From: Candidatus Saccharimonadota bacterium
GTDB taxonomy: Bacteria; Patescibacteriota; Saccharimonadia; Saccharimonadales; Saccharimonadaceae
NCBI GenBank assembly: GCA_027312225.1
Contig: DAICXK010000002.1
Span: 367 to 64,366 of the forward strand
Length of the DNA: 64,000 bases
Direction: 5' to 3'
The notes under the pieces were generated by a model that worked only from the letters and a program-made list of their open reading frames with translations, was not told where the DNA came from and did no database searches. Positions 1 to 64,000 of this stretch are shown piece by piece (within the stretch, counting starts at the first letter, position 1; each line of letters opens with the position of its first letter). A program made the translations under genes and the position numbers.

Positions 1-2
1 GG

Positions 3-110
3 GCGAAGGATGGTGATCTGGGTCTTCAGTTTACCGAGTTGCCTGTTGATGAGCAAGAAAAAGATCTTGATCAGTATCGTACACTTCTTGCCGTACTTGA
101 GGCAGAGTAA
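3..110 (+). CDS. C-terminal fragment of an unidentified protein, cut by the window start; ends at TAA 108-110
   Basis: Frame 3 open from the window edge: AKDGDLGLQFTELPVDEQEKDLDQYRTLLAVLEAE*. The same frame stays open after the stop (see findings). Confidence 0.5.
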   Translation, partial: AKDGDLGLQFTELPVDEQEKDLDQYRTLLAVLEAE

Positions 111-272
111 ACTCCAAGTACGGATGTTCTTGAGGAAAATCCATCAGATGAAGAGTCAGAGAATCCAAGCTCCGAGTATTACGAAAGTTCGTGATACAAA
201 AGCTAGCTTTGTAAATATGTCTCCTGCCGGGTGTTGCCTCGCAGGGGGTTCTCTGTTACAATACATAACGAT

Positions 273-488
273 ATGGTACAAGTAACACGTAAAGACGAAC
301 GCGAGGCGAACGAAAACATTATTCGTCGTTTCAACCGCAAGGTGTTGCAGAGCGGCGTGCTCGCAGAGGCAAAAGCTTCAATGCGATTCAGCAAGCCTCT
401 TAGCAAAACCGAGCGACGCCAGAAGGCGATTATCCGCAAAGAGCGCAAGGCAATCAAAACTGCTAACGCACGCATGGGGATTCGCTAA
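273..488 (+). CDS. rpsU: 30S ribosomal protein S21
   Basis: MVQVTRKDEREANENIIRRFNRKV...RRQKAIIRKERKA is typical S21. Internal ATG 273 preferred over 231; promoter-like TTGCCT-N17-TACAAT upstream. Confidence 0.9.
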   Translation: MVQVTRKDEREANENIIRRFNRKVLQSGVLAEAKASMRFSKPLSKTERRQKAIIRKERKAIKTANARMGIR

Positions 489-491
489 AAG

Positions 492-944
492 GTGGCTCTT
501 AAAGAGCAAATTAATAACGATCTCAAAGCCGCCCTTCTAGGCGGCAATCGTTTTGTCGCAGACACACTGCGCAATTTAAAGGCGGCGATTCTCAACGAAG
601 AAGTGGCCTTAGGACGACGAGATGAAGGCCTTGGTGATGCTGAAATCGAAGGCATTATTGCTCGTGAGGTTAAAAAACGAGGTGAGAGCAAAGCGCTGTA
701 CGATCAAAACGGACGCCCAGAGCTTGCCGAGATAGAGCAGAAAGAAATAGACGTACTGGTGGCCTATCTGCCGCAACAATTGACAGAGGATGAAGTTCAG
801 ACTGTCATCAACGAGGTCATCGCCGAGATCGGTGCGACCGATATGAAGGCAATGGGCCAAGTGATTGGCGCAGTCAAGGCTCGCACGGGTACGGCAGCAG
901 ACGGCGCAACTGTCGCAAAACTTGTAAAAACAACGCTACAGTAA
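492..944 (+). CDS. yqeY: GatB/YqeY domain-containing protein
   Basis: GTG start; YqeY-like sequence with the typical LPQQLTEDE...GATDMKAMGQVIGAV segment. Confidence 0.85.
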   Translation: MALKEQINNDLKAALLGGNRFVADTLRNLKAAILNEEVALGRRDEGLGDAEIEGIIAREVKKRGESKALYDQNGRPELAEIEQKEIDVLVAYLPQQLTEDEVQTVINEVIAEIGATDMKAMGQVIGAVKARTGTAADGATVAKLVKTTLQ

Positions 945-971
945 CGAGACAGCAATAGGAGGAGTGCATAG

Positions 972-1523
972 ATGATTTTACTTTTTGGCCCAACAGGTGC
1001 CGGTAAGAGTTTGCAGGGGCAAATTATGGCGATCCGCCAAGGCTGGAAATGGCTTTCAACAGGTGAAATGTTCCGCGCCAGTAATGATCCAAAGATTATC
1101 GAACAGCTGAAGACGGGTGAGCTCCTCAGTGATGAGCAAACCTACGAAGTCTTCCAAGAGGCAGTGAAAGACGCCCATGAGAAGAAATACCCGCAGATTA
1201 TTGTTGACGGATTTCCACGTAACAAAGCACAGGCAGAGTGGTTGTCAAAGTACATGGAAAAAGAGGGTGAAAAAATCGACATTGTGATTGCTCTTGAGGT
1301 TCCAGAGAGTGAAATTATGCGCCGCCTTGAAAAGCGCGCTCGTATGGAAGACAGTCCAGAAGTGATTGCTCGTCGCATGAGCATCTATCGCCAGAAAATG
1401 TATCCAGTACTGGGTATATTTGCCGAAGATGATGTCCGTGTTGTTCACGTTGAAGGCATTGGCACCGCTGGTGAAGTGCACGACAAGCTGTACGCAGAAC
1501 TTGATGCAAACGGATTAGTATAA
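972..1523 (+). CDS. adk: Adenylate kinase family nucleoside monophosphate kinase (short form)
   Basis: P-loop LLFGPTGAGKSLQG, VDGFPRN motif, SD aggagg upstream. Confidence 0.85.
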   Translation: MILLFGPTGAGKSLQGQIMAIRQGWKWLSTGEMFRASNDPKIIEQLKTGELLSDEQTYEVFQEAVKDAHEKKYPQIIVDGFPRNKAQAEWLSKYMEKEGEKIDIVIALEVPESEIMRRLEKRARMEDSPEVIARRMSIYRQKMYPVLGIFAEDDVRVVHVEGIGTAGEVHDKLYAELDANGLV

Positions 1524-1532
1524 GGTCAGAGT

Positions 1533-2297
1533 ATGAGCTCGCAGCCACGCAAAACACCAAAACAAATCGAAGCCATGCGCGAAGGTGGCAAGGTACTGGC
1601 GGGTATTTTGCGCGATGTGCGCGCCTTTACGATCCCAGGCAAGACCGAGCGTGAAATTGATGAATGGGTAGGCAGAGAGATTGTCGCTCGGGGTGCGATT
1701 GCAACGTACAAGACAAGCGAAGTTAACTTTCCTGGAAATATCTGTATCAGTGTTAACGAACAAATCGTACATAGCGTGCCGAGCGATTATGCGCTTGAAG
1801 CAGGTGATGTCGTAAGCTTTGACCTCGTGATTGAATATAAAGGCATGAAGACTGACGCGGCATTCACGATGGTGGTTGGCGAAGATCCAAAGGGCGCAGC
1901 GAAACATCTCTTACAGACAACCGAGCGGAGTCTTTATGCAGGTATCGATGCGATCAAAGGTGGCGGTACGTATACTGGTGATATTGGCGCAGCAGTCGAG
2001 GCGGTGCTAACGGGCGGAAAACTAGGAGTCATGCGTGAATTAGTGGGGCACGGAGTGGGCCTAGAGATGCATATGCCACCAGAAGTAGCAAATTACGGAC
2101 GCAAGGGAACCGGCACGGTTCTCGAAGTTGGAGACACCATTGCTATTGAACCAATGGCGAGCCTTGGTGGCGAGAAGATTATTATTGATCAAGATGACGG
2201 CTGGACGTACTCGACACGGGATGGCAGCTTGGCGGCGCATTTTGAACACACTATACTGATTACTGAGGAAGGTGCTGAAATCCTCACCCAACTATAA
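1533..2297 (+). CDS. map: Type I methionine aminopeptidase
   Basis: NEQIVHSVPSDYALEAGDVVSFDL, GHGVGLEMHMPPEV, IEPMASLG motifs. Confidence 0.95.
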   Translation: MSSQPRKTPKQIEAMREGGKVLAGILRDVRAFTIPGKTEREIDEWVGREIVARGAIATYKTSEVNFPGNICISVNEQIVHSVPSDYALEAGDVVSFDLVIEYKGMKTDAAFTMVVGEDPKGAAKHLLQTTERSLYAGIDAIKGGGTYTGDIGAAVEAVLTGGKLGVMRELVGHGVGLEMHMPPEVANYGRKGTGTVLEVGDTIAIEPMASLGGEKIIIDQDDGWTYSTRDGSLAAHFEHTILITEEGAEILTQL

Positions 2298-2339
2298 GCT
2301 GCTCTATTCAAAATTCGCCATAAGCGGTATAATTGCCCT

Positions 2340-3578
2340 ATGCAAGAAAATTCTCGCTATGCCGTAGGGCTAGATATTGGCACAACAGGAGTGCGTGCTG
2401 TTGTCGCACACGTCGATTCAGCAACAGGTGTGCCGACAATTGTTGGTGTCGGTACGTCACCCAACACTGGTATGCGAAAGGGTGTCGTCGTGACACTGAA
2501 TGGCCCGGCCCATGCGATTGACGAGGCACTAGGCGAGGCCGAGCGTATGAGCGGTCATCAGGTCAATGAGGCGACAGTCTCAATTAATGGTACACATATC
2601 CTTAGTACCACGGCTGACGGCATGATAGCGGTTGGCGCTGCCGACCATGCTGTGACTCCAGATGACGTCGTGCGCCTTGAAGAGGTCGCAACGGTTGGTA
2701 AAATCCCGCCTAACCGTGAGATTCTTGAAGTGATTCCTCATAACTATCGTTTGGATGGTCAGGACAACATAAAAGACCCGATAGGTATGACGGGGACGCG
2801 CCTTGAGATTGATGCGCACGTTGTATCTGTTCTGACTCCTCATCTCGTTAACCTTCAAAAGACAACCGAGCTAGCTAAGGTGCAGCCAGTATCAATTGTG
2901 ACATCCGGTATCGCGGCTGCACGTGCGGTCCTTACCGAACAGCAGATGGAGAACGGTGTCGCGTTGATTGACCTTGGTGGTACAACCACCAACATTGCTA
3001 TCTATGACGAGGGTGATTTACGCTTTACGGCAGTCTTACCTTACGGTGGTGTCAATATTACAAATGATTTGGCGATTGGTCTCAAGACTGATCCAGAGGT
3101 TGCCGAACAAGTAAAGATAAAACACGCTGTTGCTATGAAACGACTTGAAGCCGAGGGTATATCAATTAAGCATGATGGTGATATTCTGACGTTCTTGTCG
3201 GGTGACATTGATGATATTGTCGAGGCACGCCTTGAGGAGATTTTCGAAGAGATTCAAAAGGTGCTCAAGAAGGCTGGATATGCTGGCAAGCTCCCAAGCG
3301 GTGTTGTACTAGTGGGCGGCAGCGCTAGGCTAAAGGGTATTATCGAATATGCCAAGCAATCACTGGGTGTGGCGGCGCGTCTTGGTAAGGCCTCAGGTTT
3401 TGGTGGGGTTGCCGAACATATTGAAGAGCCACAATACGCTACTGCTGTCGGCCTGATGCTGCTTGATAGCGAGGGTGCTCCGCAGATGGCGGGCAAGAAC
3501 AAGGGTGCCGTGGTTGGTAAGAATCTTGTTGGTGGTATAGGCACGATTTTGTCGAAAGCCTTCGGTAAGGCAAAATAG
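2340..3578 (+). CDS. ftsA: Cell division protein FtsA
   Basis: Actin-fold ATPase: YAVGLDIGTTGVRAVVA, ALIDLGGTTTNIAIY, GVVLVGGSARLKG; directly upstream of ftsZ. Confidence 0.93.
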   Translation: MQENSRYAVGLDIGTTGVRAVVAHVDSATGVPTIVGVGTSPNTGMRKGVVVTLNGPAHAIDEALGEAERMSGHQVNEATVSINGTHILSTTADGMIAVGAADHAVTPDDVVRLEEVATVGKIPPNREILEVIPHNYRLDGQDNIKDPIGMTGTRLEIDAHVVSVLTPHLVNLQKTTELAKVQPVSIVTSGIAAARAVLTEQQMENGVALIDLGGTTTNIAIYDEGDLRFTAVLPYGGVNITNDLAIGLKTDPEVAEQVKIKHAVAMKRLEAEGISIKHDGDILTFLSGDIDDIVEARLEEIFEEIQKVLKKAGYAGKLPSGVVLVGGSARLKGIIEYAKQSLGVAARLGKASGFGGVAEHIEEPQYATAVGLMLLDSEGAPQMAGKNKGAVVGKNLVGGIGTILSKAFGKAK

Positions 3579-3657
3579 CCATCTCTTGTAGTATTTTGTA
3601 CGCGAGTGGTATACTGGAAATTAACAGAGCAAAGGAATTTTAGGGGACAATAATCGC

Positions 3658-4851
3658 ATGCCAGAAGTAAAACCGAGTGACATACAATCTTTTGCCAGCA
3701 TCAAAGTCGTTGGTGTTGGTGGTGCTGGTGGATCAGCTATCAATCGCATGAAAGAAGCAGGTCTGTCTGGCGTGCAGTTTATTGCGGTTAATACTGATGC
3801 ACAGGCACTTCATAATAGTAAAGCGGATGTGAAGGTCCATATTGGCCGTGACACGACACGCGGATTAGGTGCCGGTGCCGATCCTTCAGTTGGCGAGGCT
3901 GCGGCAAATGAATCTCGTGACGAGCTAAAAAGTGTGCTTGAAGGTGCCGACCTTATCTTTGTGACCATTGGCGCAGGTGGCGGTACAGGATCGGGCGCTG
4001 GTCATGTAGTCGCCGAAGTAGCACGCGAGCTCGGTATCCTGGTCATTGGTGTTGCCACAAAACCATTTAGTTTCGAGGGCGAAAAGCGCCGCACAAACGC
4101 CGATTGGGCAATTGCGCAGCTGGGCCGTCAGGTTGACACATTAATCACAATTCCAAACGATCGTCTTTTGCAGACAATCGATCGCCGTACGCCACTACTA
4201 GAGACCTTCAAGATTGCCGATGACGTGCTACGTCAAGGTGTTCAAGGCATCTCAGAACTGATCACCGAACATGGTCTGATTAATCTCGACTTTGCCGACG
4301 TCCGTGCTATCGTATCAAATGCTGGATCAGCACTGATGGGCATTGGTCGCGCTAGTGGTGACGACCGTGCTGCACAGGCGGCACAACAGGCAATTGAGTC
4401 GCCGCTGATTGAGGTGTCAATTGACGGTGCCAAGGGTGTCCTCTTCAATGTTACTGGTGGATATGACATGAGCATGAGTGAAATCCAAGAGGCTGCTGAG
4501 ATTATTACCAGCGCTGTCTCTCCTGACGCAAATATTATCTTTGGTGCAACGCTCAAACCTGACCTTGAAGACGAATTGGTTATTACAGTTATCGCAACTG
4601 GTTTCGACAGTGCATACCTTCATGAACAGGCCAATGTGATTCTTGGTCAGTCTAAAACAACAGAGTCGGTCGAAGAGGTGAGCGATGACATGGTAGCAGC
4701 GATGGATCTCGAGCTGGATCAAACCGGAGCTGCCGAAGAGTTCGCGAGTGAACCGCAAGAGGATATATGGAATCAGCCTGAAGATGATGAGTCTGATACG
4801 CCAGCTTTCTTACGCCGCCGCAAGCGCAAAAAAGATAACAGCGAATCGTAG
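3658..4851 (+). CDS. ftsZ: Cell division protein FtsZ
   Basis: Tubulin signature GAGGGTGSGAGHVVAEVARE, NTDAQAL, acidic C-terminal linker. Confidence 0.98.
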   Translation: MPEVKPSDIQSFASIKVVGVGGAGGSAINRMKEAGLSGVQFIAVNTDAQALHNSKADVKVHIGRDTTRGLGAGADPSVGEAAANESRDELKSVLEGADLIFVTIGAGGGTGSGAGHVVAEVARELGILVIGVATKPFSFEGEKRRTNADWAIAQLGRQVDTLITIPNDRLLQTIDRRTPLLETFKIADDVLRQGVQGISELITEHGLINLDFADVRAIVSNAGSALMGIGRASGDDRAAQAAQQAIESPLIEVSIDGAKGVLFNVTGGYDMSMSEIQEAAEIITSAVSPDANIIFGATLKPDLEDELVITVIATGFDSAYLHEQANVILGQSKTTESVEEVSDDMVAAMDLELDQTGAAEEFASEPQEDIWNQPEDDESDTPAFLRRRKRKKDNSES

Positions 4852-4865
4852 GAGGTACCCTGGAT

Positions 4866-5330
4866 ATGACTGCTCTCAATATTGGTGACAGCCGAGTTAT
4901 TGAATCCCGCGAAGTTGGCGATGGCGTCACGATTCGCCGTCGCCGCGAAACACCGGATGGCAAGCGTTTTACGACGTACGAGCGCATCGAGAAGCCAAAT
5001 CTTGCCGTTATCAAAAAGGACGGCACGCGCGAGCTATTTGATCGTGATAAGCTGGCAATCGCTGTCAAGCGTTCGGTCGGTAAGTTTTTCGATTCAGAAC
5101 TTGAAGTAGAAAAGATTATTAATGATGTTGAAGACGCGGTATACAGTCTCGGTGAATCAGAAATCTTATCAAGCCAAATTGGAGACAAAGTTCTCGACGA
5201 GCTTGCCAATAAGAATGAGGTCGCGTATGTGCGTTTTGCGAGCGTATACCATGAGTTTAAGACATTAGACGACTTTGTTGCTATTCTTGATAGTCGACGT
5301 AAAAACCGTGGGGCGTCTGAAGGGCAATGA
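4866..5330 (+). CDS. NrdR-like ATP-cone protein without the N-terminal zinc ribbon cysteines
   Basis: IRRRRETPDGKRFTTYERIEKPNLAVIKKDGTRELFDRDKL...EVAYVRFASVYHEFKTLDDF aligns with NrdR; no cysteine in the whole protein. Confidence 0.85.
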   Translation: MTALNIGDSRVIESREVGDGVTIRRRRETPDGKRFTTYERIEKPNLAVIKKDGTRELFDRDKLAIAVKRSVGKFFDSELEVEKIINDVEDAVYSLGESEILSSQIGDKVLDELANKNEVAYVRFASVYHEFKTLDDFVAILDSRRKNRGASEGQ

Positions 5331-5593
5331 AAGTTAAAATAGTCTACAAGTACGAGAGCGACCACGCAAGAGAAGTAATTGATTATCTTCGTGATTTTCA
5401 ACGCCAGACAGGCCATGAGATTGAAGAGGTGGATCCTGACACTCCTGATGGTGCGCATACATGTCGTACCTATGATATTGTCGAGTATCCAACAGTATTT
5501 GCGCTTAGTGACGATGGTCAGTTACAGCATTTATGGCGGGGGCGACCACTACCAACGATTAGTGAGGTGAGCTACTATGTGGCAGGCCGTTAA
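5327..5593 (+). CDS. Thioredoxin-fold small protein lacking a CxxC motif
   Basis: MKVKIVYKYESDHAREVIDYLRDF...VEYPTVFALSDDGQ; cis-Pro region present, no N-terminal CxxC; overlaps the following VKOR gene. Confidence 0.6.
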   Translation: MKVKIVYKYESDHAREVIDYLRDFQRQTGHEIEEVDPDTPDGAHTCRTYDIVEYPTVFALSDDGQLQHLWRGRPLPTISEVSYYVAGR

Positions 5594-6209
5594 AGATTTT
5601 CTGACGCATCGCGATAAGACGGTCCGCGATAATCGCTGGATATTCACCAGCATGCTGATTGGTGCAATACTCAGTCTGTTGGCATCGTTTGTGTTGTCGG
5701 TCGAGGCTATCACGTTGGCAGCCAACCCAGATGCGCAATTGAATTGTAGCATCAATATCGTCTTAAACTGCGCCAGTGTCGCCTTGCATCCGAGTGCCGA
5801 GCTGTGGGGCTTTCCAAACAGTTTCCTTGGGCTGATAGCTGAACCAGTTGTGATTACTGTCGCAATTGCAGGCCTCAGTGGTATCAAGTTTCCACGAGCT
5901 TTTATGTTTGCTGCACAGGTTGGTTATTCGTTAGGGTTTATCTTTGCATGGTACCTCTTTGGTGTCAGTTTCTTCGTCATTGGTGCGTTGTGCCCGTGGT
6001 GTCTGCTGGTGACATTGACGACGACATTGGTCTGGTTTGCGATCACGCGCTATAACATTCGCGAGAAAAATCTGTATCTTTCGAAGGGTGTGCAAAAAAA
6101 GCTCGAGGCATTTATCAAAAAAGACTACGACAAGCTGGTGATGTGGTCGGTTGTTGTGTTGGCGATTGCGGCAATCCTTGCAAAATACGGCAGCGACCTA
6201 TTTGCATAA
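5577..6209 (+). CDS. Vitamin K epoxide reductase (VKOR) family membrane protein
   Basis: Multiple TM segments, conserved Cys pair region and C-P-W-C (GALCPWCLLVT). Confidence 0.88.
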   Translation: MWQAVKDFLTHRDKTVRDNRWIFTSMLIGAILSLLASFVLSVEAITLAANPDAQLNCSINIVLNCASVALHPSAELWGFPNSFLGLIAEPVVITVAIAGLSGIKFPRAFMFAAQVGYSLGFIFAWYLFGVSFFVIGALCPWCLLVTLTTTLVWFAITRYNIREKNLYLSKGVQKKLEAFIKKDYDKLVMWSVVVLAIAAILAKYGSDLFA

Positions 6210-6225
6210 AGCACGAATAACGGTG

Positions 6226-6231
6226 TATAAT
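6226..6231 (+). promoter_or_regulatory. -10 hexamer TATAAT for the NUDIX-ileS leader
   Basis: ggtgTATAATtatcgcc about 205 nt upstream of the NUDIX start. Confidence 0.6.
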
Positions 6232-6237
6232 TATCGC

Positions 6238-6423
6238 CAGAAACGTCCGAGCGGCTATCACCCGCGAGTTTTGGGAAGAAATCTTTCTGGAGAGACTAGA
6301 CCCCAACGGTAATCGACCTGTCAGATCGAACAATAAAGTGCGAAATGAGACAAATCTCTTTTTCGAAACTGGATGGTACCGTCCGAGATATCGGATTCCA
6401 GTAGCGATAAGGAGATTTTTTAT
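6238..6423 (+). ncRNA. T-box leader, isoleucine (AUC specifier), ultrashort stem I, probably translational
   Basis: Stem I GCGG-CTATCAC-CCGC with ATC in the loop (6251-6265); antisequestrator CTGGA-TGGTACC-GTCCGA-GATA-TCGGAT-TCCAG (6369-6401) with the 7-nt UGGUACC bulge; SD AAGGAGATTT (6409-6418) complementary to AAATCTCTTT (6353-6362) with one G-U. Confidence 0.9.
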
Positions 6424-6435
6424 TTGGAGAAAGTT

Positions 6436-6885
6436 ATGAGCAAGATAAGTAAAAGCCCAAATCCAAGAATAGGCATCGGTACGTTTGTTTTTAGGAACGG
6501 TAAGTTTCTCATGCAACAACGACAAGGTTCGCATGGTGAGGGGACATGGTCGGTACCGGGTGGCCATTTAGAATACGGCGAAACACCTGAAGATACGTCG
6601 CGTCGTGAAGTACTAGAGGAAACAGGGTGTGAGATTAAAAATATACGGTTTGCTGCGGTAACGAACGATTTTTTTGAAGGAGAGAACAGGCACTATGTCA
6701 CCTGGTGGACAATGAGTGATTGGAAGGCGAATGAGCCGTACATTACCGAGCCAGACAAGTGTATCGCGCAGATGTGGGCTGATTTTGATAATCTACCCCA
6801 GCCGCTTTTTCTACCTTGGGAGCAGTTACTGAAAAGTAAATTTTTAGATGATATCAAACGCGAACTGAAAAGGAGCAAGCAATGA
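6436..6885 (+). CDS. NUDIX hydrolase (NUDT15-like)
   Basis: Nudix box GGHLEYGETPEDTSRREVLEETGC; possible in-frame TTG start at 6424. Confidence 0.9.
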   Translation: MSKISKSPNPRIGIGTFVFRNGKFLMQQRQGSHGEGTWSVPGGHLEYGETPEDTSRREVLEETGCEIKNIRFAAVTNDFFEGENRHYVTWWTMSDWKANEPYITEPDKCIAQMWADFDNLPQPLFLPWEQLLKSKFLDDIKRELKRSKQ

Positions 6886-9794
6886 AATTCAAGCATGGAA
6901 CCCGCCGTCGCGCGCTCGAATACGAGAAAGATTGGGCGCAGCGCTGGAAGCAAGACAAGACATTTGAGAAATCGGTCGAAAATCGACCGGCTGACAATGC
7001 GTATGTATTTTATGACGGCCCGCCGTTTATCACCGGTGTGCCGCACCACGGCACGCTGCTCAGCAGTATCGTCAAAGATGCCGTGCCACGCTACTGGACG
7101 ATGAAAGGCAAGCGCGTCGAGCGCGTCTGGGGTTGGGACACGCACGGCCTGCCAGCCGAGAACTTTGTCGAAAAGCAGCTGAATATCGTGGATCGTCGGC
7201 AGATTGTGACAAGTCCAGACGAAAAAGCACCACTTGATAAGGACGGCAATCCGCTTGCGACCATCTCGTTAGAGCAATATATCACCAAGGCTCGTGAATC
7301 AATGGTAGCAAACGCCGAGACATGGGAAGATGTGGTTGATCGTATCGGCCGCTGGGTAGATTTCAAGGGCGCCTATAAAACCATGGACAAAGATTTCATG
7401 GAAAGTGTTTGGTGGGCGTTCAAAACTTTATATGAAAAAGGCAAGATTTACGAAGGCGAAAAGGTTCTCATGTATGATACGCGTTTTGCCACGCCCGTCA
7501 GTAAAAACGAAGTGACGATGGACAATGATGCGTATCAAACAGTGACCGATCCAAGCTTGTATGCCAAGTTCAAGCTAGCAGATAGCGACGCATATGTGTT
7601 GGCATGGACAACGACACCATGGACGTTGCCAGCGAACCTGATGCTGGCAGTCAGTCCAGACTTGACGTACTGTGAGGTTGAGGTAGCTGGAGAGAAATTG
7701 GTCATCGCTGAAGAAGCCCTAGAGCGTGTGTTGAAAGACGAGAAAAACAAGCCGCTAGAGTATACGGTCCTGCGAAAATTCCCAGGTAGCGAACTGGCTG
7801 GCAAATCATACCAGCCGCTAGACACTGGCAGCACATGGCCAGAAAGTAATGCTATCCACAAAATATACGCTGCTGATTTTGTCTCGCACGAATCTGGTAC
7901 GGGCATTGTTCACTGTGCGCCAGCTTACGGTGAAGACGATTTCGAACTGGGCAAGGCCAACGGTATCGCTGCGTTCCACGTTATCGATGATAACGGGTAC
8001 TACGTCGATACTAACTATCGAGGCCTGGAAGTATGGGATAACAACAAGTTTATCGCCAAGGATTTGATGGAAAAGGGTATCGGCTGGAAGATTGAATACA
8101 TCCGCCACGAATATCCATTTAACCCCCGCAGCGGACAGCGCATCATGTATCGTGCCATCCCATCGTGGTTCTTCGATATCCAGGACAGCAAGTCGCTGAT
8201 GCTAGAGCAAAACGAGCATATCAATTGGTTCCCACCACATCTCAAGGATGGGCGATTTGCGAAGAATATCGAGCAAGCACCAGATTGGAATCTCAGTCGT
8301 GATCGTTTTTGGGCAACGGCGATGCCGGTATGGAAAGGCGACAATGGCACGGTCAAGGTTATTGGCAGTTACGCTGAGCTGAAAGAACTGAGCGGTGTTG
8401 AACTTGATGACTATCACCGTCCGTGGGTTGACGACATTACGTTTGCGATTGACGGCGAGAAGTTCACACGCATCGACAAGGTACTTGACTGCTGGTTTGA
8501 ATCAGGCAGCATGCCATTTGCGCAGTTGCATTATCCGTTCGAAAACAAAGAAAAGTTTGAGGCAAACTACCCAGCAGATTTCATTGTCGAATATGTTGGT
8601 CAGGTTCGCGCATGGTTCTATTATGTTCACGCGGTTAATACGGCCCTGTTTGGCAGTGAGGCGTTCAAGAACGTTATCACCACTGGTGTGGTAGCTGGTA
8701 ATGACGGCCGCAAAATGAGCAAGTCACTCGGCAACTTTACTGATCCAAACGAACTGATGGACAAGTTTAGTGCTGACAGCCTGCGATTCTTGCTGCTGAG
8801 TAGCCCACTACTGAAGGGTGAAGATTTTGCTTTGCACGATAAAGATGTTGGTGATGTGGCACGTAAACTTAGTATGGTCTGGAACATGTATGACTTCTTC
8901 ACAATGTATGCCGAGGTAGATGGCTGGGAGTTTGACAGTAGCAAACCGTTTACATTGAACCCAGACAATGTCACAAATCCAATGGACAAATGGATCATCA
9001 GTCGCGTACATCAGCTGAACAAGCAGGTTACCGAAGACATGGATGGCTACAATCTGCCTGACGCGATGGCGGATATCCTGCCGTTCCTTGACGATGCCAG
9101 TAACTGGTATGTACGTCGTAGCCGCCGCCGTTTTTGGAAGTCAGAGGATGATGGTGATAAAAACGAAGCCTATCGTACATTACATTACGTGCTATTAAAA
9201 CTCAGTGCATTACTAGCACCATTTACACCGTTCCTTGCCGAGGAGCTGTATCAGAATTTGGGTGGAGGAGGAGAGTCGGTACACCTACTGGACTGGCCAA
9301 CGAATTATACGGTCGATCAGCGGGTGCTTGATGAGATGGCCGAGGTGCGTGGCTATGTTAACGAAGGTCTTAGTCTGCGTGCGAAGGCAGGTTTAAAGGT
9401 GCGCCAGCCTTTAGCGAGCATTACGGTACCAAGCCTTGGTGCTAGTATCGACTTCACGCCGATTCTTCTGGACGAGTTAAACGTTAAGGAAGTCAGGCAA
9501 GGTGATGAGGTGGCGATTGACGAGAACCTAACGCCCGAGCTGCGACGTGAGGGTCTGATGCGCGAAGTGGTTCGTCACGTTCAGGCGGCTCGCAAGAACG
9601 TCGGACTGCAGGTTGATGATCGCATTAATTTACATCTTTTAACGGAGGGTGCCGAATTGGCCGAGGCAATTGCCGAACACCGTGATGCAATCTACGCCGA
9701 GACATTGGCAGTTGGCGATGAGGTGGCTACGACTGACGCTGTGATGGTAAAGATTGAGGGCACCGAACTGGCAGTTTCGCTGGAAAAGGCGTAG
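6882..9794 (+). CDS. ileS: Isoleucine--tRNA ligase
   Basis: HIGH-like PHHGTLLS, GWDTHGLPAE, GRKMSKSLGNF; overlaps NUDIX by 4 nt; no C-terminal zinc ribbon seen. Confidence 0.95.
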   Translation: MKFKHGTRRRALEYEKDWAQRWKQDKTFEKSVENRPADNAYVFYDGPPFITGVPHHGTLLSSIVKDAVPRYWTMKGKRVERVWGWDTHGLPAENFVEKQLNIVDRRQIVTSPDEKAPLDKDGNPLATISLEQYITKARESMVANAETWEDVVDRIGRWVDFKGAYKTMDKDFMESVWWAFKTLYEKGKIYEGEKVLMYDTRFATPVSKNEVTMDNDAYQTVTDPSLYAKFKLADSDAYVLAWTTTPWTLPANLMLAVSPDLTYCEVEVAGEKLVIAEEALERVLKDEKNKPLEYTVLRKFPGSELAGKSYQPLDTGSTWPESNAIHKIYAADFVSHESGTGIVHCAPAYGEDDFELGKANGIAAFHVIDDNGYYVDTNYRGLEVWDNNKFIAKDLMEKGIGWKIEYIRHEYPFNPRSGQRIMYRAIPSWFFDIQDSKSLMLEQNEHINWFPPHLKDGRFAKNIEQAPDWNLSRDRFWATAMPVWKGDNGTVKVIGSYAELKELSGVELDDYHRPWVDDITFAIDGEKFTRIDKVLDCWFESGSMPFAQLHYPFENKEKFEANYPADFIVEYVGQVRAWFYYVHAVNTALFGSEAFKNVITTGVVAGNDGRKMSKSLGNFTDPNELMDKFSADSLRFLLLSSPLLKGEDFALHDKDVGDVARKLSMVWNMYDFFTMYAEVDGWEFDSSKPFTLNPDNVTNPMDKWIISRVHQLNKQVTEDMDGYNLPDAMADILPFLDDASNWYVRRSRRRFWKSEDDGDKNEAYRTLHYVLLKLSALLAPFTPFLAEELYQNLGGGGESVHLLDWPTNYTVDQRVLDEMAEVRGYVNEGLSLRAKAGLKVRQPLASITVPSLGASIDFTPILLDELNVKEVRQGDEVAIDENLTPELRREGLMREVVRHVQAARKNVGLQVDDRINLHLLTEGAELAEAIAEHRDAIYAETLAVGDEVATTDAVMVKIEGTELAVSLEKA

Positions 9795-9810
9795 CTGAGA
9801 CCAGAGATAC

Positions 9811-9849
9811 TTGACATTTTATTACTTTTATGCTTAAATGGAAGTATAA
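9811..9849 (+). promoter_or_regulatory. Promoter TTGACA-N17-TTAAAT with dyad TTATGC-N10-GTATAA
   Basis: TTGACA 9811-9816, TTATGC 9828-9833, GTATAA 9844-9849. Confidence 0.55.
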
Positions 9850-9864
9850 AGGTATAAAACAAAC

Positions 9865-10035
9865 ATGTCATTATTTCACTATCTACAACTACAAGAAGTC
9901 GAACCAGAAGACGCCAACAGCGCGCTGGACTATTTTGAGCGTGATGAGATGAGTCTTGACGACACGATTGACGGTGATGCGTTGGATGCATCGTGGGCAA
10001 GGATTATCGAATCCAACGGTGCCGACGGCGAATAG
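9865..10035 (+). CDS. Small acidic protein, 56 aa, unknown function
   Basis: MSLFHYLQLQEVEPEDANSALDYFERDEMSLDDTIDGDALDASWARIIESNGADGE*; good promoter just upstream; below the ORF track length cutoff. Confidence 0.55.
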   Translation: MSLFHYLQLQEVEPEDANSALDYFERDEMSLDDTIDGDALDASWARIIESNGADGE

Positions 10036-10050
10036 CGTACACTGGTATAT

Positions 10051-10431
10051 ATGGAGCTCACCGACCAACAATTTGATACGCTGATTACGCGTGCCATGGA
10101 TGAACTACCCCATCACTACATTAAGGGGTTAAAAAACGTGGTTATTGTGATGGCGGATGAGCCAACAGATGAGCAACGTCAAAAGATGCATCTTGGTGAC
10201 GGTCTATTATTGGGGTTGTACGAAGGTGTGCCGCTGACGCAGCGCGGGAGTGGCTGGAGCGGCATGCTGCCAGACAAAATTACGATGTTTAAAAACCAGA
10301 TTTTGGCGGTGGCACATGACGAAGAAAGCTTGTTCGAACAGACCAAACGTACCTTATGGCATGAAATTGCGCATTATTATGGGTTGGATCACGATCGTAT
10401 CGACGAATTAGAGGCTCGGTCGTCGCACTAA
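10051..10431 (+). CDS. Metallopeptidase family protein (Zincin_1-like)
   Basis: LWHEIAHYYGLDHDRIDELE zinc-binding motif. Confidence 0.85.
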   Translation: MELTDQQFDTLITRAMDELPHHYIKGLKNVVIVMADEPTDEQRQKMHLGDGLLLGLYEGVPLTQRGSGWSGMLPDKITMFKNQILAVAHDEESLFEQTKRTLWHEIAHYYGLDHDRIDELEARSSH

Positions 10432-10517
10432 CATTGATTTCGTAACCAAACCAGAGTATAATCAGCACCAAATCAGTTTATTGCCCGAGCAGGAGTGGAG
10501 TCCTAGGGCAGACGAGG

Positions 10518-13500
10518 ATGTGTGTAATGAGTCTGAAATTATCTATCAACCCACCCCAAGTGCGAAAACGACTGGCGATATTTGTTGCGGTCTTCGCACT
10601 GCTGGTGCAACCGATGTATGCGCTGGTGGCAAGCCAGGTAGTGAGCGCTATAGGTTCTGGGGATATCACAACTGAACAGCAGTTGCGTGATGCCGCTGCC
10701 GATACTTCTATTACGGTACTAAGTATTAAAGCGGACATTACAGTGTCATCGAAGATTAACCTGAGTGGACGAAATGTTTCTATCGATGGTAACGGACATA
10801 CGTTAACATTTACAGGAGATCTTGAAGGCTGGCAAGGTAACTACATCTTGCAGGCATACAGAAACACGGTTGGTATCAAGAACCTCAGCTTTGCTGGTGG
10901 TGATGCGGCCCTGCTTGCAAACGGTGCCACAGTTAATCTTGAAGGTACTATTCAACTCTCGGATGCCGAGTTTGGTGGTATTGAAGTGTCGCAGGGAAGT
11001 GGCGTTACGACACCGGCGATCCTTAATGTCGGTAGTGCTAGTCTTACTAATACGAGCGAAGTGTATACTAAGCCAACAGCTTGGATTATTAATGGTCAGG
11101 GTACCGTAAATTACGCTGGTTTTACGGCTGCCACACATGTGAAAGCAGATCAGACGCAGTATTATCTTAACCCGACTGCCGCATTGACCGCCGCACCAAC
11201 CAACCTTGTTATTACGCGTGACGGAACGACTGTGGATGTAACGGGGACGACTGTACAATACACAAGCCACACACTTCGATGGAGTGGCGTTCTCAACCCT
11301 AATGCAGTATGGAATGTCCGCGTGACGCACCCAGACGGAAGCGAAAACACTAGCCGTCGCTCAGGCACTGCCAACTTTGACCTCAATGACGCTACTCGTC
11401 ACGGCCACTTCGGCACGCAGCAAGGTGTTTACAAGTATGAAGTTCGCCAACAGCAGTCAGGCGCACCATACGCAGGTGTAACTGACTGGTCAAGTCCTGT
11501 TTACTTAACTTTTGACAGCGTTGCGCCAACCGTTACATTCTCTAGTCCTTCCGCTCTTGTAAACACAACTAAGCCATTTACAATCAGCGGTAGCTACAAT
11601 GACGCACACAGCAAGGTTACTCGTCTGCATCTGTACATCACCGCTAATGGCAATGAATATAAGGGCGCAAACAACATAAGTTCGCCAAATCACTACGGAG
11701 CAATCGTTCTGGGTGTCAATGCGCAATCAGGCAACTTTAGCTACACGCTAACCCAAGCTCAAGTCAACGATATGACAAGCCAGCTCGGTATAAGTAGTGG
11801 CGATTCTATCAACATACGTGCCTATGCTGCTGATGAGCTGAATAACTGGTCCAATACTGACCGTATTATCACGGCGGATACTGCTGCGCCAAAATTAACA
11901 AGCCTCTCGCTTAATAAAATCAATCCAGTTGGTGGTGTTAACTACACAAGTGCAAAACTAAACGGTGGCTACTTGGATGTCACATTTACGACTAATGAAC
12001 CACTGAAGTTACTCGGCTCACAAGTTGGCTTCCAGATTCCAGGTTTCGCTGGCCCTCCAGCAACTGGCTGGACTCCTGTAACTTTGGTTGATGCTAATAC
12101 TAATACCTACAAAGCTCACATAAGTCTCCTTCACTCAACCGATTGGCAAAACTTCTTCAAGGACAAGACGTACTCTGATATGAAGTTGTATATCCGCACA
12201 GTTGATGCTCTTGGCAACTACGATTCTGTCTACTACTACGGCAACAATACTTTCGGCAAGAGCCCATGGTCAGCCTACAAATTCACACTAGACAACCAGG
12301 CTCCGGTTGCTAGTATCACTGCGCCTGCAGCAGATGGTGATGTCGCAAGTGGAACTATTGATATCACTGGTAAGATGGATGAGGCCAACCCGGATACTCA
12401 CTGGTTTGAAATCAAGGGTCCTAATGGCTATGAATACACAACTGGCGCAGGTCATCGCAATGGTACTGATACTTGGACAATTCAATGGGATACAACACAG
12501 GTTAAGGACGGAACATACACAATTCGCTATGTTGCAGCCGACAAAGCCGGTAATCGCAATGACGACCCTAGCTACACTAATTCAACCACTCGTACGGTAA
12601 TTGTTGATAATGGCGCCCCAACCGTACCATCTATCACCAAGCCAACTCCTCGTCAGTGGTTCAATAGTGCAAATACAACCAACAGCTGGACTGAATCTAC
12701 CGACAACTTGAGTGGTATCAAAGGCTACGAAATAAAATATGAATTTGAAGGTCGTCCAGCTGCTACACGCTTCGAAACAGGTCTATCACGAACTCAAACA
12801 TTTAGCGGTAACTACCAAGGTCCAATCACCATCAGCGTCCGTGCTCAGGATAATGCCGGCAACTGGAGTGCTTTCAGCAACTCTGTAACATACAATTACG
12901 ACTCTGAGAGACCTACGACAAACATTGTTGCTCCAACCGGATTTGTTGGTAATACCTTTACTGTGAGTGGCACAGCCAAGGATAACCTAGGACTTAACCG
13001 AGTATACGTTCAGCTCGACAAAAAAGAAGGCGGTCGTTTTGGCGGCAAGACTATCCACTTAATCACTAACCCGTTAAGTAAAGAATCTAACTGGTCACAT
13101 ACCTATAACGCACAAGCACTTGGCTTAGCGGATGGTGAATACCGTGCGCACGTTGAAGTTACTGATATGGCCGGCAATCGTGGTACAGCCGGCTGGACTG
13201 ACTACTTTACTGTTAACAACGCAGCTCCTCAGGCTACTGTAGTAGTCGGTTCACTCGCAACCGGTGACACTACTAACGACAAAAATATTACGATTACGGG
13301 CACTGGTACTCCGGCACCATTCGGTACTGATATCAAAACACACTTTTTGGAACTGAAGACACCGGGTGGCGCAACGCACTACATATATAGTGACAAAACC
13401 AGCAACCGCTGTGCACTCGACGGTGCGAATAAGTGTTCTTTTGAGCTAACAGACTACTACGATGTAGATGGTGAATACAAAGTTCGCTATGTAGTTACTG

Positions 13501-14369
13501 ACCAACAAGGTCATCGCAATGACGGCCACCAGCAATCATGGGTGAATGGCACGCACCAGGCGACGTTTGCGTTTATTGTTGACAGTACCGCCCCAACCAT
13601 CACCATAAACGATTCTGGCGCTACATTTAACACCGCCACTCCGACTATCACTGGCACGGTTGATGCTGATGCTACAAAAGTTGAAGTTAGCCTAGACGGT
13701 GGCGATAGCTGGCAAGAGGCTGCATATACGGCTGACGACACAACGTGGTCATACACCGTACCAGCACAGGCAAACGGACAATTCACAGTTCTAGCTAGGG
13801 CAACTGATGCGCACGGCAATACAAACAGCGCCACTAGTAATCCTCAGCAAGCGACAGGTAACTTCACTATCGCTGTTGTTACTGACGACGAAGAAGAGGT
13901 GGCGTATAGCACTCCAGAAACTCCTACTCAGCCTGAAGGTCTGGAGGCTCAACCGGTGCTGTCTTTCTTCCTTCCTGTAACGCTTGGTGCTCTTGGTGCT
14001 AGCGATGACGCCACAACACCATTGCTGCGCACAACTCCATCAACCAACAGTGATGATAGTGATGCTGACGTTCTGGGTGCCGAAGATGTCCGTACTGACT
14101 GGTCAGTCGTAAATGCGGCATTGGCAGGCTTCATTGCAATCCTTGCGGTTGTCGCGCTGGCGGGTATTCGTCGCACAGAGACAGATAACAATACCGGTGC
14201 GCGTGTATTCATGCTGGTACCTGCAGCTGCAGCAGTAATCGCGTTCTTTGTCATCGAAGATTTGACTGGTTCAATGATCTGGTTCAACGTGTGGACATGG
14301 TTGTTTGCCGGTATTCTGGTCGTACAGGCAATCCTTGCGACACTGACAACTAGGACGGCTAACGACTAA
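10518..14369 (+). CDS. Giant secreted/surface protein with repeated bacterial Ig-like domains and C-terminal TM segments (1283 aa)
   Basis: Signal-like N-terminus (RLAIFVAVFALLVQPMYALVAS), repeated DNAPVASI/VDNGAPTVPSI/VDSTAPTITI Ig-like boundaries, about three C-terminal hydrophobic helices. Start may be 10527. Confidence 0.8.
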   Translation: MCVMSLKLSINPPQVRKRLAIFVAVFALLVQPMYALVASQVVSAIGSGDITTEQQLRDAAADTSITVLSIKADITVSSKINLSGRNVSIDGNGHTLTFTGDLEGWQGNYILQAYRNTVGIKNLSFAGGDAALLANGATVNLEGTIQLSDAEFGGIEVSQGSGVTTPAILNVGSASLTNTSEVYTKPTAWIINGQGTVNYAGFTAATHVKADQTQYYLNPTAALTAAPTNLVITRDGTTVDVTGTTVQYTSHTLRWSGVLNPNAVWNVRVTHPDGSENTSRRSGTANFDLNDATRHGHFGTQQGVYKYEVRQQQSGAPYAGVTDWSSPVYLTFDSVAPTVTFSSPSALVNTTKPFTISGSYNDAHSKVTRLHLYITANGNEYKGANNISSPNHYGAIVLGVNAQSGNFSYTLTQAQVNDMTSQLGISSGDSINIRAYAADELNNWSNTDRIITADTAAPKLTSLSLNKINPVGGVNYTSAKLNGGYLDVTFTTNEPLKLLGSQVGFQIPGFAGPPATGWTPVTLVDANTNTYKAHISLLHSTDWQNFFKDKTYSDMKLYIRTVDALGNYDSVYYYGNNTFGKSPWSAYKFTLDNQAPVASITAPAADGDVASGTIDITGKMDEANPDTHWFEIKGPNGYEYTTGAGHRNGTDTWTIQWDTTQVKDGTYTIRYVAADKAGNRNDDPSYTNSTTRTVIVDNGAPTVPSITKPTPRQWFNSANTTNSWTESTDNLSGIKGYEIKYEFEGRPAATRFETGLSRTQTFSGNYQGPITISVRAQDNAGNWSAFSNSVTYNYDSERPTTNIVAPTGFVGNTFTVSGTAKDNLGLNRVYVQLDKKEGGRFGGKTIHLITNPLSKESNWSHTYNAQALGLADGEYRAHVEVTDMAGNRGTAGWTDYFTVNNAAPQATVVVGSLATGDTTNDKNITITGTGTPAPFGTDIKTHFLELKTPGGATHYIYSDKTSNRCALDGANKCSFELTDYYDVDGEYKVRYVVTDQQGHRNDGHQQSWVNGTHQATFAFIVDSTAPTITINDSGATFNTATPTITGTVDADATKVEVSLDGGDSWQEAAYTADDTTWSYTVPAQANGQFTVLARATDAHGNTNSATSNPQQATGNFTIAVVTDDEEEVAYSTPETPTQPEGLEAQPVLSFFLPVTLGALGASDDATTPLLRTTPSTNSDDSDADVLGAEDVRTDWSVVNAALAGFIAILAVVALAGIRRTETDNNTGARVFMLVPAAAAVIAFFVIEDLTGSMIWFNVWTWLFAGILVVQAILATLTTRTAND

Positions 14370-14388
14370 ATACTTAGTCTAGTGTCGA

Positions 14389-14421
14389 AGAACCTCTCCG
14401 CGAGCGGGGAGGTTCTTTTTT
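14389..14421 (+). terminator. Rho-independent terminator
   Basis: AGAACCTCTCCGC-GA-GCGGGGAGGTTCT followed by a T run. Confidence 0.85.
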
Positions 14422-14448
14422 ATGGTCATAATGGTATACTGTATGCAA

Positions 14449-15348
14449 ATGGCCAAAAAACAAACACAATTCTGGAGACGACGTCTCAAGCGTATCCGCC
14501 GACGGATACATCTGTGGTTTGTGCCGCATCAGAATAATCACTATCGCCCACATCTGGTGCGTCGGTATGGGTTATTGATGGTGCTTGCTATTACGATTGG
14601 TCTGCAATTTGGCTACAATTACACGCATACAGGATCGGTGCTGGGTCGTGTCACTAATGTCACACCAGCCGGATTGCTGGCAAGTACGAACGATCAGCGT
14701 GCGGCACATAACCTTACGCCGCTGCGCATGAATAGTCAGCTAACCGAGGCTGCTGCCTCCAAGGCCCGGGACATGCTGCAACAAGGATATTGGGATCATA
14801 ATGCACCTGATGGTGCCGAGCCGTGGGTGTGGGTTGAGCGTGCGGGATATAATTACAGCAAGGCAGGCGAGAATTTGGCAAAGAACTTCTCGACAGCCAG
14901 TGCAACAGTGGGTGCCTGGATGAACTCTTCGACGCACCGTGATAACGTGCTCGGCGCAGCCTACCAAGATGTGGGCTTTGCAATAGCCAGCGGTGAGATG
15001 GACGGCAAACCAACAACAATTATTGTCGCGTTTTATGGCGTGAGGCAAGAACCACTGATTGCCGGTGTCTCGTCCCAACGTAGCGCACAAGAAGCGACGG
15101 TGGATGTTGCATTAACACCTGCGGCACGAATTGGTGTTGCCTTACAGTCATTAACGCCCGCTGCCCTTACAAGTCTCGCGCTCATCTTTATTGCCTCGAC
15201 CGTAGCAGCTACGGCACACTTTTATCGCAGTAAATTGCCGCGTCAGCGCCGCGAAAGCTGGTACAAGCACCATGGTGCCGTCAAGGCGACAGGGCTGCTG
15301 ACGATGGCGGCGTTTATCGTATTGTTATACGGCGGCGGGCAGCTGTAA
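14449..15348 (+). CDS. CAP (SCP/PR-1-like) domain protein, membrane anchored
   Basis: NDQRAAHNLTPLRMNSQLTEAAASKARDMLQQGYWDHNAP...AGENLAKNF...WMNSSTHRDNVL; N- and C-terminal TM segments. ORF track start is 14422. Confidence 0.88.
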   Translation: MAKKQTQFWRRRLKRIRRRIHLWFVPHQNNHYRPHLVRRYGLLMVLAITIGLQFGYNYTHTGSVLGRVTNVTPAGLLASTNDQRAAHNLTPLRMNSQLTEAAASKARDMLQQGYWDHNAPDGAEPWVWVERAGYNYSKAGENLAKNFSTASATVGAWMNSSTHRDNVLGAAYQDVGFAIASGEMDGKPTTIIVAFYGVRQEPLIAGVSSQRSAQEATVDVALTPAARIGVALQSLTPAALTSLALIFIASTVAATAHFYRSKLPRQRRESWYKHHGAVKATGLLTMAAFIVLLYGGGQL

Positions 15349-15378
15349 TCCAATCTACCAGTGGTGTATACTAGGCAC

Positions 15379-16197
15379 ATGAGTATTACAAAAGCAATTA
15401 TCCCCGTTGCCGGGTGGGGGACACGTCGTCTTCCTATTACGAAGGCCATCGAAAAGTGCATGCTGCCTATCGGCAATCGACCGCTGGTTGATTATGTTGT
15501 GCAAGATTGTCTAGCCGCAGGTATTAACGAGATATATTTTATTGTCGGTGAGGACAGCGATCAGCTAGAGAACTATTACCGTAGCAATATCAAACTTATT
15601 GACTATCTCAAACGAAACGGCAAGGAAGACATGGTGCCGTTGATTGCGCCTTTGGCTGGCGTGAAGCTCCACTTTGTCGTGCAGCCAAGCTATGGCAAAT
15701 ATGGCACGGCAATTCCGGTTGCACTCGTAGCTGATCAGATTCCAGACGGCGAGTCAGTTGTTGTGCTGATGGGAGACGACTTTATTTATACAGATGATGG
15801 CAGTAGTGAAACAGCCCGTTTGATAGCCGCGGCTGGCGAAAACTCGGCAATGCTAGGCGTTGAAGTTCCCAGGGAGGCAGTCTCTCGATATGGAGTTATT
15901 GAAACTGATGCGAATAATCATTTTGTTCAGATTGTCGAAAAACCTACTCCTGAGGACGCGCCAAGCAATCTTATTAATGTCAGTAAATATGTTTTGAATT
16001 CTGGTGCGATTGCTTCGATTCGTGCCTATGCTGCAACTGATAGGACTGATGAGTATTACATTACAGATCCGATTAACGACTATGTCGCGGCAGGCGGAAT
16101 CGTCTCTGTTGTTCCGGCCAAAGGCCAATACCTTGACGGTGGTTCTGTCGAGGGCTGGCTGCACGCCAATAATGTTGTTGTTGGCAGTAGTAAATAA
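15379..16197 (+). CDS. galU: UTP--glucose-1-phosphate uridylyltransferase
   Basis: KAIIPVAGWGTRRLPITKAIEKCMLPIGNRPLVDYVVQDC; MGDDFIY; GQYLDGGSVEGWLHAN. Confidence 0.9.
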   Translation: MSITKAIIPVAGWGTRRLPITKAIEKCMLPIGNRPLVDYVVQDCLAAGINEIYFIVGEDSDQLENYYRSNIKLIDYLKRNGKEDMVPLIAPLAGVKLHFVVQPSYGKYGTAIPVALVADQIPDGESVVVLMGDDFIYTDDGSSETARLIAAAGENSAMLGVEVPREAVSRYGVIETDANNHFVQIVEKPTPEDAPSNLINVSKYVLNSGAIASIRAYAATDRTDEYYITDPINDYVAAGGIVSVVPAKGQYLDGGSVEGWLHANNVVVGSSK

Positions 16198-16285
16198 TAC
16201 AACATAGCACAAGCACTTTACGAAAATACTTATGGTATAGTAACTGTATATAGTTTAGGTAAAGTAAAGAAAGTGCAAAATAAAC

Positions 16286-19200
16286 ATGAACAACGAGACG
16301 CAATCAGCTCGACCTCTCTCGGACGACGAAGCATATCGACAGTATGTTGAGGCAAATCAAACGCAAGAAGACCTTGACCGGGCCGCCGCAGATGGGCGCT
16401 TAGTCGAGCAGCAGGCGGAAAAAACGTATGAAACAATGTCGCGAGCAGAGCTTGCGAATGTCATTGGCCGTGCCGAGGCAGTTGGTGATACATCGACTTC
16501 AATGGAAGCCCAGCATTTTCTTGAAGAGCAGATTGAGAAGGCGGTTGCAGGTATGTCTGACGAGCTGCCTGAATACGAGGATAGAAACGGTAACATCGTC
16601 CATGACCTTGAAACGCCGCGTCAACGCTACCGCCGCATGTTGACGGACAAATACCTGAACAAAGCTATTGGTATCAAAGAATCTGCAGATTTAAACGAGC
16701 AAGATACTGCACACACACCTGAACACACCTCTGATAATCCTGAGACAGAACTTGTCGAACTTGTTGCCGAAGACAATGCCGGACTCCATGCGGAGATTAC
16801 GAGCTTGCGTGCTCAGATGGAGGCGGATTCAGCGCGCCTTGCAGAGCTTGAGGCAAAAGTTGAGGCAAGGACAGAGGCTGAAGAGCTGAGCGATCTGACA
16901 AGTCAGGTCGAAGCTCAAGAAAGCACACCTGTCGATGAAGCCGAGAAACCTGCAGAAGATGAGAACGCTTTTATTGATCGGTCAAGCGAAACTGCGCAGC
17001 GTCTAGAAGAAGAGGGAGTTCTTCCTAAACTTAATCAGCGACGCGAGAGTGGCAAGTTCGCAAGCGGTAAAGAAGACGAATACGTCACGGCTCATCAATT
17101 AGACGTCATCGAGGCAAACGCTGATCTTATTAAGGCCGGTCGTCCAGAGGAGGACGGCGATTCAGCTGGTGACGCAGAGGAAACAGTAGCTGAGAGCGCT
17201 GAAGTTGTGGCTGAAAAGAAGGAACTTGCGGCCAAGCAGCCACGCGCAACACGAAAAGAAACAAATGGCCCAATTGAAAAGCTTGTTGTATATACTGACG
17301 GGTCGTTCGAGTGGGTTCCTGTTGAACCTAAAGTGCCAACGGAAGAAGCGACAGGCGAGGCTCAATCGGGAGAAGCCGCTCCGGGTTCTGACGCGACAGA
17401 TGAGAGCGGTGATGGCCAGCCGGAGGCAGCGGCTGGTGATTCTGGGTCTTCTGCTGAAGATGCACCAGGGAAAGAGACTGACTCTGATAGGGCACGCGAG
17501 ATCGCTCAAGAATTTAATCTTGATGACCCCGTCCAAATGGGCAAATATCGCGCAAAACTAGAGAAAGAGGGTATCTCAACCGCAGGCTTTGACGCCGAAG
17601 CGTTGAAGAGAATCGCAGCTGGTGAAGAGAATTTCCCATCGGACGCAGTAGAAGCCAAAGGGGATCAAGAAGAGAATGATACATCTCGTACAATGCGTGA
17701 AATCGCAGAAGAATTCAATCTCGATGATCCTGTTCAGATGGGCAAGTTTCGTGCCAAGTTAGAAAAAGAGGGCATCTCGACTGCTAGTCTTGACGCCGAG
17801 GCCTTAAAGCGAATCGTTGCTGGTGAAGAAGAATACCCTTCAGATACAACTGAAGCTGGCAGTGATACCGAAGGCTCGAACGAAACTGGTGGCGATGACG
17901 ACGATGCGAAAACTGACGATGAGGCAAAAGCCGAGCAGGATGCAAAGAACATCGCTGATTACGACAAAGATCGCCTCGAGAATCTCCTTAAACTTCGTGA
18001 TCAGATGCAAGCAGAGTCAGAGCGTCTTCGTGCCGAAGGGAAAACGACTGAGGCGGATGCTATCGATAACAAAATTGTTGGATATAACCTCACAATCAAG
18101 GAACTTGAGGAGAGGCTAGCGAATCAGGAGGGCAGTGATAGTGAGCCTGGAAAAGAGAAGGCAGACAATCCGACGCTTGATAATCTTCCTGCTCGTGAAG
18201 ATGAAGCATCGAAAGAGCAAGCAGAAAAAGACAAGGCGCTTGGTGATGCAGCTGATCGCCTGGCAGAGCTAAAGGCGCAACCATGGTTCCGTAAAGACAA
18301 GGAGGCAATTAAAGCAGCTGAAGCGGAATACCTAAAGCTCGCACAAGAAGCCGGACGTGAAATCGTTGACGGATACGAAGATGAAGCGGCTCGCCAGACT
18401 ATGTTCGCCGCTACTCAGGTAGCAATGTGGGAAGATATTAACAATCGTGTTGCTGAGATTAAAAAGCAAACAGGATACGGCAAGTTTACCGAAGCGTTCG
18501 GTAAGATGCACCCTGCTGCGCGTATGGCAGTCATGGCAGGTGCTGGTATTGGTATCGGTGTTGCGGCTGCAGCGGCTGGCACGGTGACTGGCGGCGTTGG
18601 TGGTGCCGCGGTTCTTGGGATTGCTACGGGGTGGGCGGCAAAACTAGCTAAGGCTAAGGTAAACGTTGACATCGCTGGTACCGAAGCAAACCAAACGCGT
18701 GAAAAAGGAAAATTCGACGCATTTATGGCTGGTGCAAGTAAGGTAACGGGCCTTGCCAAGCTAACGAAATGGGGCGAGCGCCGACTTGATAGGAAATTTG
18801 ATGGCCAAGAAGTTGAGGCGATGAAAACAATCGACCTCGCGGCCGTTAACAATAATTGGACACAAGATGAGATTGATGCGGAAAAGGCAAAGCGCAAAGC
18901 AGAGCTTACTGATCAAAAGAACAAGGCTCGATCACGACGTGCAATGGCAACAAGTGCTGTCGTCTTGATTGGTGGTGGAACGGCGTCATTTATCGCAGCT
19001 GAGACACTGGGCATGCCGAGCCTTGAAGACCATCTTGGCGCCAAGGATGACCAAACAGATCTAGAGAAGGTGACTCCTCGCGACGAAGGGACAGAAGGGG
19101 ATGGTTCTGGCGACGGTGGTGAAGGTGACCACGAAGGTGATGGGGGTGATACTGGTGAAGAAACTGGTCCGCTGCCCGGCGAATACACGGCTGACAACAT

Positions 19201-20974
19201 TAATGTTAACTACGAAGAATTCTTGAGCGAAAACAAGATCTCCGAATGGGCGATGGGTGAAAAGATGGACATGACCTCAACCGAGACAGCTATGGACGAT
19301 ATGTGGGATCTTGGCGAGTCTGATCCGGGACATGCCGGGCAGATGGTACAAGGCTATCTGACTGAGGCTCAAAAAGAAGAGCTTGGCCTTGGTGGCATGA
19401 CACCACAGCAGGTGGAAAACGCTCTTCATGACGATGCGACCCGTGCAGCAGCCCTTAATATGATTGCTGAGCAGCTTGAAAACGGTGGTGCGACGGTAGA
19501 AATTGTTGATGATGTTCATGGCAGCTTCTACAACTGGGGCGCTCGTCCTGTCGATGCAAATGGTAATACGATTAGCATGGAAGAGGCACGCGCCAACGGC
19601 ATCAGCGATACAGAGCTTGTACAGTCAGAGAGGTACCTTAATGGGGTATCATTGCTACGCGTCACCGATGCGAATGGCAATGTGTCGTACTTTAACAGCG
19701 AGTGTAAGAACTTCCTGACCGAAAAGCCAACGCCAGATATCCCAGTTGCTACGAGCGACCCAGTGTCGGAAAGTCCTTCTGACCCTGGTACAGAGAATCC
19801 GGGCACGGCACCTGACGGAGAAGCTGAAAACCCCGGTACTGCACCTGAGGATGAGGCCGAGAATCCAGGTACTTCACCAGATGGTGAAGAAGAAAACCCT
19901 GGCACTGCACCTGATGGCGAAGAGGAGAATCCTGGTACAGCACCTGACGGAGAAGAAGAAAACCCGGGTACTGCACCTGAGGATGAGGCTGAGAATCCAG
20001 GCACTTCACCAGATGGTGAAGAAGAAAATCCAGGAACTGCTCCAGATGATGAAGAGGAGAATCCTGGTACAGCACCTGACGGAGAAGAAGAAAACCCGTC
20101 TGATGAGATTGAGGAGAATCCAAAAACTGAGGATGCAAGTGAGTATCCAACGGCTCCAGACGCCGAGAACCCGGGTACTGCACCTGAGGATGAGGCTGAG
20201 AATCCAGGTACTTCACCAGATGGTGAAGAAGAAAATCCAGGAACTGCTCCTGACGGAGAAGAAGAAAACCCTGGCACCGCACCTGATGGCGAAGAGGAAA
20301 ATCCCGGTACAGCACCTGACGCTGAGGAAGAAAATCCTTCTGATCCTGTCGAAGAAAATCCAAGTGACGAAGCAGAAGAGAACCCATCAGACTATGATGA
20401 GGAGAATCCATCTGATCCCGAGGAAGAAAACCCAAGTGATCCCAACGAGGAGAATCCAAGCGACGAAGCAGAGGAGAATCCATCTGATGAGATTGAAGAG
20501 AATCCAAAGTCAGAAGATCCTGATGATTATCCGACCGAAGAAGACGTTCCTCCAGCCGAAGTTGACGAAGACCAAGGTGAAACTGAGCCACCTGAAGACA
20601 CCGAAGATAATGCAACGGCCGAAGAAACGCCTCATGAGGAAGTTCCATCTGATCATGACGCTGGCACTGCCGAAGAAGCAGAACCCGTTCCTGAAGAAGA
20701 GCGCGAGGAAGAGGTTGAGCAAGCGCCAGTTGATCCTAGTGCACCATCAGAAGAAGCACCAGGAACTGAAGTTACGGGCCCAGGTGCACCACAGCCTGCC
20801 CCCGCACCAGCTCCAGCTCCGGCACCAGAACCACAGCCACAACCAGCTCCAGCGCCTGAGCCAGCACCACAACCTGCACCGGCTCCGGAACCTGCACCTG
20901 ATCCTGCGCCCGCTCCAGCTCCAGCTGAGGTAGACCCTGATCAGGGTGAAACCGAGCCGCCCGAAGATTCGTAA
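16286..20974 (+). CDS. 1562-aa acidic, coiled, membrane-spanning repeat protein of unknown function
   Basis: Long acidic N-terminal part, duplicated about 50-aa unit, two hydrophobic segments near residues 750-920, tandem NPGTAPDGEEE/NPSDxxEE repeats, AP-rich C-terminus. Confidence 0.85.
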   Translation: MNNETQSARPLSDDEAYRQYVEANQTQEDLDRAAADGRLVEQQAEKTYETMSRAELANVIGRAEAVGDTSTSMEAQHFLEEQIEKAVAGMSDELPEYEDRNGNIVHDLETPRQRYRRMLTDKYLNKAIGIKESADLNEQDTAHTPEHTSDNPETELVELVAEDNAGLHAEITSLRAQMEADSARLAELEAKVEARTEAEELSDLTSQVEAQESTPVDEAEKPAEDENAFIDRSSETAQRLEEEGVLPKLNQRRESGKFASGKEDEYVTAHQLDVIEANADLIKAGRPEEDGDSAGDAEETVAESAEVVAEKKELAAKQPRATRKETNGPIEKLVVYTDGSFEWVPVEPKVPTEEATGEAQSGEAAPGSDATDESGDGQPEAAAGDSGSSAEDAPGKETDSDRAREIAQEFNLDDPVQMGKYRAKLEKEGISTAGFDAEALKRIAAGEENFPSDAVEAKGDQEENDTSRTMREIAEEFNLDDPVQMGKFRAKLEKEGISTASLDAEALKRIVAGEEEYPSDTTEAGSDTEGSNETGGDDDDAKTDDEAKAEQDAKNIADYDKDRLENLLKLRDQMQAESERLRAEGKTTEADAIDNKIVGYNLTIKELEERLANQEGSDSEPGKEKADNPTLDNLPAREDEASKEQAEKDKALGDAADRLAELKAQPWFRKDKEAIKAAEAEYLKLAQEAGREIVDGYEDEAARQTMFAATQVAMWEDINNRVAEIKKQTGYGKFTEAFGKMHPAARMAVMAGAGIGIGVAAAAAGTVTGGVGGAAVLGIATGWAAKLAKAKVNVDIAGTEANQTREKGKFDAFMAGASKVTGLAKLTKWGERRLDRKFDGQEVEAMKTIDLAAVNNNWTQDEIDAEKAKRKAELTDQKNKARSRRAMATSAVVLIGGGTASFIAAETLGMPSLEDHLGAKDDQTDLEKVTPRDEGTEGDGSGDGGEGDHEGDGGDTGEETGPLPGEYTADNINVNYEEFLSENKISEWAMGEKMDMTSTETAMDDMWDLGESDPGHAGQMVQGYLTEAQKEELGLGGMTPQQVENALHDDATRAAALNMIAEQLENGGATVEIVDDVHGSFYNWGARPVDANGNTISMEEARANGISDTELVQSERYLNGVSLLRVTDANGNVSYFNSECKNFLTEKPTPDIPVATSDPVSESPSDPGTENPGTAPDGEAENPGTAPEDEAENPGTSPDGEEENPGTAPDGEEENPGTAPDGEEENPGTAPEDEAENPGTSPDGEEENPGTAPDDEEENPGTAPDGEEENPSDEIEENPKTEDASEYPTAPDAENPGTAPEDEAENPGTSPDGEEENPGTAPDGEEENPGTAPDGEEENPGTAPDAEEENPSDPVEENPSDEAEENPSDYDEENPSDPEEENPSDPNEENPSDEAEENPSDEIEENPKSEDPDDYPTEEDVPPAEVDEDQGETEPPEDTEDNATAEETPHEEVPSDHDAGTAEEAEPVPEEEREEEVEQAPVDPSAPSEEAPGTEVTGPGAPQPAPAPAPAPAPEPQPQPAPAPEPAPQPAPAPEPAPDPAPAPAPAEVDPDQGETEPPEDS
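17491..17860 (+). repeat. Two copies of an about 50-aa unit (REIAxEFNLDDPVQMGKxRAKLEKEGISTAxxDAEALKRIxAGEExxPSD)
   Basis: Read directly from the translation; DNA copies diverged mainly at third codon positions. Confidence 0.9.
19796..20515 (+). repeat. Tandem coding repeat NPGT(A/S)P(D/E)(G/D)E(E/A)E, then NPSDxxEE
   Basis: Repeating aatcc(a/t/g)gg(t/c)ac(t/a)gc(a/t)cctga(c/t)gg(a/c)ga(a/g)ga(a/g)gaa, about 33-nt period. Confidence 0.92.
20790..20930 (+). repeat. Ala-Pro / Pro-Glu low-complexity tract
   Basis: APQPAPAPAPAPAPEPQPQPAPAPEPAPQPAPAPEPAPDPAPAPAPAE. Confidence 0.9.
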
Positions 20975-21021
20975 GATCATTGACCGGTGGGCTGATTGAA
21001 ATAGAAAGAAAGGATAAAGCA

Positions 21022-22434
21022 ATGAAAATACAAAATAATATCAACGTAATACGCAAAGGTTTCTTGCACCGATTTGCTGGCCTGCTCTCAGTAGCTGTTC
21101 TAGTTGTTGTTGGTCTTGTAGGACTTGGCCCAGTTGTCGATGCGTGGGGTCCTTCGGACCGTCCGACGTATAAGACGGCAAGCCCTGCGCCGCATGTGAC
21201 GTTCAACTCGATCACAGATAACCCTGCGTATGGTGACGAGCGAAACTTCTTCCGTATCAAGGATGCCGCAACATCGGGTACCTATACGGACGAACTGAAG
21301 GTCGAGCCAGGTAAAACCTATCGTGGATATATCTATGTTCACAACAATGCGTCAAAAGTATTAAATGATGCTGCCCACGACTATAAGGGCATTGCGCTGA
21401 ATACACAGCTACGTGTCAACCTGCCAAACAGTGTGACACCTGGTAACAAAGCTCGTATCAACGCATATATTACTGCGGATAATGCTCAGCCAAAGCAAAT
21501 TTGGGATGAAGCATACATGACTGCAGACTCGGCTGTAGCAATTCGCTACGTACCAAATTCAGCCAAGTTCTATAATAATGGTCCGACAAACGGAGCTACT
21601 ATCGCTGATTCGTTCCTGACAACGGGCGCGCCATTAGGATTTGATAGCCTGAACGGACGCATTCCTGGTTGTAACGAGTACTCTGGATATATTCTCTTCG
21701 ACTTTGTCGTTGACAAGCCAGACTTCACATTTACAAAGCAGGTTGCAAAAGAGGGGTCAAAGCAGTGGGGTGACTCGGTCACTGCAAAGCCAGGTGAGAA
21801 GGTGAATTTCCTCTTGTCGTACCAAAACACTGGTACAACACAGCAGAACAACGTTATTTTACGCGACACACTTCCAGCTGGTATGACGTATGTTGCTGGC
21901 AGTACTATCGTGACGAATTCGGTAAGTCCGAATGGTGCCAAGGGTGCTGACGGTGTCGCAACAACGACTGGCGTGAACTACGGATCATACGCGCCTCGTG
22001 GTAATTTGTTTGTACAATTTAGTGCAACAGTACCAAGTGCTGACAAACTAAAGTGCGGTAAGAACGAGCTTGTTAATACAGGCCAGGCCTCAAACGACAA
22101 TGGTCGCAAGAATGACACGGCAAAGGTGATTGTTGAGGTTGAATGTCAACAACCTTGTGTTCCAAAGGATGGCGAAGTTGTCAACAAAGACGGTAATTGT
22201 GTACCTGCAGCACTACCTACAACAGGGCCTGCACAGATTATCGCCGGTATCTTGGGTGTTGCGCTTGTTGCACTAGGCTTTGCCTACTGGATGCGCAGCC
22301 GAAAGTCATACAAGAAAGCACTCGCAGGCTTTACTGATGACTTTAAGGAAGAACCGAGTGAAGAGCTACTCGTCGCAAAGACTGAGTCGCATGATGTTCA
22401 CGACGCACACGCGAACAACTTCCATAAGAAATAG
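21022..22434 (+). CDS. Surface protein with DUF11-like domain and LPTTG sorting-like motif
   Basis: Signal/TM near the N-terminus, PDFTFTKQVAKEG...LLSYQNTGTTQQNNVILRDTLPAGMTYVAGST, LPTTG-hydrophobic-RSRK. ORF track start 20980; SD agaaagga precedes 21022. Confidence 0.85.
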   Translation: MKIQNNINVIRKGFLHRFAGLLSVAVLVVVGLVGLGPVVDAWGPSDRPTYKTASPAPHVTFNSITDNPAYGDERNFFRIKDAATSGTYTDELKVEPGKTYRGYIYVHNNASKVLNDAAHDYKGIALNTQLRVNLPNSVTPGNKARINAYITADNAQPKQIWDEAYMTADSAVAIRYVPNSAKFYNNGPTNGATIADSFLTTGAPLGFDSLNGRIPGCNEYSGYILFDFVVDKPDFTFTKQVAKEGSKQWGDSVTAKPGEKVNFLLSYQNTGTTQQNNVILRDTLPAGMTYVAGSTIVTNSVSPNGAKGADGVATTTGVNYGSYAPRGNLFVQFSATVPSADKLKCGKNELVNTGQASNDNGRKNDTAKVIVEVECQQPCVPKDGEVVNKDGNCVPAALPTTGPAQIIAGILGVALVALGFAYWMRSRKSYKKALAGFTDDFKEEPSEELLVAKTESHDVHDAHANNFHKK

Positions 22435-22455
22435 TATCTTGGGGTGCGAAAGATT

Positions 22456-22485
22456 ATATGCCAGCTGCTTGCTGGCATATTTTCT
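22456..22485 (+). terminator. Rho-independent terminator
   Basis: ATATGCCAGC-TGCTT-GCTGGCATAT-TTTCT, perfect 10-bp stem. Confidence 0.8.
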
Positions 22486-22520
22486 ATGGTAGAATGAGAG
22501 AAGTGAAAAAGGGTGAGGGA

Positions 22521-24083
22521 ATGAAACTGGCGATTATATATCCAGACCAAGAGGGTTGGACGGTCGATCGTTTCCGTGAAAGTGCAGAAGAGCGTGGTAT
22601 CGAGGTCCAAACGATTGCTGTCACTGATGAACTGATTGCGCGCCAAGATGTTGATCGGCGGGTGAGCGAAGCAGATGCTGTGCTGTGGAAGTTTGCCGAT
22701 GCAACGCTGGCTGGCTTTCTGGCTTCGTATCCTATTATGAAGAATAAGCCGTTCATCAACACTGGTGTTGCCTTGATGCCGAGTGCGACTGACAAGTTCC
22801 TTCAGCAGCAGCTTTTGGTACGATCATCGTTACGTGAATACGCGCTTCCGACCTATCGAGTGTACAGCAGAGAGCACACGCAAAGCCTCATAGAAGATGG
22901 GGTGATGTCATATCCCATCGTCATCAAGCCTGCATGGGGGACAAATGCTCAGAACGTCCATATTATTGCCTCATCGGACGAATTGAAAAAGGTTGACGCG
23001 TGGCATAGTCAGATCGCTGAGCCATTTATATCGAGCACTGAAGAGTGGCGAGTATTTGTCATTGGCGGAGTAGTCGCGGGAATTATGAAGAAACACCGCA
23101 GAGAAGGGGCGAATCCTGACACTACAATCATAGGCGGCGGGGCGCGTAACGTTGCTGAGGAGGATGGTCATCTCTCGGGGCGGCTCGCGGATATTGCCGA
23201 GCGCGTGGCATCGTTATTCCATCTCGAATATGCAGGTATTGATATCGTACGAGAGCGCAGCACACAAAAGTTATACGTGTATGAAGCGAATAGTGCGGCG
23301 GGATGGCAGAATGGATTCGTTGAAGCAACAGGTGAGGATGTACCGGGTCAAGTGCTTGACTGGTTTGAAGAGCGATTATCGTTGCATCGAGACAGCGACG
23401 TGTCGCGATCAGTGCGGAAGTATCTTTATAGGCGTTCCTATCGGCTACCGTTGCTTGATGAATTGTTACTAATCAGTGTACTTATGGAGGTATATCCGAA
23501 GAGTGGTATGATCCTACGGCGTCAGCGACTGATGGGCGAGGCGTACGAGCATCTACGCCAGGCGGTGCAATATGTAGTTGACGAGGATGGGGCTCGTGGT
23601 ATTTCTCATACAAGGGAAGTATTGGATAATGTTGGGCGTCATCACACTGTTGATCCCCGCAAGATGCTAGGCGATGCGCTGTATGAGGCAGTCTTCGGTG
23701 ACGAAAATGATACGGGACCACCAGCAGCAGAGATAGCTGTCGACAATCTTGCAGAGTGGGTGCACTATTTTAAACGGCAGGATGACCTCTCACTAGTATC
23801 GACAATCGATCAGGTTATAAAAGAAAACTTCATGGCCGTATCCCTGCTGACTTTGCTTACGTTCGCTGTCTCTGCCCGGGAGATGGGACACCCAAGTGAG
23901 GTAGAGCCACTTATCATAAGCCGCGCTCGGGCGAGCGTATCGTGGGCAGGCAACTTCCTTATAGATGAGCAAGAGCAGGCAGTAGGAATATCGGCTAGGC
24001 ATACGTTACGACAGGGATATTTACAGAGTGCATATTACGTTCAACTAGAGGCTCTCGTAGAGAAGGCGGGCTTGCAAAAATAG
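22521..24083 (+). CDS. ATP-grasp (RimK-like) protein with an additional C-terminal domain
   Basis: YPIVIKPAWGTNAQNVHII...EWRVFVIGGVVAGIMKKH...YAGIDIVRERSTQKLYVYEANSAAGWQNG; start at 22521 because 22458 lies in the terminator. Confidence 0.8.
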   Translation: MKLAIIYPDQEGWTVDRFRESAEERGIEVQTIAVTDELIARQDVDRRVSEADAVLWKFADATLAGFLASYPIMKNKPFINTGVALMPSATDKFLQQQLLVRSSLREYALPTYRVYSREHTQSLIEDGVMSYPIVIKPAWGTNAQNVHIIASSDELKKVDAWHSQIAEPFISSTEEWRVFVIGGVVAGIMKKHRREGANPDTTIIGGGARNVAEEDGHLSGRLADIAERVASLFHLEYAGIDIVRERSTQKLYVYEANSAAGWQNGFVEATGEDVPGQVLDWFEERLSLHRDSDVSRSVRKYLYRRSYRLPLLDELLLISVLMEVYPKSGMILRRQRLMGEAYEHLRQAVQYVVDEDGARGISHTREVLDNVGRHHTVDPRKMLGDALYEAVFGDENDTGPPAAEIAVDNLAEWVHYFKRQDDLSLVSTIDQVIKENFMAVSLLTLLTFAVSAREMGHPSEVEPLIISRARASVSWAGNFLIDEQEQAVGISARHTLRQGYLQSAYYVQLEALVEKAGLQK

Positions 24084-24135
24084 TCGTCATCTGATACAAT
24101 CAACACTTGATTGATTAACAATTTAAAGGAATGAT

Positions 24136-24444
24136 ATGACAAAAGCAGTCGTAAAGGTTGGTGGCAAGCAGTACATTGTCGCTGAAAAAGAGACCCTCCT
24201 GGTGGACCTCCTCCCGGAAGGAACAAAAGAGCTCACCCTTGATGCACTACTTGTAATCGACGGAGACAAGACCACCGTTGGTACACCAGTAGTCAAAGGT
24301 GTGACTGTAAAGGCCAAGGTTGTCGAGGAGCTCGTAAAGGGCGACAAGATCCGCGTGATTCGCTATAAGGCAAAAAAGCGTGTTCACAAAGAGAACGGCC
24401 ATCGCCAAAAATACTCAAAGATTGAAATCTCATCAATCAAATAG
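24136..24444 (+). CDS. rplU: 50S ribosomal protein L21
   Basis: KAVVKVGGKQYIVAEKETLLVDLLP...GDKIRVIRYKAKKRVHKENGHRQKYSKIEI. Confidence 0.95.
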   Translation: MTKAVVKVGGKQYIVAEKETLLVDLLPEGTKELTLDALLVIDGDKTTVGTPVVKGVTVKAKVVEELVKGDKIRVIRYKAKKRVHKENGHRQKYSKIEISSIK

Positions 24445-24446
24445 TT

Positions 24447-24476
24447 ATAAAAACCACCCTCCGGGGTGGTTTTTAT
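24447..24476 (+). terminator. Rho-independent terminator after rplU
   Basis: ATAAAAACCACCC-TCC-GGGGTGGTTTTTAT. Confidence 0.85.
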
Positions 24477-24536
24477 AGTGGTGAGAAATGATAACGCGTG
24501 CTACAATGGGAATAGCAAAAGGGGTATGGAAAGCAC

Positions 24537-25301
24537 GTGACGACAGTAATAGCAGTGACGAATCAGAAGGGTGGTGTGGGTAAGACAACTACCTCAGTTA
24601 ACCTTGCGTATTATCTTGCTAAGGCAGGCAAGCGTACGCTCCTTATTGACTTTGACCCCCAAGGAAACGCGACGAGTGGTCTTGGTGTTGATAAGCAAGG
24701 GTTGGGGCAGACGGTCGTCGATGTTATCACTAAACGAACGACACTCGACCAGGTTATCGTCGCCTCAGAGCATAAGAACCTTTGGCTAGCACCGACAACG
24801 CCGCATCTTGCGAATACCGAAGTTGAACTTGCACAGGCCGAGCAGCGCTTTACGCGGCTGCGCACTGCAATTGAACAAAGTGGTATTGAATATGACATCA
24901 TTATTATTGACAGTCCGCCGAGCCTAAGTCTGCTGACGGTGAATGGCTTGATTGCTGCTCATTATGTACTGCTGCCAGTCCAGGCAGAGTTTTATGCGCT
25001 TGAGGGCCTTGGCCAACTTCTTGAGACGATGAAGCTTCTTCGCAAGGCGACAAACCCTACGCTGGAGCTTCTCGGCGTTCTTCCGACAATGGTAGACAGC
25101 CGTACCACTCTTAGCACGCAGGTGGTGGCCGAGATTCACAAGCATTTCCCTGGCAAGGTATTCAAGGCGACGATACCGCGCAACATTCGTCTTGCCGAAG
25201 CACCAAGCCATGGTGTTCCAATCGGAGTGTATGACCGTTTTTCAAAGGGTGCTCGCGCATACAAGGCACTCGCAACAGAGATACTGGACCGGATAAAGTA
25301 A
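24537..25301 (+). CDS. parA: ParA/Soj chromosome partitioning ATPase
   Basis: GTG start; TNQKGGVGKTTTSVNLAYYLA, DFDPQGNATSGLG, IIIDSPPSLSLLTVN. Confidence 0.95.
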   Translation: MTTVIAVTNQKGGVGKTTTSVNLAYYLAKAGKRTLLIDFDPQGNATSGLGVDKQGLGQTVVDVITKRTTLDQVIVASEHKNLWLAPTTPHLANTEVELAQAEQRFTRLRTAIEQSGIEYDIIIIDSPPSLSLLTVNGLIAAHYVLLPVQAEFYALEGLGQLLETMKLLRKATNPTLELLGVLPTMVDSRTTLSTQVVAEIHKHFPGKVFKATIPRNIRLAEAPSHGVPIGVYDRFSKGARAYKALATEILDRIK

Positions 25302-25310
25302 GAGGAGGGG

Positions 25311-26186
25311 ATGATGGCGAAAAAAGGACTAGGACGATCATTTGACTCATTGATACCGACTGACCTGCTAGACGAGTCATTCGATCCAAGCGTTGGACAG
25401 GATGACCAGGCATCAGAACTGCGATACCTTAGGACAACTGAGATTATTGCCGACCCAGATCAGCCAAGGCGTCATTTTGACGAGTCCTCGCTTGCGGAGC
25501 TGACTGCATCGATTGCCGAGCATGGTGTTTTGCAGCCAATTGTTGTGACGGTGCACGGGAAAGGATACCGGATTGTCGCGGGTGAGCGTCGGTTCAGAGC
25601 GGCTAGTGGCGCAGGCCTCGAAAAGATACCGGCGATTGTACGCACACTCAGTGACCAACATCGTCTCGAGCTATCGTTGATTGAGAATATTCAGAGGCGT
25701 GATTTGAGCCCTATTGAAACAGCAGTGGCGTATGCAAAACTACGTGATCAGTTCAACTTAACGCTTGATCAGATTGGCGACAGGGTAGGTAGTAAGTCGG
25801 TCAGTGCTGTGAGTAATACACTCCGTCTCCTAAGGTTACCGAAAGAGGCTCAACAGGCGTTGTTAACAGGTTCCGTCACAGAAGGCCAAGCACGACCACT
25901 TGTCGGTGTTGATGAAGATATCGTTCGAGATATCCTACCAAGGATTATTCGTGAAGAGTGGAGTGCACGTGCCGTCGAGCGATACGTTGCCCAGCTAAAA
26001 CAGGGGCAGAAAACACATCAAGTCATCAAGAAGAACGAAGCGGTGTTGGCGGATGCCATGCAGCTTGGAGAGCGCTTGAAGACTCCTGTTGATATTCGTA
26101 TGACGGCAAACGGGGCAGGAAAAATTGTCATCTCATTTAAAGACCAGACCGACTTAGACCGAATAAAAAAAGTGTTCGACCGCTAA
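25311..26186 (+). CDS. parB: ParB/Spo0J partitioning protein
   Basis: DQPRRHFDESSLAELTASIAEHGVLQPIVV...IVAGERRFRAA...LIENIQRRDLSPIE. Confidence 0.95.
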   Translation: MMAKKGLGRSFDSLIPTDLLDESFDPSVGQDDQASELRYLRTTEIIADPDQPRRHFDESSLAELTASIAEHGVLQPIVVTVHGKGYRIVAGERRFRAASGAGLEKIPAIVRTLSDQHRLELSLIENIQRRDLSPIETAVAYAKLRDQFNLTLDQIGDRVGSKSVSAVSNTLRLLRLPKEAQQALLTGSVTEGQARPLVGVDEDIVRDILPRIIREEWSARAVERYVAQLKQGQKTHQVIKKNEAVLADAMQLGERLKTPVDIRMTANGAGKIVISFKDQTDLDRIKKVFDR

Positions 26187-26189
26187 GAT

Positions 26190-26807
26190 CTAAAAGAAAC
26201 GGATATTCTGCAATGGGAATATCCTCATTTTGACGGGGCCAATCACATCGTAGAAGGGAATGGTTCCAAGGCCTTGGTTGCCGTTGCGAGAGTCGTATGA
26301 ATAGGTTCCTTCGCGGTGGTCACCTGCGACGAACAGCTCTCCGTCAGGCACGACAAGATCTGACTCACCACTTGTATAGACGCCAGGTTCGCCATTATTG
26401 TCATCATCCGGGTGAAAACCACCTGGGTGCTCACCGTTGTAGACGACGATGCGGCCATCTTCGATGGTGACGCGCTCGCCAGGAAAGGCAATGACTCGCT
26501 TGACGATGTATTCGTCCCCAGTACCCACATTATAGCGAGGGTTTTTGAAGACAATAATTTGTCCTCGCTCTGGAATATAGTCTTTGTTCTGGATTTGCGA
26601 CCATGTCACAGGGAGGCGGCTGACGATGAGGCGGTCACTCGTATAGAGAGTCGGCTCCATACTAGGGCCAACGACGTTGTAACTACGAAAGATGAACGTA
26701 TTGATAAAAATAGTACCAAGAACAACACAAATAATGAAAATAATGACGCCAATGACGTCTTTGAGGATTGGATGTCTCTGAAGAAAGGATGCTTCCACTT
26801 GCCTCAT
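26190..26807 (-). CDS. lepB: Signal peptidase I
   Basis: VGPSMEPTLYTSDRLIVSRL, VKRVIAFPGERV, VAGDHREGTYSYDSR. Confidence 0.92.
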   Translation of the reverse strand: MRQVEASFLQRHPILKDVIGVIIFIICVVLGTIFINTFIFRSYNVVGPSMEPTLYTSDRLIVSRLPVTWSQIQNKDYIPERGQIIVFKNPRYNVGTGDEYIVKRVIAFPGERVTIEDGRIVVYNGEHPGGFHPDDDNNGEPGVYTSGESDLVVPDGELFVAGDHREGTYSYDSRNGNQGLGTIPFYDVIGPVKMRIFPLQNIRFF

Positions 26808-26915
26808 TATACAGCATTTTATTGTCTTGACATGTAAAACATAACTATCACGAGTGGCGATGAAAATCTAGAGTTTTCATAATGCTGATAGGCGGGTATA
26901 CTAGATATATAGTTT

Positions 26916-28544
26916 ATGAATAAGAAACGATCAATCGACGGGTTTGTGACTCGTAGTAGTTCTTCTGCGCTCGGACAGACCCATAGAACGCTATCGAACA
27001 CCGCTTCAACACGACCATCACTACATACAGGTGGCGAGAAGCGTGTTTCGAATATATCGGATACGTCAACAAAGACGACACTTGGGCAGACGAATATTCG
27101 TGAAGCCCTGCAGTCGTTAGATAACGAACCTCGGCCGCCGAAGATGAGCCGCCGCCAGAAGCGTCAGCTTCACCGTGATGGTGCGCGCCAAAAGTCAAAG
27201 AAGCGGCGGATTATTAAATGGGTGGCAATCGCCATCGCCACGATTATTGTTGGCATCATTGCCTATACGGGCATCATCGCATTTATTACGACGAATAAAG
27301 TCTTCGATGGGGGCATTTTTGGTCTGACGCAAAAGCAAGCACTGAAAGAGGACGCTAATGGAAGGAGTAACTTCCTTATCTTTGGAACGGCCGAGGATGA
27401 TGAGGGCGGTATGCATGGCGGGGCAAACCTCACCGACTCGTTGATGGTCATGAGCGTGAATCAGAAAACAAAAGATGTCTTCATGGTCAGTATTCCACGT
27501 GATCTCTGGGTTGAATTTGGCGCTGCCTGTCTGTCTGGGTATCAGGGGAAGGTGAATGAGGTCTATAGTTGTTATTCAAATGATGGAGAGGATGAAGCTG
27601 CGGGGGCGGCCGGACTCCAGAAAAAAATAGGCTCGATCTTAGGTCTGGATATCCAGTACTACGTCCATCTTAATTTTACCGCAGTCGTTGAACTTGTTGA
27701 TGCGGTAGGTGGCGTGGATGTCACGATAGAGTCGAATCCCAAAGGTATGGGCATTTTAGATCGAAATTTCGACTGGAAGTGCGGATACCGATGTTATTAC
27801 GTCAAGTATGAAGACGGCGAGAGGGCTCATCTTGATGGCGAGCACGCGCTCGCGCTTTCTCGGGCGCGTAATGCGGCTGGAGGGTATGGACTCGCGGCCG
27901 GCAACTTTGATCGAGAGAAGAATCAGCAGAAGATTATCAAGGCACTGCGTGAGAAGGCCCTGAGCGCGGGCACGCTGACGAATCTTGGCAAAGTAACGAG
28001 CATTATGAACGCGCTTGGCAATAATCTCCGTACGAACATTGATACCAAGGAGATTCAAACGCTCATGTCTATCGCGAGTGAAACATCAGATAACGCAATC
28101 GCCTCACTCACGCTTGTCGACGAAGAGGACCCGCTTGTAACGACATGTAGGGTGGGCGCCGCAAGTGCCGTATGTCCAACGGCGGGACGCTACAGCTATA
28201 CGGCAATCCAGGCATATATTAAGAAGAACTCAGTGAATAATCCGGTCACGAAAGAAGGGGCAAAGATCGTTGTCTTAAATGGTACAGGTACGACAGGTGT
28301 GGCACAGACAGAGGCTGACGCGCTGACAGCGAAGGGGTACACGATTAGTGCCTATGACAACGCTCCGGACGGTACCTACGAGGCGGTTGAGATCTACAAG
28401 ATAGGCGAGGGCAATACGGCAACAACTGAAGCACTTAAAACAAGGTACTCGGTCAGTACTATCAAGACGTCGGCACCACCATTGGCAGTAGACGACGATG
28501 TCTCCTTCGTTATCGTCATTGGCAAGGTGCGCGAAGAGACGTAG
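26916..28544 (+). CDS. LytR-CpsA-Psr (LCP) family protein with LytR_C domain
   Basis: NLTDSLMVMSVNQKTKDVFMVSIPRDLWVEF, LDGEHALALSRARN, C-terminal VVLNGTGTTGVAQTEADAL. Confidence 0.9.
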   Translation: MNKKRSIDGFVTRSSSSALGQTHRTLSNTASTRPSLHTGGEKRVSNISDTSTKTTLGQTNIREALQSLDNEPRPPKMSRRQKRQLHRDGARQKSKKRRIIKWVAIAIATIIVGIIAYTGIIAFITTNKVFDGGIFGLTQKQALKEDANGRSNFLIFGTAEDDEGGMHGGANLTDSLMVMSVNQKTKDVFMVSIPRDLWVEFGAACLSGYQGKVNEVYSCYSNDGEDEAAGAAGLQKKIGSILGLDIQYYVHLNFTAVVELVDAVGGVDVTIESNPKGMGILDRNFDWKCGYRCYYVKYEDGERAHLDGEHALALSRARNAAGGYGLAAGNFDREKNQQKIIKALREKALSAGTLTNLGKVTSIMNALGNNLRTNIDTKEIQTLMSIASETSDNAIASLTLVDEEDPLVTTCRVGAASAVCPTAGRYSYTAIQAYIKKNSVNNPVTKEGAKIVVLNGTGTTGVAQTEADALTAKGYTISAYDNAPDGTYEAVEIYKIGEGNTATTEALKTRYSVSTIKTSAPPLAVDDDVSFVIVIGKVREET

Positions 28545-28566
28545 TGCTGTGGTATAGTGGTATCAT

Positions 28567-29355
28567 ATGAAGTTTTTAAAGTTACTTCGACGTCGTTCCG
28601 TCCTGAGTGAACTCGTCTATGTAGGTTTGAATGTTGGATTGGCAATTGCTGTTTTGATCATTGTCCGAACGGTTGAGTCGCCGATACCGGCCTTCATCCT
28701 CGTCGCCCTTAGCAAGTGGCGAGTTTTTGCCGTGCGACCGCGTTACTGGCTGGCTAATATTCAAACTAACTTTGTCGATTTTATCGTCAGTATTAGCGTT
28801 GTCGTGCTGATGTATAGTGTCGGCGTGAGTAGCTCGTATGCTTTTGCCTTGCAGATTCTTATCGTTGTACTCTATATTGCTTGGCTGGTGTATCTCAAGC
28901 CTCGCTCGTCAAAGCGATCAGTCGTTTCACAAGCATGGACGGCGCTCATTATCGGCACGACGGCCCTGTTTGTCTCGTCGTTTGGTTGGCCGATCGAGCT
29001 GATCGTTATCGGCATGGCGGTGATTGGATATGTTGCTGGCCGACATGCATTGACGCAATTCGAAGAGGATCATCTGCAATTCCTTTCACTGATGTGCGCG
29101 CTTATTATGGCGCAGATTGGATGGGTATTCTACCACTGGGTTATCGCCTATTCCCTGCCAGTTGTCGAAGCGCGTATCCCTCAAGTGACGGTTATAGTTG
29201 CGGTTGTCTTCTTCGCGTTTTACAAAGTGTATGACTCATACAAGCGGCACAATAGGGTAGAGCCCGCAGAGGTAGTCATGCCTATATTGTTTAGCCTAGG
29301 CATTGTTTTGACGCTGATGGTATTCTTTAGTGCGATTCCTATTGGCACGCTCTAA
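28567..29355 (+). CDS. Polytopic membrane protein of unknown function
   Basis: About 7 hydrophobic segments; no motif recognised. Confidence 0.7.
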   Translation: MKFLKLLRRRSVLSELVYVGLNVGLAIAVLIIVRTVESPIPAFILVALSKWRVFAVRPRYWLANIQTNFVDFIVSISVVVLMYSVGVSSSYAFALQILIVVLYIAWLVYLKPRSSKRSVVSQAWTALIIGTTALFVSSFGWPIELIVIGMAVIGYVAGRHALTQFEEDHLQFLSLMCALIMAQIGWVFYHWVIAYSLPVVEARIPQVTVIVAVVFFAFYKVYDSYKRHNRVEPAEVVMPILFSLGIVLTLMVFFSAIPIGTL

Positions 29356-29400
29356 TCTTCAGTCGGTTCTCAGTTTATTTGCGGTATACTAAGCATAAGT

Positions 29401-30642
29401 ATGGATACACATTCTTCAGAACAAGGCTCAAAAAGACCGCTTGGTGATGATATAAAAGCGGAGACTTCAGTGGCGTCGACGGTACTGCCACCCGCACCAG
29501 CGCAACCCAAAAAACCGTCTCGTCGACGAGGAAAATATGTCAGCCTGGGAATCGTACTGCTAGTTATTTGTAGCGGGGGTGGTTTTGCTGGCGGCTGGTT
29601 GGCGGCGACGTTGCAGGATAGCCGGTCAGACCTTGATACGGGTCGAATGGTTGAGTCTGACGGCAGTACGGTAGTGACGGTCGAGGAAGAGGCGATTGCA
29701 AATGTTGCTGCAAAGGTAGCGCCAAGTGTTGTTTCGATTGTCACAACCACATCAGGCCGTTCGTTGTGGGGGTATAGTTCTCAAGGAGCTGGCACAGGAG
29801 TGATTGTCAGTAAAGATGGGTACATCATGACAAACAATCATGTCATCGAGGGCGCCAGCAAGGTATCGGTCGTACTATCGGACGGCACCGAGTATGATGA
29901 CGTCAAGGTAGTAGGCGGCGATCCGCTCAATGATATTGCCTTTGTAAAAATTGAAGGCGCGTCAGATTTAACCCCAGCTGAACTGGGCAATAGTGGCAGA
30001 CTACGGATTGGACAGCGTGTTGTCGCGATTGGAAATGCACTAGGGCAGTTTGATAATACGGTAACAAGCGGCATCGTTTCGGCGATGGGACGTCCGCTCG
30101 TGGCATCATCTTCTGACGGTAATAGCTCGGAGAGCTTGACCGACCTTATTCAGACTGACGCAGCGATTAACTCGGGCAACTCAGGTGGCCCGTTGGTTGA
30201 TCTTGCAGGGCGAGTTATCGGCATCAATACGGCAGTTGCGACAGATGCAAACGGGATAGGGTTCGCGATACCGATTAATGCAACGCGCGGCGTGCTTGCC
30301 GAGGTGTTAGAGAGCGGAAAAGTGGCGCGGGCCTATCTCGGGGTGCACTATCTTGATGTGACGGCGTCCCTTGCGGCCAGTAGGAGCCTGGACTCTAAAA
30401 AAGGCGCTTTTGTCTACGCTGACGGTACGATCCAGCCGGTCGTGAAGGATGGGCCTGCGGATAAGGCAGGCGTGAAGGCCGACGACATTATCCTAAAGAT
30501 AGGCAATGACGTTATTGGCACGGATGGCAGTATGTCGAGTATCATTGGCCAATACCGTCCTGGTGACAAGGTTGAGTTAACGGTGTTACGCGCTGGCAAA
30601 GAGCTGAAATTGACGGCCGAGCTGACTGCCTATAGCGATTGA
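29401..30642 (+). CDS. HtrA/DegP-like trypsin-fold protease with PDZ domain
   Basis: TNNHVIEGASKV, NDIAFVKIEG, AAINSGNSGGPLVDLAGRVIGINTA; C-terminal PDZ. Confidence 0.93.
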   Translation: MDTHSSEQGSKRPLGDDIKAETSVASTVLPPAPAQPKKPSRRRGKYVSLGIVLLVICSGGGFAGGWLAATLQDSRSDLDTGRMVESDGSTVVTVEEEAIANVAAKVAPSVVSIVTTTSGRSLWGYSSQGAGTGVIVSKDGYIMTNNHVIEGASKVSVVLSDGTEYDDVKVVGGDPLNDIAFVKIEGASDLTPAELGNSGRLRIGQRVVAIGNALGQFDNTVTSGIVSAMGRPLVASSSDGNSSESLTDLIQTDAAINSGNSGGPLVDLAGRVIGINTAVATDANGIGFAIPINATRGVLAEVLESGKVARAYLGVHYLDVTASLAASRSLDSKKGAFVYADGTIQPVVKDGPADKAGVKADDIILKIGNDVIGTDGSMSSIIGQYRPGDKVELTVLRAGKELKLTAELTAYSD

Positions 30643-31436
30643 TACAGCACGATAAGCCCGCGTGTTTCAACTGGTGAGAGTCCATGCTGCTCGGCATAAT
30701 GCGTCATGGCGTGATGCTGACGTAGATCTGCTTCAAGGGCTAGGTACCCGCCTACTTGCAGCTTGTCGCTGCACTGATTAATCAGTTGTTTAATAAGAAA
30801 CAGCCCATTATCATCAGCAAAAAGCGCGACAGACGGCTCGTGCTGTATTTCGGGTGAATTTTCCCATTCTTTGTCGACATACGGCAAATTAGCAAGGACA
30901 ATATCGGCGCTATATGGGTAGTGCGTCAGAAGGCTACTTTTAAGGTATTCCACCGACGCTCCCAGCTGCAGCGCATTCTTCTCGGCTACGGCCAAGGTGT
31001 GTTTGTCGATATCAACAAGTGTCACATCAAGCTCTGGGTGCTCAAGTTTTGCAGTGATGCCCAGGCAGCCGCTGCCAGTGCCAACATCAACCAGCTTCAT
31101 CCCCGGTCGGAGCGGGATGGTCTGTAATAGCTCGATCATTGCCTCTGACTCGGGTCGTGGTATAAGTGTTGACGTTGTCACAGTAAAGCGTCGCCCATAA
31201 AATTCTTTGTGGCCAATGATATAGGCAATAGGGACGCGATCAAGGCGCAGGTCAAGGCGGGCATCGGCAATTTCTTGGGTGCGTGCGTCAATGGCTTCGT
31301 CGCCATGCGCGTGGACCCAGGTTCGCCCTTTGCGTAAAGTATGTGAAAGAATCAACTCGGCATCAAGCCGCGGGGAAGGTACGCCTCGGGCGTTCAATTG
31401 GATAGCTGCAGAACGTATCCATGCGTCAATGGTCAT
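30630..31436 (-). CDS. prmC: Peptide chain release factor N5-glutamine methyltransferase
   Basis: LIPRPESEAMIELL, DVGTGSGCLGI, NLPYVDKEWENSPEIQHEPSVALFADDNGL. Confidence 0.93.
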   Translation of the reverse strand: MTIDAWIRSAAIQLNARGVPSPRLDAELILSHTLRKGRTWVHAHGDEAIDARTQEIADARLDLRLDRVPIAYIIGHKEFYGRRFTVTTSTLIPRPESEAMIELLQTIPLRPGMKLVDVGTGSGCLGITAKLEHPELDVTLVDIDKHTLAVAEKNALQLGASVEYLKSSLLTHYPYSADIVLANLPYVDKEWENSPEIQHEPSVALFADDNGLFLIKQLINQCSDKLQVGGYLALEADLRQHHAMTHYAEQHGLSPVETRGLIVLYQSL

Positions 31437-31523
31437 GTTGCTATTATCTCACCTCTGTTATTATTTGGCAAGAAGGTGATAATATGCTGCAATAATATCT
31501 TACTTCGTAGTACAATACTACTA

Positions 31524-32798
31524 ATGGCTTTTTTCCGTGCTATCTACTATTTTTTTAGTCGCTATACCGATCCGTCCGAACGTCGCGTGGGGAAGTTTTT
31601 TAAACGTGTTGACGAGCGTACGAGCCCGCATCAACTCGAGAGGTCGCTCATTTCGCTGTTGCAGCAAGATACGGCGGTTATTAATTTGTGGACAGAATAC
31701 CGCTATAAAGGATACAACTACTTAACGAAGAAACAGCGTAAGGAGCTGTATCAGAACCTTGCGGCTATTCACAATGATTTCACCGCGTTTGCTGAGACGC
31801 AAACGGTTGATATCAAGCACGAGATTGCCAAGATAGCTGAATTAGGGGTTGATACGGCAAAATTACGGCTGTATCCGGACCAATTCCAGTATATTGTGCT
31901 GATACAGCGTTACTTGGCGCCGCGCCGCGGATTGTATACGTACCGTGCATCAAGTTCATTTGGTCGGTTACTGCGTGACCCGGCTCGGGAAAAGTTAGAA
32001 GGTGATTGTAATCAGATCGTGACGCTGTATCTTGCGCTGTACGCCCGCAAGTACAAGGTCAGTGACCTCAAGTTAACATTGTATCCGGGGCATGTGGCAT
32101 TGCATTTCGAGGGTGTTGACATCGAAACGACGAATGGAACTTTTTGTCGGTACCAGAAGGAAGGGCAGCGAACAGCGCCCATCCATGAGATTGTTAGCGT
32201 CAACTTGCTTGATACCAGTGACACGAATTTTGAGAAGACGAGTATTCACCCCGAAGTCTTTCTCGAGTCGGCACGTCTTGCCTACGTTGTGAGTAGTAAC
32301 CGACAGCTCGTCAAGAAGAACTTAGAGATTGCGTACCGCAATACCGTGAGCCATCTTATGAAATCAGCACAGTACAAAAAAGCCTTTGAATATGCCAAAC
32401 AAAGCAAGGATCAAGAACTTATTGCTATTTCGTCATATAACGGAGCGCTTCATTATATGAGGCAGCATGAGTTTTCTCGAGCCAGGGACTTTGCAGCCTA
32501 TTCGCTCAAGAAAACAGAGCTGCTACGGATGATTGACCATAACGAGGCGGCATGGCTATACAATGCCAAGCGGTATCAAGAGGCAATTAAGGTGTTTGAG
32601 CGATTAGGCGAACGCCAATGGGTCGTCAACTGCTATCGGGCGCTATATCATCAAGAGCAGCGGGTGCTTTCGGGAATTAAGACGGTTGCCGATATTAGGG
32701 CGCATGCCGGCACGGTGCGGAACATGGAACGATACGCCAAGTCATCGGGTGATTCGCAGCTGATACAGCATGCGCAGTCACTGGTGAAGCATTTGTAG
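31524..32798 (+). CDS. Transglutaminase-like/TPR protein of unknown function
   Basis: EGDCNQIVTLYLALYARKY...LYPGHVALHFEGVDIETTNG (candidate Cys/His/Asp-type core) plus C-terminal TPR-like helices. ORF track start is 31398. Confidence 0.6.
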   Translation: MAFFRAIYYFFSRYTDPSERRVGKFFKRVDERTSPHQLERSLISLLQQDTAVINLWTEYRYKGYNYLTKKQRKELYQNLAAIHNDFTAFAETQTVDIKHEIAKIAELGVDTAKLRLYPDQFQYIVLIQRYLAPRRGLYTYRASSSFGRLLRDPAREKLEGDCNQIVTLYLALYARKYKVSDLKLTLYPGHVALHFEGVDIETTNGTFCRYQKEGQRTAPIHEIVSVNLLDTSDTNFEKTSIHPEVFLESARLAYVVSSNRQLVKKNLEIAYRNTVSHLMKSAQYKKAFEYAKQSKDQELIAISSYNGALHYMRQHEFSRARDFAAYSLKKTELLRMIDHNEAAWLYNAKRYQEAIKVFERLGERQWVVNCYRALYHQEQRVLSGIKTVADIRAHAGTVRNMERYAKSSGDSQLIQHAQSLVKHL

Positions 32799-32799
32799 G

Positions 32800-33870
32800 T
32801 TATTGGCTAGCGTTTTGGGCTTTCAATTCGCGTTCGTAGGCCTGCAAATGGTCAACGATATCATCAATACGGCCGTCCATTGCCTGCGGGATGCCACTAC
32901 GGCTATATCCAATGCGGTGGTCGGTAATACGGTCCTGCGGGAAATTATAGGTACGGATCTTCTCAGAACGGTCACCCGTGCCAATGAGCCCGCGTCGTTC
33001 AGCGGTTAGCTTGGCGTTCTCTTCGTCAATACGCGCCTGTAAGAGACGACTACGCAATACGCTCATCGCTTTCTCTTTGTTCTTGATTTGCGATTTTTCG
33101 TCTTGGTTTGTCACAACCAGCCCGGTTGGAAGGTGAGTGATGCGAACAGCGCTGTCAGTAGTATTCACCGATTGTCCGCCATGGCCACCGCTACGGTAGA
33201 CGTCGATTTTGAGGTCATTCATATTGATCTCAATGTCGGCCTCTTCGGCTTCAGGAAGCACGGCAACGGTGACAGTGCTGGTATGGATACGACCCTGTGA
33301 TTCGGTGGCTGGCACGCGCTGAACACGATGGACGCCTGACTCAAATTTCAGCTGCGCATAAGGGGCATCGCCCTTGATAAGGAAGACGACTTCTTTATAG
33401 CCACCAGTATCGTTGGCGCTTTCGGACAGCTGCTCAGTTTTTAGGTTATGCGCTTCACAGTAGCGCAGATACATGCGGTACAATTCGGCAGCGAACAGGC
33501 TGGCTTCGTCTCCGCCAGCCCCGGCGCGGATTTCCATGATGACGTTTTTCTCGTCATTGGGATCTTTTGGAGAGAGCATCACAAACAGGTCGTCTTCTAA
33601 CTGGGAAAGTCTTGCTTCGGTCTCAGCTACTTCGGCTTTTGCAAGCTCTGCCAGCTCGTCGCCGCCATTTGCGAGTTCTCTTGCTTCTGACAGCTGCTGC
33701 TCTAGCATGTCGCGCAGTTCAGCTTTTTCGATAATACCTTCAAGCTCTGTGAAGCGCTTGTTTTTGCTGGTAAAGTCGGGGTCGCTGTAGGCGGTAGGGG
33801 TCGCCAAAAACTCGCCCAGTTTTGACTTCTCGGCATTCAATTCATCGATGTTGAGTTCAATCTTTGGCAT
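32800..33870 (-). CDS. prfA: Peptide chain release factor 1
   Basis: [29 protein letters not shown] motif; [17 protein letters not shown]. Confidence 0.97.
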
Positions 33871-33933
33871 ATACTTCCTTTATCGTAACAAAAAAGAGAC
33901 AAGCTTGCACTCGTCTCTTTTATGGGTGTGACG

Positions 33934-34257
33934 CTATTTTTCGTCAGACTTCTTCGCTTTGTTAGCTGCGGCTTTCTTAGCCTTATTAGCCAAGGCTTGC
34001 TTGCGGGCCTCAGCGGCTGCGGCACGAGCCTTAAATCGATCAACACGACCTTCGGTGTCGATGATCTTTTCTTCACCAGTGAAGTACGGGTGAGATGCTG
34101 ATGAGATGTGAATTTTGACGAGTGGATACTCGTTGCCATCCTCCCACTTAATTGTTTCGGTTGTTTGCGCCGTTGACTGTGTCAGAAACGCAAAACCAGC
34201 CACATCGTCGCTAAATACGACCGGGCGATAGGTTGTTGGGTGTATACTGCTTTTCAT
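33934..34257 (-). CDS. rpmE2: 50S ribosomal protein L31 type B
   Basis: [25 protein letters not shown]...[28 protein letters not shown]. Confidence 0.93.
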
Positions 34258-34403
34258 ATCTGGACTATTGTAGCGAACTTTAGGGGGATTGTCAAAGGTG
34301 TAAAGGTACGGTATAATAATCGGGTAACATTTTATAACGACACAACCGTTCTGGATACTCCTGAAATCTCAGGCCAGGCGGTGAGGAAAAAGGAGTAACA
34401 ACC

Positions 34404-35105
34404 ATGGCAGTGAAAACTGACATTAAAGCTTTGTTTGAAGCTGGTGCTCATTTCGGGCACAAAACAAGCCGCTGGCACCCAAAGATGGCGCCATACATTC
34501 ACAGCAAGCGCCAAGACGCGCATATTATTGATCTTGTTAAGACGGTTGAGGCGCTTGATACGGCTCTTCCATTTTTGACAAGCGTTGCTGCGAGTGGCAA
34601 GAAGGTACTATTTGTTGGTACAAAGAAGCAAATCAAGGATATCGTCCAGGCCAGTGCCGAGGCTGCCAGCCAGCCATACGTCACCGAGCGTTGGATTGGT
34701 GGAATGTTGACAAACGTTACGACGATTACTGCACAGCTGAAGAAGCTGCGTGAGCTTGAAAAGCGCATGGCATCAGGCGACCTTGAAAAGCGCTATAACA
34801 AGCTTGAGGTGCAACGCTTCCAAGAAGAGATCGATGAGCTGAACCGCAAGTACGGCGGTATCAAAGATCTTAGTGGCAAGCCAGGCGCATTGTTTGTCAC
34901 TGACGTGATTGCAGATGCAAACGCAATCCGCGAAGCCAAGACACTTGGCGTTCCTGTTGTTGCGATTGTTGATACAAACGCAAATCCAGATGATGTCGAC
35001 TATGTCATTCCTGCTAATGACGACGCGATCAAAAGCGTTCAGCTGCTATTAGACTACGTGGCAGCCGCAGTCGCAGAAGGTACTGTTAAAAAAGAGGAGA
35101 AATAA
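34404..35105 (+). CDS. rpsB: 30S ribosomal protein S2
   Basis: LFEAGAHFGHKTSRWHPKMAPYIHSKRQDAHIIDL. Confidence 0.97.
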   Translation: MAVKTDIKALFEAGAHFGHKTSRWHPKMAPYIHSKRQDAHIIDLVKTVEALDTALPFLTSVAASGKKVLFVGTKKQIKDIVQASAEAASQPYVTERWIGGMLTNVTTITAQLKKLRELEKRMASGDLEKRYNKLEVQRFQEEIDELNRKYGGIKDLSGKPGALFVTDVIADANAIREAKTLGVPVVAIVDTNANPDDVDYVIPANDDAIKSVQLLLDYVAAAVAEGTVKKEEK

Positions 35106-35106
35106 G

Positions 35107-35703
35107 ATGGGCGTATCTCTTGATGACGTAAAGAAGTTAAAAGAATTGACTGGTCTTGGTCTTGGTGACGCCAAGAACGCGCTGGTTGATGCTGATGGCG
35201 ATTTTGACAAGGCGCTTGAGGCACTTCGTAAGAAAGGTCTGACGAAGGCAGAGAAGAAGGGTGACCGCGAGACTCGCGAGGGTATCGTTGATAGCTATGT
35301 TCACTCTGATCGTATCGGCGTCATCGTTGAAGTAAACTGTGAGACGGACTTTGTGGCACGTTTGCCAGAATTTCGTGAATTTGCTCACCAGATGGCAATG
35401 CAAATTGCAGCGATGAGCCCAGTCTACCCAACAATGGAAGATGTACCAGCCGACATTTACGAGGCAAAGAAGCAAGAGCTGCTCGATAGTGATTCACTGA
35501 AAAGCAAGCCAGCTGAGATGGCCGAGAAAATCGTCGAAGGTCAGTTGAAAAAGCACTTCGCCGAGCAAGTCCTCTCAGAGCAAGTATTCATTCTTGATGA
35601 CAGCATGACAGTGGGTGAGCGCATCAAGCAGCAGATCGCTAAGAATGGCGAGAACGTTCGCGTCAGCCAGTTTAGGCGTATCGAGCTTGGTGTTACCGAA
35701 TAA
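35107..35703 (+). CDS. tsf: Elongation factor Ts
   Basis: VKKLKELTGLGLGDAKNALVDADGDFDKALEALRKKG; VEVNCETDFVAR. Confidence 0.97.
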   Translation: MGVSLDDVKKLKELTGLGLGDAKNALVDADGDFDKALEALRKKGLTKAEKKGDRETREGIVDSYVHSDRIGVIVEVNCETDFVARLPEFREFAHQMAMQIAAMSPVYPTMEDVPADIYEAKKQELLDSDSLKSKPAEMAEKIVEGQLKKHFAEQVLSEQVFILDDSMTVGERIKQQIAKNGENVRVSQFRRIELGVTE

Positions 35704-35726
35704 AGCCAGCTTTTCCGCCAAAATGA

Positions 35727-35762
35727 AATACCGCAGCTAACTACCGCTGCGGTATTCTTTTA
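35727..35762 (+). terminator. Rho-independent terminator after tsf
   Basis: AATACCGCAGC-TAACTACC-GCTGCGGTATT-CTTTTAT. Confidence 0.85.
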
Positions 35763-35789
35763 TGGGCGAAAGGCCCGAGGTGAACTGCA

Positions 35790-35891
35790 TTATACTCCCA
35801 AAGCGGTACTACTCGAGGCGATAGGTATCACCAGACTAGCCGTAATGACTGCAATTGCGATAATGACGGTGTGAATATGTTTCTTTTTCAT
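35790..35891 (-). CDS. Small hydrophobic peptide, 33 aa
   Basis: MKKKHIHTVIIAIAVITASLVIPIASSSTALGV*; minus-strand promoter TTGCCG-N17-TATAAT just upstream. Confidence 0.4.
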   Translation of the reverse strand: MKKKHIHTVIIAIAVITASLVIPIASSSTALGV

Positions 35892-36011
35892 GCTTGTTCA
35901 TGTTCCATTATAGAATACTATTTCATGACGGCAATGCTTTTTAGTACGCGGCAGACTACAGTGTCAATGAGAATTCTGCTACACTGGTAGTATTAACGTA
36001 GTGAGGAAAAT

Positions 36012-36566
36012 ATGTTTGATACGGATGAATATGAACTAAAAATGCAGTCGGCGGTAGAGCACTTCGAGGCAGAGCTAAAGAAAGTACGCACCGGACGTGC
36101 TCATCCTAGCATGCTTGATAGCATCCAGGTAGAGGCATATGGCGCGATGATGCCGCTCAATCAGGTCGCGAATGTCACCGCACCAGAGCCGCAAATGCTG
36201 CTTATTAGTCCATTTGATCCTAGTCAGGTTCAGGCAATTGCTGCCAGTATTCGCGCCGATCAAAGCCTTGGATTCAATCCTTCAGACGACGGCAGGGTTG
36301 TCCGCGTACCGGTACCACCGTTAACCGAAGAGCGTCGCAAGTTGCTGGTCAAACAAACAGGCGAAAAGGTAGAAGAGGCACGCATTGCTCTACGTAATGT
36401 TCGTCAAGATGCTTTTAAGGAGATTAAGCGTATGAAGGACGCGAAAGAGTTCTCTGAGGATGATGCCAAACGTGCAGAGAAATCGATTGACGACCTCATG
36501 ACAACCACGAACGGTGCCATTGATGAGCTCTTTAAGACCAAAGAGCGGGATATATTGACAATCTAA
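36012..36566 (+). CDS. frr: Ribosome recycling factor
   Basis: FEAELKKVRTGRAHPSMLDSIQVEAYGAMMPLNQVANVTAPEPQMLLI. Confidence 0.96.
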   Translation: MFDTDEYELKMQSAVEHFEAELKKVRTGRAHPSMLDSIQVEAYGAMMPLNQVANVTAPEPQMLLISPFDPSQVQAIAASIRADQSLGFNPSDDGRVVRVPVPPLTEERRKLLVKQTGEKVEEARIALRNVRQDAFKEIKRMKDAKEFSEDDAKRAEKSIDDLMTTTNGAIDELFKTKERDILTI

Positions 36567-37261
36567 TGACCGATTTACGAAAAGTCCCGCAGCATATTGG
36601 TTTTATCCTTGACGGTAATCGTCGGTGGGCGCGCCAGCATGGTCTGCCGACATACGAGGGTCATCTTGCAGGGTATAACGCGCTTAAAGAAGTGATTGCT
36701 GCGACGGCAGATGCTGGTGTGCAGTATATTTCGTTCTACACCTTTTCAACGCAAAACTGGAATAGGGCCGAGGAAGAAGTGAGCGGTATCATGTCTCTGG
36801 TGAGACGACTTTTTAAGAGTGATATCAAGCAGCTTGTGAAGGACGGCTATAAGGTTGTGGTGATGGGCTCGCGTGAGCGCCTGCCTGCAGATATCGCAGA
36901 AATGATCGATCGAACCGAAGAAGTGAGCCGTGACGGTACACGAGCAACGCTGGCCATGTGCTTTAACTATGGCGGTCAAGAGGAGATCGTACGTGCAGCG
37001 CAGCGCCTCGTGGCGCACGGTACCAAGGAGGAAGACATTACCCTTGAATCGTTTGCGCACGCACTCGACCACCCCGATATTCCTGCGTGTGATTTGATCG
37101 TTCGCACCAGTGGTGAGCAGCGCCTCAGTGACTTCATGTTGTGGCGTAGTGCGTATAGCGAGTTTTTGTTCCTCGACAAATTCTGGCCAGAGATGACGGG
37201 AGACGATGTGGCTGCTATACTAGAAGAATACGTAAATAGACAGCGACGGTTTGGAGGGTAG
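36566..37261 (+). CDS. uppS: Isoprenyl transferase (undecaprenyl diphosphate synthase)
   Basis: HIGFILDGNRRWARQHGLPTYEGHLAGYNAL; DLIVRTSGEQRLSDFMLWRSAYSEFLF. Confidence 0.96.
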   Translation: MTDLRKVPQHIGFILDGNRRWARQHGLPTYEGHLAGYNALKEVIAATADAGVQYISFYTFSTQNWNRAEEEVSGIMSLVRRLFKSDIKQLVKDGYKVVVMGSRERLPADIAEMIDRTEEVSRDGTRATLAMCFNYGGQEEIVRAAQRLVAHGTKEEDITLESFAHALDHPDIPACDLIVRTSGEQRLSDFMLWRSAYSEFLFLDKFWPEMTGDDVAAILEEYVNRQRRFGG

Positions 37262-37267
37262 TAGGGC

Positions 37268-38404
37268 GTGCTATTAATGGGGATTCTGACAGGGCTTATT
37301 GTACTTGTGGTACTGATTGTGGTACATGAACTAGGGCACGCAATCGTTGCGAAGCGTAATGGCGTGGTTGTTGAAGAGTTCGGTATCGGGTTTCCGCCAA
37401 AAGCCTGGGGTAAAAAACTGGCGGGTGGCGTGCTGTTTACTATCAACTGGTTGCCACTAGGTGGTTTTGTCCGCCTCAAGGGTGAGCACGATGCGGCAAA
37501 GGGCAAGGGCACTTACGGTGCGGCCACCTTCTGGCAGAAGACAAAGATTCTACTGGCTGGCGTCGTTATGAACTTACTTGTTGCCGTTGTATTATTTACA
37601 ATTTTGGCGTGGGTTGGCCTGCCAAAGATTATTCCAAACCAATTTGTTATGGCGGGCGATGAACGAGTCGAGGCGAGTCCGTTGTCTCTCGTTCAAATCG
37701 TCGAGGGAAGTGCTGCTGCAAATGCTGGCTTTGAAAAAGGCGACGTCATTACATCAATAGATGACACGCCAGTGACGGCAAGCACGGATTTTGTTGCAAC
37801 GACGCGCAGTAACGCGGGTGAAACAGTAACCATTGTTTACGAGCGAGATGGGCAAACGCGCACAACCCCCGTAACTCTTGGTAACGATCCGAGCAAAGGT
37901 GTCTTTGGGGCGGTTGTTGGGCAGAGCGAGAAGATTCACGCTACATGGTCAGCTCCCATTGTTGGGGTTGTGACGACGGGCCAGCTGAGCTGGGAAACGC
38001 TTCAGGGAATTGGCGGCCTGATTGGCAAGCTTACATCAGGAATCGTGCAGAAATTTAGCACTAACGAACAAGTGCGCGTCGAAGCGCAGACAAAACTCGA
38101 TGAGGTATCAAACAGCGTTGCTGGTCCCGTCGGTATTCTCGGTGTTATTTTCCCGTCAGCCCAGCAACAGGGCTTTGGCCAGGTTGTCCTGCTCACGGCG
38201 GTGATCTCTCTGACATTAGCGGTCATGAACGCTCTGCCAATCCCAGCGCTTGATGGTGGTCGATGGTGGACAATGGCTATTTTCCGCCTGCTGAAGAAGA
38301 AGCTCACGCGTGAGAGAGAAGAGACAATCCAAGGTGTCGGCATGCTCGTGCTGTTTGGTCTTATTATTCTTATTACCGTATCGGATGTTGTCAAGCTATG
38401 GTAG
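37268..38404 (+). CDS. rseP: RIP (site-2) metalloprotease RseP with PDZ
   Basis: VVHELGHAIVAKRNGVVVEEFGIGFPP; NALPIPALDGGRW. Confidence 0.92.
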   Translation: MLLMGILTGLIVLVVLIVVHELGHAIVAKRNGVVVEEFGIGFPPKAWGKKLAGGVLFTINWLPLGGFVRLKGEHDAAKGKGTYGAATFWQKTKILLAGVVMNLLVAVVLFTILAWVGLPKIIPNQFVMAGDERVEASPLSLVQIVEGSAAANAGFEKGDVITSIDDTPVTASTDFVATTRSNAGETVTIVYERDGQTRTTPVTLGNDPSKGVFGAVVGQSEKIHATWSAPIVGVVTTGQLSWETLQGIGGLIGKLTSGIVQKFSTNEQVRVEAQTKLDEVSNSVAGPVGILGVIFPSAQQQGFGQVVLLTAVISLTLAVMNALPIPALDGGRWWTMAIFRLLKKKLTREREETIQGVGMLVLFGLIILITVSDVVKLW

Positions 38405-39150
38405 ATGAGACTTCCCGCAAAAAGACATCCCGTATCGGTAGGAACTTGCTTATAAGTGTTGCGTTTATTGCTTGGGCGGCGTTTTCATTCCTGGCGGGGC
38501 AATTTCTCGTCGCTGGCCTGTACCAATTGGCAGCGCCCTCGATACCCGATCTCCAGTCGGTGAACGAATCTGTCCTGATGACGGTCCTAACGGCACTTTC
38601 ATGGACGGCGACACTTGTGATTGCACTGTGGGTACCGTATTTCTTTCTCAAGCAGCGTGTCACGCGCGAGGATATCGGGTTGCAACGGTTGCCGACATGG
38701 GCCGAACTCGGTCTCGCGGCTGCTGGGTACATTGCTTCGTCAATTGCTGCTGCGCTCGTTATTTACATCGTCTCCCTGGTCATGCCAGGATTTGACGCCG
38801 ATCAAACGCAGGACGTTGGCTTTTCAAACCTCGTCTTCCGGTATGAGTATATTGTTGCCTTTATAACACTCGTTATTATTGCACCATTTGTTGAAGAAAT
38901 TTTCTTTCGAGGGTATCTGTATAGCAGGTTAAAGAAGTATCTACCGACGTGGGTGGCGATTATTATGGTCAGCGCGCTGTTTGGTATTGCGCACGGTCAG
39001 CTAAATGTTGCTATAATGACGTTTGTAATGGGAATATTCCTCTGTCTGCTCCGTGATTTGACAGGCAGCTTGTGGCCCGCTATTACGATGCACATGATAC
39101 GAAACGGTGTTGCGTTCTTCTTTTTGTTCGTCGCACCAACGGTGTTATAA
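38398..39150 (+). CDS. CPBP family intramembrane metalloprotease
   Basis: PFVEEIFFRGYLYSRLKKYL...SALFGIAHGQLNVAIMTF. Confidence 0.88.
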   Translation: MVDETSRKKTSRIGRNLLISVAFIAWAAFSFLAGQFLVAGLYQLAAPSIPDLQSVNESVLMTVLTALSWTATLVIALWVPYFFLKQRVTREDIGLQRLPTWAELGLAAAGYIASSIAAALVIYIVSLVMPGFDADQTQDVGFSNLVFRYEYIVAFITLVIIAPFVEEIFFRGYLYSRLKKYLPTWVAIIMVSALFGIAHGQLNVAIMTFVMGIFLCLLRDLTGSLWPAITMHMIRNGVAFFFLFVAPTVL

Positions 39151-39174
39151 ATTAAATTGCCGAGGAGGTTTACT

Positions 39175-40410
39175 ATGCGAGTATCAAAGATTTTTACCAA
39201 GACCAGCAAGACCGCACCGGCTGACGAGGTAGCGAAAAATGCTCAGTTGCTCATTCGGGCTGGCTTTGTCTATAAAGAAATGGCCGGCGTCTACGCCTAT
39301 CTGCCGCTAGGTCTCCGGGTCGTTGAGAAGATCAAGCAAATTGTTCGTGAAGAGATGAATGCGATCGACTCGAATGAATTAATTATGACTGGGTTGCAAC
39401 GCAAGGACGTCTGGGAGAAGACGGGGCGCTGGGACGATGAAGTGGTGGATATTTGGTTTAAGACCAAGCTAAAGGACGATACCGAGCTTGGCCTTGGCTG
39501 GAGCCACGAAGAACCGATCGTAGAGATGATGAAGCAGTACGTCCAGAGTTATAAAGATCTTCCGGTCAGCCTGTATCAATTCCAGACCAAGCTTAGGAAC
39601 GAGTTGCGTGCCAAAAGCGGTATTATGCGCGGCCGCGAATTTGTCATGAAGGATATGTACAGTTTTCATGCCACCAAAGAAGATCTCGATGCGTATTACG
39701 AGAAAGCAATCGAGGCGTACAAGCGAGTGTACGACCGCCTCGGTATCGGTGATGATACCTATGTTACGTTTGCCAGCGGCGGTGCCTTTACAAAGTTTAG
39801 CCATGAATTTCAGACAATCTGCGAGGCGGGCGAGGATATTATTTTTCTGCACCGCGACAAGAATATTGCCATCAATGAAGAAGTAATTGACGATGCAGTC
39901 CGAGAGCTGGGCATATCACGGGACGAGCTCGAACAGGTCAAAACAGCCGAGACGGGCAACATCTTCAATTTTGGCACGCAAAAGACCGACGAAATGGGGC
40001 TGTATTATACGGGCGAGGATGGCAAAGAGCATTCCCTGTACATTGGATCGTATGGAATTGGCGTGACACGTGCTATGGGTGTCATCGCTGAGAAGCTCAG
40101 TGATGATAAAGGGCTAGTATGGCCAGAAGCAATCGCGCCATATAAGGTGTATCTTGTACCGATTGGTGAACATGGCGCGGCTGAGGCCGACAAACTGTAC
40201 GACGAATTGACTGCACGTGGCGTTGAAGTGCTCTATGACGACCGTGACACGCGTCCGGGTGCCAAGTTTGCCGATGCAGAATTAATGGGTATTCCATATC
40301 GTCTGACGGTGAGCGACCGCCTGATTGCTGAAGAGAAGTTCGAATTAACAACGCGCGCCAGCGGTGAAACACGTCTATTGACACGTTCTGAGCTGCTTGA
40401 TACACTATAG
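39175..40410 (+). CDS. proS: Proline--tRNA ligase, short form
   Basis: AGVYAYLPLGLRVVEKI, GREFVMKDMYSFHA, YIGSYGIGVTRAMGVIAE; about 411 aa. Confidence 0.94.
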   Translation: MRVSKIFTKTSKTAPADEVAKNAQLLIRAGFVYKEMAGVYAYLPLGLRVVEKIKQIVREEMNAIDSNELIMTGLQRKDVWEKTGRWDDEVVDIWFKTKLKDDTELGLGWSHEEPIVEMMKQYVQSYKDLPVSLYQFQTKLRNELRAKSGIMRGREFVMKDMYSFHATKEDLDAYYEKAIEAYKRVYDRLGIGDDTYVTFASGGAFTKFSHEFQTICEAGEDIIFLHRDKNIAINEEVIDDAVRELGISRDELEQVKTAETGNIFNFGTQKTDEMGLYYTGEDGKEHSLYIGSYGIGVTRAMGVIAEKLSDDKGLVWPEAIAPYKVYLVPIGEHGAAEADKLYDELTARGVEVLYDDRDTRPGAKFADAELMGIPYRLTVSDRLIAEEKFELTTRASGETRLLTRSELLDTL

Positions 40411-40502
40411 TACATTGTACGATCCTTGAGGGAGTTTTACACTACATATAGCGTATCAGGTGCTTAATGTAGCACCATTTATTATGAAAAAGGAGAAATG
40501 TG

Positions 40503-40958
40503 ATGAAAAAACAGTTTCAGATCACAGCAGAAGGAAAGACAGAGCTTGAAGCAGAGCTAGAACAGCTGAAGGCACGTCGTGGCGACATCGCCGACAAGAT
40601 TGCCGAAGCGCGCGATTATGGTGATCTCAGCGAGAACGCCGAATACGATGCAGCTCGCGAAGAGCAGGGACTTGTTGAGAGTCGCATTGCCGAAATCGAA
40701 GACATTTTAATGAACGCCGAGCTTATCAAGGGCGGTAGCAAGACAAAGGTTGGGCTTGGTAGTACTGTCGAGCTAAAGACCGGTAAAAAGACCGTCTCAT
40801 ACACAGTTGTCGGACCTGTCGAGGCCAATCCTCTTGAGAGTAAGATTAGCAACGAATCACCGATCGGTAAGGCGCTATTTGGTAAGAAAGTTGGCGATAC
40901 GGCAACAATTACGACACCAAAAGGCGAGGTTACCTACGAGATTACGGCTATCAAGTAG
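40503..40958 (+). CDS. greA: Transcription elongation factor GreA
   Basis: FQITAEGKTELEAELEQLKARRGDIADKIAEARDYGDLSENAEYDAAREEQ. Confidence 0.96.
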   Translation: MKKQFQITAEGKTELEAELEQLKARRGDIADKIAEARDYGDLSENAEYDAAREEQGLVESRIAEIEDILMNAELIKGGSKTKVGLGSTVELKTGKKTVSYTVVGPVEANPLESKISNESPIGKALFGKKVGDTATITTPKGEVTYEITAIK

Positions 40959-40975
40959 TCGACAGTTACGTATAA

Positions 40976-41018
40976 TTGACTTTTTATCAAGCTTATGCTA
41001 AAATAATCGCATAAGCTT
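40976..41018 (+). promoter_or_regulatory. Promoter TTGACT-N17-TAAAAT with perfect 10-bp dyad AAGCTTATGC-N10-GCATAAGCTT
   Basis: TTGACT 40976-40981, TAAAAT 40999-41004, dyad arms 40989-40998 / 41009-41018. Confidence 0.7.
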
Positions 41019-41027
41019 TTTAAAATT

Positions 41028-42623
41028 ATGAATCACGAACGAACACAGACGCGCACTGAACACTCCCGAAGTCTCGAAGATGCTGAAAAGTATAAGGCGA
41101 TCGAGACACTGACCGAACTGGGCTTGTTTGTGCCACTCCGTTATATCGAGGCGTGGCATGGTCGGGCAGGTGACGGCACTGATTGGGTGATTGATCCGCG
41201 ATTACGCAACGGGTATGGGCAAAATGATAATGACAACGTTAACCAACGGTCGACGATTTACGCGGGCATGAAAGATATTGCCCAGCGCTTTGCTGATATT
41301 CGTACCCGACAAAAAGGCCGCGACCGGTTTCAGTCTGAGATTCATAGGATTATATCGGAGGATACCGATGCAGTCGTGATAGATTCAACGTTCTCTCTGC
41401 ACCAGCTTGATGAAGATGGGCGTCAAAAGTATAACAATGCGCTTCGCACCCTCTCCATTGGACTCTCAGAGGGTGCACCGCCGTCATTCGCGGCGGGTCA
41501 GCGGGGCGTTGTCGAGGCCTATTATACTGATAGGCGCACACATCGTTCTCATAGCACTGATGATATTATCGCGAGGACTGGTCAAGACCCGGCAGAGATC
41601 CAGCGCCTCAACGGCGCAGAGCGCGCTCGGCACACCTTGCTTCATTCACCAACTGATGCTGCGAACCATATGTTGGCAAGTCGTGCAGCTGCAGATATTA
41701 CACCTGGTGTACAGGCAGGATATGTCGAGTATATAGAGTCATGGTTTAAGAATGCCCATGTGGTTGGTCTCAGTCAGAAAGTACATTCGGCGACGCTTGG
41801 CCAATCGATTACAATGGCGACGTTTTTTGACCTTCTCAATGTGCAAACCGAAGGGGCTGTTAACCGACGCCGCGATCGTCGTGCACGAACGCTCGGTAGT
41901 GCCGGGCTATTGATGGGGAACGCGACGAAAGAGTCATATGATACTCGCGCCCATCCTATCATGAAGATGCTAGCGAATACGTATGTTGCGCCGCGGTCAT
42001 TGATCGAAAAGGCTGACGCGGTGCGTGGATTTAAGGGTCGATTTGAGCAGCCATCTGGTGTCTGGGAAGGTTTCACCTTGGGCCAGCATACCGAAACGGT
42101 CCTGCGTAATTTTGACGAGACCTATGCGGACGCTTTGCCGGTCAACTTGTTGTTGCCGATGCGACTGACGATGCTAGTACATGATATTGGCAAACCAATT
42201 GCTGCCGCTGAAGGCAAGAAGTCGCAGCAGGCTGCCTATAATGAGCGCGATGCCAAGCGGTTCATGGCCGAACTTGGCGTCGACACCTCACTGCAGGCGG
42301 TAGTCCTCGGCATTATGGGCAAGGGCTGCGACTTGGCACTAGAGATGGATGCGTATAAACATTCAGAGGCAGGGCCTGCTTTGCAGCAATTTGCTAAAGA
42401 GACACTCATCAAGGCATATGGCAGTGATCGTGTCGATGCGGGGAGCATCCAGGGCTTTGTGGCGATGTGCCGCATGTTCCGCGTGTGCGACGGCGGTGCT
42501 TACACCGACATGGCGGTAACGCGTACGCCAAGTGGAGCCTATTACCGCAATGCACCATCATTCAACAAGGGCTTCTATCCGTCAGCAGGGCTTGGTGGTC
42601 GTCACATTGCTCCGCGGTTATAA
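41028..42623 (+). CDS. HD-domain phosphohydrolase-like protein with large unknown N-terminal region
   Basis: LGQHTETVLRNFDETY...RLTMLVHDIGKPIAAAEGK. Confidence 0.75.
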   Translation: MNHERTQTRTEHSRSLEDAEKYKAIETLTELGLFVPLRYIEAWHGRAGDGTDWVIDPRLRNGYGQNDNDNVNQRSTIYAGMKDIAQRFADIRTRQKGRDRFQSEIHRIISEDTDAVVIDSTFSLHQLDEDGRQKYNNALRTLSIGLSEGAPPSFAAGQRGVVEAYYTDRRTHRSHSTDDIIARTGQDPAEIQRLNGAERARHTLLHSPTDAANHMLASRAAADITPGVQAGYVEYIESWFKNAHVVGLSQKVHSATLGQSITMATFFDLLNVQTEGAVNRRRDRRARTLGSAGLLMGNATKESYDTRAHPIMKMLANTYVAPRSLIEKADAVRGFKGRFEQPSGVWEGFTLGQHTETVLRNFDETYADALPVNLLLPMRLTMLVHDIGKPIAAAEGKKSQQAAYNERDAKRFMAELGVDTSLQAVVLGIMGKGCDLALEMDAYKHSEAGPALQQFAKETLIKAYGSDRVDAGSIQGFVAMCRMFRVCDGGAYTDMAVTRTPSGAYYRNAPSFNKGFYPSAGLGGRHIAPRL

Positions 42624-42665
42624 AAATGTCTGATTGTAGGGCGAACATGCTATACTGTAACAGAT

Positions 42666-44183
42666 ATGGCGACACTACAAGATTATCGAAACGAACGATT
42701 ACGTAAACTGCAAGAGTTGCGAGGTTTAGGATTTGATCCGTACCCTGCAACCAGCAATCGTACGCATATGGCGGCCGATGTCCTCGAAAAATATGCCGAG
42801 CTTGAGGGCTCTACTGTCACCGTGGCGGGCCGCATCACCGGTATTCGTAAGTTTGGTAAGTTGGCATTTATTGTTGTTAAGGACGCGAGCGGCTCGGTGC
42901 AGCTATTTCTTCGCGATGGCGCGGTTGCTGAGACTGACGCGACAAAGGGAATTGTTGGTTTGAAGCAACTTTCACTCCTTGATACGGGTGATTTTATTGA
43001 GGCAACAGGCGAAGTCATCACGACCAAGACCGGCGAGAAGTCGGTCGGTGTCGCCACGCTGCGACTCCTGACGAAGGCGCTTCGCCCAATGCCTACGGAA
43101 CTAACAAATAAGGAAGAGCGCTTCCGCCGCCGCTATGTCGATATGAATGTTAATCAGGATGTGCGCGAGCGGTTCGTTCGTCGCAGTAAATTCTGGCAGG
43201 CAACACGTGACTTTTTGAACCAAAATGGTTTTACCGAGGTAAACATTCCGGTACTTGAGCACACAACAGGCGGTGCTGATGCTAATCCATTCGTGACGCA
43301 CATGGACGCGCTGGACGACGAGCAGTTCTATCTTCGCATTAGTCACGAGCTACCGCTGAAGCGCCTACTCGGAGCAGGTTTTGAGAAGGTCTATGACCTC
43401 GGTCCACGTTTTCGTAATGAGAATTACAGCGATGAACACTTGCCCGAGCACATCGCTATGGAATGGTACTGGGCGTATGCCGACTGGGAAAAGGGAATTA
43501 AATTCCAAGAAGATTTATTCAAATATATCCTACAAGAGACGTTTGGCACGTTGCAGTTCAAACTTGGTCGTTTTGACGTAGACCTCAGTGGTGACTGGGA
43601 GCGTTGGGATTATGCCGAAACCATCCAAAAACGATATGGCATTGATCCGTTTAATTGTTCACTCGATGAGGTGAAGGCGGCACTGCACGAGAACAACCTT
43701 GAGGTAGAGCAGGCTGAAAACAAGTCTCGCGGTATCGACAAGCTTTGGAAAAATATTCGTAAAGACGTGGCGGGTCCAATCTGGCTCATCAATACACCGA
43801 CGTTTATTTCGCCTCTCTCCAAAGTGAATCCCGACCGTCCCGAGACAACACAGCGTGCCCAGGTGGTGATCGCAGGGTCAGAGTTATGTAATCTCTTTAG
43901 CGAGCTTAATGACCCAATCGATCAACTCGATCGCTTTACCGAACAGCAAGCGCTGCGTGAGGCGGGCGATGACGAAGCGATGATGCTTGATATTGACTAT
44001 GTCGAGATGCTGGAGTACGGTATGCCACCGGCGTGTGGCCTGGGTTATAGCGAACGAGTCTTCTGGATTTTTGAAGGAGTGACTGCCCGTGAGGGCGTGC
44101 CGTTCCCTCAGCTTCGTCATGAATATGACCAAACAACCCTTGAGATTTATGGCGACATTCTCAGAGAAAAGACTGAAGGATAA
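42666..44183 (+). CDS. lysS: Lysine--tRNA ligase (class II)
   Basis: RRRYVDMNVNQDVRERFVRRSKFWQATRDFL; RISHELPLKRLLGAGFEKVYDLGPRFRNE; GLGYSERVFWIF. Confidence 0.95.
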   Translation: MATLQDYRNERLRKLQELRGLGFDPYPATSNRTHMAADVLEKYAELEGSTVTVAGRITGIRKFGKLAFIVVKDASGSVQLFLRDGAVAETDATKGIVGLKQLSLLDTGDFIEATGEVITTKTGEKSVGVATLRLLTKALRPMPTELTNKEERFRRRYVDMNVNQDVRERFVRRSKFWQATRDFLNQNGFTEVNIPVLEHTTGGADANPFVTHMDALDDEQFYLRISHELPLKRLLGAGFEKVYDLGPRFRNENYSDEHLPEHIAMEWYWAYADWEKGIKFQEDLFKYILQETFGTLQFKLGRFDVDLSGDWERWDYAETIQKRYGIDPFNCSLDEVKAALHENNLEVEQAENKSRGIDKLWKNIRKDVAGPIWLINTPTFISPLSKVNPDRPETTQRAQVVIAGSELCNLFSELNDPIDQLDRFTEQQALREAGDDEAMMLDIDYVEMLEYGMPPACGLGYSERVFWIFEGVTAREGVPFPQLRHEYDQTTLEIYGDILREKTEG

Positions 44184-44188
44184 GTATT

Positions 44189-44623
44189 GTGCCGAAGTCT
44201 GCAAAGGGGAGGACACCATTGTATGTCGCAGTCGCAGTTATTTTGATTGCGGCAATTGTCGGCGCTTCTCTCGTGGTGGTGCATGCTAATTCGGCAGGTC
44301 TTGCACTGTTCGAACTTATTACTTTTAGCGTTGGTATCGCGGCATTGCTGCTCGCGGTGCTAGGAAGTGTCAGTGCCAGTTATCAAATGCGCATGACCCG
44401 GCGTATTGCCAAAGAGATTCACACGGCAATTGGCGAATTGAAAGATATTGATAGGACAAACGAGGCGATTCGCCGCCGTCTTAACCAAGATTACGAACTA
44501 GCAAAAGATGTTGCCGAAGCCTTGCAAGAAGCCGGGATTATTGAGGATGATGACGAGCGGCACGCAGTTGCCTCGACAATTGAACAGAAGGTTCGTATCC
44601 GCGCCCGTCAAGACAAGTCGTAG
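44189..44623 (+). CDS. Small membrane protein with two N-terminal TM segments, unknown function
   Basis: YVAVAVILIAAIVGASLVVVHA and ALFELITFSVGIAALLLAVLGSVSA. Confidence 0.65.
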   Translation: MPKSAKGRTPLYVAVAVILIAAIVGASLVVVHANSAGLALFELITFSVGIAALLLAVLGSVSASYQMRMTRRIAKEIHTAIGELKDIDRTNEAIRRRLNQDYELAKDVAEALQEAGIIEDDDERHAVASTIEQKVRIRARQDKS

Positions 44624-44632
44624 CCAGGTTCG

Positions 44633-45808
44633 CTATCTCCCGTTCTGGTTTGTCCAATCAGTTGCTAGGTCAAATCCGTGTGGATGGCGGGCGGCAAACC
44701 CGCCAGTATCATACACCTTTCCGGGACCAAGGCTGGTCTCGACAACAGAACAGCGTGGGTAGTTACCATAATTTGCGGCGATGATGACATATCCGTCACG
44801 ATCAACCTTGGCGCCATCAGGACGCACGGTGTAATAGCCGCCCTGGCCGCAGGCAGACATAACGACGTTCATCGGCAGATCATAATACGTCTCGCGGTGC
44901 GAAACACCGCGGCTGTCGGTAAAATACTGCGCGCCCTTGGCCGCGGTCAGTCCGCGGCCATCGTTGCGCAGGCCAATCACTTCAGTTTGCTCTTTCGGTT
45001 CACGGGTGGTGACGGCTGACAGGCGCACGCGTGATAGCTCCTCGCCATCGCGGATTTCTACCTGGTAGGTAATGGTGCGAAGGCCAACGGTGCCTGCAGA
45101 CTGCACTGCTCGGTATCCTAATGGCTGGTTGAGGTCGTAAATCAGTCGCAGGGGAGGCGCAATGTCCTCCTCGACACTGAGCGTCTGTACACCCTCACGC
45201 CATATGCGAATCGACATACCTTCGTGAATGGGTGTCGTGGTGGGGTGGGACAGCCGGTCTGGTGCGGCGAGGGTGATGTTCTTTTCTTCTAATAACTCTT
45301 GGATGGTTGCCGCTTGGGTACGAAGCGGTGTCGTCCTGCCATAAAGATCAAGAGTAATCTCGCGGGCTCGCGAGATCGTCAGAATTTGCCCGGCACCGTC
45401 ACTCGTAAAATTTGTTGCCAATGAAAAGTCGGCGCGATCTTCGTCCTTCAACGGAATACCTGCGTCACTCGCAATCTGCTCGGCGGTTTGATGTGCGGAG
45501 AGAATCTTGAGGCGGACAGGGCCGTCAACGACAATGATAGGGCGGGCACGGTAGATGTTGACCTGATAGGTCGCGGCAACTAACTCTTCTTCGCGTGATG
45601 GTTCAACGCTATCACGGTCATCTAATGTGATACCCGCCTCGCGTAGGGCTGCACCGATGGTCGTTTCTTTTGTCAAAAAGCTATAGTCAGCACCCTGATC
45701 ATAGACCGAAATAAGGCGGCTCTCGGTGTCAGTTGCTCCTAATATAGCCCCAAAACCGATACTGGCCGCCATTGCCCAGAAAATCACCGCCACACCACGT
45801 CGTATCAT
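44633..45808 (-). CDS. Secreted DUF348/G5/3D-like cell-wall protein
   Basis: TTIGAALREAGITLDDRDSVEPS (DUF348-like repeats), TYQVEIRDGEELSRVRLSAVTTREPKEQTEVIG (G5-like), GYVIIAANYGNYPRCSVVETSLGPGKVYDTGGFAARHPHGFDLATDW (3D-like). Confidence 0.75.
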   Translation of the reverse strand: MIRRGVAVIFWAMAASIGFGAILGATDTESRLISVYDQGADYSFLTKETTIGAALREAGITLDDRDSVEPSREEELVAATYQVNIYRARPIIVVDGPVRLKILSAHQTAEQIASDAGIPLKDEDRADFSLATNFTSDGAGQILTISRAREITLDLYGRTTPLRTQAATIQELLEEKNITLAAPDRLSHPTTTPIHEGMSIRIWREGVQTLSVEEDIAPPLRLIYDLNQPLGYRAVQSAGTVGLRTITYQVEIRDGEELSRVRLSAVTTREPKEQTEVIGLRNDGRGLTAAKGAQYFTDSRGVSHRETYYDLPMNVVMSACGQGGYYTVRPDGAKVDRDGYVIIAANYGNYPRCSVVETSLGPGKVYDTGGFAARHPHGFDLATDWTNQNGR

Positions 45809-45847
45809 TACTATCTATAATATAACAATTTCTGCTACCATGGTGGT

Positions 45848-47662
45848 ATGAAACGGCTTATTCTTTTGTTCGCGGGATTGGGGATAGTAGTAGGAGTGTT
45901 GCTGATGCCGCAAGCAGCATCGGCCAGTTTGAACGACTTTACCTTTCGTGAATTTGAAGGCGATTATTACCTCTCTCGAGATACTGATGGCCGGGCAGTC
46001 ATGCGAGTGGTCGAGTCATTTACAGCCGAATTCCCTGATTACGATAGAAACAAAGGCGTGATTCGAGGTATCCCGTCTACCTACGAAGACCATTCGGTGT
46101 CAGTTAAGGTTGAATCTCTCAAGCGCAATGGTGCTACGGAGCCAATTTATCGTCAGTATAGCAGCAATGGCCAATGGATTGTCGAGACGGGTGATGACAA
46201 TTATGTGCGAGGCAACCAGACCTACGAGCTGACGTATACCTTGCGTGATGTGATTCGCGATTCTGATACATATCAAGAGCTATACTGGGATACAGTCGGC
46301 ACTTCTTCGCCGCAGTCATTTGGATATGTCAAGGGCACGGTCCACCTGGATGATTCGGTACGCGGCTTGTTCACCGGTGAAACTCTGTGCTACGAAGGGG
46401 GGAAGGGCGCGACGACGCGATGCCAAGTTGATGATAATGGATCGAGCGTGACGTTCTCGTCGTCGGGAGAAATTGCACCGTATCACAATGTCACGATGCT
46501 GATGAAATTTTCCCCGGATGGCTTTGCGCCCTATCGTACCGACCCGTGGCAGGTACTCAAAACGTTTGGGCTGCCTGTCGGATCATTGATAACTGCACTG
46601 GTTGGACTCGTGATGGCACTGAGGCTGCGGTTCTCGCGCCGCCACGAGCCCGTCGGGACGGGCACTATTGTACCGCAGTACTTGCCACCTCAAGGTATGT
46701 CTGTGTTGGAGGCGAGTGGTATCAAAGGCCGCGAGCAAGCGGCGATTCCAGCTCAGCTGATTGATCTGGCAGTACGGCACAAGATTAGAATCGTCGAACA
46801 GTCAGCTGGTAACAAGCCGACGTACCAACTGCAGCTTCTCTCGACTGAAGGGCTGCATCCTGATGAGGAAGCAGTGCTGCGAGCCACAACCAAACTGACA
46901 GCTGGTGGCACCTATACGCTGTCGTCGACCGATTATTCGGTTGGTGCCTTGCTGCGGTCGGCACGAGACAAGGCGACGGGTCTGGATGCAGTTGATCGAG
47001 GGTATCGCCAGGCACCTCTGGGTGGTAAGCGTTCCAAAAAGATTGCCACTGTGTTCCTGACGCTTGGGGCAATGGTGCCGTTCGGCGCGGTGTTTGTCGT
47101 GTCACTGCTATCTGGTGGTATGGAAAAAGACCCTGCCTGGATGGCGTTGTTTGCGACACCGTTTATCACGTGGCCAATTATGTTTGCCGGTACGGCATTG
47201 ATGGCAAAAACTAAGAACCCGCTCACGTCCCAAGGTGTGGCAACGCGGGAGTATCTTGAGGGCCTTGAGATGTACATGAAGGTGGCTGAGGCGGACCGCT
47301 TGAAGATATTGCAAAGCCCTGGGGGCGCCGAGCGTACGCCAATTGACACGAATGACCAGCAGCAAATGATTCGGCTATACGAACGCGTGTTGCCATACGC
47401 GGTGCTATTCGGCATCGAAAAGGACTGGGCAAAAACATTGGAGTTGGCCTATGGTGCTGTCGATACAACACCAGACTGGTACAGTGGTACCAGCGGCGTA
47501 TTTAACGCGGCAGCCCTCGGCAGCGCGTTATCAACCTTTACCGGTACGGCTGCAGCGTCGTTTGTACCGCCGCCTAGCACTAGTTCGGGTAGCAGCGGTT
47601 TTTCTAGCGGTGGAGGATTCTCCGGCGGTGGTGGCGGCGGCGGAAGCTTTGGCGGCCGGTAG
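45848..47662 (+). CDS. DUF2207-type membrane protein
   Basis: Signal peptide, RVVESFTAEFPDYDRNKGVIRGIPSTYEDHSV, TM segments, Gly-rich tail GGGFSGGGGGGGSFGGR. Confidence 0.85.
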   Translation: MKRLILLFAGLGIVVGVLLMPQAASASLNDFTFREFEGDYYLSRDTDGRAVMRVVESFTAEFPDYDRNKGVIRGIPSTYEDHSVSVKVESLKRNGATEPIYRQYSSNGQWIVETGDDNYVRGNQTYELTYTLRDVIRDSDTYQELYWDTVGTSSPQSFGYVKGTVHLDDSVRGLFTGETLCYEGGKGATTRCQVDDNGSSVTFSSSGEIAPYHNVTMLMKFSPDGFAPYRTDPWQVLKTFGLPVGSLITALVGLVMALRLRFSRRHEPVGTGTIVPQYLPPQGMSVLEASGIKGREQAAIPAQLIDLAVRHKIRIVEQSAGNKPTYQLQLLSTEGLHPDEEAVLRATTKLTAGGTYTLSSTDYSVGALLRSARDKATGLDAVDRGYRQAPLGGKRSKKIATVFLTLGAMVPFGAVFVVSLLSGGMEKDPAWMALFATPFITWPIMFAGTALMAKTKNPLTSQGVATREYLEGLEMYMKVAEADRLKILQSPGGAERTPIDTNDQQQMIRLYERVLPYAVLFGIEKDWAKTLELAYGAVDTTPDWYSGTSGVFNAAALGSALSTFTGTAAASFVPPPSTSSGSSGFSSGGGFSGGGGGGGSFGGR

Positions 47663-47725
47663 GCAGGCACCGAGCTGATCGTTGCGGTCATTGCATTTTT
47701 ATAATGTTTATGCTATAATAGTTAT

Positions 47726-48163
47726 ATGAGCATTGAGCAGTATCCGACGTTACCTGATTCGCAGGCGATCTATAGCCCTGATGACTTGTCTAAAGAGGAC
47801 TTGCGTGTCTTGTATCTGGCAAGCCTGACGGAAGACGAGAGGGCTGGCGCGGAACTGTCTGATGATGACGTGTTTGATTGGCTTGATAACTTTGGCGGTG
47901 ATGAAGTAGCTGTCCATCGTGATCCCGAAGAGGGTGAGATTACGGGTATGATTTCGTATAACCGAACACCCGACAGGGTATGGGTTTCGTATCTAGCAGT
48001 GATGCCGACCGAGCGTGGCGGCGGTGTTGGTCGGGCCTTGATTAATCATGTTAGGCAGCAGGCGGGTGGGCGACCCATCAAGGGGCAAGCGACTCCTACA
48101 TCAGAGACGTATTACGAACACCTTGGGCTTGACGTCGACGCCGAGCGCAACGTTAACGCGTAA
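47726..48163 (+). CDS. GNAT family N-acetyltransferase
   Basis: VWVSYLAVMPTERGGGVGRALINHVRQQAGGRPI. Confidence 0.8.
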   Translation: MSIEQYPTLPDSQAIYSPDDLSKEDLRVLYLASLTEDERAGAELSDDDVFDWLDNFGGDEVAVHRDPEEGEITGMISYNRTPDRVWVSYLAVMPTERGGGVGRALINHVRQQAGGRPIKGQATPTSETYYEHLGLDVDAERNVNA

Positions 48164-48186
48164 GCTAGCTCGTTTACCTCACCTCT

Positions 48187-48208
48187 TTATGCTATGCTAA
48201 AGGCATAA
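48187..48208 (+). promoter_or_regulatory. Dyad TTATGC-TATGCTAAAG-GCATAA upstream of the ABC exporter
   Basis: Read directly; same spacing as at 40993. Confidence 0.55.
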
Positions 48209-48230
48209 GCATATAACTAAGAGGTAGAGC

Positions 48231-48947
48231 GTGGCTGAGGCGAGTACAATCATCGACATACAGAACGTAACGAAAAAGTTTGGGCGGTCCGTGGCTCTCG
48301 ACGGTTTTAGTCTGAGTGTGCGTTCGGGTGAGGTGCATGGCTTTTTGGGGCCGAATGGTGCCGGTAAAAGTACGACGATTCGTGTACTGTTGGGACTACT
48401 GAAAAAGACGAGTGGTGAAGTGCGTTTGTTTGGTGAAGATCCATGGAAGGATGCGGTGGAGCTGCATAAACACTTGGCGTACGTGCCGGGCGATGTCAGC
48501 TTTTGGCCGAATCTAACGGGTGGTGAGATTATTGATATCTTGGGGCGTCTTCGTGGTGGGTTGGACGAGGCAAGGAGAGCGCGGCTACTCGACCGGTTCG
48601 AACTTGATCCGACCAAAAAATTCCGCACCTATTCCAAGGGTAACCGCCAAAAAGTGGCATTGGTCGCAGCACTGGCGAGCGACGTCGAACTGTATATTCT
48701 GGACGAGCCAACCAGCGGCCTTGATCCGCTGATGGAGCAGGTGTTTCAGGAGGAAATCCGCGCACTGAGGTCCCAGGGGAAGACGGTGCTGCTTTCAAGC
48801 CATATTCTCAGCGAAGTCGAGGCACTCTGTGACCGCGTGACAATTATCCGTGAGGGTAAAACAGAAGGTATCTATACAATGACCGAGCTAAAGCAAGAGC
48901 ATGCCAACCTTGAAGCGCTCTTCCTTAGCAAGTACGAGGAGAAATAG
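48231..48947 (+). CDS. ABC transporter ATP-binding protein
   Basis: [38 protein letters not shown]. Confidence 0.95.
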
Positions 48948-48950
48948 CGC

Positions 48951-50564
48951 GTGAGTGGCCTCCTGACACTGATTCGTCTCATTCTCAGGCGCGACAGAGT
49001 TAAATTGCCGCTGTGGATCGGTATTTTTGTGCTAGGACTGCTTGCGATGATACCGCTGCTGCGCGATGTCTATGGCAGCAAGGAAAGTCTACAGGTAATG
49101 TATGCGACCCTTGCTGCGAATCCAGCGGGGCTTTTCATGACAGGGCCGATGGACGGGCCGACTTTTGGGTCGTTGATGACACTTGAAACACTGCTATGGT
49201 GGGGATTGGCGATTGCGTTCCTTAATACACTGCTTGTTGTACGCCATACGCGTCATAACGAAGAAATTGGTGCGCAGGAGCTGTTGCTGTCTGGCCAGGT
49301 TCATCGTGCATCGAGCCTTGTGGCGGTGCTGATAGTGGCGCTGGGGGTGAACGTACTGATAACGATTGCTCTGGGACTTGGGATGAATGTGATGGATACG
49401 GGCTGGGGTGCAGAGCAGTCGTGGCTGTTTGCCATTTCTATGGGTACGGTAGGCTTTGTGTGGGCGGCGATTGCTGCGGTGGTCGTGCAATTGGTTGAGA
49501 GTGGACGCAGTGCGAATGGCATTTTGGCAGGGCTGATCGGCGCGAGCTTTGTCGTGCGAGGCATTGGTGATTTTCTTGGCAAAGCAGATAATTCGGGATT
49601 ATTGCAGCCTCACTGGGTGAGTAATCTCAGTCCTTTTGGGTGGTTGCAGGCTACACGTCCACTGACAGAGTCCGAGTGGTCGCCCCTGCTTATTTCGCTT
49701 GGATTCGTGGCGGTAGCAATCGCATCTGGGTTTATATTACTAGCCGGGCGCGATGTCGGTGCCGGCCTGTTGCCGAGCCGCAAGGGCAGACGGCGGGCTT
49801 CGCGGCTGCTCGGGACACCCCTCGGGCTAACGCTGTACCTACAAAAGAATATCTTTATTGGGTGGTTCGTTGCGGTATTGGTTCTTGCTGCGACGATTGG
49901 TATGTTGGTGCCACAGATGAGCGAAATATACAGTAACAATGACAGTATCAGCCAGATGCTGGCTATCTCCGGCTCTGATGAACTGACTGCTGCGTTTTTG
50001 TCGATGATGCTGGCAATCGTGTGCGTGATGGTGTTCGCCTATGCAGTTCACGGGTTGGGTAAGCTGCGCGGGGAAGAGGCAAGTGGTCGTCTTGAGAGCG
50101 TACTCGCAACCAGGGTTTCACGATTGAAATGGCTCGGTATGCATTTTGATGTGGTTGCGATAGGCGGCAGCATCATGCTGGCTGCGACCGGCCTGGTGCT
50201 GGCGCTGTGCGTCAACACGCTGTCTGATTTGACGGTTGATGTATGGGAGTACGTGCTTGCTGGGCTTGCTTACGCGCCAGTGATGCTGGTGTTTATGGGG
50301 TTGTATGTGTTGCTGTTTGGGTTGTTGCCACGTCTTGCAGGCGCCGTGGCATGGCTGTATTTCGGCTTTGTTGCGTTTGCACTGTGGCTCGGACCGATCA
50401 TCAAGCTCGACAGAGTGGTGATGGATATCTCTATCATGGAACATGTCGCTATGTCTCCTGTTGAAGCTATTGCATGGCAACCGCTTGCTGTTATTACCAC
50501 GATTGCTGTCGGGCTGATTGTTATCGGCTTGGCAGTGTTTCGCCACCGTGATGTCACCTCTTAA
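48951..50564 (+). CDS. ABC-2 type exporter permease
   Basis: GTG start; about 12 TM segments; adjacent to the ATPase. Confidence 0.85.
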   Translation: MSGLLTLIRLILRRDRVKLPLWIGIFVLGLLAMIPLLRDVYGSKESLQVMYATLAANPAGLFMTGPMDGPTFGSLMTLETLLWWGLAIAFLNTLLVVRHTRHNEEIGAQELLLSGQVHRASSLVAVLIVALGVNVLITIALGLGMNVMDTGWGAEQSWLFAISMGTVGFVWAAIAAVVVQLVESGRSANGILAGLIGASFVVRGIGDFLGKADNSGLLQPHWVSNLSPFGWLQATRPLTESEWSPLLISLGFVAVAIASGFILLAGRDVGAGLLPSRKGRRRASRLLGTPLGLTLYLQKNIFIGWFVAVLVLAATIGMLVPQMSEIYSNNDSISQMLAISGSDELTAAFLSMMLAIVCVMVFAYAVHGLGKLRGEEASGRLESVLATRVSRLKWLGMHFDVVAIGGSIMLAATGLVLALCVNTLSDLTVDVWEYVLAGLAYAPVMLVFMGLYVLLFGLLPRLAGAVAWLYFGFVAFALWLGPIIKLDRVVMDISIMEHVAMSPVEAIAWQPLAVITTIAVGLIVIGLAVFRHRDVTS

Positions 50565-51544
50565 TGTTTACTGATGTGTCCGCCGCCCATCATCTGGGCG
50601 GGCAGTGCCGAGACTTGTTGGCCATTAAGAATCAGGGTGCCGCCATTCAGTTCTCCATTACCGTCAAAGTCGATCGTTGACTGGCCAGCCAGGTTAATAG
50701 TGCCGCCATTGATAATCAAGTCACCGTTAGAGTCGATGGCGTCGGTGTCGCCATCGGCAACCTTCACGGTGATAGTGCCGCCATTGATGGTGATGACAGG
50801 GCTGGAATTCAGGTCTGATTCCGAGCCGTTAATGCCATCATCCGTGGCATAGATATCGATCGTGCCATCGTTAATCGTGACAAGCGGTGCTTCCATGCCT
50901 TCTTCACTGTTGGGGACGGTAATGGTACCATCATTGACGGTGAGGTTGAGGTCGGCCTTGATGGCGTTGCCTATATTTGAGGTGATGGTGTAGGTACCGC
51001 TGTCGATAGTGAGGTTGCGGGTACTCATGATACCATGTTTGAACTGGGCATCGATCGTCAGTGTGCCACTACCGGCAAACGTGACATCACCCGTGGCGTA
51101 GATAACAGCATCATGATCCTCGTCGCTACGCGATGCACTGTCGGTCAGTGTATTTTGGCTGCCGCTCGCCGTTTCGATGACCGCAAGGTTCGCCTTCTCA
51201 ATGGTGATTGCAGTACCGTCGGTGTTGCTAATAGCCGTGCCATTTAACAGTAGTCGTACATTACCATTACTGTTCACGGTAACGCCAGCATTGGTCGAGC
51301 CGCTGAGGATGTAGGTACCGGCCGAGGTAATAGCCAGCGGCTCGTCTGATAGTGTCATCTCAGTTGTTGGTAGGGCGTCCCAGTCGGTGCTCTCACTCTC
51401 TGTTGTGGTATCCGCAGACCGGCCGGTACTATTGGTGTCCACTTGTGATTGCGTGTACCAATAGTATCCACCGCCTCCAAGGCCAAGCAGTAATATCGCT
51501 ATGCCCGCTATGATGATAATTCGCTTATGGGTTGGGTTGTTCAT
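50561..51544 (-). CDS. Carbohydrate-binding/beta-helix lipoprotein-like (Cthe_2159-like family)
   Basis: GTYILSGSTNAGVTVN...AIKADLNLTVNDGTITV...DDGINGSESDLNSSPVITINGGTITV. Confidence 0.75.
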   Translation of the reverse strand: MNNPTHKRIIIIAGIAILLLGLGGGGYYWYTQSQVDTNSTGRSADTTTESESTDWDALPTTEMTLSDEPLAITSAGTYILSGSTNAGVTVNSNGNVRLLLNGTAISNTDGTAITIEKANLAVIETASGSQNTLTDSASRSDEDHDAVIYATGDVTFAGSGTLTIDAQFKHGIMSTRNLTIDSGTYTITSNIGNAIKADLNLTVNDGTITVPNSEEGMEAPLVTINDGTIDIYATDDGINGSESDLNSSPVITINGGTITVKVADGDTDAIDSNGDLIINGGTINLAGQSTIDFDGNGELNGGTLILNGQQVSALPAQMMGGGHISKH

Positions 51545-51697
51545 GGGTGAAGTTCTCCTTATATCTTGTATTTATACATCGCTCTACTAAGATAACTGTA
51601 CGAGACGAATCTGTGTTTTACCTGAGAATAAATTGAGGAGCGACAAGAAAGCTAACAGTTTTTATTAGGGCAGGCTCTTTCATACATAAGTGTTATA

Positions 51698-54034
51698 ATG
51701 AGGCAAATGGGGACGAGCATAAAAAATTTCAATCAGCTACCAACGATTGATTTCAGAAGTAAAATCTGCAAAGCGGTGGATGTCAATCAGGTAGTGATTT
51801 TGACGGCTGAAACAGGGGCAGGTAAAAGTACGCAAGTGCCGCAATACCTGGCCGAGCACGGGTATACCAGGGTGATTGTGACGCAGCCACGAATCCTCGC
51901 GGCACGGAACCTGGCGCGCCGCGTACGCGAAGAGTGGGCGGAACGCAACACCGAGGACAGCAGCGAGATTATTGGCTATCGCACGGCGCACGAACGTGAT
52001 GATAGTGGCCGAACAAAAATTTTATACTGTACGGATGGACTGCAGTTAGTGCGAGAGTTGACGGGCAGCGGCACTACCGATCGTCAGGTGTTGGTATTGG
52101 ATGAGGTGCATGAATGGAACGAGAACATGGAAGTGCTGGTGGCGTGGGCAAAGCGTCGTGCCGAAGAAGACCCTACATTCAAGGTGGTGGTGATGAGCGC
52201 GACATTGGACGATCAAGCCCTGGCGGACTATTTTGAGACAGACGCGGTCATCAAAATCCCGGGTCGCCATTTTGAAGTGACCAAGCGCCGGGGCAGCGAC
52301 ATTATTGATGAATTACTACGGCAGCTCGAACAGCCTCAGCATAATATCCTGACCTTTTTACCTGGTAAAAGCGAGATTCAGAATGTGACTGAGGCGATTG
52401 AAGAAAAAGCCAAAAAGGCAGGCGTGCCAATTATTCCTCTGCATAGCCAGCTTGAGGCTGAGATGCAACAGAAGGCCTTTGCCGGGTATCCTCACGGCAA
52501 GATTATCCTTGCGACCAATATTGCGCAGACAAGCGTGACGATTGACGATATCGACATGGTGCTCGACAGCGGATTAGAACGCCGCGCCGAGGTGCGCAGC
52601 GGTGTTGAAGGGTTGTTTATCGCGCAAATATCCCAGGCCGATTGTCTGCAACGCGCGGGACGAGCAGGCCGCACTAAGCCTGGTGAGTATATATTGGCGC
52701 CGTACGACGTTATGCCATGTTTGCCGTTTTAGGATCGCCCAGAGTACGCCATTCCGGAGATTATGCGTACTCATATTGACCGGCTGACGCTGCGGCTGGC
52801 GAGCATTGGTATCGATATCGAAACCCTGGATTTCTATCATGATCCGTCGCACGGGGCGATCAAGCGCGCCAAGCATACCCTTGTATCGCTGGGCGCCCTG
52901 ACACCGCGCGGCGAGATTACGAACACAGGCCGCGCTATGGAGCGATTCCCGGTTGAATCAAGCTATGCCCGTATGCTTGTTGAGGCAGAAGGGTGCAGTG
53001 CTGATGTTCAATCGAAGCTTGCAACCATTATTGCTATTCAGGAAGTTGGGGGCATTGTCAGAGGTGGAGCAAACTATATCGGTTGGCAGGTGTATGTCAC
53101 CCAAAAGCAGTCGGACTTGTTGGCACAGTATGATGTCTTCGTGGCACTACCACGCATCCCCCCTGATATGTACGAGGTGACAGGAATACTTGCGAAAAAT
53201 ATCGACAAAGCCGAAGAGGTTATTGAACGCCTTCATCGTGACTTAGGTCTCGAACAGGGTGAACTGACGGCGATTACACCCGATGAGGCAGCACAGTTGA
53301 TGCGAGCTATCGTCGCCGGGCAGATTCATCAGTTATGGACGCTTGATGATCATGGCGAGTATGAACATGTGACGACACGCCAGCAACGTGAACTATCGAG
53401 TAGCTCGGTGGTACGAGGTGCGCGGTTGGTGACGGGGACACCGTTTGACCTTGAGGTGCCGATGAGGGGTGGCGAACTAAGTACGCTGCATCTTTTACAG
53501 AATGTCACTGTCGTTACTACGACGTGGCTGCTTGAACTGTCACCTGAACGATTTGGTACCCGCAAACCGGAGATTTATTATGACCCACGTCTTGGCGGCC
53601 TTGCGAGTCGTCAGCGGGTCCGCTTTGGCAAGATTGTCCTCGAGGGACCGGCCGAACCGATCCTTGATAACACGCCCACTGCGCAGCGACAGTTCGTCGA
53701 TGCGTTTACTGACTGGGCACACAGCAGGGTAGAGCGAGAGCTACGCATCCTGGGGCGCTACAACCGAAACGTGCCAAACGTGACGCGTAGCCAAGTGCAG
53801 CATTATGTGCGGACGAAATCTCCATGGATCACGAACCTACAGCAGCTAGAGTCTGGCGACAAAAAGATGCTGCTAGAGGCGGCTGAACCCGAGACATATC
53901 TGGGCCGAGATTTTCGTGTCGAGCTTGAACGCAAGGGCGGTCGCTCGCAGGCAGGGAACCACAAGCCGCACGAAAGCCGCCGTCGTGGATGGCAGCCGCG
54001 TCACAAACGAAAGTATAGTCGCGATAAATGGTAG
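51698..54034 (+). pseudogene. DEAH/HrpA-like ATP-dependent helicase interrupted by in-frame TAG at 52730-52732
   Basis: N part: TAETGAGKSTQVPQYLA, VLDEVHEWNENMEV, MSATLDD, QRAGRAGRTKPG. C part in the same frame: DRPEYAIPEIMRTHIDRLTLRLASIGI plus HA2/OB-like region. Confidence 0.8.
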
Positions 54035-54042
54035 GGGTACGT

Positions 54043-54294
54043 ATGAATAAGAAGGTCATTATCGAGAGTATCGGCTGGGGCGGTGTCATCCTGATTCTGG
54101 GGGCGTTTATGTTGAATACGTTTGGGCTGATGGATGTTAAGAATATCTGGTACAGCATCATGAATGTATTTGGCGCAATTGGCGTAGTGGTATCATCCAT
54201 ACCAAAGCGCAATTGGCAGCCTGTCGTTATTAACGGCGTATGGTTCCTCGTAGCCGTCATCGGGATTATAAAAGCGCTTGCACTACACCCGTAG
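54043..54294 (+). CDS. CBU_0592-like small membrane protein
   Basis: IESIGWGGVILILGAFMLNTFG...WYSIMNVFGAIGVVVSSIPKRNWQPVVINGVWFLVAVIGI. Confidence 0.7.
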   Translation: MNKKVIIESIGWGGVILILGAFMLNTFGLMDVKNIWYSIMNVFGAIGVVVSSIPKRNWQPVVINGVWFLVAVIGIIKALALHP

Positions 54295-54337
54295 CGGTAT
54301 GCTATAATAGTAGACACAATATATGGAGGAGGGCGAC

Positions 54338-54973
54338 ATGAGTAGTTCAGAATCTCTATATCAATCGAAAGGGTGGATGGGGTATGGCCCAGCGTCAAGA
54401 CCAACGCAATACGAGATACTTTTGCGTCAAAGCCGCCTGATGGGACGATCAGCGGCAAAAGCATGCAAGATCAGTCCGAATGTCATCGACACGTTCAGGC
54501 ATGACTTAATTGATGGTGACACTGCCGAGCGCAAGTTCTTTGAACGCAATCCTGATCATATCCACAAGATTGTCGAACAGTCGCAAGAGATTCTGGCGGG
54601 CGCAAAGACGGTCATTTTGCCGTACAATCTTTTTCCTGACACCGTCACCATTGACCGCATGAAGGTAACGATTACATTGTGGCAATCGCTCTGGTCACGC
54701 GAGGTCGTGACACTCCGTATTGAGGATATTCTGAACGTTCAGGCGCACATTGGGTTGTTATTTGGGTCATTGACGATCTCGACCCGTGTGATGAATAGTA
54801 CTGACCACTTTCAGATCAGTGGCTTTTGGAACAGGGATGCTAAGCGCCTGAAACATATTATTCAAGGTTATATGATCGCTCTGCATCAAGGAATTGACGT
54901 ATCAGGACTTACGACCGAACGGTTGACGCGTAAGTTGTTGGAACTTGGTGATGATCCGCGGGTTGTGAAGTAG
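54338..54973 (+). CDS. Protein of unknown function, possible PH-like domain
   Basis: ILPYNLFPDTVTIDRMKVTITLWQSLWSREVVTLRIEDILNVQAHIGLLFGSLTI; ORF track start is 54323. Confidence 0.6.
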   Translation: MSSSESLYQSKGWMGYGPASRPTQYEILLRQSRLMGRSAAKACKISPNVIDTFRHDLIDGDTAERKFFERNPDHIHKIVEQSQEILAGAKTVILPYNLFPDTVTIDRMKVTITLWQSLWSREVVTLRIEDILNVQAHIGLLFGSLTISTRVMNSTDHFQISGFWNRDAKRLKHIIQGYMIALHQGIDVSGLTTERLTRKLLELGDDPRVVK

Positions 54974-54975
54974 AG

Positions 54976-55014
54976 TTGACTTTTCATCAAGCTTATGCTA
55001 TGATTGAATTATAA
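54976..55014 (+). promoter_or_regulatory. Promoter TTGACTTTTCATCAAGCTTATGCTATGAT
   Basis: 24/25 identical to 40976-41000. Confidence 0.65.
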
Positions 55015-55029
55015 CTTGATAAAACAAAC

Positions 55030-55983
55030 ATGACATCACAGCAAGACCCCAACTTCAGTGAATACTCTCCCGAACAGCGCCGGGCAAGTGGTGAGTTGTC
55101 AGGTGAGGCGGTGCAGGCACGGGGCGAACTTCATAATGCATGGAATGATACGCTGTATGGCAATCTTGAATCTTCGCAAGAAAGTGATGGCGAGATTGCT
55201 GTCGAGGACCTGACACCACGCATCGATAATCAACAGGTCGCCAGGGCGGTTGATGGTGATCCGTATCTTGACGAGCTTGGCAAGCAGCGTATCGATGAGG
55301 CTGGGTTGTATCGAGATGCGCAAGAGGTTCAGACAGGTGCCAACGAAGTACTTGCTGATGTTGGCTTGGATGCTCCCGAGCAAAGCGTGTCACAGCGAGA
55401 AGCTATGAACAAGACGACGGCTGAGGCACTGCTGGATGGTCAGGATGAAGATTCTGGCCGGTTAAGCAATGAGGACCGTCGGGATGCCCGTAATGCTGCA
55501 ATTGCCTCGGAATTAGACAAAGCGATGCGAAGCGGCGACACAACGCCGTTCGAACATCTCCCACCGTCAGTCGCCTCAAAAGTGGGTGCTTGGCTCGGTG
55601 AGGTGGGACGTCAATATGGTAGCGCCGAATCTGCACCGAACGATGTAATTGCCGAGATTGGCGCGTATGTTGCATTTGCTGAAAAGGTGTCGGCTGACAC
55701 CGAGGGTGAGACGGTGACACGCATCGACCCAGCAAATGGTGAAGTAGTAGCCGAGTCGACTGATGATATTATTATGCGCATACTAGATGATGAGCCAAAC
55801 GCCATGGCATTACTTGGTTCCGAGCAGCAAGCAAAAATTCGGGCCCTTAAGGACGATGTCGCGACACGTACCGACGGCTATTTCTTGGCAACGATGAAGG
55901 AGCAAGATAAAGCCTCCTTGATCGAACATATACGAGTGTCGTTACTGTCGGCAAATGCCGAGCGGCTTGCGCCCGCGGCATAG
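55030..55983 (+). CDS. Acidic soluble protein of unknown function
   Basis: MTSQQDPNFSEYSPEQRRASGELSGEAVQARGEL...; no recognised domain. Confidence 0.65.
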   Translation: MTSQQDPNFSEYSPEQRRASGELSGEAVQARGELHNAWNDTLYGNLESSQESDGEIAVEDLTPRIDNQQVARAVDGDPYLDELGKQRIDEAGLYRDAQEVQTGANEVLADVGLDAPEQSVSQREAMNKTTAEALLDGQDEDSGRLSNEDRRDARNAAIASELDKAMRSGDTTPFEHLPPSVASKVGAWLGEVGRQYGSAESAPNDVIAEIGAYVAFAEKVSADTEGETVTRIDPANGEVVAESTDDIIMRILDDEPNAMALLGSEQQAKIRALKDDVATRTDGYFLATMKEQDKASLIEHIRVSLLSANAERLAPAA

Positions 55984-56027
55984 CAACAATTCAATAATTC
56001 GCGTGCGTTCAAACCCATCCATGTTCT

Positions 56028-56306
56028 GGTGCTGAGGATATTGGCAAACTGTTTCGCTATGAGGCAGCGTGGATTGGCTTCCTCGGTGGAGCTATCGGCG
56101 TGGTGTTGGCGTTCCTCGTGACGTTGCTTAATCCGGTGATTGCTGATGCACTCGACCTCGAAGAAGGCACGCAATTACTGCAGATGGACTGGCTATTGAG
56201 CGGTGTCTTAATTGCCGGGCTGATGGTTGTGGCGATTGTGTCGGGATGGTTCCCCTCGCGAAAAGCGGCAAAATTAGATCCGATTGAAGCATTAAGGACA
56301 GAGTAG
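56028..56306 (+). pseudogene. C-terminal remnant of a MacB/FtsX-like ABC permease
   Basis: Reading frame GAEDIGKLFRYEAAWIGFLGGAIGVVLAFL...PSRKAAKLDPIEALRTE* matches the C-terminus of the intact permease at 58063-59334. Confidence 0.85.
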
Positions 56307-56324
56307 GATATACTGGGGATAGTT

Positions 56325-57050
56325 ATGATTGAAGTAAAACATATTACAAAGACGTATGGTAAAAAGCAAAATGCCTTTGTGGCACTTGATGATGTGAGCT
56401 TGACGATTCCAAAAGGCGCGAGTGTGGCGATTCTTGGTAAATCCGGAAGTGGTAAGTCAACACTCATGCATGCGATGAGCGGGCTCGATCGCCCAGAGAA
56501 GGGCGAGGTTATCATTGATGGCCAGAATATCCTAAAACTCAAGCAAAAGGCGGTTGATCGTTTTCGTGCCGAGAAGATTGGGTTTATATTCCAAAGCTTT
56601 TTCGTGCAAGGCAATGAAAGTGTCTATGACAATGTCAGCCTGCCGCTTGAGATTGCTCGTGTTTCTCGCGGCAAACGCAAAGCACGTGTCGATGAGGCGC
56701 TAAGGGCAGTGGAGCTAACAGACAAGACAAAAAGTAAGGCACGTAACCTGTCTGGTGGACAAAAGCAGCGTCTGGCGATTGCGCGGGCAATTGCTAATGA
56801 ACCAAGTATCATTTTTGCGGACGAGCCAACAGGTAACCTTGACAGTGTGACTGGCGATAAGATTGAAAAATTGCTGTTTGGCTATAACAAGCAAAAGAAC
56901 GTAACGCTGATTATCGTGACGCATGATCCAGAGCTGGCAGCTAAATGCGATATGCTGGTCAATATTAAAGATGGTAAGATTGAGTCGATTGAACAGGCTG
57001 ACGTGAAGGCCGCCAAGGTGACACGACGAGTGACGAAAAAGGTTCAATAA
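56325..57050 (+). CDS. ABC transporter ATP-binding protein (MacB/LolD-like)
   Basis: GKSGSGKSTLMHAMSGLD; RNLSGGQKQRLAIARAIANEPSIIFADEPTGNLD. Confidence 0.95.
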   Translation: MIEVKHITKTYGKKQNAFVALDDVSLTIPKGASVAILGKSGSGKSTLMHAMSGLDRPEKGEVIIDGQNILKLKQKAVDRFRAEKIGFIFQSFFVQGNESVYDNVSLPLEIARVSRGKRKARVDEALRAVELTDKTKSKARNLSGGQKQRLAIARAIANEPSIIFADEPTGNLDSVTGDKIEKLLFGYNKQKNVTLIIVTHDPELAAKCDMLVNIKDGKIESIEQADVKAAKVTRRVTKKVQ

Positions 57051-57052
57051 TA

Positions 57053-57124
57053 ATGCAGGCATTTACTTTTCTTACACCCCCCGCACCCACACCTACATGG
57101 CAGCTGGGGTACGTTAGCGAGTAA
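57053..57124 (+). CDS. Candidate proline-rich leader peptide (23 aa)
   Basis: MQAFTFLTPPAPTPTWQLGYVSE*; weak SD AAAGG 57038-57042. Confidence 0.4.
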   Translation: MQAFTFLTPPAPTPTWQLGYVSE

Positions 57125-57147
57125 ATATATTTAACCAAAGTCAGGTC

Positions 57148-57172
57148 AACGCCCCAGCCAAGGGGCGTTTGT
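57148..57172 (+). terminator. Hairpin AACGCCCC-AGCCAA-GGGGCGTT, candidate attenuator terminator (short T run)
   Basis: Perfect 8-bp stem; competing pairing GCTGGGG 57103-57109 with CCCCAGC 57152-57158. Confidence 0.45.
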
Positions 57173-57207
57173 GCGTCTAGACCATGAGCTGACGAGAGGA
57201 GAACAAA

Positions 57208-58002
57208 ATGTATTACCAGACAGAAAAAGACTTGGTTATTGTAAAAGTGGGCACGAATGTGTTGGCTGATACGACGGGCGGTCGTGAAGCGTTGGACGAA
57301 CAGTCCTTCGAGAGGATTGGGCGTGAGGTCCGCGCGTTATCTGGCGCTACCACAGGGGTTATCTTAGTGTCGTCGGGTGCGATTACTGCAGGTGTATTGG
57401 GTGAGAAAAAGCGTCGAGGGGATATCGATAATGTGTTTGAGTTGCAGCGGTACGCGGCTCGTGGTTGGGATAGTGTTGTGCAGCAGTGGAAACAGTCGAT
57501 TGGCAGTGAACAGGTCAGCTCGACACTGCTGACTAAAAGAGAAATTCATACCGAAGCCATGCGGACGAAGGCGTTAGGCGTTATGAGCTGTTGCCTGTCG
57601 CATGGAGATGTGTTTGTAGTCAACGAGAACGACACCATTAGCGACGACGAGATAAAGTTCGGCGACAATGATACGTTGGCGGCGGCAATTGCGGTAGAAT
57701 GCGCGCGGGCAGAGTTGTTTCGGTCGGTAAAAATGGTCCTACTGACAAATATCAATGGGCTGCGGACCGATCGGGATGATGCGACGACGTTGGTGAGCAA
57801 CGTGACGGACATTGCTGCGGTTGAGTGTTACGCTGGAGAGGCAGCGAACGGGCATAGCCGTGGCGGTATGGCAACGAAAGTGCGGGCGGCAAAACTAGCG
57901 GCCGAAGCGGGTATCGAAACATTCATCGCCGATGGTCGTGTTGATGGTGCGATAGGAAAGGTACTTGCAGGTGAAATCGGAACACGTTTTGTCAGGACGT
58001 AG
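57208..58002 (+). CDS. proB: Glutamate 5-kinase-like amino acid kinase (no PUA domain)
   Basis: LVIVKVGTNVLADTTGG, LVSSGAITAGV, VNENDTISDDEIKFGDNDTLAA, LLTNINGLRTDR, SRGGMATKVRAAKLAAEAGIE. Confidence 0.8.
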   Translation: MYYQTEKDLVIVKVGTNVLADTTGGREALDEQSFERIGREVRALSGATTGVILVSSGAITAGVLGEKKRRGDIDNVFELQRYAARGWDSVVQQWKQSIGSEQVSSTLLTKREIHTEAMRTKALGVMSCCLSHGDVFVVNENDTISDDEIKFGDNDTLAAAIAVECARAELFRSVKMVLLTNINGLRTDRDDATTLVSNVTDIAAVECYAGEAANGHSRGGMATKVRAAKLAAEAGIETFIADGRVDGAIGKVLAGEIGTRFVRT

Positions 58003-58062
58003 TGTAGAATAGACATAAGAGAAACACCACTAGGTGCAAGAGGAAAGGTACGACGAGGATAC

Positions 58063-59334
58063 ATGAAGTTAGCAGATACTATTAGGCGGGCAGGACGAAG
58101 CCTGCGTCAGGCAAAAGCAAGGACACTCTTAACAAGTCTTGCGATCGGTGTCGGTGCGTTTACGATTACATTGGCTCTTGCAGCCGGTGCCGGTGGTCGA
58201 CAATACGCTAGTGATATCATCAGCAGCAACACTGACGTGCGCGAACTCTATGTCCAGCCGAAGATGGATGAGGGAAGCATGGACTTTACTAAGCCGCAGG
58301 AATATGTCGAAGGGCCAGCCATGCAATTTGGGGGTGGCGCGTCGATGAAAATGCTGACCGAAGATGACCTTGCAAAGCTTGAAAAAATTGAGAATGTCGC
58401 AGAGGTGACGCCAATCTATAATGCCTCGGCACTCTACATCACTCGTGAGGGCCAGAAGAAATACCAGGCAGGACTCGAGCCATACAATGCAGCGATAAAG
58501 TCTGAGGTGCTCGCAGGCGTACCGGGTGATATCAAGGAGGATGAGGTAATACTACCGTCTGCCTTTGCTGAGGTGTTAGGACTACCTTTGGCCGAAGAAT
58601 CAATTGGCAAGGTTGTTAATGTTGCGATGGCAAATGCAGCGACTGGTGAAGAAAAGATGTATCCACTGAAGGTGCGAGCAATTATCAAGAGCTCTATCTT
58701 GTCTGCAGTGGGCAGTACAACTTTACAGACCAGTCGTGCGACGGTAGCAGAAATGTACGACTTTAGTGTCGAGGGTACACCGCTCGCGAAAGCATATGTG
58801 GGTGCAACGGTGATGGCGAACGACGAAGCAAACGCCGAGGATGTCAAACAGGCGGTGATTGATGCGGGGTATGACGCACAGACTGCCGAGGATCTGATGG
58901 GCTTTCTGTTCCAGTTCATTAACGTACTGATGGGCATCCTGATCGGATTTGGCGCGCTAGCGGTCCTGACGAGCGTATTTGGTATCATCAACACGCAATA
59001 CATTTCGGTTCTCGAGCGTACGCAGCAGATTGGCCTGATGAAGGCATTGGGTATGCGACGTCGCGATGTGGGCCGATTGTTCAAGTTTGAAGCTGCATGG
59101 ATTGGATTTTTGGGTGGTGCACTGGGATCGGGTGTCGCGCTGCTAGCTGGAACGATGGCAAATCCGTGGATATCCGATACACTAAGCCTTGGCGATTCAC
59201 ACTTGCTGATATTTCAGCCATGGTCATTTGCGGCAATCATTGGTGGTTTGATGTTTGTGGCAGTGGTATCGGGTATCTTGCCAAGCCGCAAAGCGGCAAA
59301 GCTTGATCCAATCGAAGCCTTGAGGACTGAATAG
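58063..59334 (+). CDS. MacB/FtsX-like ABC transporter permease
   Basis: N-terminal TM, MacB_PCD-like periplasmic part, C-terminal FtsX TMs ending PSRKAAKLDPIEALRTE. Confidence 0.9.
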   Translation: MKLADTIRRAGRSLRQAKARTLLTSLAIGVGAFTITLALAAGAGGRQYASDIISSNTDVRELYVQPKMDEGSMDFTKPQEYVEGPAMQFGGGASMKMLTEDDLAKLEKIENVAEVTPIYNASALYITREGQKKYQAGLEPYNAAIKSEVLAGVPGDIKEDEVILPSAFAEVLGLPLAEESIGKVVNVAMANAATGEEKMYPLKVRAIIKSSILSAVGSTTLQTSRATVAEMYDFSVEGTPLAKAYVGATVMANDEANAEDVKQAVIDAGYDAQTAEDLMGFLFQFINVLMGILIGFGALAVLTSVFGIINTQYISVLERTQQIGLMKALGMRRRDVGRLFKFEAAWIGFLGGALGSGVALLAGTMANPWISDTLSLGDSHLLIFQPWSFAAIIGGLMFVAVVSGILPSRKAAKLDPIEALRTE

Positions 59335-59336
59335 TA

Positions 59337-60167
59337 ATGGAGTGGTGGCAAGCTGTCATTGTTGGTATCATCGAGGGCATTACCGAGTTCTTGCCTATCT
59401 CAAGTACGGCACATATCGGGTTTTTTACAAGCCTGTTTGGGTATTCGTCGACTGACCCGAGTATTGTAGCGTTCAGCGCAATTATCCAAGCAGGGGCGAT
59501 CATGGCGGCAATCATTTATTTCTGGAAAGATATTTGGCGGACAGCCAAGGCATTTTTTGCAGGACTTGTTAATAAAAGCAAACGCAAAAGTTTTGATTAT
59601 AAATTCGGCTGGCTGGTGTTAATCGGATCATTACCTATTGTTATAACTGGCGTCTTTCTGCAAGACTTTGTTGAGACGGCGGTACGAAGTCTATGGTGGA
59701 TGGTGACGGGTATGATAGGATTCACGTTTGTCTTGTGGTGGGCCGACAAGGCGGGGTCGCGGAATCGCAAGGAAACATCAATGGCAAAAAAGGATTCGGT
59801 GATCATTGGTCTTATCCAGGTAATAGCATTAATTCCCGGCGTATCACGCTCGGGCGCTGCAACGGCAGCAGGGTTGCTACAAGGATTTGACCGTGTCACA
59901 ACCACGCGTCTTGCATTCTTCTTGGGTATTCCGGCGCTCTTCGGTGCGGCCGTCCTGCAGATTGCAGCACACCACCAAGAAATAGGCGCTGGAGTCGGCT
60001 GGGTAGCAACTGGTATTGGTACGGTTGTCTCGTTTGTCGTTGCGCTAGTATGTATTGATTGGTTGCTGAAATTTGTGTCTCGTCACAGTTTCAGTGTCTT
60101 TATCTGGTACCGGTTTGCCTTGGGGGGTGTTCTACTTGTGCTATTGCTGGCCGGTGTTATTTCATAA
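59337..60167 (+). CDS. uppP: Undecaprenyl-diphosphatase
   Basis: GIIEGITEFLPISSTAHIGF; LIPGVSRSGAATAAGLLQGFDR. Confidence 0.94.
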   Translation: MEWWQAVIVGIIEGITEFLPISSTAHIGFFTSLFGYSSTDPSIVAFSAIIQAGAIMAAIIYFWKDIWRTAKAFFAGLVNKSKRKSFDYKFGWLVLIGSLPIVITGVFLQDFVETAVRSLWWMVTGMIGFTFVLWWADKAGSRNRKETSMAKKDSVIIGLIQVIALIPGVSRSGAATAAGLLQGFDRVTTTRLAFFLGIPALFGAAVLQIAAHHQEIGAGVGWVATGIGTVVSFVVALVCIDWLLKFVSRHSFSVFIWYRFALGGVLLVLLLAGVIS

Positions 60168-60308
60168 GACGGGGTGTGAGAATGAGCTGCTGAGGAAGAG
60201 TGATTTCACGTTCATCGAGCTCCGTCTCGTTTGCTGTGGTGGCTAGTACATGCTCCGTCATGTGTCTTTTATCTTATCACGATGCTTTCTTCGTAGTACA
60301 ATGGAGGC

Positions 60309-61553
60309 ATGTTAGATATTCGTTATATTCGTGCCAATGCCGAAAAAGTCCAAGAATCAACCCGAGCAAAAGGATACGATGTTGATATCTCCAGCCTGTT
60401 AAAAATTGATGATGATCGTCGCGCGTTACAGCAGCGAGTCGACGACTTGCGTGAGCGCCGTAACCAGAACGCTGCAAAAATGAAGGGCGGCAAGCCCGAG
60501 CAAGGCTTGATTGATGAGGGCAAGCAGATCAAGATCGAGCTCGCCGAGCAAGAGGGCTATTTAACGAATCTTGAGGCTGAATACAAGCAATTTCTTCATA
60601 GCGTTCCAAATGTTATTACTGACGATGTGCCACTTGGTGGCGAAGAGGATAGTGTTGAGATAAAAGTATTTGGTGAACAAAAAACTGGTGCAAAGGATCA
60701 TTTGGACTATGCGTTGGAGCGTGACTGGGTCGACTTTGAACGGGGCGCCAAGGTAGCAGGGGCAAAGTTCTACTATCTTAAGGGTGATTTGGCACTATTA
60801 GAAAACGCCATCACGCAGTTTGCGCTGGACTATATCACCAAAAAAGGCTTTACCTACATGACGGTGCCACACATGGTGAACCAGCGAACAATGACCGGTA
60901 CAGGGTTCGCGCCGCGCACGAGTGATCAATCGGACGAGTATGCGATTGAGGGTGAGGACTTGGCGCTCATCGCGACGGCCGAAATTCCACTGACCGGATA
61001 CCATGCTGATGAGATTATCGATGAAGACAAACTGCCATTGCTCTATGCCGGCCTTAGTCCATGTTATCGCCGCGAAGCAGGTGCCAGCGGTAAGCACACA
61101 CGCGGACTTTTCAGGGTTCATCAGTTTAATAAGCTAGAGATGTATGCATTTACGCTACCAGAGCAGTCAGTCGAGATGCATCAGCGCATCTTGGCAATTG
61201 AGGAGGAGCTTTGGCAGGCACTGGGTATTAGCTATCATGTCATTAATATTGCTGCGGGAGATCTTGGTGCGCCGGCTGCCAAAAAGTACGATATCGAATA
61301 CTGGTCTCCGGTTGATGGTAGTTATCGTGAATTAACCAGCTGTTCGAACTGTACTGACTTCCAGGCGCGTAACCTAAATATCCGTGTGCGCCGTCAAGAC
61401 GGCAGTGTCGAGGTGTTGCACACACTGAACGGTACGGCTGTGTCTCTTGCTCGATCACTCGTCGTGATCTTGGAAAACTACCAAAATCAGGATGGTACGC
61501 TGACGGTGCCAGAAGTCCTCCGTCCATACATGGGCGGCCGCGAAACACTATAG
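60309..61553 (+). CDS. serS: Serine--tRNA ligase
   Basis: MLDIRYIRANAEKVQESTRAKG; YRREAGASGKHTRGLFRVHQFNKLEMY; ELTSCSNCTDFQARNLNIR. Confidence 0.97.
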   Translation: MLDIRYIRANAEKVQESTRAKGYDVDISSLLKIDDDRRALQQRVDDLRERRNQNAAKMKGGKPEQGLIDEGKQIKIELAEQEGYLTNLEAEYKQFLHSVPNVITDDVPLGGEEDSVEIKVFGEQKTGAKDHLDYALERDWVDFERGAKVAGAKFYYLKGDLALLENAITQFALDYITKKGFTYMTVPHMVNQRTMTGTGFAPRTSDQSDEYAIEGEDLALIATAEIPLTGYHADEIIDEDKLPLLYAGLSPCYRREAGASGKHTRGLFRVHQFNKLEMYAFTLPEQSVEMHQRILAIEEELWQALGISYHVINIAAGDLGAPAAKKYDIEYWSPVDGSYRELTSCSNCTDFQARNLNIRVRRQDGSVEVLHTLNGTAVSLARSLVVILENYQNQDGTLTVPEVLRPYMGGRETL

Positions 61554-61601
61554 TTTTTATGCTATAATGAGGGTACAAGCACCTAACATCAGGAGGGTAG
61601 A

Positions 61602-61976
61602 ATGATTCAGATTACTGACATTACCGGTATCAAATATGATGTCGATGAAGCGACGCGCAAATATGTGACGCGGAAAATCGGACGACTGGAACGCTATCTC
61701 CCACGACATGCGCGCAAGAGTGCCAGTGCCGAAGTAAAACTGAAGCAAATCGATAAGTCTCATGGTAACAAGTACGAGGCTGAGATTATCCTCAGCGTGC
61801 CCGACAAGGTTCTCGCCGCGAAAGATACCTCTAGTAATATTCTCGCGACAATTGATATTGTTGAAGCGAAACTAGCAGGGCAACTTCGCCGGTACAAGAC
61901 TGAGACAATTCCTCATCTTGGTCGGGGACGTATCCTAAGCCGCTTTAAACGCAGCTATGCGCGTGAAAGCCAATAA
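61602..61976 (+). CDS. Ribosome hibernation-promoting factor (HPF/YfiA family)
   Basis: VDEATRKYVTRKIGRLERYLPRHARKSASAEVKLKQIDKS; ETIPHLGRGRILSRFKRSYARES. Confidence 0.82.
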   Translation: MIQITDITGIKYDVDEATRKYVTRKIGRLERYLPRHARKSASAEVKLKQIDKSHGNKYEAEIILSVPDKVLAAKDTSSNILATIDIVEAKLAGQLRRYKTETIPHLGRGRILSRFKRSYARESQ

Positions 61977-62070
61977 ACTCCTCATTCCTTCTTTATTATT
62001 TGTCAAAACCAGGGTATACTAGACCCTAGTTTTACAGAATTTTCAGAGAATAAGCGAGGGAACTCTTAGC

Positions 62071-64000
62071 ATGGCTAATAACGTACGACAAAAAGCACTG
62101 ACCAAGGTGTTTGGTGATCCGCAAAAAAAGATCTTAAAGCGACTTGAAAAACGAGTCGGTGAGATTAACGACCTCGCTGACAAGTACAAGAAGATGAAAA
62201 AGCCTGAGTTGCGCGAACAGACAGCGGTGCTCAAGAAGAAGCTCGACAAGAAGGGTACGACACTTGACACGATTCTTCCCGAAGCGTTTGCTCTTGTCAG
62301 GGAAGCCAGTGACCGCGTGCTCGGTATGCGTCACTTCGACGTGCAGCTGATTGGTGGTATGGCCCTGCATGACGGTAACGTGGCTGAGATGAAGACGGGC
62401 GAAGGTAAGACACTGGTGGCGACGTTGCCAGTCTATCTTAACGCGCTTGAAGGTAAGGGTGTTCACCTGGTGACAGTTAACGATTACCTGGCGCAACGTG
62501 ATGCCAGCTGGATGGGTGAACTCTATGACTTTCTCGGCTTATCGACGGGCGTCATCATTAATGATGCGAGTTTTGTGTATGACAAAGACTACGATAATGA
62601 GAATCATGATGATGCGCGTATGCGCCGCTTGCGTCCTGTGACCCGAAAAGAAGCGTACGCTGCTGACATTACCTATGGTACGAATAACGAGTTCGGTTTT
62701 GACTATCTTCGCGACAACATGGTGAACGAAGTCGACCTTTTGCGCCAGCGTGATTTGCACTTTGCAATCGTTGACGAGGTAGACAGTATTTTGATCGACG
62801 AAGCACGTACGCCGCTGATTATTAGCGCGCCAGCTGCTGAGAACCCTGACAGTTATTATCAGTTTGCAAAGTTAGCTGCCAAGTTGGTTCCTGAAGATTA
62901 TATCCTTGATGAAAAGCGTCGTAGCGTTGCGCTCACTGACCAAGGTGTCGAGAAGATGCAGAAACTGCTGGGCGTCAAGGACCTGTACTCACCGGACCAT
63001 ATCCGTAACGTGTATCACATGGATCAGGCATTGAAGGCGCAGACATTATTCAAACGAGATAAGGACTATGTTGTGACGGGCGACGGTGAAGTCATCATTG
63101 TCGATGAGCATACGGGCCGTTTGATGCAAGGACGACGCTACAACGAGGGGTTGCATCAGGCAATTGAGGCAAAAGAGAACGTTGCTGTCTTGCAGGAGAG
63201 TATGACGCTTGCAACGGTATCATTCCAGAACTACTTCCGTCTCTATAAAAAACTGGCTGGTATGACAGGTACGGCATTTACGGAGGCCGAAGAATTCCAA
63301 CAAATCTATAGCCTTGATGTGATCCAGATCCCACCAAACAAGCCGATTGCGCGTATCGACAAGCAAGATCTTATCTTCAAGACGGAGAAAGCAAAGCTTA
63401 AGGCGGTTGCCGAGGCAATTAAGGAATACCATACCGAGGGCCGTCCAGTGCTCGTCGGTTCAGGCTCAATTGCTAAGAACGAGTTGATTGCGGACTATCT
63501 GAAAAAGCAAGGTATTAAGTACGAGCTGCTCAACGCAAAAAATAACGAGCGCGAGGCGGCGATTATCGAAAAGGCTGGCGAGAAAGGCGCAATCACGCTT
63601 GCTACTAACATCGCAGGTCGTGGTACGGACATTAAATTGGGCAAGGGTGTTAAGGAACTTGGTGGTTTGGTAGTGCTTGGTTCGGAACGCCATGAGTCAC
63701 GCCGAATTGATAATCAGTTGCGTGGTCGTGGTGGACGTCAGGGTGACCCTGGTGAGACGCAGTTCTATGTCAGCACAGAAGACGATCTTATGCGCATCTT
63801 CCAGGGCGAGCGCATTGCAGCGTTGATGGACCGTTTGGGCGTTGACGATGATACGCCGATCCAGAACAGTGCTGTGTCAAAGACACTCGAGGCTGCGCAA
63901 AAGCGAGTCGAGGGATATAATTTTGATACGCGCAAAAATGTTGTTCAGTACGACAACGTTATTAATCGACACCGTCGAGTTGTGTATACGATTCGTCGCA
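62071..64000 (+). CDS. secA: Preprotein translocase subunit SecA (runs off window end)
   Basis: Open frame from ATG 62071: [39 protein letters not shown]...[32 protein letters not shown]. Confidence 0.95.

Follow-up and report, generated by a model that had tools for sequence, protein, structure and literature searches.

Background

Among the closest described counterparts of the leader analyzed here are the class III ileS T-boxes of Actinobacteria (e.g., Nocardia farcinica and Mycobacterium tuberculosis; 6UFM and 6UFG). Class III is defined by a short stem I, and like class IV it acts "mostly" on translation, which is not an absolute requirement (PMC10482949). It has been argued that T-boxes acting on transcription need a long stem I, catching the tRNA in time, and that a short stem I can be slow since it acts on translation (PMC7583486, which also defines the RRRxG-stem III-AA motif); according to reviews, a short stem I combined with a terminator platform is an atypical pairing. 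As for taxonomic range, TBDB applied its short-class model to Actinobacteria and to truncated class I matches (PMC7778990), and the table of a 2008 survey has no CPR phylum among its entries (PMC2494555). In a literature search of partial coverage, no paper was seen to describe T-boxes from Saccharibacteria, TM7, Patescibacteria or CPR.

Here we describe a leader in a 64,000-nt stretch (the window) of contig DAICXK010000002.1 from a Candidatus Saccharimonadota metagenome-assembled genome (MAG). From the sequence comparisons reported below, we consider it quite likely that a tRNA-Ile T-box of class III build controls transcription of the NUDIX-ileS unit by attenuation.

Results

Leader and gene context

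The leader is located upstream of a NUDIX hydrolase gene, the end of which is overlapped by the start of ileS (Table 1). Sequence between T-box and ileS is present in some genomes and absent in others; in the window it is the NUDIX gene, while the gap in several relatives (L032, L034, L037, L042, L061 and others) holds several hundred extra bases that probably represent one or more genes. The leader is predicted to start at approx. position 6238; its promoter has a weak -35 element, and a promoter scan of the window did not call the TATAAT hexamer. Among 43 leaders adjoining a start codon (the window leader and 42 relatives, no more than 125 nt from the start codon), 38 have TATAAT or a close variant as a -10-like hexamer, at most 75 nt 5' of stem I and often near -25 (raw count); the window leader is one of these 38.

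Table 1. Features of the leader and its neighboring genes (positions in the window)
Feature	Position	Strand	Details
VKOR-family gene	ends 6209		upstream neighbor of leader
-10-like hexamer TATAAT	6226-6231	+	TG before it; 25 nt 5' of stem I
Stem I	6251-6265	+	GCGG-CTATCAC-CCGC; 4 bp, 7-nt loop CUAUCAC
AUC (Ile) specifier	6257-6259	+	in stem I loop
Stem II	6271-6306	+	lower helix 6271-6275/6302-6306
S-turn-like AAGAA/CUAGA	6276-6280/6296-6300	+	in stem II; judged from sequence
Stem IIA/B pseudoknot	6307-6329	+	IIA 6307-6308/6319-6320; IIB UCGA 6313-6316/6326-6329
Stem III and flanks	6336-6367	+	AAGUG 6336-6340, C6341..G6365, AA 6366-6367
Terminator base helix (putative)	6353-6365/6405-6417	+	one U-U mismatch; encloses T-box hairpin
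T-box hairpin	6368-6402	+	A1 6368-6373/6397-6402; A2 6381-6386/6391-6396
T-box bulge UGGUACC	6374-6380	+	between A1 and A2; UGGU complementary to tRNA ACCA
U-tract T6 of putative intrinsic terminator	6416-6421	+	directly at helix end
Likely Shine-Dalgarno (SD) GGAG	6426-6429	+	6 nt before ATG 6436; outside terminator helix
NUDIX hydrolase gene	6436-6885	+	PF00293, E = 9.2e-20; first gene of the putatively controlled unit
ileS (isoleucyl-tRNA synthetase)	6882-9794	+	TIGR00392, 767.6 bits (cut-off 621.4)

A default-threshold Rfam scan of the window gave no T-box match, because the leader scores below the RF00230 gathering score of 93 bits. The sequence-only reading of this locus had called for an RF00230 scan; run permissively, RF00230 matched positions 6249-6422 (+ strand) over its full length (31.9 bits, E = 1.5e-5, though below the gathering score), and this was the only match in the genome. 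The cut-off is strict, as 5-6 control genomes match the model and only 2 exceed the gathering score; among genomes of the same family, 48 of 151 contain RF00230 matches. A model of our own (R1), built from 35 leaders, scores the window leader at 143.6 bits, which is by construction as the window is among these 35. Overall, apart from the Rfam score, every sequence criterion tested identifies the window leader as a T-box, and it probably senses uncharged tRNA-Ile.

The sequence-only reading had described an ultrashort Ile T-box ahead of ileS in a CPR (Saccharibacteria) genome; the full-length RF00230 match and the covariation presented below bear this out, as does the class III anatomy, i.e., a short stem I without the elbow-binding module, an apical specifier, a stem II with an S-turn (by sequence) and a IIA/B pseudoknot. 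Stem I with its AUC and the UGGUACC hairpin were found where that reading had placed them, and the segment that it likened to a stem II/linker (ACTAGACCCCAACGG, 6295-6309) comprises the 3' side of stem II and the start of IIA. The AUC specifier agrees with the ileS gene downstream, and the RRRxG-stem III-AA motif is found before A1 in the form AAGUG-C..G-AA. The UGGNACC bulge matches the NCCA end of the cognate tRNA as represented in relatives, where tRNA-Ile(GAU) genes (one from the same genus) encode an ACCA end; these genes lie near tRNA-Ala(TGC) in 5 of 5 cases checked. Of 33 tRNA matches in this MAG, 30 loci were typed and none was a tRNA-Ile, and a pattern search for GAU-type tRNAs yielded only a CAU-type match.

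Conservation among relatives

We fetched 80 ileS loci from records with Saccharibacteria or generic MAG titles, most of which showed a recognizable T-box before ileS or a few hundred bases before it. From these and the window, we aligned 35 leaders that share one kind of platform; they were picked for an AUC, a stem I of 3 pairs or more, and a T5 run, so that the alignment is no independent test of these three features and the support for stem I and AUC is partly by construction. In a list built on the T-box core alone, AUC and stem I were seen by eye wherever stem I was included.

Stem I is paired in 100% of cells, with two-sided changes at 2 of its 4 pairs, and is flanked by conserved GA; class III T-boxes have a K-turn at the base of this stem. 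The lower helix of stem II is 96.6% paired, with all 5 pairs changed on both sides, and its AAGAA is conserved and mostly faces AGUAGA. In the pseudoknot, IIA is nearly invariant, and IIB has 4/4 pairs changed on both sides and is 74% paired on MAFFT columns. Stem III, which also covaries, is paired in 97% of cells over 4 bp, with a predicted hairpin energy of -7.1 kcal/mol in the window and a mean of -6.8 over the 35 leaders; A1 is 100% paired (4/6 pairs changed on both sides) and A2 92.6%.

When helices were combined into the two competing states, the tRNA-bound state (stems I, II, IIA/B, III and T-box hairpin) had 94.3% of cells paired and both partners changed in 22 of 30 pairs, with a covariation score of 0.535 (0.21 shuffled, up to 0.09 slid), and the terminator state (outer helix and T-box hairpin) had 94.6% of cells paired and 20 of 24 pairs changed on both sides, with a score of 0.653 (0.274 shuffled, up to 0.16 slid); because the 35 leaders are related, the shuffled controls overstate significance, and the slid controls retain the relatedness. 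RNAalifold finds the outer helix unprompted. The sequence-only reading was to be given up if stem I or the antisequestrator lacked covariation; covariation was found in every helix, stem I being partly a picking criterion.

Expression platform

The 5' arm of the A-U-rich terminator base helix doubles as the 3' strand of stem III. In the window, the predicted energy is -30.1 kcal/mol for the full terminator fold and -20.6 kcal/mol for stem III with the T-box hairpin, and on average predicted energies favor the terminator fold by approx. 13 kcal/mol; stem III must therefore be held by ligand or time. A simple terminator scan of the window did not call the leader terminator, as its loop limit of 8 excludes the enclosing shape. 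At alignment columns 126, 149 and 198, the triplets GCG, UAU, UGC and CGC keep both pairings in 31 of the 35 leaders. This is three-way covariation: one strand is kept complementary to two partners, stem III and the outer helix.

Among 84 distinct leaders, 56 were classified as having an enclosing terminator, 22 as classical (the A1 3' strand pairs downstream) and 6 as other or unscored. A cruder shuffle test of the enclosing helix was passed by 50 of 82 leaders, which beat all 20 shuffles; the failures were mostly classical or other leaders, along with some classed as enclosing (e.g., L002, L037, L073 and L085). A group of largely gut-derived Saccharibacteria (L046, L051, L053, L054, L056 and similar loci) combines the same short sensor with a classical A1-based terminator (TTCCAAT..ATTGGAATTTTTTT). 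Several leaders (L010, L019, L025, L027, L040, L041 and L043) have the T-box core UGGUAAC rather than UGGUACC; in L019, L025 and L027, a hairpin CCCGCCC..GGGCGGG lies ahead of the T-run.

The elements, their covariation, the competing helices and the positions of U-tract and SD were read from sequence; tRNA binding, actual termination, switch direction and use in the organism are what we infer. In the mechanism we propose, stem I (with AUC), stem II and the IIA/B pseudoknot would hold the anticodon of tRNA-Ile, and UGGU in the T-box bulge would hold its free ACCA end. An uncharged tRNA would lock the discriminator (AAGUG-stem III-AA and A1/A2), stem III would retain its 3' strand and the polymerase would read on. 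With the tRNA charged or absent, the downstream CGAUAAGGAGA would take the 3' strand of stem III (UCUCUUUUUCG), and the resulting long helix, enclosing the T-box hairpin and ending at U6, would stop transcription. As the T-box hairpin is intact in both folds, base pairing alone leaves the direction of the switch unfixed.

Attenuation could also be set by A1/A2 dynamics, or by bound tRNA sterically excluding the outer helix, with stem III competition being secondary. The classical A1-based terminator in 22 of the 84 Saccharibacteria leaders is consistent with this, as are some loci from outside the class (e.g., L168, L171 and L181) where, by eye, the enclosing helix follows right after IIA/B with little stem III; the three-way covariation, together with a well-formed stem III in 34 of the 35 aligned leaders, argues against it, and we regard this account as unlikely while still giving it some weight.

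A run of at least five T between T-box hairpin and start codon was found in 42 of the 43 leaders adjoining a start codon, a set for which the T-run was no criterion (2.8 expected after shuffling). The sequence-only reading had paired AAATCTCTTT with AAGGAGATTT and proposed that this gates translation. The pairing is real, as part of the longer terminator base helix; the gating is not supported. A translational class III T-box, in which a helix AAATCTC/GGAGATTT would hide the SD AAGGAG until uncharged tRNA stabilized the antisequestrator and freed it, would fit the usual role of a short stem I (PMC7583486, PMC7778990, PMC10482949). AAGGAG (6409-6414) does lie inside the helix, with the ATG 21 nt further on, and could serve an in-frame TTG at 6424; taken by itself, the window thus leaves room for translation control. 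However, the SD of the ATG itself is outside the helix, an SD-like motif occurs in the helix 3' arm of only 10 of the 35 aligned leaders, and in 42 of 42 scorable leaders, window included, a search of the 20 nt ahead of the start codon places the SD on the 3' side of the T-tract. Because relatives keep helix and U-tract with the SD beyond, translation control is disfavored and appears improbable; SD sequestration was rejected on the SD and U-tract positions in the window and its relatives, and control of translation initiation is a class III trait that this leader probably lacks.

That the locus is the decayed remnant of a T-box, or an ordinary terminator at an operon border that resembles a T-box by chance, would suit its score below the Rfam gathering cut-off and is nonetheless very hard to credit given covariation in all helices, a conserved UGG core and phylum-wide agreement between specifier and gene.

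Distribution among Patescibacteria

R1 matched 145 of 198 genomes of the order and 112 of 380 Patescibacteria genomes. Counted from the table, 32 of these 112 belong to the class, and the other 80 to 35 families outside it. With rough E-values and a model trained on Saccharibacteria, these counts are no census. Twenty of the better matches outside the class (L168-L187) were all short-stem-I T-boxes before ileS or valS, with the specifier-gene pairs AUC/ileS or GUC/valS in 19; the exception, L178, has an AUC-like loop ahead of valS. An enclosing helix and U-tract were seen in several of these loci (e.g., L168, L170, L171, L177, L181 and L187), where outer helices were judged by eye and automatic detection is unreliable. 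The sequence-only reading had raised transfer between epibiont and host; since T-boxes of this kind are present in most genomes sampled from the order, and in 35 Patescibacteria families beyond the class, there is no need to assume a recent transfer from an actinobacterial host. On balance, we think it probable that the short-stem-I T-boxes of ileS and valS are old and spread throughout the Patescibacteria, that they act by transcription attenuation, many with an enclosing terminator round an intact T-box hairpin, and that the Saccharibacteria version switches through capture of the stem III strand.

Some other loci differ in target or type. In Saccharibacteria locus L003 (approx. 240-560, reverse strand), a T-box before a gene that was assigned by eye as ValS-like has a long classical terminator, GTCCCTCGGTCTCTATATC...GATATAGAGACCGAGGGAC, then TTTT. 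RF00230 matches before a ThrS-like gene (L013, L026 and L031, near 1500-1800) represent a different T-box type, with a UGGAAC core seen in L013 and L026. The IleS frame of L186 (1-2100, - strand) matches TIGR00392 only to residue 507; the same frame then stays open through residues 509-661, a phosphatase-like domain (TIGR03162), which may reflect a fusion or an assembly error.

Implications and comparison with known T-boxes

If this reading is true, stem I length is uncoupled from the level of control and the range of class III extends well beyond Actinobacteria; a short sensor with a terminator would also provide a direct test of the kinetic argument on stem I length. It further suggests that CPR epibionts with reduced metabolism sense their supply of charged tRNA, and the leader could serve as a natural regulatory element in a group without inducible expression tools, a stated need (PMC11665869).

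Compared to the class I T-box (the RF00230 archetype, Firmicutes, antitermination), the window leader shares the putative attenuation by a terminator competing with the tRNA-bound discriminator. Unlike class I, it is without a long stem I and elbow-binding module, and whereas class I terminators use the A1/A2 3' strands, as the class I-like classical terminators of the 22 relatives do, the terminator of the window and most relatives encloses an intact T-box hairpin and would capture the stem III strand.

With the actinobacterial class III ileS T-box, the window leader shares a short stem I with the specifier in its apical loop, an S-turn-like AAGAA/AGUAGA stem II (by sequence), the IIA/B pseudoknot, RRRxG-stem III-AA, the UGGNACC hairpin and ileS as target. 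It differs in its 7-nt specifier loop (5-6 nt in actinobacterial class III), in its host phylum (Patescibacteria vs. Actinobacteria) and in its platform, a U-tract terminator instead of an SD sequestrator. These comparisons suggest that the sensor is of the class III kind and the expression platform of another.
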